NCBI RefSeq assembly: GCF_016858125.1
Contig: NZ_CP064781.1
Span: 3,481,501 to 3,545,500, forward strand
Source: Azospira restricta
GTDB lineage: Bacteria > Pseudomonadota > Gammaproteobacteria > Burkholderiales > Rhodocyclaceae
Reading direction: 5' to 3'
DNA: 64,000 bases
A program made the translations under genes and the position numbers. Positions 1 through 64,000 of this stretch are shown here, one piece after another. The notes beneath the pieces were generated by a model. That model made no database searches. It had not been told where the DNA came from and worked only from the letters and a program-made list of their open reading frames with translations. Each line of letters opens with the position of its first letter. Position 1 is the first letter of the stretch.

Positions 1-825
1 GCAGAGTACGCCAAGGGGCGTGGCCTGTCGGAGCGGAAAGCGTGTGCGCTGACCCGTACGGCGAGATCGGCGCTCCGTTACGAATCACGCATGCAGAAGA
101 AGGACGCACCGGCACTGGCGGCCATGCGCATCCTATCGGCACAGTACCCACGATACGGCTACCGGCGCATTCAGGTCTTTCTCGAACGCCAGGGGCAGCG
201 GATGAGTACTGACCGGGCTTGGCGCCTGTGGCGCAAGGCAGGGTTGCAGGTGCCGCGGAAGCGGCCAAGAAAGCGGATTGCGCTGTCTCGCCCCCGGCCG
301 CAAGCGCCGCTTGCAGCCGGGCAGGTATGGGCTTACGACTTCGTATTCGACGCCTGCGCCAACGGTCAGCAGCTGAAGTGTCTGACAGTCGTCGATGAAT
401 ACACGCGAGAGAGCCTGGCGATCGATGTCGCCGGTTCGATTCGTTCCGGGAGAGTGATCGAGGTGCTGTCACAACTCATCAGCACGCACGGTGCGCCCAA
501 GATTCTGCGCTCGGACAACGGCCCCGAATTCGTTTCCCGGGCGCTGCTGCGCTGGGCGGCCAACGAGAATCTCGACATGGCACTGATCGACCCCGGCAAG
601 CCGTGGCAGAACGGTATGGCAGAAAGCTTCAACGGCAAGTTCCGGGATGAATGCCTGTCGATGGAGTGGTTCAGGAACCGAACGGAAGCCAAGGTCGTAA
701 TCGATCAATGGCGTCAGCATTACAATGAAATCCGTCCGCATTCGAGCCTGGGCAACCAGACTCCGGCGGCATTCAAGAAGCAGTGTCTTTCAACCACCAA
801 ACCGGGAGCCATTTTCCAGGAATGA
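1..825 (+). CDS. IS3-family transposase OrfB, 5' end cut by window
   Basis: This is the integrase-like catalytic subunit of an IS3-family transposase, which as the OrfAB fusion cuts and joins the element ends. The frame is open from base 1, and residues before the first ATG at 91 (for example GLSERKACAL) match the usual start region of OrfB, so the gene begins upstream of the window. The rve catalytic core is intact. The DDE residues appear as Asp in AYDFVFD, Asp in LRSDNGPEF and Glu in QNGMAESFNGKFRDECL, the last two being the classic IS3 blocks. The C-terminus YNEIRPHSSLGNQTPAAF is also typical. The closest subgroup is probably IS407. The enzyme looks functional as far as it can be seen. 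Confidence 0.92.
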   Translation, partial: AEYAKGRGLSERKACALTRTARSALRYESRMQKKDAPALAAMRILSAQYPRYGYRRIQVFLERQGQRMSTDRAWRLWRKAGLQVPRKRPRKRIALSRPRPQAPLAAGQVWAYDFVFDACANGQQLKCLTVVDEYTRESLAIDVAGSIRSGRVIEVLSQLISTHGAPKILRSDNGPEFVSRALLRWAANENLDMALIDPGKPWQNGMAESFNGKFRDECLSMEWFRNRTEAKVVIDQWRQHYNEIRPHSSLGNQTPAAFKKQCLSTTKPGAIFQE

Positions 826-851
826 GTGGCCCGAAGAATTCAGGCAGGTCA
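1..851 (+). mobile_element. IS3-family insertion sequence, right part
   Basis: The window opens inside an IS3-family element. The visible part holds the orfB transposase and a short right end. The left end, orfA and the first codons of orfB lie outside the window. The right boundary is placed near 851 because the interrupted lipoprotein gene on the other strand stops making sense there, and the complement of the last bases reads TGACCTGCC, a plausible terminal inverted repeat starting with TG. The boundary cannot be confirmed without the left end and the target duplication. Confidence 0.75.
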
Positions 852-1330
852 AATGCACCACCTTTCACCGCAGTGGTATTTCCTATGTCGGCTATCGGGC
901 TACCTGAGAAAGGGAAACATACTTGCGCATCCACCTTGGTGACTAATCCAGCCACCAAAATTTCGGCTTGCCACGCCGAAGGGTCACCAAACAGTGCGTA
1001 GGGGTCACCGACTATTTGGTAGTTCCGGCTTTGGAGTTCATTTCGGAATGTCTCGGTCAGCTCTTCATCGGTGATGTTTAGCCTGCCACCTCGCCAACCA
1101 ATATCTGCACCAGGAAAACACCCCCAGCCGTGGCGAATTTTTCCGATTTGTTCGCCAAGAGGAATCTTCGCTAGAACCTTCCGAAACTCAATTGGCTTGG
1201 TCTGATGGCCGGATGGAACTTCGAGGGGAGCCCGAACTTCGGCTTTTTGCACAGGATTAACCGTGCAAGCGCTCAAAATTCCTGCGGCTAGCACAGATAG
1301 GAATGAAGGGGTAAGAGACCAACGATTCAT
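773..1330 (-). pseudogene. lipoprotein gene truncated by the IS3 insertion
   Basis: The N-terminus has a lipoprotein signal with lipobox LSAC (Cys22), so the product would be sorted to an envelope membrane. Residues 25-160 are a soluble domain with conserved-looking stretches (GWGCFPGADIGW, CFPFSGSPIADIGNTTAVKGGAF). It resembles lipoproteins found in trypsin- or caspase-linked envelope gene sets in betaproteobacteria, but I cannot name a family. The last roughly 23 codons (773-851) lie inside the IS end, so the native C-terminus has been lost and replaced by an unrelated tail. The missing part should lie beyond the left end of the IS, outside the window. Base composition is lower in GC than the core genes, like the neighbouring cassettes. 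Confidence 0.6.
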
Positions 1331-1401
1331 TGGGTAGCACCTACGTCAAAGGTGAGGAGCGTGCCGCCGACAGGGGAAGCGTTCCCTCGACTGCTCACGG
1401 T

Positions 1402-2115
1402 TCATTTCGGCTCAGGCATCTTCTCTTCGAGAGCTCTTATGAACTGCGGGGGAAATTGAGCGCCACGCGAGCGGGCAGCATTCACCTTTTGCCACGCTTC
1501 AGCAAAGCGGCCTTCGAAATACAGAGACCGTGCCCAACTGCGCCAAGTATTCGGATACGTCGGGTCAAGCTTGGTACTTTCCTCAAAAAACCGATTCGCC
1601 AACGAAAAGTACTTCGTGCGCTCACTGGAGCCGTTCGCACTGTTGTTTGCCTTCACTGAATAAACCGAGGCTGTGTCTGTGAGCAGGGCAACCTTTTGAT
1701 ACTCATCGTCAACGAGTTGGTTGGCTTTCTCAAGCTGCTTAATGGACTCTTCAAGTTGCCCTTGCTCAACTAAGACACGCCCAAAGCCCCAATAGGGACG
1801 GAAGCTGTTTGGGTTTAGTAACCACGATTGGTTGTACCTGCGCATGGCGTAGTCAAGGTTGCCTTCTCTCATGTATTTATCGCCTTCCATCCACCAAGCC
1901 ACACTTGCTTTTTCTCGGCCTCCGAGACCTTCCGATGCCTGCTTAATAAATTCCTCGTCGGCGCGTTTCAGTACTTCGGGACGTTCAAGCACCGGCTGCC
2001 CATACATTGGGACATTGTCTATGCGTGTGCCGCCTGTCGTTACGCACCCAGACAGAAAACCGACAGCAGAGACAACGGCAGCAATAAGAAATTGGGAATG
2101 GAGTGATTTGGACAT
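1402..2115 (-). CDS. TPR-repeat lipoprotein (cassette-like)
   Basis: A 237-residue protein with a lipoprotein signal: lipobox LSGC with Cys24 when translation starts at 2115. That start is preferred over the ATG at 2142 because GAGGAA lies about 10 bases before it. Two or more tetratricopeptide-like repeats follow, such as the segments around NLDYAMRRYNQSWLLNPNSFRPYWGFGRV (split by helix breaks), QLEESIKQLEKANQLV and RFFEESTKLDPTYPNTWRSWARSLYFEGRF. It is probably a periplasm-facing scaffold for protein contacts; no enzyme motif is visible. It sits as a single gene with a putative attC just upstream of its start, as expected of an integron cassette. The specific role is unknown. Confidence 0.8.
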   Translation of the reverse strand: MSKSLHSQFLIAAVVSAVGFLSGCVTTGGTRIDNVPMYGQPVLERPEVLKRADEEFIKQASEGLGGREKASVAWWMEGDKYMREGNLDYAMRRYNQSWLLNPNSFRPYWGFGRVLVEQGQLEESIKQLEKANQLVDDEYQKVALLTDTASVYSVKANNSANGSSERTKYFSLANRFFEESTKLDPTYPNTWRSWARSLYFEGRFAEAWQKVNAARSRGAQFPPQFIRALEEKMPEPK

Positions 2116-2136
2116 GGCGTGGAAATTCCTCAAGAG

Positions 2137-2229
2137 CGCCAACGAGTGGAGCTAATCAGTACCGGAGCGCGAAGCGCGGAGGGAACCCAACAGCGCAGCC
2201 GTTGGGCGTCAGGTTGAGCAGGGTTAGGC
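2137..2229 (-). other. putative integron attC site 1
   Basis: Read on the minus strand, the site starts with GCCTAAC, a perfect R'' core (RYYYAAC) whose TAA is also the stop codon of the MORN gene, a common arrangement in cassettes. It then holds CTGCTCAACCTGACGCC, the stem-loop CCCAACGGC...GTTGGG and a second stem AGCGCGAAGCGC-like block. It ends at a degenerate R' CGTTGGCG just before the TPR gene. The arm sequences resemble attC sites of chromosomal integrons of environmental beta- and gammaproteobacteria as I remember them. The R' core has mismatches, so recombination activity is uncertain. Confidence 0.55.
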
Positions 2230-3045
2230 ATTTCGGGAGTGGCAGACGGTGTTCAGACGATGCGAATGAATGGGCGGCGCAAGTTCTCGCTGAGGCGTTG
2301 GAACAAACTTTAGGAAAAAGCCACGATCAAAAGTGCATGTTCCGATTGCCCCCTCTATGCTGCAGATGCCATCGCCATTCACCGCTCCCGCGGCAAAGGG
2401 ACCTTCGAACCAGTCGCCATTCACCCAAGTGATGCGACCGACGCCGTGGTATTCGCCGTTCTTGAACTCGCCCTCATAGGTCTCGAGGCTTGGCCGCACA
2501 AGTTTCCCTAGTCCATTCCATGAGCCATTTTGAAAATGGCCGTCGTACATTCGGCCATCTTCGAAGAAGAACTTTCCTTGGCCGTTGTAACGGCCGTTTG
2601 CAAGATAACCTTCGTACTTACCAACGTCTTTGATTATGAATATGCCATAACCATGCGGCAGATCTTTTTGATACTCGCCTTCGAAGACGTCACCATTTGC
2701 ACCACGATATGTACCTTTTCCATGCCTTTGGCCATCCTTAAATGCGCCACGATATTCACCGCCGTCGCGGGATGTAAGTACTCCTTCTCCGTTGTAGAGC
2801 CCATTTTGGAACGAGCCGGTATAGCGATCCCCATCCTTCCAAAGGATTTTTCCTTCTCCGTGAAATAGCCCTTCGCGAAAATGGCCTTCATAGAGACCGT
2901 TATCGGGCAGGGTGGCAGTACCGTACCCATTCATTCCAGGATAGTAGGAAGACCTGCAGTCTCGCTCTTCCGCATTAACACCTGAAGCAATAAATGCGGT
3001 CACCGCAAAGGCCAGCGCAAAGGCAGTTGGTAGTTTCGGGAGCAT
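2224..3045 (-). CDS. secreted MORN-repeat protein
   Basis: A 273-residue protein with an N-terminal signal peptide (residues 1-25, ending VNA-EER). It consists almost wholly of MORN repeats of about 23 residues with the pattern Y-x-G-x-F-x-x-G-x-x-x-G-x-G. Examples are YEGHFREGLFHGEGKI, YTGSFQNGLYNGEGVL, YRGAFKDGQRHGKGTY, FEGEYQKDLPHGYGIF, YEGYLANGRYNGQGKF and YEGEFKNGEYHGVGRI. MORN domains form an elongated beta-sheet used for membrane or protein contact; no catalytic part is attached. The start at 3045 has AGGAA a few bases upstream. The stop lies inside a putative attC core and another attC-like site precedes the start, so this is the best-supported gene cassette in the window. Confidence 0.88.
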   Translation of the reverse strand: MLPKLPTAFALAFAVTAFIASGVNAEERDCRSSYYPGMNGYGTATLPDNGLYEGHFREGLFHGEGKILWKDGDRYTGSFQNGLYNGEGVLTSRDGGEYRGAFKDGQRHGKGTYRGANGDVFEGEYQKDLPHGYGIFIIKDVGKYEGYLANGRYNGQGKFFFEDGRMYDGHFQNGSWNGLGKLVRPSLETYEGEFKNGEYHGVGRITWVNGDWFEGPFAAGAVNGDGICSIEGAIGTCTFDRGFFLKFVPTPQRELAPPIHSHRLNTVCHSRNA

Positions 3046-3080
3046 AAAATTCCTAGCAGTGCTGATATGTTCAACGTGCT

Positions 3081-3149
3081 ACCCAACGTGTAGCCAACCG
3101 GCGCCGAGCACGCGTAGCTTGCTTGGCGTCCGGGTAAGCAATGTTAGGA
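3081..3149 (-). other. putative integron attC site 2
   Basis: Read on the minus strand this 69-base element runs from TCCTAAC (R'', one mismatch) to GTTGGGT (a perfect R' match to GTTRRRY). Inside, GCTTACCCGGACGCC and GGCGCCGGTTGGC are imperfect inverse arms (L''/L') around a central hairpin region, which is the folded layout of attC. It lies exactly between the stop of the 3151 gene and the start region of the MORN gene. Confidence 0.6.
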
Positions 3150-3150
3150 A

Positions 3151-3576
3151 TCATTGCGTGAGACGCCGAAGCGGGCCCATGCAAGCGTAAAACGACGGCT
3201 CTTGGCACATGACCATTTCGCTCATCGTGGGGTGGAAAAAAATAAAGATGGTCACCGTGTTACCAACGGGCGTTCCACCGGGTTTGCCATCACAGCCAGT
3301 GCGACCATTGCTCTTGGTCACCACATCCGTCATACGATAGAACCCATTCAGATCGGGTTTGTCGCTAATAGTAAATCGGCTCTCGCCTATCTCTTCGCCG
3401 CTGGTCACTACGGACGTATTATCCGGGCGGTAGTCGTACACCTCTGAACAGTTGTTCTTTGCATACGTCCATGCCCATTTCCCATACAACGGATGTTGCG
3501 CCGATGAATAACCGACGTTTGCAACGGCTGAGGTTGCTAGAAAACAGATGAAAAGCGCTGCAGCGGTTGTCTTCAT
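3151..3576 (-). CDS. small exported protein of unknown function
   Basis: A 141-residue protein with a cleavable signal peptide (MKTTAAALFICFLATSAVA). The mature part has a lipocalin-like start, HPLYGKWAWTYAKNNCSEVYDYRPDN. It contains about five cysteines (NCSE, GCDG, MCQE, ACMG), suggesting disulphides in the periplasm. I do not recognise the family firmly. The pattern 'G-K-W ... C-x-E-x-Y-x-x-x-x-D-x-T' followed by a beta-rich body resembles small periplasmic lipocalin-like proteins. It is the first gene of the putative cassette run, followed directly by an attC-like site. Codon use is less GC-rich than in the core genes. Confidence 0.7.
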   Translation of the reverse strand: MKTTAAALFICFLATSAVANVGYSSAQHPLYGKWAWTYAKNNCSEVYDYRPDNTSVVTSGEEIGESRFTISDKPDLNGFYRMTDVVTKSNGRTGCDGKPGGTPVGNTVTIFIFFHPTMSEMVMCQEPSFYACMGPLRRLTQ

Positions 3577-3600
3577 GATGTGATGAGTCCCAGGGTGTGT

Positions 3601-3756
3601 TCACAGCAACCAGATATAGACACATGCGAGATGCAAGAAGGCGTTGAAGCGATGGGCGAGCTTGTCATATCTATTCTGATTGAGTATTTGCCCGACAGTC
3701 GGGTCTTCCAGCGGCGGATAGTCTAGGCGGTTTCTGTGACGTTGGCATCACCCTAT
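3601..3756 (-). pseudogene. IS5-type transposase, C-terminal fragment
   Basis: The minus strand reads an uninterrupted stretch (C Q R H R N R L D Y P P L E D P T V G Q I L N...) that ends in NRYDKLAHRFNAFLHLACVY followed by IWLL and a stop at 3601. The NRYDKLA...FLHLA pattern is the C-terminus of IS5/IS1031-type transposases. An in-frame stop precedes it near 3757, where the IS481-type remnant begins, so only about 50 codons survive. Confidence 0.65.
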
Positions 3757-4355
3757 TCGGTTGGGTTTTCGATAGCGGCCGGGTTGTCGAAGCGAAGATT
3801 GGGCAGTGCCTCCATGCCGAGCGCCTCGCGCAGCGCCGGCGTCCGGCCACCGAGGCGGTAGCCCTGATGGGTCCGGTCGAGGTTGTAGTAGCCCATGAAC
3901 TCGTCGAGGTCGCGCTGAATCTCGTCGATCGACAGGTAGAAGGTTTCCCGCCCCTTCACGCGGAAGCATTCGCCGAGCAGCCTCCGGTTCATGCGCTCGA
4001 CTAAGCCGTTAGTACGCGGGCTCCTGACCTTGGTGTTGCGGTGTTCGATGTCTTCGATGGCGAGCAGCAGCTCGTAGGGATGGGACTCCGGCTTGCCGCA
4101 GAACTCGCGGCCGTTGTCGGTCAGGATCGCCTGCACCGGCACGCCGGCGCGTCGTAGAACGGCGGCACGCGCTCGTAAAGGAGATCGCAGGCGGTGACCG
4201 GCATCTTCGAGCTGTTGTACTTGGCGAAGGCGAGCGAGCAGAAGGTGTCGCGGTGATAGCCAATGATCTTGCATGGCACGGGCGACGTTGCCGAGTTCAT
4301 CGGCCAACTGCAGCAGCGAAAGCTTGCGTTTAATACTCTGAGAAAGTGCGGTCAC
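3753..4355 (-). pseudogene. IS481-type transposase with internal deletion and frameshifts
   Basis: The ends belong to an IS481-type DDE transposase. The N-terminus MTALSQSIKRKLSLLQLADELGNV is the usual start with the helix-turn-helix, and the C-terminal half (AILTDNGREFCGKPESH, VRSPRTNGLVERMNRRLLGE, YYNLDRTHQGYRLGGRTPA) carries the second Asp and the Glu. The middle is missing. In a shifted frame the N-terminal part continues GYHRDTF and then jumps to CSLAFAKYNSSK, which in intact relatives lies more than 100 residues downstream after a second DTF. The first catalytic Asp is lost, and at least two frame changes (near 4285 and 4150) are needed to follow the homology. The gene is dead. Confidence 0.8.
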
Positions 4356-4681
4356 GGTGATCTCCTATGCAAATCGGGTGTGTGGAAACTCCAATTTGTC
4401 AGAAGACCCGGCGACCGCTCACCCGCTTATGTGGGGGCGGGAGAGCAGACCTCGCTCGGGGGCGAGTGTCGGAAAATAACCAAACCAGTTCAGCCGCCCG
4501 GCCGCTGTTCAGCCCTTGGCGGACACTGGCAGCTGGTCAACCTGAATCCGGTCGATGTAACCCACCGTCATTCCGGGCTTGACCCGGAATCCAGTGGGGC
4601 CCTTCTGGATTCCGGCGTTCGCCGGAATGACGAACGCATTGGTCAGTTTCAATATGACTGGCTACCAGGCCGCGCCGCCGG
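4356..4681. other. gene-free stretch: IS end plus interspersed repeat
   Basis: This 326-base stretch contains the left end of the IS481-type remnant (the minus-strand leader and putative end near 4390-4415, TTTGTCAGAAGACC). It then runs through about 120 bases in which I see nothing, and ends in repeat copy A at 4535-4632. No open frame with family resemblance is present. Confidence 0.6.
4535..4632 (-). repeat. palindromic interspersed repeat, copy A
   Basis: The core is two nested palindromes: CATTCCGGG-CTTGA-CCCGGAATC, then CTGGATTCCGGC-GTT-CGCCGGAATGACG. It is flanked by GGTCAACCTGAATCCGGT and GATGTAAC, and the same flank occurs inverted beside copies B and C. This is a REP/ERIC-like intergenic element between operons. 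Confidence 0.8.
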
Positions 4682-5125
4682 TCAGTACGTCTTGTACGGC
4701 AAGAACTTTCCGCTCATGACGATCCTGACCCGATCCCCCTTGGGGTCGGGCTCGCGCGTGAGGTCCATGTTGAAATCGATGGCGCTCATGATGCCGTCGC
4801 CGAACTCCTCATGGATCAGCGCCTTGAAGGTGGTGCCGTACACGCTCACCAGCTCGTAGAAGCGGTAGATCAGCGGATCGGTCGGCACGGCGCTCGGCAG
4901 CGAGCCCTTGTAGGGGACGACCTGCAACTGCTCGACGGCTTCGTCCGGCAGGTCGAGCGCGGCGCCGACGGCCTTGGCCTGCGCTTCGCTCAGGGTCATC
5001 TGGCCGAGCAGCGCCGCGGTGCTCCATTCCTTGCTGTGGCCGACGATTTCGGCCAGATTGGCCCAGCTCAGCTTCTTCTTCGCTTTCCGGATGACGATCA
5101 GATCGGTGACATCTTCGCGGTTCAT
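4682..5125 (-). CDS. cynS: cyanase (cyanate hydratase)
   Basis: Catalyses the bicarbonate-dependent breakdown of cyanate to ammonia and CO2 in the cytoplasm. The 147-residue length is close to that of known cyanases (about 156). The N-terminal helical domain (residues 1-80) is followed by the conserved catalytic domain, PTDPLIYRFYELV...YGTTFKALIHEEFGDGIMSAIDF. The catalytic triad corresponds to Arg88, Glu91 and Ser114. It is the last gene of a minus-strand operon, 18 bases after the transporter ATPase, which makes uptake of cyanate the likely role of that transporter. Confidence 0.97.
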   Translation of the reverse strand: MNREDVTDLIVIRKAKKKLSWANLAEIVGHSKEWSTAALLGQMTLSEAQAKAVGAALDLPDEAVEQLQVVPYKGSLPSAVPTDPLIYRFYELVSVYGTTFKALIHEEFGDGIMSAIDFNMDLTREPDPKGDRVRIVMSGKFLPYKTY

Positions 5126-5143
5126 GGTGCTCTCCTTACAAGA

Positions 5144-5992
5144 TTAAGCGGCAAGTGATGGGGTAAGCGATTCGTCTTCGCCGGGGCGGACGACCGGGGG
5201 AGGGGTCTGGCCGGCCGGCTGGGCGTCTTTCGACCGGCTGACGAGGAAATCGACCAGATGGTTGCGGATGCGGTAGAAGCGCGGGTCGTGGTGCAGGTCG
5301 TGGCGCGTCCGGCTGCGCGGCAGCGTCACTTCGACAATCTCGGCGATGCGGGCGCGCGGCCCGTTGCTCATCAGCAGGATGCGGTCGGACAGCAGGATCG
5401 CCTCGTCCACGTCGTGGGTGATCATGAACACGGTCTGCGCGGTGGCCTGCACGATCCTGAGCAGCTCGTCCTGGATCGTGCCGCGCGTCAGCGCGTCGAG
5501 CGCGCCGAAGGGCTCGTCGAGCAGCAGCATCTTGGGCTGGATGGCGAAGGCGCGGGCGATGCCGACGCGCTGCTTCATGCCGCCGGAGAGCATGCTCGGC
5601 CGCTTGTGCAGCGCCTGGCCGAGCCCGACCATCGCCAGGTACCTGGCCGCCTGCTCCTCGACCTGCGCCCTGGTCCATTCCGGCCAGCGCGAGCGGACGC
5701 CGAACTTGACGTTGTCGATCACGCTCAACCACGGCATCAGCGCGTGGCTCTGGAAGACGACGCCGCGGTCCAGCCCCGGCCCGGCCACCTCGCGGCCGTC
5801 CATCGCGATGTCGCCGGCGCTGGCCGTCTCCAGCCCGGCCAGCGCATTCAGGATGGTCGTCTTGCCGCAGCCGGAATGGCCGATGATGCAGACGAACTCG
5901 CCCTTCTCGATGCAGAAGTTGACGTTCTCGAAGACCGGCGCGTCGCTGCCCGGGTAGGCCTTGGCGAGGTTTTTGACTTGCAGGAAGGCCAT
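5144..5992 (-). CDS. cynD: cyanate/nitrate-type ABC transporter ATPase
   Basis: The 282-residue ATP-binding subunit of an NrtABCD/CynABD/Ssu-type importer. It has Walker A GHSGCGKT (about residues 38-45), Q-loop VVFQSHALMPWL, signature LSGGMKQRVGIARA, Walker B MLLLDEPFGALD and the switch His in MITHDVDEA. The ATG at 5992 gives the normal start MAFLQVKNLAKAYPG; upstream in-frame codons belong to the overlapping region of other genes. The C-terminal 30 residues are Pro/Arg-rich and non-conserved. It sits 5 bases after the permease gene and 18 bases before cynS. The substrate is inferred from cynS; the family also imports nitrate, taurine and bicarbonate. Confidence 0.9.
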   Translation of the reverse strand: MAFLQVKNLAKAYPGSDAPVFENVNFCIEKGEFVCIIGHSGCGKTTILNALAGLETASAGDIAMDGREVAGPGLDRGVVFQSHALMPWLSVIDNVKFGVRSRWPEWTRAQVEEQAARYLAMVGLGQALHKRPSMLSGGMKQRVGIARAFAIQPKMLLLDEPFGALDALTRGTIQDELLRIVQATAQTVFMITHDVDEAILLSDRILLMSNGPRARIAEIVEVTLPRSRTRHDLHHDPRFYRIRNHLVDFLVSRSKDAQPAGQTPPPVVRPGEDESLTPSLAA

Positions 5993-5997
5993 GGCGC

Positions 5998-6837
5998 TTA
6001 CTCCGTATAGCTGACCAGTTTTTGCAGGCCGGCGAAACAGCGGTCGAGGACCATGCCGACGACGCCGATGACGAGAATGGCGAAGATCACGTTGGGCAGC
6101 GCCAGGTTGTTCCACTCGTTCCACACGAAGTAGCCGACCCCGGTGCCGCCGACCAGCATTTCGGCGGCGACGATGACCAGCCAGGCGATCCCCATCGAGA
6201 TGCGCATGCCGGTCAGGATAGTCGGCGCCGCCGCGGGAAGGATCACCGTCAGCGCCTTGCGCAGCGGCCGCACTTCCAGCGTGCGGGCAACGTTGAGCCA
6301 GTCGCGGCGGACGTTGGCGACACCGAAGGCGGTGTTGATCAGCATCGGCCACAGCGAGCAGATGAAGATCACGAAAATGCCCGAGAGGTCGGAATCCTTG
6401 ATCGTGTAGAGCGCGAGCGGCATCCAGGCGAGCGGCGAAATCGGCTTCAGCACCTGGATGAAGGGGTCGAGCGCCCGGTGGAGCAGCGGCGACATGCCGA
6501 CGGCGAAGCCGAGCGGCAGCGCGACCAGGATCGCGAGCAGGAAGCCGGCGCCGACGCGGGCCAGCGAGTGGCCGAGCTGGATGGCGATGCCCTTGTCGTT
6601 CGGGCCGTTGTCCTTGAACGGCGCGGCGAGATGGGCGGCGATCGCCTTGCCGACTTCCTGCGGCGGCGGGAAGCCGCCGGACCTGGCGGCCCCCTTGCCC
6701 ATCAGCGCCGCGTATTCGTCCTGCGCCGCGGCCTGCTGGGCGCTTTCCTTCGGCTGCGTGGCGACGAACCACGCGCCGACGAGGAAGACCAGCAGCAGCA
6801 CCGACAGCAGCAGACTTTTCCAGTGTTCGCGTTTCAT
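5998..6837 (-). CDS. cynB: cyanate/nitrate-type ABC transporter permease
   Basis: The 279-residue inner-membrane permease of the NrtB/CynB/SsuC family. Residues 7-27 form the first membrane segment (WKSLLLSVLLLVFLVGAWFVA). A polar stretch follows, then about five more segments. The EAA-type cytoplasmic loop that contacts the ATPase is visible as NVARTLEVRPLRKALTVILPAAAPTILTGMRI. It lies between the binding-protein gene (3 bases) and the ATPase gene (5 bases), so the three are co-transcribed and form one transporter. Confidence 0.92.
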   Translation of the reverse strand: MKREHWKSLLLSVLLLVFLVGAWFVATQPKESAQQAAAQDEYAALMGKGAARSGGFPPPQEVGKAIAAHLAAPFKDNGPNDKGIAIQLGHSLARVGAGFLLAILVALPLGFAVGMSPLLHRALDPFIQVLKPISPLAWMPLALYTIKDSDLSGIFVIFICSLWPMLINTAFGVANVRRDWLNVARTLEVRPLRKALTVILPAAAPTILTGMRISMGIAWLVIVAAEMLVGGTGVGYFVWNEWNNLALPNVIFAILVIGVVGMVLDRCFAGLQKLVSYTE

Positions 6838-6840
6838 TGC

Positions 6841-8220
6841 TCAGGCCCGCTTCAGCGCGAAGGAATTGACGTAGGCGTCGGCCTGCATCGGGTCGAACTC
6901 CTTGCCCATGACCTTGAACCTGGCGTAGCCCTCCTTCGGCGCCGGCATGCCGATCTCGGCCATGCGCTTGCGCGCATCGGTCAGCAGGTAGACGCGCTCG
7001 GCGATCTCCCGGTAATTGACGTCGCCCTTGAGGTAGCCCCAGCGCTTCATCTGGCTGAGGATCCACACCGCCATCGAGTACCACGGGAAGGGGTCGAAGT
7101 CGGCGCGGGTCGGCGCGTTCTGCACGCTGCCCAGGCCGTCGGCGAACTTGCCGGTGAGCACCTGTTCGAGCACCGTCTTCGGCTGGTTCAGGTAGCCCGC
7201 GGGCGACAGCACCTCGGCCATGATCGGGCGGTTCTTCGGGTCGCGGGCCATCTTGGCGGCGGTCAGGATGGCCCGGTAGAGCGCGGCGAAGGTGTTCGGG
7301 TTCTGCTTGACGAAGTCGGCCGGCACGCCGAAGGAGCAGCAGGGGTGGCCGTCCCAGATTTCCTTGGAGAGGATGTGGATGAAGCCGACTTCGTCGAACA
7401 CGGCGCGCTGGTTGAAGGGGTCGGGGCCGAGGTAGCCGTCGAGGTTGCCGGCGCGCAGGTTGGCGACCATCTCCGGCGGCGGCACGACGCGGATCTGGAT
7501 GTCCCGGTCCGGGTCCAGCCCGTGCTCGGCCACGTAGTAGCGCAGCAGGAAGTTGTGCATCGAATACTCGAAGGGCACGGCGAACTTGAATCCCTTCCAC
7601 TGCCGGGGATCGCGCTTGTCCTTGTGCTTGACGTGCAGCGTGATCGCCTGGCCGTTGGTGTTCTGGATGGTGGCGACGTTGAGCGGCATCGGGTTGGAGC
7701 CGATGCCCATGCTCATCGCGATCGGCATCGGGGCGAGCATGTGCGAGGCGTCGTATTCGCGGTTGAGCACCTTGTCGCGGATCAACGCCCAGCCGGCGGT
7801 CTTGATCATCTGCACGTTGAGGCCCTGCTGCCGGTAGAAGCCGAGCGGGTCGGCCATCAGCAGCGGGCTCGCGCAGGTGATGGGAATGAAGCCGATCTTC
7901 AGGTCCTTCTTTTCCAGCGGGCCTTTTTCCTGCGCCATGGCTTCCAGCGCCCCGATCGGGAACAAGCTGGAGAGCGCCGCCAGCGCCGTCGAACGGCCGA
8001 CGGCGCGCAGGAAGCGGCGGCGCTCGCCGTCGTCCGGGAAGACGGCACGCACGATGGCCGATTCGATGGTGCGGCGGTGCAGCGACTCCTCGCCGGCCGC
8101 GACCGGCAGGTCGGCAGCCGCGGCCAGCGCCGCGTCATGCGCGGCCGGCGAGGAATGCTTGCCGCAGGGGCAGCTGCCCAGACGGGTGCCGTCGTGGAAG
8201 GGGTCCTGGAAAGCGGACAT
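6841..8220 (-). CDS. cynA: cyanate/nitrate-type ABC transporter binding protein
   Basis: A 459-residue NrtA/CynA/CmpA-like solute-binding protein. The binding domain starts near residue 105 (KKDLKIGFIPITCASPLLMA) and contains the family's middle part, VPFEYSMHNFLLRYYVAEHGLDP and LGPDPFNQRAV. The export signal is unusual: a Tat-type motif ERRRFLRAVG (residues 66-75) followed by a hydrophobic stretch. About 65 residues come before it, including the possible metal-binding SCPCGKHSS. Such extensions are known in some NrtA relatives. The gene follows the DJ-1-like gene by 36 bases and precedes the permease by 3 bases. Confidence 0.9.
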   Translation of the reverse strand: MSAFQDPFHDGTRLGSCPCGKHSSPAAHDAALAAAADLPVAAGEESLHRRTIESAIVRAVFPDDGERRRFLRAVGRSTALAALSSLFPIGALEAMAQEKGPLEKKDLKIGFIPITCASPLLMADPLGFYRQQGLNVQMIKTAGWALIRDKVLNREYDASHMLAPMPIAMSMGIGSNPMPLNVATIQNTNGQAITLHVKHKDKRDPRQWKGFKFAVPFEYSMHNFLLRYYVAEHGLDPDRDIQIRVVPPPEMVANLRAGNLDGYLGPDPFNQRAVFDEVGFIHILSKEIWDGHPCCSFGVPADFVKQNPNTFAALYRAILTAAKMARDPKNRPIMAEVLSPAGYLNQPKTVLEQVLTGKFADGLGSVQNAPTRADFDPFPWYSMAVWILSQMKRWGYLKGDVNYREIAERVYLLTDARKRMAEIGMPAPKEGYARFKVMGKEFDPMQADAYVNSFALKRA

Positions 8221-8256
8221 GGCGATCTCCTTCTGGAAATGGCGTCAAAGAGGACG

Positions 8257-8922
8257 TCAAAGGGCGGGGTCGTGAAATTCGATGTCGTGCCGGTAGAGCT
8301 CATAGGCACGGTGGTATTCCATGACGCGGGCGACGTCGTCGATGAAGTCCTCGTCGTAGCCGGCGCGGCGCAGCAGGTGGAAGCCCAGCTCCATGCCCGA
8401 GGCGATGCCGCCGGCAGTCACGATGCGCCCGGCATCGACCACGCGGGCGCGGCTGACGCGGCAGGCCGGCGCCATCTCGGCCAGCCGGTCGATCGGCGTC
8501 TTGCCCAGGTGCGAAGCCTCCAGCCGGTCCGGCTCCTTGCGGTTGGTGGCCGGCAGGCCGTCGAGCAGGCCCATGCGGGCATAGATCCACGACCCGGTGC
8601 ACACGCTGGTCAGGAGGCATTCCGGCGGCAGCGCCCGGATGTAGCGGTGCAGGTTGGCGTTGTGCGTCTCCTGCCGCGTGCCGAAGCCGCCGGGAATCAG
8701 GAAGGCGTCCATCGCCGGCCGGTCGGCAAAGCTGTAGCCGGGAACGACGGTCAACCCGGCCTGCGTCTGCACCGGCCGCATCGATTCCGCCACCAGGAAG
8801 GTGTCGAGCTCGGGGTCGAGCCTCCGCGCCACCGAAAACACGCCGGCCGGGGCCGCGTAATCGACGATCTCGGCATCCTTGAAGACGTAGATGCCCAGCC
8901 TGAAACCTGCTTTGCGTGCCAT
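8257..8922 (-). CDS. DJ-1/PfpI-family protein of the cyanate operon
   Basis: A 221-residue protein of the DJ-1/PfpI (glutamine amidotransferase-like) superfamily. The nucleophile elbow is LTSVCTGSWIYA (Cys near residue 108), preceded by the glycine-rich FLIPGGFGTRQE. Relatives include isonitrile hydratase and the N-terminal domain of GlxA regulators. No AraC-type DNA-binding domain is attached, so an enzyme is more likely than a regulator. The start at 8922 is chosen because GGGAGAT precedes it and MARKAGFRLGIYVF is the normal first strand. It is the first gene of the operon leading to cynABD-cynS, which suggests it handles a nitrile-, isonitrile- or cyanate-related compound. That link is inference. 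Confidence 0.75.
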   Translation of the reverse strand: MARKAGFRLGIYVFKDAEIVDYAAPAGVFSVARRLDPELDTFLVAESMRPVQTQAGLTVVPGYSFADRPAMDAFLIPGGFGTRQETHNANLHRYIRALPPECLLTSVCTGSWIYARMGLLDGLPATNRKEPDRLEASHLGKTPIDRLAEMAPACRVSRARVVDAGRIVTAGGIASGMELGFHLLRRAGYDEDFIDDVARVMEYHRAYELYRHDIEFHDPAL

Positions 8923-9037
8923 GCGACGATCTCCCGAAAATGGCCTTGGCGCCTTCGCTCCAGGCGAAGACTGGCCGACGGGAGCCATTCTGGCGACGCG
9001 GGGAAGGCCCCGGTATCGCGACAAGCGTGATTCGCGT

Positions 9038-9053
9038 GTAGTGCGATCACTAC
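9038..9053. promoter_or_regulatory. dyad GTAGTG-N4-CACTAC before the cyanate operon
   Basis: The perfect inverted repeat GTAGTG CGAT CACTAC lies 116 bases upstream of the first gene of the cyanate operon. The 6-4-6 layout suits a dimeric DNA-binding protein. No function is proven. Confidence 0.4.
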
Positions 9054-9143
9054 AAGCTCGGTCGCGGCAAGCCGCGCCGGGCGATCCGGGGGGACGGCCG
9101 GAATCGGCGCCTAGTCAGTCATGTTGCAACGGATGGATAAGGT

Positions 9144-9268
9144 CGTCATTCCGGCGAAAGCGCCCCGCAGGAAGTGCCCTTGGGGTGCCGGAATCCAGAA
9201 ATACCCAACTGGATTCCGGGTCAAGCCCGGAATGACGGCGAGTTACATCAACCGGATTCAGGTTGACC
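9144..9268 (+). repeat. palindromic interspersed repeat, copy B
   Basis: Starts CGTCATTCCGGCGAAAGCG, contains an extra module (GCCCTTGGGGTGCCGGAATCC), then ACTGGATTCCGGGTCAAGCC, CGGAATGACG, and the conserved flank GTTACATCAACC / GGATTCAGGTTGACC. It has the same units as copy A, inverted. It ends a few bases before the response-regulator stop codon. Confidence 0.8.
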
Positions 9269-9273
9269 AACTA

Positions 9274-9912
9274 CTAGTTCGTCAGCCCGTGCCGCGCGGC
9301 GTAGGCGAAGAGGTCGGCCGGGTTGCGCAGGCCGAGCTTGTCGAAGATGCGCGTCCGGTAGGTGGAGATGGTGTTGGCGGAGAGCGTGAGTTGCTGGGCG
9401 ATCCGGGTCACGCTGCAGCCCTGGGCGAGCAGTTGCAGGACCTGGAATTCGCGGTTGGAAAGCGCCTCGTGCGGCGGCTTTTCGCTGCCGGCGTCGCCGC
9501 GCACGTCGTGGGCGAGCAGTTCGGCGACGGCGGGGGTGACGTAGAGGCCGCCGCTCGCCACCTTGGCGATGGCCGCGTAGAGGATGTCCGGGCTGCAGCC
9601 CTTGTTCAGGTAGGCATGGGCGCCGCTGCGGATGGCGCGCAGCGCGAACTGGTTTTCCGGATACACCGAGAGCATGACGACGCCCAGGCGGGGGAATTCG
9701 GCGTGCACGGTCTTCAGCACGTCCAGCCCGTCGCGCTCGCCGAGGGCGATGTCGAGCAGCACGACGTCGATGGGCGTGGTGCGCAGCGAGCGCAGCGCCG
9801 ACGGCCCGTCTTCGGCTTCGGCGATGTCGCCGATGGCCGGGTTTTCGGACAGGATCTGCCGCAGGCCGCGGCGGATGATCATGTGGTCGTCGACGATCAG
9901 GATGCGCGTCAT
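9274..9912 (-). CDS. NarL/FixJ-family response regulator
   Basis: A 212-residue two-component response regulator. The receiver domain spans residues 1-120, with acidic residues DD8-9, phospho-acceptor Asp54 (DVVLLDIAL) and the conserved Lys in YLNKGCSP. The LuxR-type helix-turn-helix is at about 147-205 (LSNREFQVLQLLAQGCSVTRIAQQLTLS...). It would bind DNA as a dimer when phosphorylated. Its start codon overlaps the stop of the kinase gene by 4 bases (ATGA), so the pair is translationally coupled. Its position between the cyanate and urea-transport operons, and the 16-bp dyads upstream of urtA, urtB and ureD, make nitrogen-compound genes the likely targets; this is inference. Confidence 0.93.
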   Translation of the reverse strand: MTRILIVDDHMIIRRGLRQILSENPAIGDIAEAEDGPSALRSLRTTPIDVVLLDIALGERDGLDVLKTVHAEFPRLGVVMLSVYPENQFALRAIRSGAHAYLNKGCSPDILYAAIAKVASGGLYVTPAVAELLAHDVRGDAGSEKPPHEALSNREFQVLQLLAQGCSVTRIAQQLTLSANTISTYRTRIFDKLGLRNPADLFAYAARHGLTN

Positions 9913-11084
9913 GCGGTCTCTCCGGCGAGCACGCCCGGCAGGCGCAGCACGACGGCGGTGCCGTCGCCGGGGGCGCTGACGATGTCCAGCGTGCCGCCCA
10001 GCGCCAGCGCGCGCTCGCGCATGCCGAGCAGGCCGAAGGAAGTGGGCTGCGGCGGCACGCGCATGCCCTGGCCGTCGTCGGCGATGCGCAGCACGAGGTC
10101 GCGGCCTTCGGCGGCGGCGTCGAGCTGCACGCCGGTGGCGCGGGCGTGGCGGGAGACGTTGGTCAGCACTTCCTGGACGATGCGGTAGAGGGCGATTTCG
10201 GCGTCGCGCCCGAGGCGGCAGCCTTCGATGGCGGGCGGGCAGACCAGGCGGCAGGCGAGGCCGCTGCGCCGCTGGAACTCCTGCAGCAGGGTTTCCAGCG
10301 CCGGCCACAGACCGAGGTGGTCGAGGACGCCGGGCCGCAGGTCGTTGAGGATGCGGCGCAGCGACTGCATCGCCTGGCCGCCGATGTCGAGCATGCCGTC
10401 GAGCTTCCCGGCCAGCGTTTCGTCGCCGGCCAGGCGCCGGCGGAGCCAGTTCATGTCGAGCTGCAGCGCGGTCAGCGCGGCGCCGAGATCGTCATGGACG
10501 TCGCGGGCGATGTGGCGGCGCTCCTCTTCGCGCACGGTGTTGAGGTGGGCGGAGAGCCGGCGCAGCGCTTCGTGCGACTGGCGCAGGTGGTCGTGGGCGG
10601 CGGTGAGTTCGGCAGTGCGCTCGCGCACGCGGCGTTCGAGCGTGTCGTGCGCCTCGCGCAGCAGGGCCTCGGTGCGCTTGCGCCCGGTGATGTCGTTGAA
10701 GGTGACCACCGCGCCGACCACCGCCTCGCCGTCACGGATCGGGTAGGAGGCGTATTCGGCGGGGAAGCTGGAGCCGTCGCGCCGCCACAGCACTTCGTCG
10801 TCCACGCGCACGCCCCGGCCTTCGACAAAGGCCCTGTAGATGCGGCATTCGTGCACCGGCATCAGGGTCGCGTCGGCGTGCGAGTGGTGGATCAGGTAGT
10901 GCATCGAGCGGCCGAGCACTTCGTCCGGCGTGTAGCCGAGCATCGCCGCGCCGGCCTCGTTGATGAAGATGCAGCGCCCCTTGAGATCGACACCGTAGAT
11001 GCCCTCGCCGGTGGATTCGAGGATCATCTCCAGCTGCCGGCGCCAGGCAGCGTGGTGCGACAGATTGTGCAGGTTGGCGAACAT
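9909..11084 (-). CDS. PAS-domain sensor histidine kinase (HPK7/NarX class)
   Basis: A 391-residue sensor kinase partner of the response regulator. The PAS domain is at about 16-132 (LESTGEGIYGVDLKGRCIFINEAG...VVTFNDITGRKR), followed by a coiled coil at 135-185. The dimerisation/phospho-acceptor motif EEERRHIARDVHDDLGAAL gives His198, and the HATPase region carries the N box EVLTNVSRHA and G boxes DDGQGM and SFGLLGMRER. No membrane segment is seen, so it is a cytoplasmic sensor reading an internal signal. The ATG at 11084 is chosen because it directly precedes the PAS linker; upstream in-frame codons run into the urtA promoter. It is divergent from urtA with a 389-base gap. Confidence 0.9.
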   Translation of the reverse strand: MFANLHNLSHHAAWRRQLEMILESTGEGIYGVDLKGRCIFINEAGAAMLGYTPDEVLGRSMHYLIHHSHADATLMPVHECRIYRAFVEGRGVRVDDEVLWRRDGSSFPAEYASYPIRDGEAVVGAVVTFNDITGRKRTEALLREAHDTLERRVRERTAELTAAHDHLRQSHEALRRLSAHLNTVREEERRHIARDVHDDLGAALTALQLDMNWLRRRLAGDETLAGKLDGMLDIGGQAMQSLRRILNDLRPGVLDHLGLWPALETLLQEFQRRSGLACRLVCPPAIEGCRLGRDAEIALYRIVQEVLTNVSRHARATGVQLDAAAEGRDLVLRIADDGQGMRVPPQPTSFGLLGMRERALALGGTLDIVSAPGDGTAVVLRLPGVLAGETA

Positions 11085-11473
11085 GGCAGCGGAAACGGGG
11101 GACGACAACAGCAAGCAACCGCAATGCCATGGATCCCCGCAGCGTCGTTCCCGGCTTCTCCCGCCTTGCCGCGACAGGCCCTTGCCCCGAAAGCGCGCCG
11201 CAAGCGGCCGGCACCGCGCTGGTGCATCGCGGGACGCGACGAACGATAGTGGGGCGACGAGAAACGGTAATGCGCTCCCGGATATCCGCCCGCAGCCGGC
11301 ACCAGGCGTTTTCCGGAAGCGGGAGCGAGAACGCCGCGCCGCCTCGGCGATTCCCCCGGCGCGCCCGCTCCCCGTCCTACGCAATCTGACGTATTTCTCC
11401 CACCCCGCCCGCTCCTTAATCTGGCACCGCACTGCACAAGGCAGACCGGACCACCCAACCCCAAGGAGCTTCC
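11085..11473. other. divergent promoter region, sensor kinase / urtA
   Basis: 389 bases between the start of the kinase gene (minus) and urtA (plus). It holds both promoters and the 16-bp dyad at 11378-11393. AAGGAG at about 11462 is the urtA ribosome binding site. Nothing else stands out. Confidence 0.6.
11378..11393. promoter_or_regulatory. 16-bp operator-like dyad before urtA
   Basis: TACGCAATCTGACGTA, an inverted repeat (TACGC/ACGTA arms) 80 bases before urtA. The same layout recurs before urtB (12894-12909) and ureD (22705-22720) and nowhere else that I noticed. It is a likely binding site of a shared regulator. Confidence 0.65.
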
Positions 11474-12736
11474 ATGAGCACACGTCGCACCTTCATCAAG
11501 GCCACCGTAGTCTCCGCCGCGCTCGCCGCCATCGGCCTGCCGGCCATGGCCGCCGACACCATCAAGGTCGGCATCCTGCACTCCCTCTCCGGCACGATGG
11601 CGATCTCCGAGACGGCGCTGAAGGAAACGGCGCTGATGGCGATCGAGGAGATCAACAAGTCCGGCGGCGTGCTCGGCAAGAAGCTGGAGCCGGTCGTCGT
11701 CGACCCGGCCTCGAACTGGCCGCTGTTCGCCGAGAAGGCCCGCCAGCTGCTGACCAAGGACAAGGTCGCCGTCACCTTCGGCTGCTGGACCTCGGTCTCG
11801 CGCAAGTCGGTGCTGCCGGTCTACAAGGAGCTGAACGGCCTGCTCTTCTACCCGGTGCAGTACGAGGGCGAGGAGCTGGAGAAGAACGTGTTCTACACCG
11901 GCGCCGCACCCAACCAACAGGCGATCCCGGCCGTCGAATACCTGATGTCGAAGGACGGCGGCGAGGCCAGGCGCTTCGTGCTGCTCGGCACCGACTACGT
12001 CTATCCGCGCACGACCAACAAGATCCTGCGCGCCTTCCTCAAGTCGAAGGGCGTCGCCGAGGCCGACATCCTGGAGGAATACACGCCGTTCGGTCACAGC
12101 GACTACCAGACCATCATCGCCAAGATCAAGAAGTTCGCGTCCGAGGGCAAGAAGACCGCCGTCGTCTCGACCATCAACGGTGACTCGAACGTGCCGTTCT
12201 ACAAGGAACTGGGCAACGCCGGCCTGAAGGCCACCGACGTGCCGGTCGTCGCCTTCTCGGTCGGCGAGGAGGAGCTGCGCGGCGTCGACACCAAGCCGCT
12301 GGTCGGCCACCTGGCTTCGTGGAACTACTTCATGTCGCTGAAGAACCCCGAGAACGACAAGTTCGTGAAGCTGTACAAGGACTGGGCGAAGAAGAGCAAG
12401 CTGCCGAACGCCGACAAGGTCGTGACCAACGACCCGATGGAAGCCACCTACGTCGGCATCCACATGTGGAAGCAGGCGGTCGAGAAGGCGAAGAGCACGG
12501 ACGTCGACAAGGTCATCGCGGCGATGGGCGGCCAGACCTTCAAGGCGCCGTCGGGCTTCACGGTGAAGATGGACGAGAAGAACCACCACCTGCACAAGCC
12601 GGTGTTCATCGGCGAGGTGAAGGCGGACGGCCAGTTCAACGTGGTGTGGAAGACCCCCGGCCCGGTCAAGGCCGCGCCGTGGAGCCCGTACATCGCCGGC
12701 AACGACAAGAAGAAGGACGAGCCGGAAGGCAAGTAA
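11474..12736 (+). CDS. urtA: urea ABC transporter substrate-binding protein
   Basis: The 420-residue periplasmic urea-binding protein of the UrtABCDE high-affinity importer. It begins with a Tat-type signal (TRRTFIK followed by a hydrophobic stretch to AMAADT). The mature part is a Leu/Ile/Val-type binding fold with the UrtA hallmarks KVGILHSLSGTMAISE, FGCWTSVSRKSVLPV, LLFYPVQYEGEE and NDPMEATYVGIHMWKQAVEKA. Length fits the family. A strong terminator follows within 25 bases, so much of the transcript ends here; this fits the usual excess of binding protein over the membrane parts encoded downstream. Confidence 0.97.
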   Translation: MSTRRTFIKATVVSAALAAIGLPAMAADTIKVGILHSLSGTMAISETALKETALMAIEEINKSGGVLGKKLEPVVVDPASNWPLFAEKARQLLTKDKVAVTFGCWTSVSRKSVLPVYKELNGLLFYPVQYEGEELEKNVFYTGAAPNQQAIPAVEYLMSKDGGEARRFVLLGTDYVYPRTTNKILRAFLKSKGVAEADILEEYTPFGHSDYQTIIAKIKKFASEGKKTAVVSTINGDSNVPFYKELGNAGLKATDVPVVAFSVGEEELRGVDTKPLVGHLASWNYFMSLKNPENDKFVKLYKDWAKKSKLPNADKVVTNDPMEATYVGIHMWKQAVEKAKSTDVDKVIAAMGGQTFKAPSGFTVKMDEKNHHLHKPVFIGEVKADGQFNVVWKTPGPVKAAPWSPYIAGNDKKKDEPEGK

Positions 12737-12758
12737 GCCGCGCCGGCAGCACGCGGAC

Positions 12759-12784
12759 GGACGGGGCTGCGGCCCCGTTTTTCT
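12759..12784 (+). terminator. intrinsic terminator after urtA
   Basis: Perfect 7-bp stem ACGGGGC / GCCCCGT with loop TGCG, followed directly by TTTTTCTT. It separates urtA from urtBCDE. Confidence 0.85.
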
Positions 12785-12789
12785 TGCCT

Positions 12790-12886
12790 CGTCATTCCGG
12801 CGAAAGCCGGAATCCAGAAGTACGCCACTGGATTCCGGGTCAAGCCCGGAATGACGGGGGGTTACATCAAGCGGATTCAGGTTGAC
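12790..12886 (+). repeat. palindromic interspersed repeat, copy C
   Basis: CGTCATTCCGGCGAAAGCC then GGAATCCAGAAG, ACTGGATTCCGGGTCAAGCC and the flank GTTACATCAAGCGGATTCAG / GTTGAC. It is the shortest, cleanest copy. It ends 7 bases before the operator-like dyad of urtB. Confidence 0.85.
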
Positions 12887-12893
12887 TCACTAC

Positions 12894-12909
12894 TACGCAA
12901 TTCAGCGTA
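12894..12909. promoter_or_regulatory. 16-bp operator-like dyad before urtB
   Basis: TACGCAATTCAGCGTA, with perfect TACGC/GCGTA arms, 98 bases before urtB. It matches the site before urtA in the first eight bases and in the CGTA end. It fits urtBCDE having its own promoter after the urtA terminator. Confidence 0.65.
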
Positions 12910-13007
12910 TTGGTCGCCCGCCGCGGCCTCCGTATTCTGGATTCTGAATTCTGAGGTCTGAATTCCCGACCTGCCGCCCCCGAACCCGGACCGACGCCCC
13001 CGACGCC

Positions 13008-14600
13008 ATGACCCGACGATTCCGTTCCCTGCTGACCGCGCTGGCCCTCGCTGCCGGCAGCGCGCTCGCCGCCCCCGACCCCGCCGTGGTCAAGCAGCTC
13101 GCCGACGACGACAACACGCGCAAGATCGAGGCGATCCGCCAGCTGACGCAGAGCGCCGAACCGGCGGCCCGGCGCCTGCTGCAGGCGATGGCCGAGGACC
13201 GCCTGGTGCTGGCCGGCGGCCGGCTGCTGATCGTCGACGACGGGCAGGCGAGCGACGCCGCCAGCGGCGCGCCGGCCGCGCTGCCAAACACTCCGGCCAG
13301 CCCGGAACCGATCACCATCAACAACCGCGTGCGCGGCGAGCTGGCCTCGGCCATCGCCGCGCTCGACCTCTTCGCCGCCGAGCGCAGCGTGCGCCTGGAG
13401 GCCGCGCGCAGGCTGCAGAGCAAGGCCGGCGCGGAGCTGGCGCCGCTGCTGACGCGGGCGCTGGCCGGCGAGCTGGACGCGGAAATCCGTGCGCTGCTGT
13501 CCGTCGCCAAGGCCCAGGCCGACCTCGCCAGCCGGGATCCGGCGGTGCGCCGCGGCGCCGTGCTGCTGCTCGGCGACACCGCGTCGCCGGCGGCGCGGGC
13601 GCTGCTGCTGCCGCTCACCGAGCAGGCCAACGAGCCGGACAACCGCGTGCGCTACGCGGCGATCAGCGCGGTGAAGGCGATCGACAAGCGCCTCGCGAAC
13701 GCCGAGAACCTCGGCCGCATCTTCACCGGGCTGTCGCTCGGCAGCATCCTGCTGCTGGCCGCGCTCGGGCTGGCCATCACCTACGGCGTGATGGGCGTGA
13801 TCAACATGGCGCACGGCGAGCTGCTGATGGTCGGCGCCTATTCGGCCTACGCCGTGCAGTCGCTGTTCCGCAGCCACCTGCCGGACTACATCGACTGGTA
13901 CCTGCCGGCGGCGATCCCGCTCGCCTTCTTCGCCGCCGCCGCCGTCGGCGTGCTGATGGAGCGCACGGTGATCCGCTGGCTCTACGGGCGCACGCTGGAG
14001 ACGCTGCTCGCCACCTGGGGCCTGTCGCTGATCCTGATCCAGGCGGCGCGCGTGCTCTTCGGCGCGCAGAACGTCGAGCTCGCGAACCCGAGCTGGATGT
14101 CCGGCGGCGTCGAGCTGATGCCGAACCTGGTGCTGCCGTGGAACCGCATCGTCATCATCGGCTTCGCGCTGTTCGTGCTCTTCCTCGTCTGGGTGCTGAT
14201 GAACCGCACGCGGCTCGGCATGTTCGTCCGCGCGGTGACGCAGAACCGCGCGATGGCCGGCTGCGTCGGCGTGCCCACGGCGCGCATCGACACGCTGGCC
14301 TTCGCGCTCGGCGCCGGCATCGCCGGGCTGGGCGGCGTGGCGCTGTCGCAGATCTCGAACGTCGGGCCGGACATGGGCCAGGGCTACATCGTCGATTCGT
14401 TCATGGTGGTCGTCGTCGGCGGCGTCGGCCAGCTCGCCGGCGCCGTGTGGGCGGCGCTCGGGCTGGGCATCTTCTCCAAGCTGCTCGAAGGCTGGGCGGG
14501 CGCGGTGGTCGCCAAGATCGCCATCCTCGTCTGCATCATCATCTTCATCCAGAAGCGTCCGCAGGGCATCTTCGCCCTGAAGGGCCGCTTCGTCGACTGA
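13008..14600 (+). CDS. urtB: urea ABC transporter permease UrtB
   Basis: A 530-residue protein. It has a signal peptide (FRSLLTALALAAGSALAAP), an extracytoplasmic helical N-terminal domain of about 210 residues, then a LivH-type permease domain from about residue 240 (LGSILLLAALGLAITYGVMGVINMAHGELLMVGAY). That long N-terminal domain is characteristic of UrtB. Conserved blocks are TLLATWGLSLILIQAARVLFG, TQNRAMAGCVGVPTARID and VDSFMVVVVGGVGQLAG. It forms the channel with UrtC and is followed by urtC after 10 bases. Confidence 0.97.
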   Translation: MTRRFRSLLTALALAAGSALAAPDPAVVKQLADDDNTRKIEAIRQLTQSAEPAARRLLQAMAEDRLVLAGGRLLIVDDGQASDAASGAPAALPNTPASPEPITINNRVRGELASAIAALDLFAAERSVRLEAARRLQSKAGAELAPLLTRALAGELDAEIRALLSVAKAQADLASRDPAVRRGAVLLLGDTASPAARALLLPLTEQANEPDNRVRYAAISAVKAIDKRLANAENLGRIFTGLSLGSILLLAALGLAITYGVMGVINMAHGELLMVGAYSAYAVQSLFRSHLPDYIDWYLPAAIPLAFFAAAAVGVLMERTVIRWLYGRTLETLLATWGLSLILIQAARVLFGAQNVELANPSWMSGGVELMPNLVLPWNRIVIIGFALFVLFLVWVLMNRTRLGMFVRAVTQNRAMAGCVGVPTARIDTLAFALGAGIAGLGGVALSQISNVGPDMGQGYIVDSFMVVVVGGVGQLAGAVWAALGLGIFSKLLEGWAGAVVAKIAILVCIIIFIQKRPQGIFALKGRFVD

Positions 14601-14610
14601 GGCTTGCACC

Positions 14611-15747
14611 ATGCAATCCGCACGCATCGAACGCACTCCGCACACGCTCCGCCTGCTCGCCGCGCTGGACGGCCGGCAGGCCGGCGGCCTCGCCGCCTTC
14701 CTCGCGCTGGCGCTGGTCGTCGTGCCGCTGCTCAACCTGGCGGTGCCGCCGGACAGCGCCTTCCACGTCTCGGCCTACGCCATCACGCTGATCGGCAAGA
14801 TCATGTGCTACGCGATGGTGGCCGTGGCGATGGACCTGATCTGGGGCTACGGCGGCATCCTCTCGCTCGGCCACGGCCTCTTCTTCGCGCTCGGCGGCTA
14901 CGCCTTCGGCATGTACCTGATGCGCCAGATCGGCCGCGACGGCAGCTACCGGAGCGAGCTGCCGGACTTCATGGTGTTCCTCGACTGGAAGGAGCTGCCC
15001 TGGTACTGGACGGGCAGCGACAGCTTCCTGTGGGCGGCGCTGCTGGTGGTGGCGGTGCCGGCGATCGTCGCCTTCGTCTTCGGCTACTTCGCCTTCCGCT
15101 CGCGCATCAAGGGCGTCTATTTCTCGATCATCACCCAGGCGCTCACCTACGCGGCGATGCTGCTGTTCTTCCGCAACGAGACCGGCTTCGGCGGCAACAA
15201 CGGTTTCACCGACTTCAAGCGCGTGCTCGGCTACAGCATCACCGCGCCGGAAACGCGGCTGGTGCTGTTCGGCCTGACCGCGCTGGCGCTGGCCGGCACG
15301 CTGCTCTTCGCCCGCTGGCTGACCACCTCGAAGTTCGGCCGCGTGCTCACCGCGATCCGCGATGCCGAGAGCCGCGTCATGTTCATCGGCTACGACCCGC
15401 TCTGGTACAAGCTGGCGATCTGGACGGTCTCCGCCGTGCTGTGCGGCATCGCCGGCGCGCTCTACGTGCCGCAGGTGGGCATCATCAACCCCTCGGAGAT
15501 GTCGCCCGGCAACTCGATCGAGATCGCCATCTGGGTGGCGGTGGGCGGGCGCGGCACGCTGATCGGCCCGGTGATCGGCGCCTTCGTGGTGAACCTCGCG
15601 AAGAGCTGGTTCACGGTGAGCTTCCCCGAGTACTGGCTGTTCTTCCTCGGCCTCCTGTTCATCGTCGTCACGCTGCTGCTGCCGAAGGGGCTGCTGGGAT
15701 TGTGGCAGACCCTGCGCGCCGGGAAGTCCGCACGAGGAGCAAGGTAA
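14611..15747 (+). CDS. urtC: urea ABC transporter permease UrtC
   Basis: The 378-residue LivM-type inner-membrane permease of the urea importer, with about eight to ten membrane segments. Diagnostic blocks are AMVAVAMDLIWGYGGILSLGHGLFFALGGYAFGMYLM, read in segments, FFRNETGFGGNNGFTDFK, and WVAVGGRGTLIGPVIGAFVVN near the end. Its stop overlaps the start of urtD (TAATG). Confidence 0.97.
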   Translation: MQSARIERTPHTLRLLAALDGRQAGGLAAFLALALVVVPLLNLAVPPDSAFHVSAYAITLIGKIMCYAMVAVAMDLIWGYGGILSLGHGLFFALGGYAFGMYLMRQIGRDGSYRSELPDFMVFLDWKELPWYWTGSDSFLWAALLVVAVPAIVAFVFGYFAFRSRIKGVYFSIITQALTYAAMLLFFRNETGFGGNNGFTDFKRVLGYSITAPETRLVLFGLTALALAGTLLFARWLTTSKFGRVLTAIRDAESRVMFIGYDPLWYKLAIWTVSAVLCGIAGALYVPQVGIINPSEMSPGNSIEIAIWVAVGGRGTLIGPVIGAFVVNLAKSWFTVSFPEYWLFFLGLLFIVVTLLLPKGLLGLWQTLRAGKSARGAR

Positions 15748-16583
15748 TGGGCACCCGCGACGTCCTCCGCAAGATCATCGGCATCGACCCGAACGAGCCG
15801 GACCGCTTCGGCCATGCGAGCAAGCAGCGCGTGCTCGACATCTCGCACAACGTCATCCTCTATCTCGACGACATCACCGTCAGCTTCGACGGCTTCAAGG
15901 CGCTGAACCGGCTGAGCCTCGCCATCGACGCCGGCGAGCTGCGCTGCATCATCGGCCCGAACGGCGCCGGCAAGACGACGATGATGGACGTGATCACCGG
16001 CAAGACGCGCCCGGACAAGGGCAGCGCGTTCTTCGGCCAGACCATCGACCTGACCCGGCTCTCCGAGCCGGAGATCGCGCACGCCGGCATCGGCCGCAAG
16101 TTCCAGAAACCGACGATCTTCGAGCAGCACAGCGCGTTCGAGAACCTCGAACTGGCGATGAAGACCGACAAGCGCGTGCGCCGCAGCCTCGTCGCCACGC
16201 TCGACGACGCCGACCGCGACCGCATCGCCGGGACGCTGCGTCTGATCCGCCTCGACCAGGACGCCGACCGCCCGGCCGGCCTGCTCTCGCACGGCCAGAA
16301 GCAGTGGCTGGAGATCGGCATGCTGCTGATGCAGGAGCCGAAGCTGCTGCTGCTCGACGAGCCGGTCGCCGGCATGACCGACGACGAGACGATGCGCACC
16401 GCCGAGCTGTTCGTGTCGCTCGCCGGCACGCATTCGCTGGTCGTCGTCGAGCACGACATGGCCTTCGTCGAGAAGCTGGGCGGCCGGGTCACCGTGCTGC
16501 ACGAGGGCAGCGTGCTCGCCGAGGGCGACCTGGCGGCGGTGCAGAACGATCAACGGGTCATCGAAGTCTATCTGGGGCGCTGA
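15747..16583 (+). CDS. urtD: urea ABC transporter ATPase UrtD
   Basis: The 278-residue LivG-type ATPase. A roughly 40-residue N-terminal extension precedes the nucleotide-binding domain, as in other UrtD proteins. Walker A is GPNGAGKTT, the signature region reads LLSHGQKQWLEIGMLLMQ (SHGQ, typical of UrtD) and Walker B is LLLLDEPVAGM. It pairs with UrtE. The start overlaps the urtC stop and urtE follows after 3 bases, so translation of the block is coupled. Confidence 0.97.
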   Translation: MGTRDVLRKIIGIDPNEPDRFGHASKQRVLDISHNVILYLDDITVSFDGFKALNRLSLAIDAGELRCIIGPNGAGKTTMMDVITGKTRPDKGSAFFGQTIDLTRLSEPEIAHAGIGRKFQKPTIFEQHSAFENLELAMKTDKRVRRSLVATLDDADRDRIAGTLRLIRLDQDADRPAGLLSHGQKQWLEIGMLLMQEPKLLLLDEPVAGMTDDETMRTAELFVSLAGTHSLVVVEHDMAFVEKLGGRVTVLHEGSVLAEGDLAAVQNDQRVIEVYLGR

Positions 16584-16586
16584 ACC

Positions 16587-17279
16587 ATGCTGAAAGTCGA
16601 CTCCCTGCACCAGGCCTACGGCGGCAGCCACATCCTGCGCGGCCTGTCCTTCACGGTCGAGACCGGCAAGGTCACCACCCTGCTCGGCCGCAACGGCGTC
16701 GGCAAGACGACGCTGCTGAAATCGCTGATGGGCCTCGTCAGGACGCGTGAAGGCAGCATCACCTTCGACGGCCGCGACATCACCCACCTGCCGCCGCACG
16801 CGCGCGTGCAGGCCGGCATCGGCTACGTGCCGCAGGGCCGCGAGATCTTCCCGCGCCTCACCGTCGCCGAGAACCTGCTGATGGGCCTCGCCACGAAGCC
16901 CGGCGGCACGAGGATTCCGGAGCGCATCTTCGACATGTTCCCGGTGCTCAAGCAGATGATGCACCGCCGCGGCGGCGACCTCTCCGGCGGCCAGCAGCAG
17001 CAGCTCGCGATCGGCCGCGCGCTGGCGATGGGACCGAAGCTCTTGATCCTCGACGAGCCGACCGAGGGCATCCAGCCCTCGATCATCAAGGACATCGAAC
17101 GCGCCATCCGCACGCTGGCGGCGACCGGCGAAATGGCGATCCTGCTCGTCGAGCAGTACTACGACTTCGCCGAATCGCTGGCCGACCAGTACCTGCTGAT
17201 GGAGCGCGGCGAGTTCATCATGCGCGGCCGGGGCGAGACGATGCAGCAGGACGGCGTGCGCGAAGCGCTGGCGGTGTAG
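16587..17279 (+). CDS. urtE: urea ABC transporter ATPase UrtE
   Basis: The 230-residue LivF-type ATPase, last gene of the transporter operon. Walker A is GRNGVGKTT, the signature DLSGGQQQQLAIGRAL, Walker B LLILDEPTEGIQPSII and the switch LLVEQYYDFAESLADQY. The EGIQPSIIKDIE and EQYYDFA blocks are specific to UrtE. A 293-base gap with a large palindrome follows. Confidence 0.97.
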   Translation: MLKVDSLHQAYGGSHILRGLSFTVETGKVTTLLGRNGVGKTTLLKSLMGLVRTREGSITFDGRDITHLPPHARVQAGIGYVPQGREIFPRLTVAENLLMGLATKPGGTRIPERIFDMFPVLKQMMHRRGGDLSGGQQQQLAIGRALAMGPKLLILDEPTEGIQPSIIKDIERAIRTLAATGEMAILLVEQYYDFAESLADQYLLMERGEFIMRGRGETMQQDGVREALAV

Positions 17280-17292
17280 GCCGCCTCTTTCA

Positions 17293-17320
17293 ACGTACTG
17301 AGTAAATTTACTCAGTACGT
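17293..17320. repeat. 28-bp perfect palindrome after urtE
   Basis: Each arm is ACGTACTGAGTAAA; the second arm (17307-17320) is its exact reverse complement with no spacer. It is AT-richer than its surroundings. No T-run follows on either strand, so it is not an ordinary intrinsic terminator. It could be a protein-binding site or a cruciform-forming element. Confidence 0.7.
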
Positions 17321-17539
17321 AAAGCAAGGCTCACCGCCAAGGCAATCCCGATCGGAAGAGATGGGCTGCATCCATGCACCATCTCCGGGGGCGCAGCAGC
17401 GAAGAATCCCCAAAACAGTGCCTTGCCGGGCGCTCGATCACGCGCGTGTCGAAAGGCGCAAAGGCAACTCAATCAATTACTTACCTTAGCTTCTCGGCCA
17501 CCTTTCCCGGCTGGCACAAAACACGCTTTAACTGGCCTA

Positions 17540-17554
17540 ACCGGTCAGACCGGT
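17540..17554. promoter_or_regulatory. operator-like dyad before the GntR gene
   Basis: ACCGGTC A GACCGGT, a perfect 7-1-7 inverted repeat ending 18 bases before the start codon. GntR regulators of the FadR group bind short dyads of the form GGTC-N-GACC / GGT-N-ACC, so autoregulation is likely. Confidence 0.6.
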
Positions 17555-17572
17555 ATGAACGGATAAACCACC

Positions 17573-18250
17573 ATGCCCAGCGTATCCAGCATCGCCGCCC
17601 AAACCCTGCAACGCCGCATCCTCGACGGCCAGTATCCCGCCGGCAGTGCGCTGCCCGGCCAGCGGGAGTTGTCCGAAAGCCTCGGCATCAGCCGCGCCTC
17701 GCTGCGCGAGGCCATTTCCATGCTGGAGGCGCTCGGCCTGCTGCGGTCCTTCGCCGGCAAGGGCGTTTTCGTCACCGCCGGCACGCCGACCGACGCCGCC
17801 GACTTGCCCAGCGGCCCCAACGCCATGCCGCCGGACGCCATCTTCCAGATGCGCTTCGTCATCGAGCCGGCCAATGCGGCGCTCGCCGCGCGCCGTCGCG
17901 ACGACGACGGCCTGAGCGCGCTGCGCGAATGCATGGCGGAAATGCAGCAGGCGCTGTCGGCCAGCGACCTGGTCAGCGCCGCCGAATGCGACCTGCGCTT
18001 CCATCTGGCACTGGCCGAACTGTCCGGCAACCCGGCGCTCGCCGCCATCACCCAGCAATTCCATGCGCAGCTTGCCCACAGCCTGCGCCTGCCCTTTGCC
18101 GACCGCAGCCAGATCTGGCAGCCGGCCGACGAACACAACGCCATCCTCGCCGCGGTGGCCGCCGGCAACGCCGGCGCCGCCCGCAAGGCCATGCAGCAGC
18201 ACCTGCTGTCGGCCGCCGGCCGGGTCGGCATCCGTTTCATCCAACCCTGA
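17573..18250 (+). CDS. GntR-family regulator (FadR/FCD subfamily)
   Basis: A 225-residue transcription factor. The winged-helix DNA-binding domain is at about 5-70 (LQRRILDGQYPAGSALPGQ, then SLGISRASLREAISMLEALG). An all-helical FCD ligand domain spans 90-220, with likely metal/ligand-binding residues in DLRFHLALAELSGNP and DEHNAILAAVAAGN. Such proteins sense small carboxylates or amides. It heads a six-gene plus-strand set with a polar-compound transporter, allantoicase and ureidoglycolate lyase, so its signal is probably a ureide such as allantoate or ureidoglycolate. That is inferred from context. Confidence 0.9.
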   Translation: MPSVSSIAAQTLQRRILDGQYPAGSALPGQRELSESLGISRASLREAISMLEALGLLRSFAGKGVFVTAGTPTDAADLPSGPNAMPPDAIFQMRFVIEPANAALAARRRDDDGLSALRECMAEMQQALSASDLVSAAECDLRFHLALAELSGNPALAAITQQFHAQLAHSLRLPFADRSQIWQPADEHNAILAAVAAGNAGAARKAMQQHLLSAAGRVGIRFIQP

Positions 18251-18277
18251 TCCCCCACCCCTCCAGGAGCCCTCGCC

Positions 18278-19063
18278 ATGCACAAACGCCTTTTCCTGAA
18301 AACCCTCGTCGCCACCTCGCTGCTCGCCGGCGGCATCGGTCTGGCCCAGGCCGACGCGCTGGCCAGCGCCGAGAAGAGCGGCACCCTGCGCGTCGCCGTG
18401 CCGCAGGATTTCCCGCCGTTCGGCACCGTCGGCCCCGACCTCAAGCCGCGCGGCTACGACATCGACGTCGCCAACCTGATCGGCCGCGAACTGAAGCTGA
18501 AGGTCGAACTGATCCCGGTGACCAGCACCAACCGCATTCCCTACCTGACCACCGGCAAGGCCGATCTGGTCATTTCCAGCCTGGGCAAGAACCCGGACCG
18601 GGAAAAGGTCATCGACTTCTCGGTCGCCTACGCGCCGTTCTTCAACGGCGTCTTCGGGCCGGGCGATGCCGCGGTGAAGAGCGCCGCCGACACCGCCGGC
18701 AAGGTCGTCGGCGTCACCCGCGGCTCGGTCGAGGATCTGGAATTCAGCAAGATTGCGCCGGCGAGCGCCACCATCAAGCGTTTCGAGGACAACAACGCGA
18801 CCATCTCGGCCTACCTGTCCGGCCAGGTGCAGCTGGTCGCCACCGGCAACGTCGTCGCCGCCGCGGTCAACGAGCGCACGAAGATCCGCCGCCTCGACAC
18901 CAAGTTCCTGATCAAGAACTCGCCGTGCTACGTCGGCATCAACAAGGGCGAAGCCGCGCTGCTGACGAAGGTGAACGCCGTCATCGCCAAGCTGAAGGCC
19001 AACGGCGAGCTGAACCAGGTGGCCCAGCGCTGGCTGCAGGCGCCGCTGCCCGCCGATCTCTGA
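18278..19063 (+). CDS. polar-compound ABC transporter binding protein (SBP_bac_3)
   Basis: A 261-residue periplasmic binding protein with a signal peptide (about residues 1-25, ending AQA-DAL). The fold is that of glutamine/arginine-type binding proteins: LRVAVPQDFPPFGTV, RGYDIDVANLIGREL, GKADLVISSLGKNPDREKVIDFS and VGVTRGSVEDLEF. The usual amino-acid ligand cannot be assumed here; the two genes after the transporter act on allantoate and ureidoglycolate. It follows the regulator by 27 bases. Confidence 0.9.
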   Translation: MHKRLFLKTLVATSLLAGGIGLAQADALASAEKSGTLRVAVPQDFPPFGTVGPDLKPRGYDIDVANLIGRELKLKVELIPVTSTNRIPYLTTGKADLVISSLGKNPDREKVIDFSVAYAPFFNGVFGPGDAAVKSAADTAGKVVGVTRGSVEDLEFSKIAPASATIKRFEDNNATISAYLSGQVQLVATGNVVAAAVNERTKIRRLDTKFLIKNSPCYVGINKGEAALLTKVNAVIAKLKANGELNQVAQRWLQAPLPADL

Positions 19064-19106
19064 CCGACGCCGAGAGCGCCGCCTGCGGGCGGCGCCGGAG
19101 AATCCC

Positions 19107-19775
19107 ATGGCCTACGCATTCGATTTTTCCGCCGTGCTGGAGCACCGCGACGCGCTGCTCGCCGGCACCGGCCGCACGCTGCTGCTGACCGGCATCGGCG
19201 CCGTCGCCGGGCTGGCGCTCGGCATCGCCGGGGCGGCCTGCCGCGCCTGGCGGCTGGCGCCCTTCGACCGCATCTTCGCGGTCTATGTCGAGCTGATCCG
19301 CAACACGCCCTTCCTCGTCCAGCTCTTCTTCATCTTCTTCGGCCTGCCGGCGCTCGGCGCCCGGCTCGACGAATGGCAGGCGGCGATCCTCGCCGTCGTC
19401 ATCAACCTCGGCGCCTACAGCACCGAGATCATCCGCGCCGGCATCGAGGCGACGCCGCGCGGGCAGATCGAGGCGGCGCAGTCGCTGGCGATGACGCGGC
19501 CGCAGATGTTCCGCCACGTCGTGCTGCCGCCCGCGCTGGCCAGGGTCTGGCCGGCGGTGTGCAGCCAGGTGGTGATCGTCATGCTCGGCACCTCGGTCTG
19601 CTCGCAGATCGCCGCCGAGGAACTGACCTTCGCCGCCAACTTCATCCAGTCGCGCAACTTCCGCGCCTTCGAGACCTATTTCACGGTCACCGCGATCTAT
19701 TTCCTGCTCGCGCTCGCCGTCCGCCAGGCGCTGATTCTTGCCGGGCCACAGCAGCGCGGCCGGAGACCGAAATGA
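19107..19775 (+). CDS. polar-compound ABC transporter permease 1
   Basis: The 222-residue HisM/GlnP-type permease. Its EAA loop is GIEATPRGQIEAAQSLAMTRPQ followed by MFRHVVLPPALARVWP. YVELIRNTPFLVQLFFIFFGLP is the standard family block near residue 60. About five membrane segments are seen. The stop overlaps the next permease by 4 bases (ATGA). Confidence 0.92.
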   Translation: MAYAFDFSAVLEHRDALLAGTGRTLLLTGIGAVAGLALGIAGAACRAWRLAPFDRIFAVYVELIRNTPFLVQLFFIFFGLPALGARLDEWQAAILAVVINLGAYSTEIIRAGIEATPRGQIEAAQSLAMTRPQMFRHVVLPPALARVWPAVCSQVVIVMLGTSVCSQIAAEELTFAANFIQSRNFRAFETYFTVTAIYFLLALAVRQALILAGPQQRGRRPK

Positions 19776-20428
19776 ACGACATCGCCCTCGCCGACATCGC
19801 CCGCAACCTGCTCGACGGCGCCCTATGGACCCTCGGCCTGTCGCTGACTTCCTTCGCCCTCGGCGGTCTCGCCGGACTCGCCGTGCTCTTCGCCCGCATC
19901 GCCCGGCACCCGCTGCCGCGCCGGCTGGCCCAGGGCTATATCGAGGTCTTCCAGGGCACGCCGCTGCTCATGCAGCTGTTCATCATCTTCTTCGGCGGCG
20001 GCCTGATCGGCCTGGAAATTCAGCCGTGGCTGGCCGCCGCCCTCGGCCTGACGCTGTTCACCAGCGCCTACCTCGGCGAAATCTGGCGCGGCTGCGTCGA
20101 GGCGATCCCGAAGGGGCAGTGGGAGGCCTCGGCGAGCCTGGCGATGACGCCGCTCGAGCAGATGCGCCACGTGATCCTGCCGCAGGCGCTGCGCATCGCC
20201 ATCGCGCCGACCGTCGGCTTCTCGGTGCAGGTGGTCAAGGGGACGGCCGTCACCTCGATCATCGGTTTCGTCGAACTGACCAAGACCGGCTCCATGCTCG
20301 CCAACGCCACCTTCCAGCCCTTCCTCGTCTTCGGCCTCGTCGCGCTCGGCTATTTCGCCCTGTGCTACCCGTTGTCCGCCTATTCCCGCATTCTCGAAAG
20401 GAAAATCCATGGCGCTCGTGCGCATTGA
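19772..20428 (+). CDS. polar-compound ABC transporter permease 2
   Basis: A 218-residue partner permease of the same HisMQ family: GYIEVFQGTPLLMQLFIIFFGG and the EAA loop AIPKGQWEASASLAMTPLEQ. The ATG at 19772 overlaps the previous stop, giving the normal start MNDIALADIARNLLDG; open codons further upstream belong to the other permease. Its last 20 bases overlap the ATPase gene. Confidence 0.92.
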   Translation: MNDIALADIARNLLDGALWTLGLSLTSFALGGLAGLAVLFARIARHPLPRRLAQGYIEVFQGTPLLMQLFIIFFGGGLIGLEIQPWLAAALGLTLFTSAYLGEIWRGCVEAIPKGQWEASASLAMTPLEQMRHVILPQALRIAIAPTVGFSVQVVKGTAVTSIIGFVELTKTGSMLANATFQPFLVFGLVALGYFALCYPLSAYSRILERKIHGARAH

Positions 20429-21137
20429 CGCCCTGCACAAGCATTTCGGCAGCAACCACGTGCTGCGCGGCATCGACCTCGACATCGAGGAAGGCCAGGT
20501 CGTCGCGCTGATCGGCCGCAGCGGCTCCGGCAAGAGCACGCTGCTGCGCACGATCAACGGGCTGGAGAGCTTCGACGACGGCTGCATCGAGGTCGACGGC
20601 GAACGCATCCACCCGCACAAGACCGACCTGCGCGCGCTGCGCATGAAGGTCGGCATGGTCTTCCAGCAGTTCAACCTGTTCCCGCACCTCTCCGCCGGCG
20701 GGAACGTCATGCTCGCCACCCGCATCGTCCGCAAGATGGGCGACGAGGAAGCGCGCGACCTGGCCAAGGCGATGCTGCTCAAGGTCGGCCTGCAGGACAA
20801 GTTCGACGCCTACCCCGACCAGCTGTCCGGCGGCCAGCAGCAGCGCGTGGCGATCGCCCGCGCGCTGGCCATGCAGCCGCGCGTGCTGCTCTGCGACGAG
20901 ATCACCTCGGCGCTCGACCCGGAGCTGGTCAACGAGGTGCTGGCGGTGGTCAAGGATCTGGCCGCCGAGGGCATGACGCTGGTCATGGTCACGCACGAAA
21001 TGCGCTTCGCCCGCGAAGTCGGCGACAAGCTGGTGTTCATGCACCAGGGCCGCATCCACGAAAGCGGCGACCCGCAGACCCTGTTCGCCGATCCGCAGAC
21101 GCCGGAACTCGCCAGCTTCATCGGCTCGATCAACTGA
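20409..21137 (+). CDS. polar-compound ABC transporter ATPase (GlnQ-like)
   Basis: The 242-residue ATP-binding subunit: Walker [11 protein letters not shown]-loop [11 protein letters not shown], signature [15 protein letters not shown], Walker [13 protein letters not shown] and switch [12 protein letters not shown]. It overlaps the upstream permease by 20 bases and precedes allantoicase by 11 bases, so transporter and ureide enzymes are one operon. Confidence 0.94.
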
Positions 21138-21148
21138 CCCGCACAACC

Positions 21149-22168
21149 ATGGACAACACTTCCTTCCTCACCGCCCCGGCCGCCGAACTCCCGGCCTGGA
21201 CGCAGCAGCAGATCAACCTCGCCGACGCCCGCCTGGGCGCCGAGGCCGTCGCCTGTTCCGACGATTTCTTCGCGCCGATGTCGCGCCTGCTGCAGGCGCC
21301 GGCCGCGATCTTCGTCCCCGGCAAGTACGATGCCCACGGCAAGTGGATGGACGGCTGGGAATCGCGGCGCAAGCGCGGCCCCGGCCACGACTGGTGCGTC
21401 GTCCGCCTGGCCCGTCCGGGCCGGCTGGCCGGCGTCGACATCGACACCAGCTTCTTCACCGGCAACTATCCGCCCGCCGCCTCGCTCGACGGCTGCCGCG
21501 CCGGCCGCGACCCGCAGGACGCCGCCAGCTGGGAGCCGGTGCTGGCGCCGACGCCGCTGGGCGGCAACCGCCATCACCTGATCGAAATCGCCAGCGGCGA
21601 CGCCGTGTTCAGCCACCTGCGCCTCAACATCCTGCCCGACGGCGGCGTCGCCCGCCTGCGCGTCTACGGCCGCCCGGCCGGCGAGCCGGAAGTCGCCGCC
21701 GACGGCCTCGTCGACCTCGCCGCGGCGCTCAACGGCGCCTGGCCGGTGTCCTGGAACGACCAGCATTTCGGCGTCGTCGGCAACCTGCTGCTGCCGGGAC
21801 GCGGCATCGACATGGGCGACGGCTGGGAAACCCGCCGCCGGCGCGAACCCGGCTTCGACTGGTGCATCGTCGCCCTCGGCCGGCCCGGCACCATCCGCCG
21901 CATCGAGCTCGACACCGCCCATTTCAAGGGCAACTTCCCCGACCGCTGCTCGCTGCAGGCCGTCCACGCCCCAGGCATGAGCCGCGAGGCGCTGGTCACG
22001 CAGTCCCAGTTCTGGCCGACGCTGCTGCCGGAAACGCCGATGCGCGCCGACCACCTGCACCTCCTCACCGACGCGGTGGCGGCGCTCGGCGCGGTCAGCC
22101 ACGTCCGTCTCAACCTGCACCCGGACGGCGGCGTCTCCCGGCTGCGCCTGTGGGGCGAGCCGGCATGA
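21149..22168 (+). CDS. alc: allantoicase
   Basis: Hydrolyses allantoate to ureidoglycolate and urea. The 339-residue protein is built of two similar beta-sandwich halves, each with the allantoicase pattern: [21 protein letters not shown]...[13 protein letters not shown] and [19 protein letters not shown]...[12 protein letters not shown]. Each half ends with [19 protein letters not shown] or [19 protein letters not shown]. It lies between the transporter ATPase and ureidoglycolate lyase and overlaps the latter by 4 bases. The urea produced can be used by the urease encoded 600 bases downstream. Confidence 0.96.
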
Positions 22169-22656
22169 GTCCGCTCGTCGACGCGCTGCGGGCCGAGGCG
22201 CTGACGGCCGCCGCCTTCGCCCCCTACGGCCAGGTCATCGAGTGCGCCGGCCACGCCAGCTACGCGATCAACGCCGGCAGCAGCCAGCGCTTCAGCGACC
22301 TCGCCCAGCTCGAAAGCGACGCCGCCGGCCGGCTGGCGCTGTCCATCTTCCGGGCCGCCGCGCAGGCGCTGCCCTGCCGCCTGCACACGCTGGAACGCCA
22401 CCCCCTCGGTTCGCAGGCCTTCGTGCCGCTGGCCGGCCAGCGTTTCGTCGTGGTCGTCGCCGAGACCGCCGACCCCGGCACGCTGCGCGCCTTCGTCAGC
22501 GACGGCCGCCAGGGCGTCAACTTCCGCCCGGCGACCTGGCATCACCCGTTGCTGGCCATCGATGCCGGCGAGTTCCTCGTCGCCGACCGCATCGGCCCCG
22601 GCGACAACTGCGAGGTGATCGATCTCGCCGGCCGCGGGCTGAGCGTCCGTTGCTGA
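22165..22656 (+). CDS. allA: ureidoglycolate lyase
   Basis: Splits ureidoglycolate into glyoxylate and urea. The 163-residue length matches AllA (about 160). Family marks are FAPYGQVIE, the [16 protein letters not shown] strand, [20 protein letters not shown] and [16 protein letters not shown]. The start ATG at 22165 overlaps the alc stop. It is the last gene of the ureide operon, 100 bases before ureD. Confidence 0.95.
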
Positions 22657-22704
22657 GTGCGGCCGATGCCGCGCCGCGATCCCGGCCCCTGCTCCCGGCG
22701 CGGC

Positions 22705-22720
22705 TGCGCATTCTTGCGTA
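22705..22720. promoter_or_regulatory. 16-bp operator-like dyad before ureD
   Basis: On the minus strand it reads TACGCAAGAATGCGCA, matching the urtA and urtB sites in TACGCAA, the four-base gap and the CGYA end. It lies 36 bases before ureD and so separates urease control from the ureide operon. Confidence 0.6.
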
Positions 22721-22756
22721 TGGCCCGCGCGGGCGCCAATTCCGGATAATCGCCGT

Positions 22757-23629
22757 ATGAACTCCCGCCTGCCCGTTACGCCGCCGCCCGCCAACGCGTG
22801 GCTGGCCGAGCTGCAGCTCGGCTTCGCCGCGCGCGACGGCCGCACGCTGCTGCGCGAGAACCGCCACTGCGGCCCGCTGCGCGTGCAGAAGGCGCTCTAC
22901 CCGGAAGGCGACGCGGTCTGCCAGGCGATCGTGCTGCATCCGCCGTCCGGCGTCGCCGGCGGCGACCGGCTGGCCATCGCGATCGCGGTCGGCCGCGACG
23001 CGCACGCGCAGATCACCACGCCGGGGGCCGGCAAGTGGTATCGCAGCGGCGGCGCCGACGCGGCGCAAACGGTCGCGCTCGACGTCGGCGCAGGCGCGAC
23101 GCTGGAATGGCTGCCGCAGGAAAGCATCGTCTTCGACGGCGCCCGCGCGCGCATGGAAACCCGCATCGACCTCGCCGCCGACGCCCGGCTGATCGCCTGG
23201 GACATCCTCTGCCTCGGCCGTACCGCCTCCGGCGAGCGCTTCCGCCGCGGGCGCGTCGACCTCGCGCTGCGCATCGACCGCGGCGGCATCCCGGTGTGGC
23301 GCGAGCGCGGCGGCTTCGCCGGCGACGACGCGCTGCTCGACAGCCCGGCCGGGTGGGCCGGCGCCACCGTCTGCGGCACCTTGCTGGCGACCTTTCCCGG
23401 CCTGCCGCAGCAGGCGCCGGCGCTGCTCGAACGCTGCCGGGCGATCCCGCCCGCCGACGGCGCCCGGCATGCGCTGTCGGCGCTGCCGAACGGCGGCGGC
23501 CTCGTCGTCGCGCGCTACCTCGGCGACAGCAGCGAGGCCGCGCGCCACTGGTTCGCCGCGCTCTGGCACGAGCTCCGGCCCGCCTGCTGCGGGCGGCCGG
23601 CGCAGATTCCCCGCATCTGGAACACCTGA
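22757..23629 (+). CDS. ureD: urease accessory protein UreD
   Basis: The 290-residue chaperone that binds apo-urease and, with UreF and UreG, guides nickel into the active site. Family blocks are [50 protein letters not shown] and [14 protein letters not shown]. It is the first gene of ureDABCEFG, 10 bases before ureA. Confidence 0.96.
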
Positions 23630-23638
23630 GGAGACCCC

Positions 23639-23941
23639 ATGGAGCTGACCCCACGAGAGAAAGACAAGCTGCTGATCTTCACCGCCGGCCTGCTCGCCGA
23701 ACGGCGCCAGGCCCGGGGCCTGAAGCTCAACTATCCGGAGGCGGTGGCGCTGATCACCTGCGCCATCCTCGAAGGTGCGCGCGAGGGCAAGACCGTCGCC
23801 GCGCTGATGCACGAGGGCACCCAGGTGCTGGCGCGCACCGACGTGATGGACGGGGTCGCCGAGATGATCCCGGAGATCCAGGTCGAGGCGACCTTCCCGG
23901 ACGGGACGAAGCTGGTCACCGTGCACAACCCCATCGTCTGA
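23639..23941 (+). CDS. ureA: urease gamma subunit
   Basis: The 100-residue small structural subunit. It starts [21 protein letters not shown] and contains [19 protein letters not shown] and [20 protein letters not shown]. Full length for bacterial UreA. GAGGAGAC precedes the start. It combines with UreB and UreC into the (abc)3 enzyme in the cytoplasm. Confidence 0.98.
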
Positions 23942-23950
23942 GGAGCCGAG

Positions 23951-24252
23951 ATGATCCCCGGAGAACTGCTCGCCGAACCCGGCGAACTCGAACTGAACGC
24001 CGGCCGGCCGACGATCGTGCTGACGGTGGCGAACACCGGCGACCGGCCGATCCAGGTCGGCTCGCACTACCATTTCCACGAAACCAACGCCGCGCTGGCC
24101 TTCGACCGCGAAGCGGCGCGCGGCTACCGCCTCGACATCGCCGCCGGCACCGCCGTCCGCTTCGAGCCGGGGCAGACGCGCACGGTGCAGCTGGTCGCGC
24201 TGGCCGGCGAGCGCAGGGTCTATGGTTTCCGCGGCATGATCCAGGGGGCGCT

Positions 24253-24256
<4 letters not shown>
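23951..24256 (+). CDS. ureB: urease beta subunit
   Basis: The 101-residue subunit, with [41 protein letters not shown] and [23 protein letters not shown] in their usual places. The stop overlaps the ureC start (ATGA). Confidence 0.98.
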
Positions 24257-25959
<1,703 letters not shown>

Positions 25960-25961
25960 CC

Positions 25962-26504
25962 ATGCTGATCCTGAACCGACGCACCGACGCCGCGGCCACC
26001 GACACCGTGGCGCTGGCCTACGACGAGCGCAAGCGCAGCCGCCTCAAGGTGACGCTCGCCTCCGGCCGCGAGGCCGGCATCTTCCTCGAACGCGGCGACC
26101 ACCTGCACGGCGGCGACCGGCTCGCCGCCGAGGACGGCAGCGCCGTCGTCGAGATCGTCGCCGCCCCGGAGCGGCTGATCGAGGCGAGCGCCGACAGCCC
26201 GCTGCTGTTCGCCCGCGCCGCCTACCATCTCGGCAACCGCCACGTGCCGGTGCAGCTCCTGCCGACGGCGCAGGGCGGCCGGCTGCGCTTCCAGACCGAC
26301 CACGTGCTGGCCGAGATGGTGCGCGGGCTGGGCTGCGCGGTCGCCGAAACGGAGGCGCCCTTCCAGCCGGAATCCGGCGCCTACGGGGCGCACGGCGGGC
26401 ATCACCGGCACGGCGGCGAGGGCGACGAGGGCAACGACTTGCACGACCCCGGCCACGGCCCGCACCGCTCGCTGCCGAAGATCCACCAGTTCAAGCCGCG
26501 CTGA
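25962..26504 (+). CDS. ureE: urease accessory nickel chaperone UreE
   Basis: A 180-residue dimeric metallochaperone. The N-terminal peptide-binding domain is at about 1-70 and the metal-binding domain has the conserved YHLGNRHVPVQ (dimer-interface His). A His-rich tail (AHGGHHRHGG ... HDPGHGPHRSLPKIHQ) suits nickel storage. It begins two bases after the ureC stop. Confidence 0.95.
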   Translation: MLILNRRTDAAATDTVALAYDERKRSRLKVTLASGREAGIFLERGDHLHGGDRLAAEDGSAVVEIVAAPERLIEASADSPLLFARAAYHLGNRHVPVQLLPTAQGGRLRFQTDHVLAEMVRGLGCAVAETEAPFQPESGAYGAHGGHHRHGGEGDEGNDLHDPGHGPHRSLPKIHQFKPR

Positions 26505-26506
26505 CC

Positions 26507-27199
26507 GTGCCGCACGCCGCCGCCCTGCCGCTCGCCCGCCTGCTCCAGCTCGCCAGCCCGGCCCTGCCGGTCGGCGCCTACACCTATTCGCAGGGGCTGG
26601 AATGGGCGGTCGAATGCGGCGTCGTCCGCGACGAGGCGACCGCCGGCCGCTGGATCGGCGACCTGCTCGCGCACGGCATCGGGCGCTACGAGGCGCCGCT
26701 CGTCGCGGCGCTGATGGCGGCCTGGTCGCACGGCGACCGGCGGGAGATCGCCCGCCTCAACGCGGAGTTCATCGCCAGCCGCGAAGCCGCCGAGCTGCGC
26801 GCGGAAACCGTGCAGATGGGCTTCTCGATGCGCCGCCTGCTCGCCGACCTGCGCGACGACGCGCTCGCGCCGCACGGCGAGGCGCTCGCCGCGCTCGACG
26901 AGGTCGCCTTCCCCACGGCCTGGGCCGGCATCGCCGCGGCCTGGGGTATCGCGGTCGACGCCGCAGTGACCGCCTACCTCTGGTCGTGGGCGGAGAACCA
27001 GGCGATGGCGGCGCTGAAGGCCGTGCCGCTCGGGCAGGCCGCCGGCCAACGCCTGCTCGCCGCGCTCGGCGCCGAGCTGCCGCGCATCGCCGCCGCGGCG
27101 ATCGCGCTGCCCGAGGCGCGCTGGAGCAACTTCGCGCCGGCGTTCGCGATCGCCTGCGCCCGCCACGAAACGCAATATTCACGTCTCTTCAGGTCCTGA
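26507..27199 (+). CDS. ureF: urease accessory protein UreF (GTG start)
   Basis: The 230-residue all-helical accessory protein that couples UreD to the GTPase UreG. It shows [25 protein letters not shown], the family's best-conserved block, and [25 protein letters not shown]. The start codon is GTG at 26507, two bases after the ureE stop; there is no ATG nearby in frame. Confidence 0.95.
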
Positions 27200-27203
27200 C
27201 CCC

Positions 27204-27833
<630 letters not shown>

Positions 27834-27851
27834 GGCGGCGCGGATTCAGTC

Positions 27852-27998
27852 CGTCACCCCGGCGCAGGCGCCCGCAGGCGAAGGGGCCGATGGCTCAAGT
27901 GCCCTCGGGATGCCGGGGTCCGGTTCGTTGAGTTTCCTGGATTCCGGCGCGGGCGTAGCCCGGCCTGCCCTGAGTTTGCCGAAGGGCCGGAATGACGG
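27852..27998. repeat. palindromic interspersed repeat, copy D (divergent)
   Basis: A mosaic of the same units, CGTCACCCCGGCGCAGGCG, GGGGCCGATGGCTCAAGTGC, CCTGGATTCCGGCGCGGGC and GGGCCGGAATGACGG, without the conserved outer flank of copies A-C. It fills the 195 bases between ureG and rhlE, which have no gene. Confidence 0.6.
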
Positions 27999-28028
27999 CT
28001 GGTGACTTGATCGGCGGTTCGCTGACGC

Positions 28029-29381
<1,353 letters not shown>

Positions 29382-29647
29382 TGGTTTTCGCTCCGAAAAT
29401 CAGGCCCCGCGCTCGTTCGCGCATCAGTCGGGACCATCGGAATCTGGTGGGGGGACCGGTGTGGTCGGAGATGCCGCCGCGCGACTGACCGGCGCAGCGA
29501 CGAAGGCGCGCAGTCTAACACGGGCGACGGCGCAGCAGGCGGTTTTCGGCGGCGGCGCCCGCGGGAACGTTTCGCCGCCCCGCCCCTCCAACCGCAGGAA
29601 CGTTCCGTGCAGTGGGCAGCATTCCAACCGAAGAGGAGGCAGCAAGG
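29382..29647. other. divergent promoter region rhlE / small membrane protein
   Basis: 266 GC-rich bases between divergent genes. They contain the rhlE leader and the ribosome binding site AGGAGG (about 29633-29638) of the membrane-protein gene. No further element was recognised. Confidence 0.4.
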
Positions 29648-29956
29648 ATGAAGATGATCATCTGGGTTCTGTGGCCGTCGTTCGCCGCCGCGGGCATCGC
29701 GGAAGTGGTGTTCTTCACGCTGATCGACCCGCAGCAGCTGTACCTGCTCGGCCAGCCGATCAACGTGTCGCCGATGACCACCTACTCGATCGGTTTCCTG
29801 CTCTTCTGGCTGGTCTGTGCCGGCGCCAGCCTGATGACCTACTTCATGCTGCCGGCCGATGCGAAGAAGCTGCTCGGCCAGCACGCCGCCGAGCATCCCG
29901 ACCTGACCGAGCCCCGCCGTGCCGAGCGCATGCGGACGAAGCTCAGTCACCACTGA
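29648..29956 (+). CDS. small two-helix membrane protein, unknown function
   Basis: A 102-residue protein with two predicted membrane helices (about residues 3-22, IIWVLWPSFAAAGIAEVVFF, and 45-66, TYSIGFLLFWLVCAGASLMTYF), a short loop between and a charged cytoplasmic tail. The ATG at 29648 is preferred to the one at 29612 because AGGAGG precedes it and the first helix then starts at once. The loop motif DPQQLYLLGQP may be conserved. I know no function; it is a single gene between divergent and convergent neighbours. Confidence 0.75.
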   Translation: MKMIIWVLWPSFAAAGIAEVVFFTLIDPQQLYLLGQPINVSPMTTYSIGFLLFWLVCAGASLMTYFMLPADAKKLLGQHAAEHPDLTEPRRAERMRTKLSHH

Positions 29957-29969
29957 CCCGACGCTCCCC

Positions 29970-29989
29970 GGCGGCCCGCCCGGGCCGCC
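29970..29989. terminator. hairpin between convergent genes
   Basis: Perfect stem GGCGGCCCG / CGGGCCGCC with a two-base spacer, located between the convergent membrane-protein and chemoreceptor genes. No T-run follows on either strand, so termination strength is uncertain. Confidence 0.4.
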
Positions 29990-29995
29990 TGCCGC

Positions 29996-32014
29996 CTAGA
30001 CGCGGAAGCGCGCGACCAGCCCGCGCAGCTCCTGCGACAGGTGCTCCAGCCGCTCCGCCTCCTGCTCGGCGCGGCCGACGACGGCGTCGTTCTGGCTGGC
30101 CATGTCGGCGATGCGCACGACGAAGTCGCGGATCGCCTGCACCGACTCGGCCTGCGAGCGCATCGCGCCGGTGATCACGTCGACGCCTTCCGAGGTCTTC
30201 GCCACCGATTCGCTGGCCGACGACAGGCGGCCGGAAACGTCCTGCAGGAAGCCCTCGCTCGCCGACAGCGAGTCCTTGCCGCGGGTGATGGCGCCGGTGA
30301 CGCCGTCGGAGCGGGCGTTGATCTCCTGCGTCAGGCGGTCGATCTCGTTGGCCGACTTGGCCGACTTCTCGGCGAGCTTCCTGACCTCGTCGGCGACCAC
30401 CGCGAAGCCGCGGCCGTGCTCGCCGGCGCGCGCCGCCTCGATCGCCGCGTTCAGCGCGAGCAGGTTGGTCTGCTCGGCGATGTCGCGCACCTGGCCGGTC
30501 ATGCCGTGGATGTCCATCGTCGCCTGCACGAATTCGGCGACGGTGACGGCGATCTGCTCGACCGCCTCGCGCACGACGCGGATCTCGTCGAGCATGCGCA
30601 TCAGGTTCTTGTAGCCGTCGTCGGTCTGCTGCCGGCTGTCGCGGGCGATGTGGTCGACCTCGCCGGCGTTGGTGGCGACGCTGCGGATGCTGTCGGCCAT
30701 GGCGTCGGCCGACGACGCGGTCTCCTGCGTCAGCCGGCTCTGCTCGGAGGAGCTGGCGGCGAGCTGGTGGGTCGCGTCGTTCATCGTGTGCGCGGCGTCG
30801 AGCAGCGCGCCGGCGCTGGTCTGCAGCGTGTTGATCACCCCCCGGAAGGCGTCGGCCATGCGGTTGAAGCTCTCGGCGATGTCGGCGAATTCGTCGCGCG
30901 TGCCGACCGCGATGCGGTAGCCGAGTTCGCCGTCGGCCAGCCGCTTGCCGCCCTCCATCAGGCAGCGCGTGCCGGCCTGCATGCTCAGGTAGGAGCCGAC
31001 CGACAGGTAGCCGGCGACGAGCATGCCGGCGAGCACCGCGAACAGGTTGAGGTTGCGCTTGCGTTCGAGCTCGCCGAGCCGCGCCTCCAGCCGCCCCTGC
31101 AGCGATTTCGCGACCAGCCCTTCCAGCTGCTGTGTCGCGAGCCGGGCCGGGTCGGTCTTTTCCAGCGCTTCCGGCACCGGGATGTTGATGTCGCCGGCGC
31201 TGACCAGGCGGCCGTCGATCAGCCGCCGGGTGAGGTCGATGCCTTTCTGCACCTCGGCCAGCCCCTTGTCGAAGCCGGCCTTCAGCTCGGGCGCGGCGCG
31301 GCCGACCTTGTCGAGGTTCTCCTTGACGCGGCCGAGCTGGCTGACCGCGTCGCCGGTCAGGCGGTCGAGGCGGCCGACGTCGGTGGCGTCGATCATCTGC
31401 ACGCTGGCGATGTTGGCGACGCGCAGGCGGATCTGGCCGACCGTCTCCAGCAGTTGCGGCAGGCGGTTGACCAGCGTGTCGTAGAGATAGTTGGCATCCA
31501 CTTCCGGATCCAGCGTCAGCCCGGCCTCGTCGGCGGTGAGGCGGGCGAGCGCGGCGAGGCGGTCGGCGAAACGCTGGTGCAGCTCGCGGATTTCGGGCGC
31601 CGAGGAGTTGGCGATCACCTGGTTGAACAGCTGCCATTCCTTGTCGAGCGCCTTCCACGCGTCGTCGAGCACGGCGCTGCCCTGCGCCTGCTTGCCGGCG
31701 GCGGACAGCGCGGCGCCGATCTGCTGGCGCAGCCCGGCGGCGTCCTTCTCGGAGGCCGAACTGTCGCCGAAGGCGACCAGCGACGAGGCGAGCAGGTGGC
31801 GGTCGACCAGCTGGCTGACGCCGCGCAGCGCGACCACGCGGGCCACGCCGTCGACCTCGTCGCGCGTCTTCGACAGCCGCTCATTGACTGCGACCAGGAA
31901 CTGCGCGAGCAGCGCGGCGACGAGCAGACCACCGGCGGCGCCGATGATGATGAAGCGCACCGCGAAGCGCATGCGGTTCATCAACCCTACTGCGGGGGCA
32001 AAGAAAAACGACAT
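29996..32014 (-). CDS. methyl-accepting chemotaxis protein
   Basis: A 672-residue chemoreceptor. Membrane helix 1 is at about 15-38 ([23 protein letters not shown]). A long periplasmic, largely helical sensor domain runs to about 320 and membrane helix 2 follows ([21 protein letters not shown]). Then come a HAMP-like region ([25 protein letters not shown]) and the signalling domain with hairpin tip [41 protein letters not shown] (given in overlapping parts). No C-terminal NWETF-type pentapeptide is present. The ligand is unknown. The gene stands alone, 240 bases after metZ. Confidence 0.95.
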
Positions 32015-32112
32015 CGGTCTCCTCCATGATTCTTATGTGATTGGTCGTGCCGGGCCGGGGAGAGCCGACACGATCCCGCCACAGTATTTCGCAGGCGGTC
32101 GGTCGGCCCAAT

Positions 32113-32126
32113 TGTGGAAATCCACA
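32113..32126. promoter_or_regulatory. dyad TGTGGA-AA-TCCACA before the chemoreceptor gene
   Basis: A perfect 6-2-6 inverted repeat about 100 bases upstream of the chemoreceptor start. It could be an operator; no partner is known. Confidence 0.35.
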
Positions 32127-32221
32127 GACCGGACACGTTTTTGTGGAGATTCTGCGCCGCTTCCGGCGGCAAGAAAGTCAGCGCGACGACAAAGTGCGCA
32201 ACTTCGCCGGCGGGGAGGAGG

Positions 32222-32250
32222 AAGAACAGCCGGCGACGGGCGTCGCCGGC
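32222..32250 (-). terminator. probable intrinsic terminator after metZ
   Basis: Perfect 9-bp stem GCCGGCGAC / GTCGCCGGC with loop GGGC at 32229-32250. On the minus strand it is followed by TGTTCTTCCT, a modest T-rich tail. Confidence 0.6.
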
Positions 32251-32255
32251 GGCAG

Positions 32256-33452
32256 TCAGAGGCGGGAGAGGCCGCGCTCGAGGTCGGCCTGCAGGTCGAC
32301 CAGCGCCTCCAGGCCGACGGCGACGCGCAGCAGGCCTTCGCCGATGCCGGCGGCGGCGCGCGCCTCCGGCGAGATGCGGCCGTGCGTGGTCGATGCCGGA
32401 TGCGTCAGCGTCGTCTTGGTGTCGCCGAGGTTGGCGGTGATCGACAGCAGCGCGCACGAATCGACGACGCGCCAGGCTTCGCTGCGGCCGCCCTTCACTT
32501 CGAACGAGACGATGGCGCCGCCGCCCTTCTGCTGGCGCATCGCCAGCGCGTGCTGCGGGTGCGAGGCGAGGCCGGGGTAGAACACGCGCGCGACCTTGGG
32601 ATGCGCCTCCAGCCACTGCGCGAGCTGCAGCGCGCGGGTGGACTGCGCCTCCATCCGGATCTGCAGCGTCTCCATGCCTTTCAGCAGCACCCAGGCGTTG
32701 AACGCCGACAGCGTCGGCCCGGCGGTGCGCAGGAAGGCGAGCACCGGGTCGGTGAATTGCCTGGCGCCGACGACGGCGCCGCCGAGCACGCGGCCCTGGC
32801 CGTCGAGGTACTTGGTCGCCGAATGCACGACGAGGTCGGCCCCGAGGTCGAGCGGGCGCTGCAGGATCGGCGTGCAGAAGCAGTTGTCGACGGCGACGAG
32901 GATGCCCTTCGCGTGCGCCACCGCGCTGAGCGCCTGGATGTCGGCGATCTCGGTGAGCGGGTTCGACGGCGTCTCGAGGAAGAACAGTTTCGTGTTCGGG
33001 CGGATCGCCGCCTCCCACGCGCCGACGTCGGTCTGCGCCACGGTGGTGGTCTCGACGCCGAAGCGCGCGAGGATGTTGTTGAACAGCTGCAGCGTCGCAC
33101 CGAACAGGCTGTTGGAGGCGACGATGTGGTCGCCGGCCGACAGGTGCGCCATGATCAGCGCCAGGATCGACGACATGCCGCTGGCGGTGGCCACCGCCGC
33201 CTCGCCGCCTTCGAGCGCGGCCAGCCGCTCCTGGAAGGCGGCGACGGTCGGATTGGTGAAGCGCGAGTAGACGTTGCCCGGCTCGTCGCCGGAGAAGCGC
33301 GCGGCCGCCTGCGCGGCGCTGTCGAAGACGAAGCTGGAGGTCAGGTACATCGCCTCCGAGTGCTCGTTGAACTGGCTGCGCGCGGTGCCGGCGCGCACCG
33401 CCAGCGTCTCCGGCTGGTAGCCGGCCTGCGGGTCGCGGTTCTGCTCGGCCAT
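32256..33452 (-). CDS. metZ: O-succinylhomoserine sulfhydrylase
   Basis: A 398-residue PLP enzyme of the Cys/Met metabolism family that makes homocysteine directly from O-succinylhomoserine and sulphide. The PLP Lys is Lys214 (HSATKYLDGQG). The substrate-binding features FTNPTVAAFQERLAALEGGE and VVDSCALLSITANLGDTKTTLTHPASTTH are present. PurF precedes it and the start ATG overlaps the purF stop (TGATG). The purF-metZ pairing is common in proteobacteria. The alternatives cystathionine gamma-synthase and O-acetylhomoserine sulfhydrylase are less likely from context. Confidence 0.9.
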   Translation of the reverse strand: MAEQNRDPQAGYQPETLAVRAGTARSQFNEHSEAMYLTSSFVFDSAAQAAARFSGDEPGNVYSRFTNPTVAAFQERLAALEGGEAAVATASGMSSILALIMAHLSAGDHIVASNSLFGATLQLFNNILARFGVETTTVAQTDVGAWEAAIRPNTKLFFLETPSNPLTEIADIQALSAVAHAKGILVAVDNCFCTPILQRPLDLGADLVVHSATKYLDGQGRVLGGAVVGARQFTDPVLAFLRTAGPTLSAFNAWVLLKGMETLQIRMEAQSTRALQLAQWLEAHPKVARVFYPGLASHPQHALAMRQQKGGGAIVSFEVKGGRSEAWRVVDSCALLSITANLGDTKTTLTHPASTTHGRISPEARAAAGIGEGLLRVAVGLEALVDLQADLERGLSRL

Positions 33453-34981
33453 CAGGCTTGCTCCGACATCAGGTTGAGGTGCATCTGCTGCGACGCGCCG
33501 CCGTCCTCGGAATCCTTCTTCGGCGTGCCGTTGCGCGCGGCCTCGATCTCGTCGAGGTATTCCGGGCTGATGTCGCCGGTGACGTAGCAGCCGTCGAAGC
33601 ACGAGGCGTCGAACGACGAGATGCGGTCGGAGAGCTCGCGCACCGAGGTCTTCAGCGAATCGATGTCCTGGTAGACGAGGCCGTCGGCGCCGATCTCGCG
33701 GGCGATCTCCTCGTCGCTGCGGCCGGTGGCGATCAGCTCGCCGCGCGTCGGCATGTCGATGCCATAGACGTTCGGGAAGCGCACCGGCGGCGCCGCCGAC
33801 GCGAAATAGACCTTGAGCGCGCCGGCGGCGCGCGCCATCTCGACGATCTCGCGACTGGTCGTGCCGCGCACGATCGAATCGTCGACCAGCAGCACGCGCT
33901 TGCCGCGGAATTCCTCGCGCACGGTGTTGAGCTTCTGGCGCACCGACTTCTTGCGCGTCGACTGTCCCGGCATGATGAAGGTGCGGCCGATGTAGCGGTT
34001 CTTGACGAAGCCCTCGCGGTACGGGATGCCCAGCGTCTGCGCCAGCTCCATCGCGGAGGGCCGCGACGAGTCGGGAATCGGGATGACGACGTCGATCTCG
34101 TCGACCGGCAGGTTCAGCTTCACCTTGTCGGCGAGGTGCTGGCCCATGCGCAGGCGGGTCTCGTAGACCGAGACGCCGTCGATCACCGAGTCCGGGCGCG
34201 CGAGGTAGACGTACTCGAAGATGCACGGCGAGTAGACCGGCTGCTGCGCGCACTGGCGCGTGTGCAGCTGGTGGTTGAAGTCGATGAAGATCGCCTCGCC
34301 CGGCTCGACGTCGCGCACGACCGAGAAGCCGAGCGTGTCGAGCGCGACCGACTCGGAGGCGACCAGGTATTCGGTGCCCTCCGGCGTCTCGTTGGTGCCG
34401 TAGACCAGCGGCCGGATGCCGTGCGGGTCGCGGAAGGCGAGCAGTCCGTAGCCGGCGATGATGACGACCACCGCGTAGGCGCCGCGGCAGCGGCGATGGA
34501 CGCCGGCGACGGCCTGGAAGATGCTGTCGACGTCGAGGTCGAAGCCGTGCGCGCAGGCCTGCAGCTCATGCGCCAGCACGTTGAGCAGCACTTCCGAATC
34601 GGAGTTGGTGTTGATGTGCCGGCGGTCGAGCCGGAACATCTCTTCCTGCAGCTGCTGCGTGTTGGTCAGGTTGCCGTTGTGGCCGAGCACGATGCCGAAC
34701 GGCGAATTGACGTAGAACGGCTGCGCCTCGGCGAAGTTGTACGCCGAGCCGGCGGTCGGGTAGCGCACGTGGCCGATGCCGATGTTGCCCGGCAGCGCGC
34801 GCATGTTGCGCGTGCGGAAGACGTCGCGGACCAGACCCGGCCCCTTGTGCATGTGGAAGGTGTTGCCTTCCGCGGTGGCGATCCCCGCCGCGTCCTGGCC
34901 GCGGTGCTGCAGCACCATCAGGCCGTCGTAGAGCAGCTGGTTGACCGGGGTGGTTGCGACAACGCCGAGAATTCCGCACAT
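33452..34981 (-). CDS. purF: amidophosphoribosyltransferase
   Basis: First committed step of purine synthesis: PRPP plus glutamine to phosphoribosylamine. The 509-residue protein begins MCGILGVV, so Cys2 becomes the N-terminal nucleophile of the glutaminase domain. The PRPP loop is [19 protein letters not shown] in the C-terminal phosphoribosyltransferase domain. [21 protein letters not shown] and the late [11 protein letters not shown] match the E. coli-type enzyme. It follows cvpA by 12 bases, the standard order. Confidence 0.98.
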
Positions 34982-34993
34982 CTTTGAGGTTTC

Positions 34994-35482
34994 CTACCTG
35001 AATCGAATCCGTTTTGCCGCTTCCGGCGGCAGCCAGGGCTTGCTCGCCAGCACGGCGGTTTCCAGCGGCGGCGCCAGCCGCGCCTCCGCCCACCAGGACT
35101 GCTTCGGCGCCGAGGTCATGCCGCCGATCGCGACCAGCACCAGCACGATCAAGAGCCCGCGCGCGACGCCGAAGAACACGCCGAGCACGCGGTCCACCGC
35201 GCTCAGCCCGAGCGCCTTCAACAGTCCGCGGATCGCCAGCCGCACCAGGCCGAGCACGATCAGCACGCCGACGAAGACCAGCGCATAACCGGCCAGCACG
35301 CGCATTCCCGGATCGGCGACGGCGGTGATCAGGCCGCCGACCTCCGCGCCGAACTGCCACGCCGCGAGCACCGCCAGCACCCACGCGAGCAGCGCCAGCA
35401 CCTCGCCGATCAGGCCGCGCCACATGCCCAGCGCCAGCGACGCGAGCAGGATGACGATCACCCCGTAATCGAAAGCCGTCAT
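34994..35482 (-). CDS. cvpA: CvpA-family membrane protein
   Basis: A 162-residue inner-membrane protein with four hydrophobic segments. It begins FDYGVIVILLASLALGMWRG and contains AVDRVLGVFFGVARGLLIVL, the family signature. CvpA is needed for colicin V export in E. coli and is linked to envelope stress; its molecular role is unclear. It sits between the SPOR gene (13 bases) and purF. Confidence 0.93.
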   Translation of the reverse strand: MTAFDYGVIVILLASLALGMWRGLIGEVLALLAWVLAVLAAWQFGAEVGGLITAVADPGMRVLAGYALVFVGVLIVLGLVRLAIRGLLKALGLSAVDRVLGVFFGVARGLLIVLVLVAIGGMTSAPKQSWWAEARLAPPLETAVLASKPWLPPEAAKRIRFR

Positions 35483-35495
35483 CGACCGCCGCTGC

Positions 35496-36260
35496 TCACT
35501 GCTTGACGGCGACGACGCCGTTCACCCCGATCCGCTTCATCCGCTCGAGCGCCTTGTCGGCCGCGTCGCGGCTGGCGAAGGGACCGGCGCGCACGCGCGT
35601 CTTCTTGCCCTGCGGCGAGTCCAACGCTTCGGTATAGACCTTGATGCCCAGTTCGCCCAGCTTCGTCTGCAACTGCTTGACGTTGGCCTGATTGGCGAAG
35701 GCGCCGATCAGGATCACGTGCTGTTCCGCCGCCGCGGCAGGCGGCGCGTCCGGCGTCTTGCCGGCGAGGATCGCCGCCGCCCGGCGGGAATCGTCGCCGC
35801 CGGCCTTCGCCTTGTCCGCGGCGGACTTGTCGGCCGGCTTCTCCGCCGCCTTGTCGACCGCTTTCTCGGCCGGCTTCTCCGGCGCCCTGGCCGGGGCCGC
35901 CGGTTTGTCCGCCGGCTTCTCGGCCACCTTGGCGGTGGCCTTGTCCGCGGGTTTCTCGGCCGCTTTGTCGGCGACCTTCTCCGCTACCGCTTCCGCCGGC
36001 TTGTCGACCGCCTTCTCCGGCGCCGCCTTCGCCGCCGGCGCCTCGGCCGGCTTCGCGGCGAGCGCCTTCGGATTGAACGCCGGCGCCTGGTCCTGGCCGG
36101 GGATGCGGATCTCGACGTCGGCGACCGGCGCCTGCGGCGTCGGGTCCATCACCATCGGCAGCACGACCGCGGCGAAGACCGCCATCGCGACGGCGCCGAC
36201 CAGGCGGCGACGGGCGCGCTTCTTCAGCGGCAACTGGGCGTCGGCTTCCGGCATCGACAT
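35496..36260 (-). CDS. SPOR-domain cell-division protein (DedD-like)
   Basis: A 254-residue bitopic membrane protein. A short basic cytoplasmic start is followed by one membrane helix (about 20-41, LVGAVAMAVFAAVVLPMVM). A roughly 125-residue Ala/Lys/Pro/Glu-rich linker made of irregular AEKPADKA-type repeats spans the periplasm, and the C-terminal SPOR domain (about 177-252, HVILIGAFANQANVKQLQTKL ... VRAGPFASRDAADKALERM, with a gap) binds denuded peptidoglycan at the septum. It corresponds in position to dedD of E. coli (folC-dedD-cvpA-purF). Its start overlaps the folC stop by one base. Confidence 0.9.
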   Translation of the reverse strand: MSMPEADAQLPLKKRARRRLVGAVAMAVFAAVVLPMVMDPTPQAPVADVEIRIPGQDQAPAFNPKALAAKPAEAPAAKAAPEKAVDKPAEAVAEKVADKAAEKPADKATAKVAEKPADKPAAPARAPEKPAEKAVDKAAEKPADKSAADKAKAGGDDSRRAAAILAGKTPDAPPAAAAEQHVILIGAFANQANVKQLQTKLGELGIKVYTEALDSPQGKKTRVRAGPFASRDAADKALERMKRIGVNGVVAVKQ

Positions 36261-37543
36261 CAGGGACGTTCCTTGAGGGCGCGCATGACGGCCGCCACGG
36301 TGTAGAAGGATCCAAAGGCGAGAATTCTATCATCTTCGCCGGCCGCCTTCCGGGCCGCGGCGAAGGCGGCGGCCGGGTCGGCGTGGAGGTCCACGCTGCC
36401 GCCCAGGTTCTGCCCGGCGATCGCCTGCGCCAGCGTTTCGGCGGTCGCGCCGCGCGGCACGGCCAGCGTCGCCAGGTGCCAGTGGTCGACCTTGCCGGCG
36501 AGCGCGGCGAGCGCGCCGCCGACGTCCTTGTCGGCGAGCATGCCGACGACCGCGTGCGTCTTCGCGTAGAAGCCCATGTCGCCGAGGTTGGCGGCGAGCA
36601 CGCCGACCGCCTGCGGGTTGTGGGCAACGTCGAGGACCACCGCCGGCTTGCCGGGAACGAGCTGGAAGCGGCCGGCGAGCTCGATCTCGATCAGCCCGCG
36701 GCGCACCGACTGCATGTCGACCGGCAGCTTCGCCTTCACCGCGTCGAGCGCGGCCAAGGCCGCCGAGGCGTTGGCCAGCTGCTGCGAACCGCGGATGCCG
36801 GGGTTGGCCAGCCCGCCGCGGCGCAGGTTGTTGCGCCCCCACCAGGTCCATTGCGTCTTGTCGCCGAAGTAGCCGAAGTCGCGGCCGATCAGCTGCAGGT
36901 CGGCGCCGATCGCCGTTGCATGGTCGACGAGCGATTGCGGCGGCTGCGGGTCGGCGCAGATCGCCGGCCGGCCGGCGCGGAAGATGCCGGCCTTCTCGCG
37001 GCCGATGCTCTCGCGGTCGGGGCCGAGCCAGTCGGTGTGGTCGAGCGCGATGCCGGTGACCACCGACACGTCGGGCTCATAGACGTTCACCGCGTCGAGC
37101 CGGCCGCCGAGGCCGACTTCGAGGATGGCGACATCGACGTTCGCGGCGGCGAACACTTCCCACGCGGCGAGCGTGCCGAATTCGAAGTAGGTCAGCGCGA
37201 CGTCGCCGGCGGCGACGCGCGCCGCCTCGACGCGCGCGAAGGCGTCGCACAGTGGCGCGTCGGCGACCGGTTCGCGGTCGAGGCGCACGCGCTCGTTGTA
37301 GGCCAGCAGGTGCGGCGACGCGTAGCAGCCGGTGCGGTAGCCCGAGTACGACAGGATGTGGTCGAGGTAGGCGCAGGTCGAGCCCTTGCCGTTGGTGCCG
37401 CCGACGATGATCACCGGGCAGCTTTCGCGCTGGCCGAGCTGGGCCTTGACGCGCGCGACACGCTCGAGCCCCAGCTCGATCCCGGCCTGCCCTTTCGGGT
37501 GCAGGGATTCGAGGTGGGCCAGCCAGTCTGCGAGGGTTCTCAA
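36260..37543 (-). CDS. folC: folylpolyglutamate/dihydrofolate synthase
   Basis: A 427-residue Mur-ligase-like enzyme that adds glutamate to dihydropteroate and folates. The ATP loop is IIVGGTNGKGSTCAYLD. The folate part has GCYASPHLLAYNERVRL and YFEFGTLAAWEVFA, and the ligase middle GLGGRLDAVNVYEPDVSVVT and IALDHTDWLG, followed by EKAGIFR. The C-terminal domain starts about residue 290. It lies between accD (14 bases) and the SPOR gene, the usual order. Confidence 0.97.
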   Translation of the reverse strand: MRTLADWLAHLESLHPKGQAGIELGLERVARVKAQLGQRESCPVIIVGGTNGKGSTCAYLDHILSYSGYRTGCYASPHLLAYNERVRLDREPVADAPLCDAFARVEAARVAAGDVALTYFEFGTLAAWEVFAAANVDVAILEVGLGGRLDAVNVYEPDVSVVTGIALDHTDWLGPDRESIGREKAGIFRAGRPAICADPQPPQSLVDHATAIGADLQLIGRDFGYFGDKTQWTWWGRNNLRRGGLANPGIRGSQQLANASAALAALDAVKAKLPVDMQSVRRGLIEIELAGRFQLVPGKPAVVLDVAHNPQAVGVLAANLGDMGFYAKTHAVVGMLADKDVGGALAALAGKVDHWHLATLAVPRGATAETLAQAIAGQNLGGSVDLHADPAAAFAAARKAAGEDDRILAFGSFYTVAAVMRALKERP

Positions 37544-37557
37544 GCGCGAATCTGGCC

Positions 37558-38430
37558 TTAGGCGGCAGCGGGGAGTTTCTGCAGCAGCGCCAGCAGCTGG
37601 GCCAGCGTCGCCTTCATCTCGCGGCGGTCGACGATCATGTCGATGGCGCCCTTCTCGAGCAGGAACTCGGAACGCTGGAAGCCTTCCGGCAGCTTCTCGC
37701 GCACCGTCTGCTCGATCACGCGCGGGCCGGCGAAGCCGATCAGCGCGTTCGGCTCGGCGATGACGATGTCGCCGACGAAGGCGAACGACGCCGAGACGCC
37801 GCCCATGGTCGGGTCGGTGAGGATCGAGATGAACGGCAGCTGCCTCTCGGAGAGCTTGGTCAGCGCGGCCGTGGTCTTGGCCATCTGCATCAGCGAGAAG
37901 AGGCCTTCCTGCATGCGCGCGCCGCCCGAGGCGGTGACGCAGATGAAGGGCAGGTCGTTCTCGACCGCGACGCGGACGCCGCGCACGAAGCGCTCGCCGA
38001 GCACCGAGCCCATCGAGCCGCCCATGAAGTCGAACTCGAAGGCCGAGACGACCACCGGGATGGTGTTGATCGCGCCCTGCATGACCACCAGCGAATCGGT
38101 CTCGCCGCTGGTTTCGCAGGCGTCGGCGAGGCGCTCGGGATAGCGGCGGCTGTCCTTGAACTTCAGCGTGTCGACCGGCAGCACTTCATCGCCGATCTCG
38201 TAGCGGCCTTCCTCGTCGAGCAGCAGGTCGAGGCGTGCGCGCGCCTTGACGCGGTTGTGGTGGCCGCACTTCGGGCAGACGTTGAGGTTGTTCTCGAGGT
38301 CGGTCGCGTAGAGCACCGCCTCGCACGACGGGCACTTGCTCCACAGGCCCTCGGGCAGCGACGACTTGCGCGCGGCGCCCGGTTCGTTGCGCTTGATCTT
38401 CGGCGGCAGCAGTTTGTTCAGCCAGCTCAT
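37558..38430 (-). CDS. accD: acetyl-CoA carboxylase carboxyltransferase beta subunit
   Basis: A 290-residue subunit that with AccA moves the carboxyl group from biotin to acetyl-CoA, forming malonyl-CoA. It has the N-terminal zinc ribbon ([13 protein letters not shown]...CPKCGHH, four cysteines) and the crotonase-fold core ([50 protein letters not shown]). Full length. Confidence 0.98.
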
Positions 38431-38459
38431 CTTGTTCTTCCTTGTGCGGGACGCGCGCC

Positions 38460-39260
38460 TTAGGCGGCGTCCATCCCCTGACGGATGCCGGAGACCAGCG
38501 CCTTGACCTTGGCGCAGGCGGTTTCCGGCGTCGATTTTTCGATTTCCTCGATGATCCGGCTGCCGACGACGACGGCATCGGCGATGCGCGCGATGCGCGC
38601 GGCGGTCTCGGCGTCGCGGATACCGAAGCCGACGCCGACCGGCAGGCCAGTCTGCTCGCGGATCGCCGGCAGGCGCGCGGCGACGGCGTCGACGTCGAGC
38701 GCCGCCGAACCGGTGACGCCCTTCAGCGAGACGTAATAGACGTAGCCGCTGGCGACCTTCGCGGTGCCGGCGATGCGTTCCTCGGTCGAGGTCGGCGCCA
38801 GCAGGAAGATCGGATCGAGCCCGCAGTGCTTCATCGCCGCGGAGAACTCGGCGCTCTCCTCGGGCGGATAGTCGACGACCAGCACGCCGTCGACGCCAGC
38901 CTCACGTGCGGCGACGGCGAAGGCGTCGACGCCCATCGCCTCGACCGGGTTGGCATAGCCCATCAGCACCACCGGCGTGTCGGCGTTGGTCTTGCGGAAC
39001 TCGGCGACGACGGCGAGCACCTTCTTCATGCTCATGCCCTTCGCCAGCGCGCGCTCGGAGGCGCGCTGGATGGTCGGGCCGTCGGCCATCGGGTCGGAGA
39101 ACGGCACGCCGAGCTCGATGATGTCGGCGCCGGCCTCGACCAGCGCGTGCATCAGCGGCACGGTCAGCGCGGCATCGGGATCGCCGGCGGTGATGAACGG
39201 GATCAGCGCCTTGCGGCCCTGCGCCTTGAGGCGCTCGAAACTGGCTTGGATGCGGGACAT
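38460..39260 (-). CDS. trpA: tryptophan synthase alpha subunit
   Basis: A 266-residue TIM barrel that cleaves indole-3-glycerol phosphate to indole. The catalytic Glu and Asp lie in [17 protein letters not shown]. The phosphate-binding loops are [10 protein letters not shown] and VVVGSRIIE. The start at 39260 gives [22 protein letters not shown], the normal N-terminus; the longer open frame upstream overlaps trpB and is not used. It lies 13 bases after trpB. Confidence 0.97.
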
Positions 39261-39273
39261 TCTGGGCGTCCTG

Positions 39274-40459
<1,186 letters not shown>

Positions 40460-40473
<14 letters not shown>

Positions 40474-41080
40474 TGCGAACTCCAGCAATAAAGGCGGCAA
40501 TCTTGGCGTGATCCTTCACACCCTTCGAAACCTCGACCCCGGACGACACGTCGACGGCGGCGGGCCGCACGCGGCGCACGGCCTCGCCGACGTTATCCAC
40601 CGCAAGACCGCCGGAGAGCACGATCGGCCGCGGCAGCCCGCTCGGGATCAGGCTCCAGTCGAAGGTATGGCCGGCGCCGCCGTAGCCGTCGACGAAGGCG
40701 TCGAGCAGCAGGGCCTGGGCCGACGGAAACGAAGCCGCGTATTGTACCAAATCGAACCCCGGCCTCATCCGCGCCGCCTTCAGGTAGGGCCGGTCGAACT
40801 GGCGGCAATAGGCTTCGTCCTCGTCGCCGTGGAACTGCAGCAGGCTGAGCGGCACTGCCGCCAGCGTCGCGCGCACGGTCGCCGCGTCGGCATTGACGAA
40901 GAGGCCGACGATGTCGAGGAAGGGCGGCATCGCCCGGGCGATTTCGGCGGCGTGCCCGAGATCGACGAAGCGCGGGCTCCGCGGGTAGAAGACGAGGCCA
41001 ATCGCGTCGGCGCCGGCGTCTGCCGCGGCGAGGCCGTCAGTGATGCTGGTGATGCCGCAGATCTTGATCCGGACAGGCAT
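40460..41080 (-). CDS. trpF: phosphoribosylanthranilate isomerase
   Basis: A 206-residue TIM barrel for the third tryptophan-specific step. The catalytic Cys is in [16 protein letters not shown]; the general acid region [20 protein letters not shown] and the end [21 protein letters not shown] are standard. It is free-standing (not fused to trpC), as in other betaproteobacteria. It starts one base after the truA stop and overlaps trpB, so truA-trpF-trpB-trpA are transcribed together. Confidence 0.97.
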
Positions 41081-41081
41081 G

Positions 41082-41864
41082 TCATATCCCCGTGAGCACC
41101 GGCGCCGGCAGTTCCGGCAAGCCCCAGTGCGCTTCGTAGCTGATGCCGGACAGGTAGAGCCCGTCCGGCGAGAAGGTCGGCGCCGCCCGCTTGCGGTCGC
41201 GGCATTCGAGCAGTTCGTCGATCCACGCCGGCGAATGCTTGCCCTTGCCGATATAGACCAGCGTGCCGACCAGGTTGCGCACCATGTGGTGCAGGAAGGC
41301 GGACGCCTCGAAGTCGAAGACGACATGGTCGCCGGCCTGCCATACCCAGGCCTCGCGCAGTTCCTTGACCGGCGACTTGGCCTGGCACTCGGCGGCGCGG
41401 AAGGCCGAGAAGTCGTGCTCGCCGAGCAGCCGCGCGGCGGCGGCCTGCATCGCGGCGAGGTCGAGCGGCTGGTGGAACCAGCCGACGCGGCCGTGCGTCA
41501 GCCCCGGGCGCTGCGGCCGGTTGAGCAGCAGGTAGCGGTAGCGGCGGCCGCGCGCCGAGAAGCGGGCGTGGAAGTCGTCCGCCACCGGCTGCGCCCAGCG
41601 CACGGCGACGGCGTCCGGCAGCAGCGTGTTGGTGCCGCGCACCCAGGCCGACAGCGGCCGCTCGGCGAGGCACTCGAAATGCACGACCTGGCAGCTGGCA
41701 TGCACGCCGGCGTCGGTGCGTCCGGCGCAGACGACCGCGATCGGCTCGCCGGCGATTTCGGAAAGGGCCTTCTCCAGCGCGTCCTGCACGGTGTTGCCGG
41801 AGGGCTGCGTCTGCCAGCCGTGGAAGGCGCGGCCGTCGTATTCGAGGCAGAGCGCGATCTTCAT
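41082..41864 (-). CDS. truA: tRNA pseudouridine synthase A
   Basis: A 260-residue enzyme that makes pseudouridine at tRNA positions 38-40. Nucleophile Asp51 lies in VCAGRTDAGVHASCQVVHF. Other blocks are YDGRAFHGWQTQP, RRYRYLLLNRPQRP and VRNLVGTLVYIGKGK. It overlaps the upstream EcfT-like gene by 4 bases. Confidence 0.97.
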   Translation of the reverse strand: MKIALCLEYDGRAFHGWQTQPSGNTVQDALEKALSEIAGEPIAVVCAGRTDAGVHASCQVVHFECLAERPLSAWVRGTNTLLPDAVAVRWAQPVADDFHARFSARGRRYRYLLLNRPQRPGLTHGRVGWFHQPLDLAAMQAAAARLLGEHDFSAFRAAECQAKSPVKELREAWVWQAGDHVVFDFEASAFLHHMVRNLVGTLVYIGKGKHSPAWIDELLECRDRKRAAPTFSPDGLYLSGISYEAHWGLPELPAPVLTGI

Positions 41865-42463
41865 GCGACCAGCACCACGGCCGTCGCCACCAGCGCGGCG
41901 GCGAGCGCCGTCCAGTCGGCGACCGTCGCCGGCGGCAGTGCCAGCGTCACCTCCGCCGGCGCCTCGCCGTTCGGATCGGGATCGAGCAGGTGCTTCCAGC
42001 CCCCCTTCGGCATCCGCGCGGCGTAATGCAGCGCCAGCGAGAGGCGCACCACCGCGCGGTCGACATCGAGGCGGAACGCCGCCAGCGGGCGCAGCAGCAC
42101 GTGGCAGCCGGCCATCAGCCGCTCGACCGGAGTCGTTTCCAGCAGCAGCGCGACCGCGGCGAGCACCAGCAGCAGCCGGCCGAGCTGCGTCAGCCCTTCG
42201 CCCAGGCCCTCCCAGGTCGGTACCCAGGCGCCGCCATCGGCGCGCACCGGCTCACCGGCGACGCCCCAGGCGAGCACCGCGAGCAGCGACAGCAGCAGCC
42301 AGCGCGCACGCCAGGCCAGCCGCGCCCAGCGCGCGACGACGGCGCGGCCGGCAAGCGGCACGAGCCCGAAGGCGAGCGCCAGCGGCAGGCCGGACAGCGA
42401 CTGCACCGCGATCACGGCGAGCAGCCAGCAGCAGAGGCGGTGCGCGGGATGAAGTTGCGCCAT
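41861..42463 (-). CDS. CbiQ/EcfT-like membrane protein
   Basis: A 200-residue very hydrophobic protein with four to five membrane segments. It begins MAQLHPAHRLCCWLLAVIAV. The middle ARWARLAWRARWLLLSLLAV and the later LLETTPVERLMAGCHVLLRP resemble the membrane core and coupling region of EcfT/CbiQ proteins (transmembrane component of energy-coupling-factor importers), but the ARG-type coupling motifs are not clear. No ATPase or substrate subunit is encoded nearby. The start at 42463 is chosen over 42547 because the region upstream is the fimV terminator. It overlaps truA by 4 bases. Confidence 0.6.
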   Translation of the reverse strand: MAQLHPAHRLCCWLLAVIAVQSLSGLPLALAFGLVPLAGRAVVARWARLAWRARWLLLSLLAVLAWGVAGEPVRADGGAWVPTWEGLGEGLTQLGRLLLVLAAVALLLETTPVERLMAGCHVLLRPLAAFRLDVDRAVVRLSLALHYAARMPKGGWKHLLDPDPNGEAPAEVTLALPPATVADWTALAAALVATAVVLVA

Positions 42464-42504
42464 CGGCAATCGGGGCAATGAAAAATCGACGAGAAGGGCC
42501 ACGC

Positions 42505-42545
42505 GAAAAAGAAAAGGCCGCGCTCCCGAAGGAGCACGGCCCGCC
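42505..42545 (-). terminator. intrinsic terminator after fimV
   Basis: On the minus strand GGGCCGTGCTCC-TTCG-GGAGCGCGGCC is followed by TTTTCTTTTT. It is a strong hairpin with a UUCG tetraloop. It separates fimV from the downstream membrane-protein/truA/trp operon. Confidence 0.9.
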
Positions 42546-42619
42546 ATTTTACCCCGCGGCCTGCCGCCGCGTCAGGCGCACCCCGAGGGCACCTGTTCGT
42601 GATGCGCAAAGCGCATCAC

Positions 42620-45544
42620 TCAGGCGCCGATCCGCGCCAGGATCGCGCGCGCGGCGTCCTGCTGCTCGGCGTTGCCTTCCTGCACGACTTCCTGCAGCAG
42701 TTCGCGGGCGCCTTCCATGTCGCCCATCTCCTCGTAGGCCTTGGCCAGGTCGAGCTTGGTCGCCACCTCTTCGCTGCCGCCGATCGCGGGCAGTTCGACG
42801 GCGGGCTCGAGCGCGCCACCAAAGGCCGGCGCGACGACCGTTTCCAGCTGGCCGGTCTCGAAGCTCGGCAGTTCCTCGGCGGCGGCCTTCGGTTCGGCCA
42901 GGTCGAGGTTGATCGAGGTCATGTCGAAGGACGGCGTCGCCATCGGCTCGCCGAGCACGGTCGATTCGGTCAGCTTGACGTCGAATTCCAGCCCGCCGTG
43001 CTCGATCTCGCCCGCGTCCGCGGCGGGCTCCGCTGCGACGGCCGGCGCCGGCGCCGCGGTGTCCAGGCCGAGGTCGAAGTCGAGCGCCGACGGTTCGTCG
43101 GCCGCCGGCGCCGCGGACGGCGCCGGTTCGGCTTCGATCCTGATTTCCGGCAGGTCGAAGTCAAGCGCCGCCGGTTCCTCCGGCTCCGGTGCCTTGGCCG
43201 CCGGCATCACCGCGACGATCGACGACGTGGTGCCGAGATCGAAATCGAGGCCGGTACCGGCCTCGGCCTCCGACGCCACGGCCTGCGGTAGCGTGACGGT
43301 CGATTCGAGGTCGCTCTTCACCGCCGGTTTCGCCGGCGTTGCCGGGCCGAGGTCGAAGTCGAGGCTGACCGGCTCGGTGCTGGCCACCGGCGCTTCCTCG
43401 GCGGCCACGGCAGCGGCCGCCGGTGCCGCCGCAGCGGCTGCAGCGGCCATCTGCGACAGCTGGCCGGGCATCGCCATCGTCTCCTTCATCGCCTGCGGCG
43501 AGACGATCACCGTCGCGTCGCTGTCGAACGCGGGGGTCGGCGCCGGCGCGCGGGAGCCGCTGTAGAGCGGATTCTGCGGATCGAGCTTGAGGCCCATCGC
43601 CGCCGCCTTCTCCCAGTCGGCACCGACGCCACCGGTGTCGCCGTAGAGTTCGGTCGCCAGCGACTCGAACTGCTTCAGGCTCTGCCGGTTGGCGTAGATC
43701 TCGAGCAGCTTGAGGTGGATCGCGTAGCGCTTGGGATCCTTGGTCTTCGCCTCGAGCAGGATTTCCTCGGCCTGCGCGTCGCGGCCGTAGGCCATGTAGA
43801 CGTCGGCTTCGGCGACCGGATCGACCTCGTCGGTGTCGATCGTGCCCGGCCCGGCCTGGCTGAAATCGGTCTGCGGCGGCGTATGCGAAGTGTCGACGCT
43901 CTGGCCGCCGGTCGTGCGGAACACCGAATTCTCGCTGAGGCTGGTCTGCGACAGGCCGGCGGTCGAGGTCGCCAGCGGCGTCTCGGCCGCGGCCGCGGCG
44001 GTGCGGCGCCGCTTGTAGGCGACGTAGCCGAGCAGCAGCGCGACGATGCCACCACCGCCGGCGAGCAGCATCGGGTTGTCCAGCAATTCGTCGACGAAGC
44101 TCGGCTCCTCGGGCAGCGGCGGCGGCACCACGACCTTCGGCTTCGGCTGCGGCGCCGGTTCGGGCTTCTGCTCCGCAACCGCGGGTGCCGGGGCCGGCTT
44201 GGCCTCCTCGGGCTTCTTCTCTTCGGCCTTCGGCGGCTCGGCCGGCGGCGTCACCGCCTCCGGCTTCTTCTCCTCGACCTTCGGCGGCTCCGCCGGCTTG
44301 GGCGGCTCCGCCGGCTTGGGCGGTTCTGCCGGCTTGGCGGCCGCGGCCGGCTTCGGCATCTCCGGCTGCTTCGCTTCGGCGGGCTTGGCCGCCTGCTTCT
44401 GCAGCTCGGCGAGATTCTGGTTCTTCAGCTCGACCAGCTTCTGCAGCTCATTGACGTTCTTTTCCAGCGCCGCGAGCCGCTCGTTGGCTTCCTTCAGCGC
44501 CTTTTCCTTGGCCAGCAGCTCGTCCTCGCCGACGCGGGCGGCGGGCTTGCCCTTGCCGGCCTCGGTCCGCGAGACGCGCACCTGATCCTTGGCTTCCGCC
44601 GCCGGGGCGACCTTCTCCTCGACGCGCGGCGTGATCTTGCCGGCGGCCTCCTGCTTGCCGGCCTCGTCGGCCGCCGGCGCCTGGCCGGCCGCAGCGGCGA
44701 GCTTGCGGCGGTAGGCGTTCCAGTCGGCGGCCTGCACCGCGACTTCCTTGCGCGCCTCGGTTTCGGATACCGCCTCGACCTCGGCCTTGTCCGGCACGGT
44801 CAGGATGCGGCCCGACTTCAGGCGGTTCATGTTGCCGCCGTCGAACGCCTCCTTGTTGCTGCGATAGAAACCGACCAGCATCTGGTCGAGCGAAACGCCC
44901 TCGTGCTGGTGCGCCGTGGCGATCTTGCGCAGCGTGTCGCCGGCCTTGACCTGGTAGCTGTCGCCGGCGGCCGCCTTCGGCTCCGCCGCTTCGGCGACCT
45001 TCGGCATCGGGGCTGCTGCGGGTGTCGCGGACGGCCGGCGGACGGCCGGCGCGCTCGGCGCCGGCGCCGGCAGCGGCCGCACTTCCGGCGCGGCGACCGG
45101 TGCCGCCGCCTTGGCGGCGACTTCCGGCGGATCGAGCAGGAAGGTGTATTCGCGGACCAGGCGTCCGGACGCCCAGTTGAGTTCCAGCAGCATGTCGACG
45201 AAGGGCTCGTTGAGCGGCCGGTCGGAACTCAGCTTGATGATCGGCTGACCGTTCGCGCGCTTGTCGATGGTGAAGCGGATCGACTGCAGCGGCGAGGCGT
45301 AATCGAGCCCGGCCGCCTTGAAGGCTTCGGCGGAAGCCAGGCCGGCTTTCATGCTCGACAGCTCTTCGCGCGTCGCCGACAGCTCGACCTCGGCGCGCAG
45401 CGGCTGGCCCAGCGCGGAGAAGACGGTGACCTTGCCGAGCCCCGCGGCCTGGGCCGCCAGTGGCAGCCCGGCGAGGGCAAAACCGGCGGCAATGACCAGT
45501 GTCGAGGCACGAAGCTTGAGCGTGGATTGTGGTTTATTTGTCAC
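42620..45544 (-). CDS. fimV: FimV-family polar peptidoglycan-binding protein (GTG start)
   Basis: A 974-residue inner-membrane protein that organises the cell pole and supports type IV pili and twitching. A signal sequence (1-33) precedes the FimV N-terminal domain (about 34-138, GLGKVTVFSALGQPLRAEVEL). A LysM domain follows at about 195-251 (YQVKAGDTLRKIATAHQHEG), then a coiled coil near 340-385, a Pro/Lys/Glu-rich stretch with EPPKPA-type repeats and a membrane helix at about 492-511. An acidic cytoplasmic region leads to a C-terminal TPR-like cap (LDLAKAYEEMGDMEGARELL). The start is GTG at 45544 with AAGGGTGG upstream. Length and layout fit FimV/HubP proteins. Confidence 0.93.
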   Translation of the reverse strand: MTNKPQSTLKLRASTLVIAAGFALAGLPLAAQAAGLGKVTVFSALGQPLRAEVELSATREELSSMKAGLASAEAFKAAGLDYASPLQSIRFTIDKRANGQPIIKLSSDRPLNEPFVDMLLELNWASGRLVREYTFLLDPPEVAAKAAAPVAAPEVRPLPAPAPSAPAVRRPSATPAAAPMPKVAEAAEPKAAAGDSYQVKAGDTLRKIATAHQHEGVSLDQMLVGFYRSNKEAFDGGNMNRLKSGRILTVPDKAEVEAVSETEARKEVAVQAADWNAYRRKLAAAAGQAPAADEAGKQEAAGKITPRVEEKVAPAAEAKDQVRVSRTEAGKGKPAARVGEDELLAKEKALKEANERLAALEKNVNELQKLVELKNQNLAELQKQAAKPAEAKQPEMPKPAAAAKPAEPPKPAEPPKPAEPPKVEEKKPEAVTPPAEPPKAEEKKPEEAKPAPAPAVAEQKPEPAPQPKPKVVVPPPLPEEPSFVDELLDNPMLLAGGGGIVALLLGYVAYKRRRTAAAAAETPLATSTAGLSQTSLSENSVFRTTGGQSVDTSHTPPQTDFSQAGPGTIDTDEVDPVAEADVYMAYGRDAQAEEILLEAKTKDPKRYAIHLKLLEIYANRQSLKQFESLATELYGDTGGVGADWEKAAAMGLKLDPQNPLYSGSRAPAPTPAFDSDATVIVSPQAMKETMAMPGQLSQMAAAAAAAAPAAAAVAAEEAPVASTEPVSLDFDLGPATPAKPAVKSDLESTVTLPQAVASEAEAGTGLDFDLGTTSSIVAVMPAAKAPEPEEPAALDFDLPEIRIEAEPAPSAAPAADEPSALDFDLGLDTAAPAPAVAAEPAADAGEIEHGGLEFDVKLTESTVLGEPMATPSFDMTSINLDLAEPKAAAEELPSFETGQLETVVAPAFGGALEPAVELPAIGGSEEVATKLDLAKAYEEMGDMEGARELLQEVVQEGNAEQQDAARAILARIGA

Positions 45545-45663
45545 CGCGCCACCCTTAGAGAGCGTCTATTTGGAATATTTAAAATAACATCATGAAGTTA
45601 GCGATGCAAGCTCAACTTCCTTCTAATATCGGCCGTTCCCGTGGCTTTTTTACCACAGGCGAT

Positions 45664-45699
45664 AAAAAAAGCCGGGGCCCGTCTGGGCACCCGGCTTTT
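45664..45699 (-). terminator. intrinsic terminator after asd
   Basis: On the minus strand AGCCGGGTGCCC-AGAC-GGGCCCCGGCT is followed by TTTTTTTATCG. A strong hairpin with a seven-base T-run, 60 bases after the asd stop codon. Confidence 0.93.
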
Positions 45700-45761
45700 C
45701 TTGCGGTGCTTGCCGATCAGGCTCGCCCCAAGCGCGCTTCCTCGCGATGCTCGCGCAGCAC

Positions 45762-46895
45762 TCAGGCTTCGAGCAGGATGCGCAGCATGCGGCGCAGCGG
45801 CTCGGCGGCGCCCCACAGCAGCTGGTCGCCGCAGGTAAAGGCGGCGAGGTACTCGGGCCCCATCGCCATCTTGTGCAGGCGGCCGACCGGAACGGTCAGC
45901 GTGCCGGTGACGGCGGCCGGGGTGAGTTCGCGCTCACTGATCTCGCGCTCGTTGGGGACGACCTTCACCCAGTCGTTGGCGGTGCCGATGATCTGGGTCA
46001 GCTCGTCGAGCGGGACGTCCTTCTTCAGCTTGATCGTCAGCGCCTGCGAGTGGCAGCGCATGGCGCCGATGCGCACGCACAGGCCGTCGATCGGGATCGA
46101 GCCGGCGGTCTTGAAGGCCGGCTTGCCGAGGATCTTGTTGCACTCGGCGCCGCCCTTCCACTCTTCCTTCGACTGGCCGCCGTCGACCGGGACGTCGATC
46201 CACGGGATCAGCGAGCCGGCGAGCGGGGTGTTGCGGAAGTTCTTCTTCGGGAAGCTGTCCGAACGGATGGTCTCGGCGACCTTGCGGTCGATGTCGAGGA
46301 TCGCCGAGGCCGGATCGGCGAGCAGGTCCTTCACTGAATCGTGGATGACGCCCATCTGCGAGATCAGCTCGCGCATGTTCTGCGCGCCGGCGCCGGAGGC
46401 GGCCTGGTAGGTCATCGAGGTCGCCCATTCGACGAGGTCGTTCTGGAACAGGCCGCCGAGGCCCATCAGCATCAGCGAGACGGTGCAGTTGCCGCCGATC
46501 CAGTTCCTGCCGCCCCTGGCCAGCGAGTCCTTGATCACGTTCATGTTGACCGGGTCGAGGATGATGACGGCGTCGTCGGCCATGCGCAGTGCGCTGGCGG
46601 CGTCGATCCAGTGGCCGTTCCAGCCGGCGGCGCGCAGCTTGGGGAAGACTTCCTTGGTGTAGTCGCCGCCCTGGCAGGTAATGACGATGTCGCAGGACTT
46701 CAGCGCGTCGATGTTCGACGCGTCCTGCAGCGGCGCGGCCGCTTCCTTGCCGCCGAAGACCGGGGCCTTGCCGCCGGCGTTCGAGGTCGAGAAATACACC
46801 GGCTCGATATGGGCGAAATCGCCCTCTTCCACCATGCGCTGCATGAGGACCGAACCGACCATGCCGCGCCAACCCACCAGACCAACTCGCTTCAT
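45762..46895 (-). CDS. asd: aspartate-semialdehyde dehydrogenase
   Basis: A 377-residue NADPH enzyme that reduces aspartyl phosphate, feeding lysine, methionine, threonine and diaminopimelate synthesis. It has the dinucleotide-binding start [18 protein letters not shown], active-site Cys in [13 protein letters not shown] and the later block [18 protein letters not shown]. It is the gammaproteobacterial-type Asd. An ATG at 46895 preceded by GAGGAA is taken as the start; the GTG at 46898 is also possible. It lies 67 bases after leuB. Confidence 0.96.
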
Positions 46896-46968
46896 CACTG
46901 CTTCCTCGGCAAAAAGCTCAACAAAAATGTAACGTTACCACAGATGCTGCGGCGCACCACGACGCAGA

Positions 46969-48033
46969 TCAAAGCGCCGCGAGCACCGCGTCGCCCATCT
47001 CCTTCGTGCCGACCTTCTTCGTTCCCGGCTCGTAGATGTCGCCGGTGCGGAAGCCCTGTGCCAGCACCTTCTTGACCGCCCCCTCGACGCGCTGCGCGGC
47101 TTCCTCCAAGTTGAAGGTATAGCGCAGCATCATCGCCGCCGACAGGATGGTCGCCAGCGGGTTGGCCACGCCCTTGCCGGCGATGTCCGGGGCCGAGCCG
47201 TGCGACGGCTCGTAGAGGCCCTTGTTGTTGGCGTCGAGCGAGGCCGACGGCAGCATGCCGATCGAGCCGGTCAGCATCGACGCCTCATCCGACAGGATGT
47301 CGCCGAACATGTTGCCGGTGACCATCACGTCGAACTGCTTCGGCGCCTTCACCAGCTGCATCGCGGCGTTGTCGACCAGCATGTGCGTCAGCTCGACGTC
47401 CGGGTATTCCGGCGCCAGCTCGTTCATCACGTCGCGCCACAGCTGCGTCGTTTCCAGCACGTTCATCTTGTCAACCGAGCACACCTTGCGGTTGCGCTTC
47501 CTCGCCGCCTCGAAGGCGACGCGACCGATGCGGCGGACCTCGCTCTCGGTGTAGTGCATGGTGTTGAAGCCGAAGCGCTGGCTCTTGCCGTCGACGTCGC
47601 GCACCTCGATGCCGCGCGGCTGGCCGAAGTAGATGTCGCCGGTCAGTTCGCGGACGATCAGGATGTCGAGGCCGGCGACGACTTCCGGCTTCAAGGTCGA
47701 CGCATTGGCCAGTTCCGGGTAGAGGATCGCCGGGCGCAGGTTGGCAAACAGGCCGAGTTGCTTGCGGATGCCCAACAGGCCGCGCTCGGGCCGTTGCTCG
47801 CGCGGCAGCGCGTCCCACTGCGGGCCGCCGACGGCGCCGAGCAGCACGGCGTCGGCCGCCTGCGCGAGCTTCTGCGTCGCTTCCGGATACGGGGTGCCGG
47901 TCGCATCCACCGCGCAGCCGCCGAGCAGCGCCTCTTCCATTTCGAAACCGAGGCCCAGCGCGTTCAGCACGCGCACGGCTTCCGCCATGATCTCGGGACC
48001 GATGCCGTCGCCCGGCAGCACGCAAATCTTCAT
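46969..48033 (-). CDS. leuB: 3-isopropylmalate dehydrogenase
   Basis: A 354-residue NAD enzyme of leucine synthesis. It shows [20 protein letters not shown], the substrate loop [24 protein letters not shown] (in parts), [12 protein letters not shown], and [26 protein letters not shown] (in parts). The start at 48033 (AGGAAAG upstream) is preferred to the ATG at 48087. It follows leuD by 22 bases. Confidence 0.97.
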
Positions 48034-48055
48034 CGTTCTTTCCTGTGTCGTGGGG

Positions 48056-48697
48056 TTATTGCGCGAACAGCCAGGGCTGCTCGGCACGGCGCTTCTCTTC
48101 GAAGGCGCGGATCTTGTCGGCGTGGCGCAGCGTCAGGCCGATGTCGTCCCAGCCGTTGAGCAGGCATTCCTTGCGGAAGGCGTCGACCGCGAACGGGATC
48201 GCCTTGCCGTCGGGACGGACCACCGCCAGCGCCGGCAGGTCGATCGTCAGCTTGTAGCCCGGCGTCGCCTCGACCTGCGCGAACAGCGCGTCGACCTCGG
48301 CGGCCGGCAGCACGATCGGCAGGATGCCGTTCTTGAAGCAGTTGTTGAAGAAGATGTCGGCGAAGGACTCGGCGATGATCGCGCGGAAGCCGTAGTCGAG
48401 CAGCGCCCACGGTGCATGCTCGCGCGAACTGCCGCAGCCGAAGTTCTGCCGCGTCAGCAGCACCTGCGCGCCCTGGTAGCGCGGCTGGTTGAGCACGAAA
48501 TCCGGGTTCTTCGGCCGCTGCGAGCAGTCCTGCCCGGGCTGGCCGACGTCCGTGTAGCGCCACTCGTCGAAGGCGTTGGGGCCGAAGCCCGAGCGCTTGA
48601 TCGACTTCAGGAACTGCTTCGGGATGATCGCGTCGGTATCGACGTTGTTGCGGTCGAGCGGCGCCACCAGCCCTTCGAGTTTCACGAATTTTTCCAT
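48056..48697 (-). CDS. leuD: 3-isopropylmalate dehydratase small subunit
   Basis: A 213-residue swivel subunit of isopropylmalate isomerase. Marks are [35 protein letters not shown] and [14 protein letters not shown]. Its start codon overlaps the stop of the small lipoprotein gene (TAATG), so the two are translationally linked. Confidence 0.97.
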
Positions 48698-48930
48698 TAC
48701 TCCGTCACCTTCTGGACAGCCTCGCCGCCCTTCTTCATTCCTTCGCCGACCACTTCGCCGGCCTTGTGCATCGCCTTCTCGACCGCCTCGCCGCCCTTCT
48801 GGATGGCTTCGCCGGCGACCTCGCCGCCGCGCTGGACGTCCTTCTTCACGCCCTGCGCGGTATTGCAGCCGGCGAGCGCGGCGCCGACCAGCAGCGCGCC
48901 GAGCGCGCAACGCATGCGTTTCACTGCCAT
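48697..48930 (-). CDS. entericidin-like small lipoprotein between leuC and leuD
   Basis: A 77-residue protein with a lipoprotein signal ([17 protein letters not shown], lipobox LAGC) followed by [20 protein letters not shown], the entericidin A/B family pattern. An unusually long tail of four GGEA(V/I)-type repeats ([24 protein letters not shown], shown in part, then [11 protein letters not shown]) would form an amphipathic helix. Entericidins are membrane-active stress lipoproteins, normally about 45 residues. It starts 9 bases after leuC and overlaps leuD. Confidence 0.8.
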
Positions 48931-48938
48931 GACCTCGC

Positions 48939-50360
48939 TCAGAGGATTTCGCGGACGTCGGCGAAATGCCCGGCGATGGCCGCCGCGGCGGCCATCTGCG
49001 GGCTGAGCAGATGCGTGCGGCCGCCCGGTCCCTGCCGCCCCTCGAAGTTGCGGTTCGAGGTCGAGGCGCAGCGCTCGCCCGGCTCGAGGCGGTCGGCGTT
49101 CATCGCCAGGCACATCGAGCAGCCCGGCTCGCGCCATTCGAAACCGGCGGCGACGAAGATCCTGTCCAGCCCCTCCTCTTCGGCCTGCCGCTTGACCAGC
49201 CCGGAGCCCGGCACCGCCAGCGCCAGCTTGACGTTGGCGGCGACGTGCCGGCCCTTGAGCACGGCGGCGGCGGCGCGCAGGTCCTCGATGCGCGAGTTGG
49301 TGCAGGAGCCGATGAACACCTTGTCGATGGCGATGGCCGAGATCGGCGTGTTCGCTTCCAGCCCCATGTACTGCAGCGCACGCTCCATGCCTTCGCGCTT
49401 GACCGGATCGCTTTCCTTGGCCGGATCGGGCACCTTGTCGGTGACCGGCACCACCATCTCCGGCGAGGTTCCCCAGGTGACCTGCGGCGCGATGTCAGCC
49501 GCCGGCAGCTCGACGACGCGGTCGAAGGCCGCGCCATCGTCCGACTTCAGCGTGCGCCAGTAGGCAACCGCCTTGTCCCAGACCTCGCCGGTGGGGGAGA
49601 ACTGGCGGCCGCGCAGGTAGTCGATGGTGGTGTCGTCGACGGCGACGAAGCCCATCCGGGCGCCGGCCTCGATCGCCATGTTGCACAGGGTCATGCGCCC
49701 TTCCATCGACAGTCCGCGGATCGCGCTGCCGGCGAATTCGATCGCGTAGCCGGTGCCGCCGGCGGTGCCGATGCGGCCGATGATCGCCAGCGCCACGTCC
49801 TTGGCGGTGACGCCGGGGCCGAGCTCGCCCTCGACGCGGATCTGCATCGACTTCGACTTCTTCTGCACCAGGCACTGCGTCGCCAGCACGTGCTCGACCT
49901 CGGAGGTGCCGATGCCGTGCGCCATGCAGGCGAAGGCGCCGTGCGTCGAGGTGTGCGAGTCCCCGCAGACGACGGTCATGCCGGGCAGCGTTGCCCCGTT
50001 CTCCGGGCCGACGACGTGCACGATGCCCTGGCGCTGGTCCTTGAACGGGAAGTAGGCGAGCGCGCCGACGCTGCGGATGTTGCTGTCGAGCGTATCGACC
50101 TGCAGGCGGGCGACCGGGTCGTCGATCGCGGCGGTGCCTTCGGCCTTGTCCCAATGGTCGGTCGGCGTGTTGTGGTCGGCGGTGGCGACGATCGACGACA
50201 CGCGCCAGGGCTTGCGCCCGGCCAGCTTGAGGCCCTCGAAGGCCTGCGGGCTGGTCACTTCGTGCACCAGATGCCGATCGATGTAGATCAGGGCCGTGCC
50301 GTCGTCCTCCTGATGGACCACGTGGCTCTGCCAAAGCTTGTCGTAGAGGGTCTGCGCCAT
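48939..50360 (-). CDS. leuC: 3-isopropylmalate dehydratase large subunit
   Basis: A 473-residue aconitase-fold subunit with a [4Fe-4S] cluster. Cluster ligands are Cys in [15 protein letters not shown] and two Cys in GCSMCLAMN. Other marks are [15 protein letters not shown] and [21 protein letters not shown]. It is the first gene of leuC-lipoprotein-leuD-leuB-asd. An AT-rich GTGACATAATT about 45 bases upstream is a possible -10 region. Confidence 0.97.
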
Positions 50361-50442
50361 GTTCTGTCTGCTGCCGATGTCGGGGCGGGGAAAGAGGGGA
50401 ATTATGTCACAGCGTCAGTGACTTGCGCCACCAGCAAAGCCG

Positions 50443-51285
50443 CTATCTGCGCGGCATGCCGGGGCGATAGAGCGGATCGACGCGGTCGGCGTGCACCTTG
50501 AGGTCGGCGATCCGCGTCTCGTGCGACGGATGGGTGGACAGCCACTGCGGCGGCGCCCCGTCGGACACGCGCCGCATCTTCTCCCAGAGCGAGATCGCCG
50601 CGTGCGGATCGTAGCCGGCGCGCGCCGCCAGCTCGACGCCGATGCGGTCCGCCTCCTGCTCCATCTCGCGCGAATTCGGACGCATGAAGGCGAGGTCGCC
50701 GGCCTTGCCGAGCACGCTCTGCCCGAGGCCGGGATCGATGCCCAGCGTCGAGCCGAGGAGCACGCCGCCGATCGCCGCGGCGACGCCGACGCCCATCGCC
50801 TGCCCGGATTTCTCGCGGCCGTGCTCGCGCAGCGCATGCGCGATCTCGTGGCCGATCACCGCCGCCAGCTCGTCGTCGGTCGGCTGCACCTTGTCGAGCA
50901 GGCCGGTATAGACCGCGATCTTGCCGCCGGGCATGCACCAGGCATTGACCTCGTCGCCTTCGAGCACGTTCACCTCCCAGCGCCAACCCGGCGCGTCAGG
51001 CCGGAAGGCGCCGGTCGCGGCGATCAGCCGAGCGGCGATCGCGCGCACCTGCGCCAGCTCCTCGGCGTCCGGATTCAACCGCCCCTTCGCCTGCGCCTGC
51101 TTCAGCGTCTGCCGGTAGGCGCCCTCGGCCTGCCGGTTCACCGCCGCCGCCGAGGCGAGCATCGTCTGCTCGCGCCCGACGCCGACGACGCCGGGGCGAG
51201 TCGTCTGCACCGTCGCGCACGCCGACAGCGCGATGACCGATATCACGAAGACCTTGCACCAGGACACGACCACCCTCCCGTTCAA
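50443..51285 (-). CDS. M48-family lipoprotein metallopeptidase
   Basis: A 280-residue zinc peptidase anchored as a lipoprotein (lipobox LSAC, Cys23). The zinc site is HEIAH (146-150) followed by ALREHGREKSG, with the third ligand Glu in REMEQEADRIGVELAARAGY. The C-terminus has WLSTHPSHETRIADL, the usual substrate-side motif. Relatives LoiP, YcaL and BepA act in outer-membrane protein quality control. It overlaps the start region with the upstream MFS gene by 4 bases. Confidence 0.93.
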   Translation of the reverse strand: MNGRVVVSWCKVFVISVIALSACATVQTTRPGVVGVGREQTMLASAAAVNRQAEGAYRQTLKQAQAKGRLNPDAEELAQVRAIAARLIAATGAFRPDAPGWRWEVNVLEGDEVNAWCMPGGKIAVYTGLLDKVQPTDDELAAVIGHEIAHALREHGREKSGQAMGVGVAAAIGGVLLGSTLGIDPGLGQSVLGKAGDLAFMRPNSREMEQEADRIGVELAARAGYDPHAAISLWEKMRRVSDGAPPQWLSTHPSHETRIADLKVHADRVDPLYRPGMPRR

Positions 51286-52475
51286 GCTTCGCCGTCAACG
51301 CGCGAGCCCGGCGCCCGGCCGACATCGCCGTCGCGCACCCAGCCCCAGACCAGCCCGAAACCCGCCAGCGCGAAGGCGGCGCTGGCGCCGTAGGTGATCG
51401 CCGAGCCGAGGGCGTCCCAGCTCCAGCCGCTGAACAGGCCGCCGAGCAAGCCACCGGCGCCGAACGACAGGCTGGAATAGAGCGCCTGCCCGCGCGCCTG
51501 GCAGCGCCCCGGGAACCAGCGGTTGATCGCGGCGATCGCCGCCGCGTGGTAGGCACCAAAGGTCAGCCCGTGCAGCAGCTGCGCGACGAAGATGATCGCC
51601 GGCGAGTCGACGCCCCAGCCGATCATCGCGAAGCGGACGACCGCCGCGGCGAAGCTGGCGAGCAGGATCGCGCGCAGGCTGAAGCGCCGCAGCAGCCGCG
51701 ACATGCCGATGAAGACGCCGATCTCGGCAAGCACGCCGAGCGACCACAGGGCGCCGATCGCCGTCTTGCCGTAGCCGTGCTCGGCGAGGTGGATCGAATA
51801 GAAGATGTAGAGCGCGCCGTGCGCCGCCGACATCGCAAAGCACGCGGCGAGCAGCGCGGCGACGCGCGGCTGGCGGACGATCTCGCCGACCGGCAGCGCC
51901 GTCCCCGCGGCGCAGTGCACCGGCGCCTCCGGCAGCAGCGCCGCGCAGGCGAGGATGCCGGCGAGGATCGCCAGGCACACCCACAGGATGGCGGAGAGCG
52001 GCACGAAGTCGAGCAGCGCGCCGGCCCCCATCACCGCGACGACGAAGCCGATCGACCCCCACAGCCGGATGCGGCTGTAGCGCGACGCCTCGTCGCGCAG
52101 GTGGTCGAAGGTGATCGTCTCGACCAGCGGCAGCGCCGCGCTCCAGAAGAAGGCCATGACCGCCATCGCCACCAGCAGTGCGGCGAAGTCGCTGGCGAGG
52201 AAGAAGGCGGCGAAGCCGAGCAGGCTCGCCGCCGCCGCCAGACGCACGATCGGCACGCGACGGGCCAGCCGGTCGGCGAGCGAACCCCAGACGTAGGGAC
52301 CGAACAGGCGCATCAGCTGCATCTGCGACATCAGCAGGCCGATGTCCCAGGCCGAGAACGCCAGCGATTGCAGGTACAGCCCGAAGTAGGGCGAGAAGGC
52401 GCCGATGAAGGCGAAGTAGAAGAAGTAGTAGCCGGAAAGGCGCCAGTACGGCAGGCGGAGGGAAGAGGCGGGCAT
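51282..52475 (-). CDS. MFS transporter (phenylpropionate-porter type)
   Basis: A 397-residue 12-helix major facilitator. It begins LPYWRLSGYYFFYFAFIGAF, a pattern shared with HcaT (3-phenylpropionate permease) and the nucleoside/LacY-like group. The loop-2 motif is GSLADRLARRVP and the middle RIRLWGSIGFVVAVMGAGAL. HGLTFGAYHAAAIAAINRWF is the helix-10 block. The substrate cannot be told from sequence. It shares a 4-base overlap with the M48 gene, an arrangement without a clear functional link. Confidence 0.85.
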   Translation of the reverse strand: MPASSLRLPYWRLSGYYFFYFAFIGAFSPYFGLYLQSLAFSAWDIGLLMSQMQLMRLFGPYVWGSLADRLARRVPIVRLAAAASLLGFAAFFLASDFAALLVAMAVMAFFWSAALPLVETITFDHLRDEASRYSRIRLWGSIGFVVAVMGAGALLDFVPLSAILWVCLAILAGILACAALLPEAPVHCAAGTALPVGEIVRQPRVAALLAACFAMSAAHGALYIFYSIHLAEHGYGKTAIGALWSLGVLAEIGVFIGMSRLLRRFSLRAILLASFAAAVVRFAMIGWGVDSPAIIFVAQLLHGLTFGAYHAAAIAAINRWFPGRCQARGQALYSSLSFGAGGLLGGLFSGWSWDALGSAITYGASAAFALAGFGLVWGWVRDGDVGRAPGSRVDGEA

Positions 52476-52533
52476 CCGGCAATTCTACCGGATGCGCCGG
52501 ACGCGGCCGCGGCGCGGCGGCCGCCGGCAACGC

Positions 52534-52794
52534 TCAGGAAAGGGGCTTGCCGGACTGGTAGCCGACCAGGAGCCGGTACAGCTCGTCCTTCAGCTTGACG
52601 CGCTTCTTCTTCATGTCCTCGAAGGTCAGGTCGCCGACCGGAACGTCGGCCTCCTCCAGGCGCTCGACCTCCTGCGTGACCAGATGGTACTCGTCGCAGA
52701 GGCGGGCGAATTGGTCGTGGCTCGCCTGCAGCGCCTGAATCGCCGCGCGGTGCTCGGGAAACTCCTCGTGCAGGATGTGGTGCTCGACTTGCAT
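52534..52794 (-). CDS. YdcH/DUF465-family small coiled-coil protein
   Basis: An 86-residue mostly helical protein with the DUF465 pattern HRAAIQALQASHDQFARLCD followed by EYHLVTQEVERLEE and the C-terminal EDMKKKRVKLKDELYRLL. It is cytoplasmic. The function of the family is unknown. It is a single gene between aroC and the MFS gene. Confidence 0.85.
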   Translation of the reverse strand: MQVEHHILHEEFPEHRAAIQALQASHDQFARLCDEYHLVTQEVERLEEADVPVGDLTFEDMKKKRVKLKDELYRLLVGYQSGKPLS

Positions 52795-52896
52795 GATCAG
52801 GCCCCTCCGTTATCCACACGCCGGCCACCCCGGCCGGAACGCTTGCTGCCAGTATATGCCCAAGCCATGGCCGGGCTCAAACCGGCGGTGGCACGC

Positions 52897-54015
52897 TCAG
52901 ACCGACGGGCCGGAGCCGGGCGCGGCGGCGGGAATGCGCGGCGTCGCGCAGGAGACGTCGGCGCACTGCGCGCGGTGGCGCAGCGCGTGGTCGATCAGCA
53001 CCAGCGCCAGCATCGCCTCGGCGATCGGCGTCGCGCGGATGCCGACGCAGGGGTCGTGGCGGCCGTGCGTCTCCACCGTCGCCGGGTTGCCGGCGCGGTC
53101 GATCGTCTGCCGCGGCAGGCGGATGCTGGAGGTCGGCTTGATCGCGATGTTCACGACGATGTCCTGGCCGGTCGAGATGCCGCCGAGGATGCCGCCGGCG
53201 TTGTTCGAGCGGAAGCCCTGCGGCGTCATCTCGTCGCCGTGCTCGCTGCCCTTCTGCGCCACCGACGCGAAACCGGCGCCGATCTCGACTCCCTTCACCG
53301 CGTTGATGCCCATCATCGCGTAGGCGATCTCGGCATCGAGCCGGTCGTACACCGGCTCGCCCCAGCCCGGCGGCACGCCGGCGGCGGCGACGGTGATCTG
53401 CGCGCCGACCGAGTCGCCGGACTTGCGCAATTCGTCCATGTACTGCTCGAGCTGCGGCACGATCGCCACGTTCGGCGCGAAGAACGGGTTGTTGCCGATC
53501 TCGGCGGCGCTCGCAAACGGGATTTCGATCGGCCCCAACCGGCTCATCCAGCCCTGGATCGTCACGCCATAGCGCTGCTGCAGCCACTTCCGGGCGATCG
53601 CGCCGGCGGCGACGCGCACCGCTGTCTCGCGGGCCGACGAACGGCCGCCGCCGCGGTAGTCGCGGAAGCCGTACTTCTGCGTGTAGACGTAGTCGGCGTG
53701 GCCCGGGCGGAAGGTCTCGGCAATGTTGCCGTAGTCCTTGCTGCGCTGGTCCTGGTTGCGGATCAGCAGGCCGATCGGCGTGCCGGTGGTCTTCCCCTCG
53801 AAAACGCCGGAGAGAATTTCGACGGTATCCGGCTCGCGGCGCTGCGTGACGTGGCGCGAGGTGCCCGGCTTCCTGCGGTCGAGCTCGGCCTGGATGTCCG
53901 CTTCGCTGATTTCCAGCCCCGGCGGGCAGCCGTCGACAATGCAGCCGATCGCCGGGCCGTGGGATTCGCCGAAGGAGGTGACGGTAAACAGGGTGCCGAG
54001 GGTATTGCCGGACAT
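52897..54015 (-). CDS. aroC: chorismate synthase
   Basis: A 372-residue FMN-dependent enzyme making chorismate from EPSP. Marks are [50 protein letters not shown] (in parts) and [15 protein letters not shown], plus [19 protein letters not shown]. The C-terminal 20 residues are Pro/Ala-rich. It is full length and divergent from the chemoreceptor gene. Confidence 0.98.
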
Positions 54016-54141
54016 GGGGAAAGGCGCACGAATTGGGGATCGGCAAGTTTAGCACAGGGGGTCGGCGCGGCCTGCCGGCGGGGTCCGCATGCGGCCGGGC
54101 GGCACCGCCCACAGCGGCGCCGAGCAGTGGCATAATTCAAA

Positions 54142-54160
54142 CGTTCGTTTCATTCGAACG
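54142..54160. promoter_or_regulatory. dyad CGTTCG-N7-CGAACG before the chemoreceptor gene
   Basis: A perfect 6-7-6 inverted repeat 30 bases before the start codon, in an AT-rich leader with ribosome binding site CAGGAGA. It could be an operator or a small hairpin in the leader. Confidence 0.35.
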
Positions 54161-54189
54161 CAAAACATAAAAGATTCAGGAGACAGTTC

Positions 54190-55668
54190 ATGGCCTTAAA
54201 CCGCTTCACCACCTGGTGGCTGCCCGCGGCCGCCCACCGCTCGCCCGCCCTCCTCGTCCGCGCCCGCACCGTGGTCAGCGTCGCCCTGCTCGCCGGGCTG
54301 GTGGCGCCGCTGTTCGCGGTGTCCTACTTCCGCATCGGCCATCCGGCGATGGGCATCGGCATCCTGATCGGCAGCGCCGGCATCCTGCTCGGCCCGGTGC
54401 TGCTGAAAGCCACCGGCAGCCTGCGGCTGGCCGCCGAATTCGTCGCCGCATCGATGTTCGGCATGGTGGTGTGGATGGTCTATGTGAACGGCGGCATCCT
54501 GTCGACCAGCATCGTCTGGTTCGCCAGCGTGCCGCTCGCCGCCACCTTCATCAGCGGCGGCGTCTCCGGCGGCTTCTGGTCGGCGGCGACGCTCGCCGCC
54601 TGCGCCGGCTTCCTGCTTGCCGAGAAGTGGGGCATCGCGCTGCCGCCGAGCCCGATCCCGGCGGCCGAGCACGCCGGGCTGCAGGCCAAGTCGCTGGCCG
54701 GGCTGACCGTCGTCGTCACCGCACTGGCGCTGGCCTTCGAGCGTGGCAAGAACCACGGCTTCGTGCGCCTCGAGGAGGCCCGCCAGGAAGCCGAAACCGC
54801 GTCGCGCGCGGTGGCCGACATGCTCAAGCAGGTGTCGGCGTCGATCGCCGCCACCGCCAGCGAGAGCACCGGCATCACGCAGAGCGCGGCATTGATCGCC
54901 GACACCATGCAGCGCCAGCGCGACCGCGCGACGGCGATGGCCGACAGCGCACGCGACATGATCGACGAGGCCGAGCGCTACGCCGCCGAGTCGCTGCATG
55001 CCGCCGACGTCGCCAAGGCAGCCGGCGCGCAGGCGGCAAGCGGTGGCACGGTGATGGACCAGGCGGTGGCCCGCCTCGACGAAGCCGACGGCGTCATCCA
55101 GAACGCCGCCGGCCGCCTCGCGGAGCTGGGCAAGCGCAGCGCCGAGGTGACCTCGATTGTGCAGCTGATCCGCGAGATCGCCGACCAGACCAACCTGCTC
55201 GCGCTCAATGCGGCTATCGAGGCGGCGCGCGCCGGCGAGCAGGGTCGCGGCTTCGCGGTCGTCGCCGACGAGGTCAGGAAGCTCGCCGAGCGCACGCAGA
55301 ACTCGACCCAGGACATCGAGGCCAAGATCCGCCTGATCGTCGAAGGCACCGGCGCCGCCATCGAGGCGATGAGCGAGGGCAGCACGCACATGCAGGCCGG
55401 CCGCGCCGGTGCCGGCGAGGCGCAGCAGCGGATGAGCGGCATCATCGACGAGGCGCACCGGCTGGCCGGCCTGCTGCAGTCGGTGTCCAGCGCCGGACAG
55501 GCGCAACGCGCCGGTTTCGCCGCGCTGGCGAGCGACATGACCGAGCTGGGCGACAGCACGCGCAGCCTGTCCGCCGAGACCGACACCATCGCCGGCGCCA
55601 TCCGCCGCCTCGACGCACTGATGATCAACCTCGGACAGGCGGCGCAACGCTGCGAAAGCGCCGCCTGA
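54190..55668 (+). CDS. methyl-accepting chemotaxis protein with six-helix membrane domain
   Basis: A 492-residue chemoreceptor without a large periplasmic domain. The first 190 residues are about six membrane helices (for example [53 protein letters not shown]), so it may sense membrane or energy state. No HAMP domain is obvious. The signalling domain carries [20 protein letters not shown] followed by [20 protein letters not shown]. The start is ATG at 54190 with CAGGAG. Confidence 0.93.
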
Positions 55669-55689
55669 GGAAATACCCCGAGCTCGGTG

Positions 55690-55760
55690 CCCGGCACCTC
55701 GCAAAGCGCAGGGGCCAATGGCTCAAGTCGCCCTGGGGCACGCGTGGGCAGTGGTGAGGA
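55690..55760. repeat. interspersed repeat, partial copy E
   Basis: GGGGCCAATGGCTCAAGTCG and CCCTGGGGCACGC resemble the inner module of copies B and D. The palindromic ends are missing. Low confidence that it is the same family. Confidence 0.4.
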
Positions 55761-55825
55761 CGGACCCCGGATTCTCGGCAGCCGCCGTGCTAGAGTGAAT
55801 CCATCCCCTTCACCGCGCCACCGCG

Positions 55826-55978
55826 ATGGGCCACAAACCGAAACCACCGGCACCGCCGAAGCCGGCGAAACAGCCGCCGCCGCAAGACCTCAATCCGCGC
55901 CCGTCGGAAGACCAGCGCTGGCAGCGCACGGTGCGCTTCAACTGGGACAAGGGCGGCAGCCAGGGCGGGCGGCGATGA
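55826..55978 (+). CDS. small Pro-rich protein coupled to the DsbA-family gene
   Basis: A 50-codon frame: a Pro/Lys-rich half (MGHKPKPPAPPKPAKQPPPQ) and a more ordered tail (SEDQRWQRTVRFNWDKGG). Its stop overlaps the next start (ATGA). There is no clear ribosome binding site. The sharp change from proline repeats to a Trp-containing, conserved-looking tail suggests a real peptide, but I do not recognise it. It could also be a chance frame. Confidence 0.45.
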   Translation: MGHKPKPPAPPKPAKQPPPQDLNPRPSEDQRWQRTVRFNWDKGGSQGGRR

Positions 55979-56616
55979 GCGGCGCCGTCCGCGTCGACGT
56001 CGTGTCCGACGTCGTCTGCCCGTGGTGCTTCATCGGCCGGCGCCACCTGCAGGCCGCCGTCGCCGAGTTCGCGCAGCCGGTCGCGGTGCGCTGGCTGCCG
56101 TTCTTTCTCAACCCGGACACGCCGCCCGCTGGCGAGCCCTACCGCCCCTTCCTCGAACGCAAGTTCGGCGGCGCCGATGCGCTGGAGAAAATCTGGGCGC
56201 GCGTGCGCGATGCCGGCCGCCAGGCCGGCATCGACTTCGCGTTCGAGAAGATCGCGCTGCGCGCCAACACGCTCGCCGCGCACCGCCTGATCCACCGCGT
56301 GCAGACGCGGGGAGGAAACGCCGATGCGCTGGTCGAGCGCATCTTCGCCGCCGGCTTCTGCGAGGGCCGCTTCGTCGGCGACCCGGCGGTGCTGGCCGAT
56401 CTCGCCGCCGACTGTGGCGAGGATCGCGACGACACGCTCGCCTGGCTGCGCGGCGACGACGAGGCCGCCGCCGTGCAGGCCCAGGCCGCGCAACTCCGCC
56501 GGCTCGGCATCGACGGCGTCCCCTGCTTCATCTTCGACGGCCGGCTGGCCGTCTCCGGCGCGCAGCCGCCGGCGGTACTGCTCGACGCGCTGCGCCGGTC
56601 GGCCGTTCAGGCCTGA
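55975..56616 (+). CDS. DsbA-family (FrnE-like) oxidoreductase
   Basis: A 213-residue cytoplasmic thioredoxin-fold protein without a signal peptide. The CxxC motif is SDVVCPWCFIGRRHL (Cys15, Cys18). The helical insert contains ANTLAAHRLIH and the cis-Pro region is GIDGVPCFIFDGRLAVSGAQ. It belongs to the 2-hydroxychromene-2-carboxylate isomerase/FrnE group; the CPWC motif points to thiol-disulphide chemistry. Convergent with ilvN: the 3' ends overlap by 10 bases. Confidence 0.9.
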   Translation: MSGAVRVDVVSDVVCPWCFIGRRHLQAAVAEFAQPVAVRWLPFFLNPDTPPAGEPYRPFLERKFGGADALEKIWARVRDAGRQAGIDFAFEKIALRANTLAAHRLIHRVQTRGGNADALVERIFAAGFCEGRFVGDPAVLADLAADCGEDRDDTLAWLRGDDEAAAVQAQAAQLRRLGIDGVPCFIFDGRLAVSGAQPPAVLLDALRRSAVQA

Positions 56617-56918
56617 AAAAACTCCTCGAGCCGTTCGAAGACCGCATGGTCGGCGCCGTGGCGGCGCACCGCGAGCACGTCCTCGAGCTTCTCGACCTGC
56701 TTGATCATCTGCGGCAGACGGGTGTCCTCGTTGACCAGCAGCCAGATGCGGCTCTTCTCGCCGCTGCCGACCGGCATCACGAGGATGCCCTCTACGTTGT
56801 AGGCGCGGCGCGAGAAGAGGCCGACGACGTGGCTCATGACGCCGGCGTGGTTATTCACGTCCAGTTCGAGCACGGCGCGCGCCAGCGCATTGCGTTCGTT
56901 CGGGGAAATCGCGTTCAT
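56607..56918 (-). CDS. ilvN: acetohydroxyacid synthase small subunit, IlvN type
   Basis: The 103-residue regulatory ACT-domain subunit of acetohydroxyacid synthase. The sequence VLELDVNNHAGVMSHVVGLF and RRAYNVEGILVMPVG, with IWLLVNEDTRLPQMIKQVEK, is like E. coli IlvN (AHAS I, 96 residues), not the longer IlvH. It binds valine for feedback control. It follows ilvB after 3 bases. Confidence 0.93.
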   Translation of the reverse strand: MNAISPNERNALARAVLELDVNNHAGVMSHVVGLFSRRAYNVEGILVMPVGSGEKSRIWLLVNEDTRLPQMIKQVEKLEDVLAVRRHGADHAVFERLEEFFQA

Positions 56919-56921
56919 CGT

Positions 56922-58661
56922 TCAGCCTCCGATCATGTCTTTGTTGGCAGCGCCCGGGGGCACCATCGGATACACCTTCTCGTTACGGTCGATGCTGGCA
57001 TGGATCAGGCACGGTCCCGGCGCATTCAGCGCCTCGGCCAGCGCGACGCGCGGGTGCGCCGCCTGGTCGAGGTCGACGGCGCGGATGCCGAAGCCTTCGG
57101 CGACCTTGATGAAGTCCGGCACCGCCTGGAACTTCGAGGCGTAGATGCGCTCGCCGTAGAACAGCGTCTGCTGCTGGTACACGAGGCCCAGCGAGGCGTT
57201 GTTCATGAGCACGATCTTGACGTTGGCGCCCTCCTCGGCCGCCGTCACCAGTTCCTGGATGTTCATCAGGATCGAGCCGTCGCCGGTGAAGCAGACGACG
57301 GTGCGCTGCGGTTCGGCGAGCGCGGCGCCGATCGCCGCCGGCACGCCGAAGCCCATCGTGCCGAGGCCGCCCGAGGTCAGCCACTGGCGCGGACGGCGCA
57401 GCGGGTAGGCCTGCGCCACCCACATCTGGTGCTGGCCGACGTCGGTGGCCACCGCCGCCTCGTCGTCGAGCGCGGCGGCGACCGCCGAGATCAGGCCGTA
57501 GTGCGTGCGCGGATCGTCGATGCCCGGCGTCTGCAGCGGATGCGCCGCCTTCAGGCCGGCCACATGCGACAGCCAGCGCTTCCTGAGCGTCGGTTGCACC
57601 TTCGGCAGCAGCGCCTGCAGCACCTCGCCGACGTCGCCGGTGATGCCGACGTGCGCGGTCTTGATCTTGTCGAGTTCGGACGGGTCGATGTCGATGTGGA
57701 TGATCTTCGCCCCCGGGCAGAAGGCGGCGACCTTGCCGGTGGCGCGGTCGTCGAAGCGGGCACCGATGGCGACCAGCAGGTCGCATTCGTCGAGCGCGAG
57801 GTTCGTGCAGCGCGCGCCGTGCATGCCGAGCATGCCCAGCGACAGCGGATGGTCAACCGGCATCGCGCCGAGCGCCATCAGCGTCATCACCGTCGGCAGC
57901 GAGGCCTTCTCGGCGAGCGCGACGGCCAGCGGCGCGGCGCCGGAATGGACGACGCCGCCGCCGAGGTAGAGGATCGGCCGCTCGGCCTGCGCGATCATCT
58001 CGACCGCCTTCAGGATCGCCGCCGCGTCGGCGGCCGGCGCCGGCAGCGCGCGGCCGGGCGCCGGCCAGTCGCGCACTTCGATGCGCTGGCTCTGCACGTC
58101 CTTCGGGATATCGACCAGCACCGGGCCGGGACGGCCGGAGGCGGCGATGGTGAAGGCGCGCGGGATGACCTCGAGCAGCTCCTCGGCCGACGAGACGAGG
58201 AAGTTGTGCTTGGTGATCGGGATGGTCAGGCCGTAGGTATCGACTTCCTGGAAGGCGTCGGTGCCGATCATCGCCTGCGGCACCTGGCCGGTGATCGCGA
58301 CCAGCGGGATCGAGTCGAGCTTGGCGTCGGCGATCGCGGTAAGCAGGTTGGTCGCGCCAGGGCCCGACGAGGCGAGGCAGACCGCCGGCTTGCCGGTGGC
58401 GCGCGCCATGCCCTGCGCCATGAAACCGGCGCCCTGCTCGTGGCGGGCGAGCACGTGGTGGATCTGGCCGCTTTCCGACAGCGCGTCGTAGAACGGCAGG
58501 ATGGCACCGCCGGGAATGCCGGCGACGGTGGTGATGCCTTGCCGTTCGAGCAGGCGGACGACGATCTGCGCGCCGCTCAGGGTCTCCGCGCGCGGCGGTG
58601 TGGCAGGCTGGGCGGCGGCTTCTGCGGCCGCGTTCGGGGCTGCGGTCGGGGTCGATGACAT
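56922..58661 (-). CDS. ilvB: acetohydroxyacid synthase large subunit, IlvB type
   Basis: A 579-residue ThDP enzyme condensing pyruvate to acetolactate, first step of valine and leucine synthesis. The catalytic Glu is in LARHEQGAGFMAQGMARATG; the FAD region and ThDP motif are GDGSILMNIQELVTAAEEGA followed by NVKIVLMNN. A roughly 28-residue Ala/Pro-rich start precedes the conserved SGAQIVVRLLERQGI. The start ATG at 58661 has AGGAG. It is preceded by a valine leader peptide and attenuator. Confidence 0.95.
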   Translation of the reverse strand: MSSTPTAAPNAAAEAAAQPATPPRAETLSGAQIVVRLLERQGITTVAGIPGGAILPFYDALSESGQIHHVLARHEQGAGFMAQGMARATGKPAVCLASSGPGATNLLTAIADAKLDSIPLVAITGQVPQAMIGTDAFQEVDTYGLTIPITKHNFLVSSAEELLEVIPRAFTIAASGRPGPVLVDIPKDVQSQRIEVRDWPAPGRALPAPAADAAAILKAVEMIAQAERPILYLGGGVVHSGAAPLAVALAEKASLPTVMTLMALGAMPVDHPLSLGMLGMHGARCTNLALDECDLLVAIGARFDDRATGKVAAFCPGAKIIHIDIDPSELDKIKTAHVGITGDVGEVLQALLPKVQPTLRKRWLSHVAGLKAAHPLQTPGIDDPRTHYGLISAVAAALDDEAAVATDVGQHQMWVAQAYPLRRPRQWLTSGGLGTMGFGVPAAIGAALAEPQRTVVCFTGDGSILMNIQELVTAAEEGANVKIVLMNNASLGLVYQQQTLFYGERIYASKFQAVPDFIKVAEGFGIRAVDLDQAAHPRVALAEALNAPGPCLIHASIDRNEKVYPMVPPGAANKDMIGG

Positions 58662-58710
58662 CTGGCGCTCCTTTCGGTGGTTGCCTTCCGGGTTCGCCGA
58701 GGAGGGCCAG

Positions 58711-58748
58711 AAACGAAAACCCCCGCTCGGTTGGCACCGGCGGGGGTT
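58711..58748 (-). terminator. ilvBN attenuator terminator
   Basis: Stem AACCCCCGC (58740-58748 on the minus strand) pairing with GCGGGGGTT (58718-58726), followed by TTCGTTT. It lies between the leader peptide stop (58777) and ilvB, as in a classic amino-acid attenuator. Confidence 0.85.
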
Positions 58749-58776
58749 TCTGGAAACTGGTCTGTGCTGCCTGCTG

Positions 58777-58893
58777 CTATACCCGCGACGGTGCGTGCGT
58801 TACGACGCCTACGACTACGCGTACTACCGGTACCGAAACGGCGAGCGCTGCCACGGTGGCGGCAGTGCGGGCGATGTCGGGGCGGCGGTTCAT
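58777..58893 (-). CDS. ivbL: ilvBN leader peptide (ivbL-like)
   Basis: A 38-residue peptide with 11 valines, clustered in VAALAVSVPVVRVVVGVV. E. coli IvbL likewise has two valine runs around an Arg and ends in an Ala-Pro. When valyl-tRNA is scarce, ribosome stalling in the valine run would prevent the downstream terminator and let ilvBN be read. It sits 36 bases after the predicted transcription start, with the terminator beginning 28 bases after its stop. Confidence 0.85.
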   Translation of the reverse strand: MNRRPDIARTAATVAALAVSVPVVRVVVGVVTHAPSRV

Positions 58894-58935
58894 GGCGTCG
58901 GTCGTCGGTGGCGGGTTTTCGGAAAACGAGCGTCG

Positions 58936-58965
58936 ATTATGGCGGCAGGCGCGGGCGTCATGCAA
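58936..58965 (-). promoter_or_regulatory. sigma-70 promoter of ivbL-ilvBN
   Basis: On the minus strand -35 TTGCAT (58960-58965), an 18-base spacer, and -10 CATAAT (58936-58941, 5 of 6 consensus). It is placed correctly for the leader peptide start at 58893. Confidence 0.6.
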
Positions 58966-59005
58966 GCACTTTTTTGCCGGCGCCGCCTCCGCCCGCCGGC
59001 GGGAC

Positions 59006-59034
59006 GAAAAAAGGCCGGGACAGAGCCCGGCCGG
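59006..59034 (-). terminator. intrinsic terminator after fadD
   Basis: On the minus strand GGCCGGG-CTCTGT-CCCGGCC is followed by TTTTTTCG. It lies 21 bases after the fadD stop and upstream of the ilvBN promoter, insulating the two. Confidence 0.92.
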
Positions 59035-59054
59035 TACGCTGGCAGACAGCCGGA

Positions 59055-60728
59055 TCAGGCCGCCTTCGCCTCGTCCTTCAGCGCGCGGCGCAGGATCTTG
59101 CCGACGTTGGTCTTCGGCAGCTCGTCGCGGAACTCGACGTGGTGCGGCACCTTGTAGCCGGTGAGGTGCTCGCGGCAGTGGGCGATCAGCGCCTCGGCGG
59201 TGAGGGCGGGATCCTTCCTGACGACGAAGATCTTCACCGCCTCGCCGGAACGCTCGTCGGGCACGCCGACCGCAGCCACCTCGACGACGCCCGGATGCAT
59301 CGCGACGACGTCCTCGACCTCGTTCGGATAGACGTTGAAGCCGGACACCAGGATCATGTCCTTCTTGCGGTCGACGATGCGCAGGAAGCCGTTGTCGTCC
59401 ATCACCGCGACGTCGCCGGTGCGCAGGAAGCCATCGTCCATGATCACCTTGGCCGTTTCCTCGGGGCGGTTGTAGTAGCCCTTCATCACCTGCGGGCCGC
59501 GCACGCACAGCTCGCCCGGCTGGCCGTGCGGCACGTCGAGGCCGTTGTCGTCGCGGATGGCGACCTCGGTCGAGGAGATCGGCAGGCCGATCGAGCCGTT
59601 GTATTCCTTCAGCGTCATCGGGTTGATGGTCACCGCCGGCGAGGTCTCGGTCAGGCCGTAGGCTTCGAGCAGGGGTTTGCCGGTGACCTGCTTCCACTTC
59701 TCGGCGACCGCCTTCTGCACCGCCATGCCACCGCCCAGCGTCACCTTCAGGTTGGAGAAATCGAGCGCGCAAAAGGCCTCGTTGCGCAAGAGCGCGTTGA
59801 ACAGCGTGTTCACGCCGGTGATCACGGTGAACTTGTGCTTGGCGAGTTCCTTGGCGAAGCCGGGGATGTCGCGCGGGTTGGCGATCAGCACGTTCCTGGC
59901 GCCGATCTGGAAGAAGGTGAAGCAGTTCGCGGTCAGCGCGAAGATATGGTAGAGCGGCAGCGCGGTGATGATGCACTCCTCGCCTTCCTTGATCGCCGGC
60001 TTGATCCACGCATAGGCCTGCAGCACGTTGCCGACGATGTTGCGGTGGACCAGCATGGCCCCCTTGGAAACGCCGGTGGTACCGCCGGTGTATTGCAGGA
60101 AGGCGACGTCGTCGTGGCCGATCTCGACCTTCTGCAGCCCGGCGCCGGCGCCCTTGGCCAGCACCGATTTCAGCGACACCGCGCGCGGCAGGCGGTAGGC
60201 CGGCACCAGCTTCTTCACGTGCTTGACGACGAAATTGACGATGGCGCCCTTGAGGCCGCCAAGCATGTCGCCCATCCTGGTCAGCACGACGTGCTTGACC
60301 GGCGTCCGCTCGAGCACCTCGGCCAGCGTCGCCGCGAAGTTATCCATGATGACGATCACGTCGGCGCCGGAATCCTTGAGCTGGTGCTCCAGCTCGCGCG
60401 GCGTGTACAGCGGGTTGCAGTTGACCACCACGTAGCCGGCGCGCAGCGCACCGAACATGCATACCGGATACTGCAGCGTGTTCGGCATCATCAGCGCGAC
60501 GCGCGCGCCCTTGGGCAGCTTCAGCACCGACTGCAGCCAGGCGGCGAAGTCGCGCGACAGACGGTCGACGTCGCCGTAGGTCAGCTCGACGCCCATGCTG
60601 ATGTAGGCGACCTTGTCGCGATACTTGGCGACGCCCTGCTCGAAGAGGTCGGCGACCGACTTGTAGGTGTTGATGTCGATCTCGGCGGGAATGCCGTCCG
60701 GATAGCTCTTCAGCCAAATCTTTTCCAT
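59055..60728 (-). CDS. fadD: long-chain fatty acid-CoA ligase
   Basis: A 557-residue adenylate-forming enzyme. Motifs are the P-loop [18 protein letters not shown], the fatty-acid gate [16 protein letters not shown] and [60 protein letters not shown] and the catalytic Lys in [11 protein letters not shown] follow. It begins [18 protein letters not shown], the normal FadD start. Membrane-associated; it activates fatty acids for beta-oxidation. A CBS-domain gene lies downstream... on the upstream side the gap is 83 bases. Confidence 0.94.
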
Positions 60729-60769
60729 CTGTCCTCCAGGTGTTTTTCAGGTTTGTTCGAATTTATGAT

Positions 60770-60791
60770 GGGCCGCCCGGCAGGGCGGCCC
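60770..60791 (-). terminator. hairpin after the CBS-domain gene
   Basis: Stem GGGCCGCC (60770-60777) / GGCGGCCC (60784-60791) with loop CGGCAG. On the minus strand it is followed by CATCATAAATTCG, AT-rich but not a T-run. It is a weak terminator candidate between the CBS gene and fadD. Confidence 0.4.
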
Positions 60792-60811
60792 CGGGGTCCT
60801 GTTCCCCGCAA

Positions 60812-61264
60812 TCAGCCTTGGGCCTGCTCGCCCTCCGGCCAGTTGCGGATGTAGTTCTTCAGCATCTTGTTCTCGAAGCTCTGCTCTTCGAGCACGGCCT
60901 TGGCGACGTCGAGGAAGGAGATCACGCCCTGCAGCACGCCGCCGTCCATCACCGGCAGGTAGCGGGAATGCTTGTCGATCATCAGCCGGCGCAGCTCGTC
61001 GACCGGCATCGACGGCGGCACGGTGACCGGATCGCGGACCATCACGTCGCCGACGGTGATGCCCTCCAGCCGCCCCTTCTCGCGATTGACCGCCTGCAGC
61101 ACCTCGCGGAAGGTGAGCATGCCGACCATGGCGCCGCCGTCCATGACCACCAGCGAGCCGACGTCGTGGTCCGCCATCGCGCTGATCGCCTCGGCCAGCA
61201 GCTCGTTCGGCGTCGCCGTGAACAGCGTCGCCCCCTTGAGGCGAAGAATTTCCCGCACTTGCAT
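60812..61264 (-). CDS. CBS-domain-pair protein
   Basis: A 150-residue cytoplasmic protein made of two CBS domains, about 5-60 (LFTATPNELLAEAISAMADH) and 75-130 (VTVPPSMPVDELRRLMIDKH), each ending in the usual strand-helix FREVL or FLDVA. Such pairs bind adenosine nucleotides. The C-terminus (ENKMLKNYIRNWPE) is an added helix often seen in free-standing proteobacterial CBS proteins. Partner and role are unknown. The gap to fadD is 83 bases. Confidence 0.9.
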   Translation of the reverse strand: MQVREILRLKGATLFTATPNELLAEAISAMADHDVGSLVVMDGGAMVGMLTFREVLQAVNREKGRLEGITVGDVMVRDPVTVPPSMPVDELRRLMIDKHSRYLPVMDGGVLQGVISFLDVAKAVLEEQSFENKMLKNYIRNWPEGEQAQG

Positions 61265-61374
61265 TTTGTAATCCCCTGTTACCGGTGTTATTCGAACGGC
61301 GTCTCAAACGACCGTTTGCCCTGCGATCCTATCCCAAGTCACTGCTTTGCGGAAGGACTTGCCGCGCCGTCCCG

Positions 61375-64000
61375 TCAATTGATTTCGAGCAGCGTCGCGT
61401 CGGCGAAGATCAGCGCGCCGCGCACCGGCTTGCCGGCGAAGATCGCCGCCAGCGCGCGGCAGTAGGCGGCAACCTGCGCGCGGTAGTCGTCGAGACGTGG
61501 CGTGTCCGGCCCGGAGCTCTTGTAGTCGAGCACCCAGAAGGCCTCGTCGTCCTCGACCAGGCGGTCGATGCGGCCGACCGTGCCGTCCTCGCCGGCGATC
61601 TCCATCTCGTTCCAGGCGCGCCGGTAGCAGGCGGGGTCGAAGAAGCGGCGCAGCGCCGGCGCCGCCAGCAGGCGTTCGGCGACGACGCCGGCGCGCCTCG
61701 CCTCGACGTCGGCGTAGCCGAGCGCGCGCCACCAGCCCTCGTCGGCGCGCGCCTCGGTACGCCGCTCGAGGATCGCGTGCACCAGGATGCCGAAGCGCGC
61801 CGCCGCATCCGGCGCCTCGCGCCGTTCGCCGACGGCCGGCAGCGCCGGCGACGGCGCCGGTGCGGCCGCCGGGCCGACGGCCAGCGCCGGCAGCACCGCC
61901 GCCGACGCCAGTTCGTCGCCGTACGCCGACTCTGCGCCGAGCCGCGCCAGCGCCGCCTGCAGCCGGTCGTAGGCGCTCGCCGCGTCGCCCTTGCGCGCGT
62001 TGGCGACGCCGCTGGCGATGAATATCTGCTTGGCGCGGGTGATCGCCACGTAGAGCAGGTTCAGCTCCTCGCGCGCGGCGGCCGCGGCCTCGGCCTCGAA
62101 CAGCGCCTGGCGCGAGGCGCCGCGCTCCTCGCGGCGGCCGACGAAGGAGAAATGCGTCGGCCGCGGCGCCTCCGGCGGCCACGCGACGAGCACCTCCCAA
62201 GCCTTGTCCGACGGCGGCGGCGCGTTCGCGTCGAGCAGCCAGACCAGCGGCGCCTCCAGCCCCTTGGCGCCGTGGATGGTCATGATGCGCACGCGGCCGT
62301 CGGCGGCGACCGCCTCGTCGGCGGCGAGCTCGCCCTCGTCCGGCGCATCGTCGCCGGCGGCGCGGACGAGCGCGCGCAGCTCGTCGATGAAGCGCGGCAG
62401 GCTCGGGTAGCGGCCGCCGTCGAGGTCGAGCGCGAGCAGCAGCAGCGCCTCCAGGTTGGCCAGCGCCGCCCCGCGCCGCGCCTCGGGCACGGCCAGGCGG
62501 TAGCGCGCGAGCACCTCGCCCTCGGCGTAGATGCGGTCGAGCAGATCGTGCGCCGGCAACCGCGCGGCGGCCGGCAGCCAGGCCTCGATCAGGCGCGCCG
62601 CGCGGCGCAGCGCGGCGCTGCCGCCGCCCTCGCCGGCGAGGGCGACGAGCCGCGCGCGCCAGCCGGCCTCGGCGCGCGCCGCGAGCCGCAGCAGGTCGTC
62701 GTCGCTGCAGGCGAACAGCGGCGACTTCAGCGCGTGCGCGAGCTGCAGGTCGGCCGCCGGCGTCACCAGGAATTCGAGCAGCGCGACCAGGTCACGCACT
62801 TCCAGCGCGTCGAGCAGGCCGCCGCGCGACGCCGCGGCGAAGGGGATGCCGGCGGCGGCGAGCGCCTTCTCGACCGGCTTGATGCGGGCGCGCGTGCGCA
62901 CCAGCAGCAGCACGTCGCCCGGGCGCAGCGACCGCTCGGCCGCCCCGTCGCGCACCAGCGTGCGGCCGAGCATGCCAGCGAGGCGCTCGGCAAGCTGGCC
63001 GGCCTCGCGCTCGCGGCGGCGGTCGGCGGCGTCGGCCGCCGGCTCGCGCAGCGGGTCGCGTAGCGCCGCCGGCGTCGCCGCCGCGCCGGCGGCGTCGCCG
63101 GCCGGCACGTCCTCGTCCGTGCACAAGGGCAGCAGTTCGACGCGCCCGGGCAGGCCGGCGGCCAGCGAATGCTGCGGCCGGAACGGCCGGAAGCCGGGCT
63201 CGGCGCCGAACAGCGCGTTGACCACGTCGACGATCGCCGGCGCGTTGCGCCGCGTCGCGTCCTGCGTCAGGCGCGCGGCGGCGAAGTGCGCGGCGAGGAA
63301 CTCGGTGGCGCAGGCGAACAGGCGCGGCTCGGCGCGGCGGAAGCGGTAGATCGACTGCTTCGGGTCGCCGACCAGGAACACCGACGGCCGCGCGGCATCG
63401 CTGTAGGCCGCCAGCCAGGCCTGCAGGATCTGCCATTGCAGCGGGTTGGTGTCCTGGAACTCGTCGAGCAGCACGTGCCGGTAGCGCGCGTCGAGCCGGG
63501 CCTGGACGAAGGCGGCGCTGGCCTCGTCGTTGAGCATCCCCAGCACGCGCCATTCGGCGTCGACGAAGTCGATCTGCCGGCGCTCGGCCTTGAAGGCGTC
63601 GAGGTGCGCGAGGAAGGCGTTGTGCACGGTCAGCGCGTCGCGGTTGAAGGCAAGGTTTTTCTCCTCCTGCTGCTGCGCGAGACAGTCGAGCAGGCGCGCG
63701 CCGAGCGCCGCGTGCAGGTCGAGGAAGCGCGCCGCAGCGTCGGCGCCGAAGCGCTTGTCGAGCGTCTTCGACGGCTTGCGCGAACGCAGCGTGCCGGTGC
63801 CGGTGAGGAGGACGCCGGCGACGGCGGCGAAGCGCTCGTCCAACGCCTGTTCGCCCGCCAGCGCCGCCGCCAGTTGCGCGCCGAGGCGACGATCGCTGTC
63901 CAGTTCGCTCATTTCGAGGAAGCCGAGGTAGGCGTGGAATTCCGCATCCCAGCCCGGCGCGAAGAAAGCGGCCAGCGCCGCGCCATCGCCGGCGACGCCG
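61375..64000 (-). CDS. UvrD/AddA-type helicase-nuclease, N-terminus outside window
   Basis: The C-terminal 870 or so codons of a superfamily 1A helicase fused to a RecB-type nuclease, for double-strand-break processing. The frame stays open to base 64000 beyond the first visible ATG (63912), so the N-terminal Walker A lies outside. Seen here are the DE-Q motif HVLLDEFQDTNPLQWQIL, VFLVGDPKQSIYRFRRAEP and VRIMTIHGAKGLEAPLVWLL. The motif-VI LLYVAITRAKQIFIASG is also present, and a C-terminal PD-(D/E)XK nuclease with GRIDRLVEDDEAFWVLDYKS is found near the end. The domain layout resembles AddA; an AddB-like partner would be expected upstream. Confidence 0.9.
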   Translation of the reverse strand, partial: GVAGDGAALAAFFAPGWDAEFHAYLGFLEMSELDSDRRLGAQLAAALAGEQALDERFAAVAGVLLTGTGTLRSRKPSKTLDKRFGADAAARFLDLHAALGARLLDCLAQQQEEKNLAFNRDALTVHNAFLAHLDAFKAERRQIDFVDAEWRVLGMLNDEASAAFVQARLDARYRHVLLDEFQDTNPLQWQILQAWLAAYSDAARPSVFLVGDPKQSIYRFRRAEPRLFACATEFLAAHFAAARLTQDATRRNAPAIVDVVNALFGAEPGFRPFRPQHSLAAGLPGRVELLPLCTDEDVPAGDAAGAAATPAALRDPLREPAADAADRRREREAGQLAERLAGMLGRTLVRDGAAERSLRPGDVLLLVRTRARIKPVEKALAAAGIPFAAASRGGLLDALEVRDLVALLEFLVTPAADLQLAHALKSPLFACSDDDLLRLAARAEAGWRARLVALAGEGGGSAALRRAARLIEAWLPAAARLPAHDLLDRIYAEGEVLARYRLAVPEARRGAALANLEALLLLALDLDGGRYPSLPRFIDELRALVRAAGDDAPDEGELAADEAVAADGRVRIMTIHGAKGLEAPLVWLLDANAPPPSDKAWEVLVAWPPEAPRPTHFSFVGRREERGASRQALFEAEAAAAAREELNLLYVAITRAKQIFIASGVANARKGDAASAYDRLQAALARLGAESAYGDELASAAVLPALAVGPAAAPAPSPALPAVGERREAPDAAARFGILVHAILERRTEARADEGWWRALGYADVEARRAGVVAERLLAAPALRRFFDPACYRRAWNEMEIAGEDGTVGRIDRLVEDDEAFWVLDYKSSGPDTPRLDDYRAQVAAYCRALAAIFAGKPVRGALIFADATLLEIN

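Follow-up and report, generated by a model that had tools for sequence, protein, structure and literature searches.

Results

Genes and insertion sequences at the locus

The window, the whole 64,000-nucleotide stretch analysed here, comprises bases 3481501-3545500 of a complete genome of about 3.98 Mb. Near its left end are four single genes, all on the minus strand, in agreement with the initial annotation, which had placed a remnant integron cassette array at 773-3576. Gene 1 (852-1330) is the 5' part of a lipoprotein gene, cut after ...KGGAF by an IS3-family element. To its right lie the genes for a TPR lipoprotein (1402-2115; Pfam TPR_11/TPR_2), a MORN-repeat protein (2224-3045; Pfam MORN, E = 1.6e-35) and an exported protein of 141 amino acids (3151-3576). 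Read from the sequence, gene 1 and the TPR protein carry lipoboxes (LSAC and LSGC). The 141-aa protein had also been called a lipoprotein, a label its sequence does not bear out: its Sec-type signal ends ...SAVA-NV, with no lipobox and no Cys at +1. This signal and the Sec-type signal peptide of the MORN protein were recognised by eye and with a crude hydropathy measure. Fold prediction gave a confident eight-stranded beta model for the 141-aa protein (pLDDT 87.5), and comparison of this model with the PDB returned weak lipocalin-like and small-barrel matches, none with E < 0.001.

The low GC content described earlier is real. The four-gene stretch has 52.3% GC against 69.4% across the remaining window, where no other 2.7-kb stretch falls below 65.0%. 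A promoter scan of window 800-3800 found no sigma-70-like site.

Both ends of the array are bounded by insertion sequences or their remnants. Window 1-851, on the plus strand, is the right-hand portion of an IS3-family element of 1205 bp with an HTH_21 and rve transposase; the complete element (G000:C1:3481147-3482351) begins 354 b left of the window. As it ends at 851, the last ~26 residues of the open reading frame 773-1330 are IS sequence and the true gene 1 is truncated, so the proposed span holds for 852-3576 and not for 773-851. An intact homologue of gene 1 in another genome (G206; 236 aa, 80% identical, with a weak CsgG-like match below the cut-off) runs ~75 residues further, and the sequence beyond the IS3 element is unlike that continuation. 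An adjacent deletion is therefore likely. The attC of gene 1 itself is gone.

The genome has five copies of this IS3 element, all with the same ends. The copy lying between the integrase gene and the cassette array of the host's integron (see below) is 100% identical to that in the window. Two copies have 4-bp target duplications and three have none, the window and integron copies being among the latter; crossed target duplications between copies were looked for and none was found. The array goes on left of the element, with an attC and an open reading frame for a 76-aa membrane protein (MSWFWSKSRTGK..., L008:9212-9441, minus strand), beyond which lies a response regulator gene.

At the upstream end of the array are a probable C-terminal remnant of an IS5-family transposase (3601-3726, minus strand) and, adjoining the array, a degenerate rve-type transposase fragment (3753-4355, minus strand; Pfam rve_3). 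The first has a single copy in the genome and was assigned by tblastn; the matches were weak (best listed E = 0.03), and several were to annotated IS5 transposases.

An intact attC and a probable second site in the cluster

The initial annotation had proposed attC-like cores at all three junctions and a covariance-model search as the check. We built a model from 29 attC sites, none of them from the window, taken from 11 other genomes and the host's own integron array. Pairing is kept in 91% of its cells, with covariation in all helices and many compensatory changes. The model is home-made rather than that of IntegronFinder, and its E-values come from a shortened calibration.

The search matched sites of the cluster. 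The attC of the 141-aa cassette (3149-3081, minus strand) gave a full-length match of 28.6 bits, with E = 4.3e-5 in the 64-kb window and 0.0027 in the genome. It has both boxes (R'' TCCTAAC, R' GTTGGGT), L'' and L' arms and, in the first arm on the minus strand, an extrahelical A whose position fits the direction of the genes. It also folds better than shuffled sequence (z = -3.75 for the plus strand; 0/200 shuffles as good). Of the proposed junction cores this one stood in full; at the other two the R' box differs from the one proposed or there is no R''.

A probable second attC of the cluster, also on the minus strand, lies outside the window, 490 bases from its left end (L008:9511-9442, genome position C1:3480942-3481011). 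It is a moderate site, at 19.7 bits, with E = 0.0018 in 14 kb and 0.5 genome-wide. The cluster thus contains two attC sites found by the home-made covariance model, 3.6 kb apart with an IS between them. Across the genome the model gave ten matches at E < 1: five in the integron array, two in the cluster and the others in three other places.

A simple scan for R boxes plus a helix, which in the window found only 3149-3081, was replaced by the covariance model; it is not evidence alone because it yields 3.6 matches per shuffled 64 kb. A simple helix scan gave a score of 106 to a 126-nt attC-like site in another genome (G024, L063:14984-14859), which has an unusually long, near-perfect stem and was excluded from the model. 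Rfam at gathering thresholds gave no attC family match in the window, the lone match being an unrelated sRNA, 5_ureB_sRNA (RF02514), at 24692-24407 on the minus strand (130.6 bits against a gathering score of 40).

Two decayed junctions

The attC of the MORN cassette (2229-2137, minus strand) has decayed. The stop codon of the MORN gene, TAA, does lie within the R'' core GCCTAAC (2229-2223), as had been seen. The GTTGGGT at 2191-2185, previously taken for R', belongs instead to an internal hairpin; relatives place R' at 2143-2137, where GTTGGCG aligns opposite their GTTAGCC. The spacer between the MORN and TPR genes shares 90.4% identity across 83 nt with an attC (L054:10801-10883) in the integron of a genome of the same genus (G003), and it gave a local model match at 2229-2185 (14.3 bits). 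In the alignment with that attC the L' arm has changed from GGCGCAGGTTAGC to GGTACTGATTAGC, and the main L''-L' helix is consequently lost.

The spacer between the TPR gene and gene 1 retains a remnant of the TPR cassette's attC (1399-1338, minus strand). It has no R'' core: aligned to the attC of the TPR cassette in three genomes, the spacer has a 12-base gap at the R'' position and a damaged R', GTAGGTG at 1344-1338, whose counterpart upstream of the gene 1 homologue in G206 reads GTTAGGT. The local model match (1393-1345, 8.0 bits) is not significant alone. Neither of these two spacers folds better than shuffled sequence.

Cassettes in other genomes

Homologues of the TPR lipoprotein were found in a Rhodocyclales MAG of the same genus (92% identical), a Gallionella MAG (86%) and the betaproteobacterium SCN1 (62%). 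In each of the three (L113, L114 and L116) the homologue forms a one-gene cassette that has an attC site on either side and other neighbours. DNA identity extends across window 1394-2145 in the same-genus MAG (88%) and over 1401-2144 in Gallionella (L114; 83%), where its ends are the cassette boundaries. Gene and attC thus move as a unit among different neighbours for the TPR protein and, in part, for the 141-aa protein, a homologue of which (41% identical, in G126) lies within a seven-attC array.

Each of the four genes has its own patchy distribution among the genomes searched. Those of gene 1 and the MORN gene are sparse, and neither was seen as a cassette in these genomes; no close homologue of the MORN gene was found in 200 family genomes. 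The initial annotation had held that the same four genes in conserved order without attC sites would speak against its reading, and no such arrangement was found in the other genomes searched, none of which had all four genes. Plasmids searched for the four proteins yielded no close relatives. An empty site was sought in six genomes of the same genus and none was found, because all six lack the response regulator and cyanase genes that flank this locus.

The host integrase and other attC sites

A profile search agreed with the initial annotation that the cluster has no integrase. Looking for intI, as had been suggested, led to a full-length integron integrase at C1:1715962-1716906, 1.77 Mb from the cluster. 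It scored 476 bits (cut-off 265) and is the sole integrase above the family cut-off in the genome; the cassette array adjoining it has 55% GC, compared with about 52% in the cluster. The cluster itself has no adjacent integron integrase and is not a complete integron, with intI and attI next to the array. Integrases are common across the family, several relatives having more than one.

Further attC sites lie elsewhere in the genome, away from the integrase. One very strong single site (C1:10956-11021, plus strand, 66.9 bits) follows a 96-aa open reading frame, a weak single site is at C1:1675634-1675699 (minus strand), and C1:1759257-1759319 and 1758713-1758777 (minus strand; 38.9 and 16.4 bits) form a possible two-site cluster. 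In the main array an IS110/IS1111-type transposase gene (L006:16272-17405; G000:C1:1712272-1713405) splits an attC, leaving R'' at about L006:17687 and the remainder at 16222-16146. This insertion is similar to those of the known IS1111-attC group, which targets attC.

Discussion

We conclude with high confidence that window 852-3576, on the minus strand, is what remains of an array of integron cassettes with no integrase close by, a small CALIN. The earlier observation is thus confirmed in part, and its core reading, a remnant cassette array lacking an integrase, is supported. Several findings count against this assignment. Just one window attC gave a full, significant match, where a textbook array needs sites at three junctions; the homologues of gene 1 in G206 and of the 141-aa protein in G094 have no detectable attC; and no close relative of the MORN gene is a known cassette. 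The low GC, the insertion sequences or remnants on both sides and the failure of two of the three window junctions to fold better than shuffles could be accommodated by an ordinary, laterally acquired low-GC island of envelope genes bounded by IS, with the attC-like sites as chance palindromes. We consider such an island extremely unlikely. Chance palindromes do not account for held-out model matches that are correct in position, strand and orientation, for a MORN spacer 90% identical to a real attC, or for DNA homology that stops at the R' boxes. The attC-flanked homologues, found for the TPR gene in three genomes, refute the island for that gene and nearly do so for the 141-aa gene.

This CALIN may have come to lie apart from intI by off-target insertion of its cassettes, by a rearrangement, or because a second intI was lost. 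The cassettes may have been inserted singly by the host IntI acting in trans, at a locus that never had an intI, as has been proposed for CALINs (PMC8618304). This origin, which we hold tentatively, fits the full-length intI in the same genome, and the lone attC sites at C1:10956, 1675634 and 1759257 likewise point to scattered insertions; no secondary target site is identifiable, however, at a locus where insertion sequences damage both outer ends. Relocation of a block of the main array by an IS-mediated rearrangement is somewhat doubtful. It is suggestive that the identical 1205-bp IS3 element separates intI from the main array and also interrupts the cluster, and that these two copies lack target duplications when two of the other three have them. 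The flanking bases of the two do not cross-match, though, which does not bear out a simple exchange, and an adjacent deletion accounts better for the gene 1 side. It seems rather unlikely that the cluster is what is left of a second, older integron that lost its intI in place. The decay of its sites suggests age and several relatives do have more than one integrase, but the neighbourhood yielded no fragment of intI, and the genome matches besides the true intI are weak and of a kind also seen in control genomes.

Within the CALIN reading, each gene would have arrived together with its attC in a circular cassette, which IntI inserted in a single orientation, so that the attC behind each gene would be its own. 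The cluster was probably made by the host's IntI or its ancestor, and off-target insertion or rearrangement may have detached it. Mutation of R boxes and L arms would be reducing its mobility. In established integron biology the attC strand that IntI folds and recombines is the bottom one, and CALIN cassettes can be mobilised in trans (PMC8618304, PMC12444791). The cassette ending at 3081 is expected to be the most excisable of the four; with an integrase still present elsewhere in the genome, its excision would be possible in principle. The MORN and TPR sites are expected to be nearly dead.

As a lead, the signal peptides suggest that the set of cassettes may alter the cell envelope, as the initial annotation supposed. 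All four products are exported, which is high against published signal peptide rates of 10-30% in cassettes (PMC8618304) and 11.6% in Xanthomonas cassettes (PMC12444791), although this was counted after the fact. By the crude hydropathy measure, the arrays that bear the TPR cassette (L113:2851-5794, L114:530-2621 and L116:2553-6956) have several other lipoprotein cassettes, a possible co-occurrence. Exported products make up 3/3 in the first and 2/3 in the second; the same measure gave few lipoproteins in the host's own integron array and the G126 array. It is highly improbable, in our judgement, that TPR-bearing arrays in this lineage are enriched for exported or envelope proteins, that cassette shuffling swaps the envelope set and that this CALIN is a fixed envelope module.

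The cluster is a genuine but ordinary example of a known element and changes no principle. It provides a readable case of the death of a cassette array, in which one attC is intact, its neighbour has a mutated arm and the next has lost an R box; these stages can be seen while an integron persists elsewhere in the genome and relatives retain intact counterparts of site or cassette. It also adds an exported TPR lipoprotein cassette common to Rhodocyclales and Gallionella. Like published CALINs (Cury et al. 2016; PMC9024848; PMC12444791), it consists of same-strand single-gene cassettes with attC and no adjacent intI, in a genome with a complete integron elsewhere and with insertion sequences close by. 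Published CALINs have almost six attC sites on average (PMC9024848), whereas this cluster is small and decayed, with one strong, one moderate and two broken sites. It shares with the chromosomal (sedentary) integrons of the Rhodocyclales attC types common to the family's integrons and a TPR cassette that is also present in G003, and with the host's own chromosomal integron the same IS3 element in both arrays. It differs from the Rhodocyclales integrons in the degeneracy of its sites and in having no integrase beside it.
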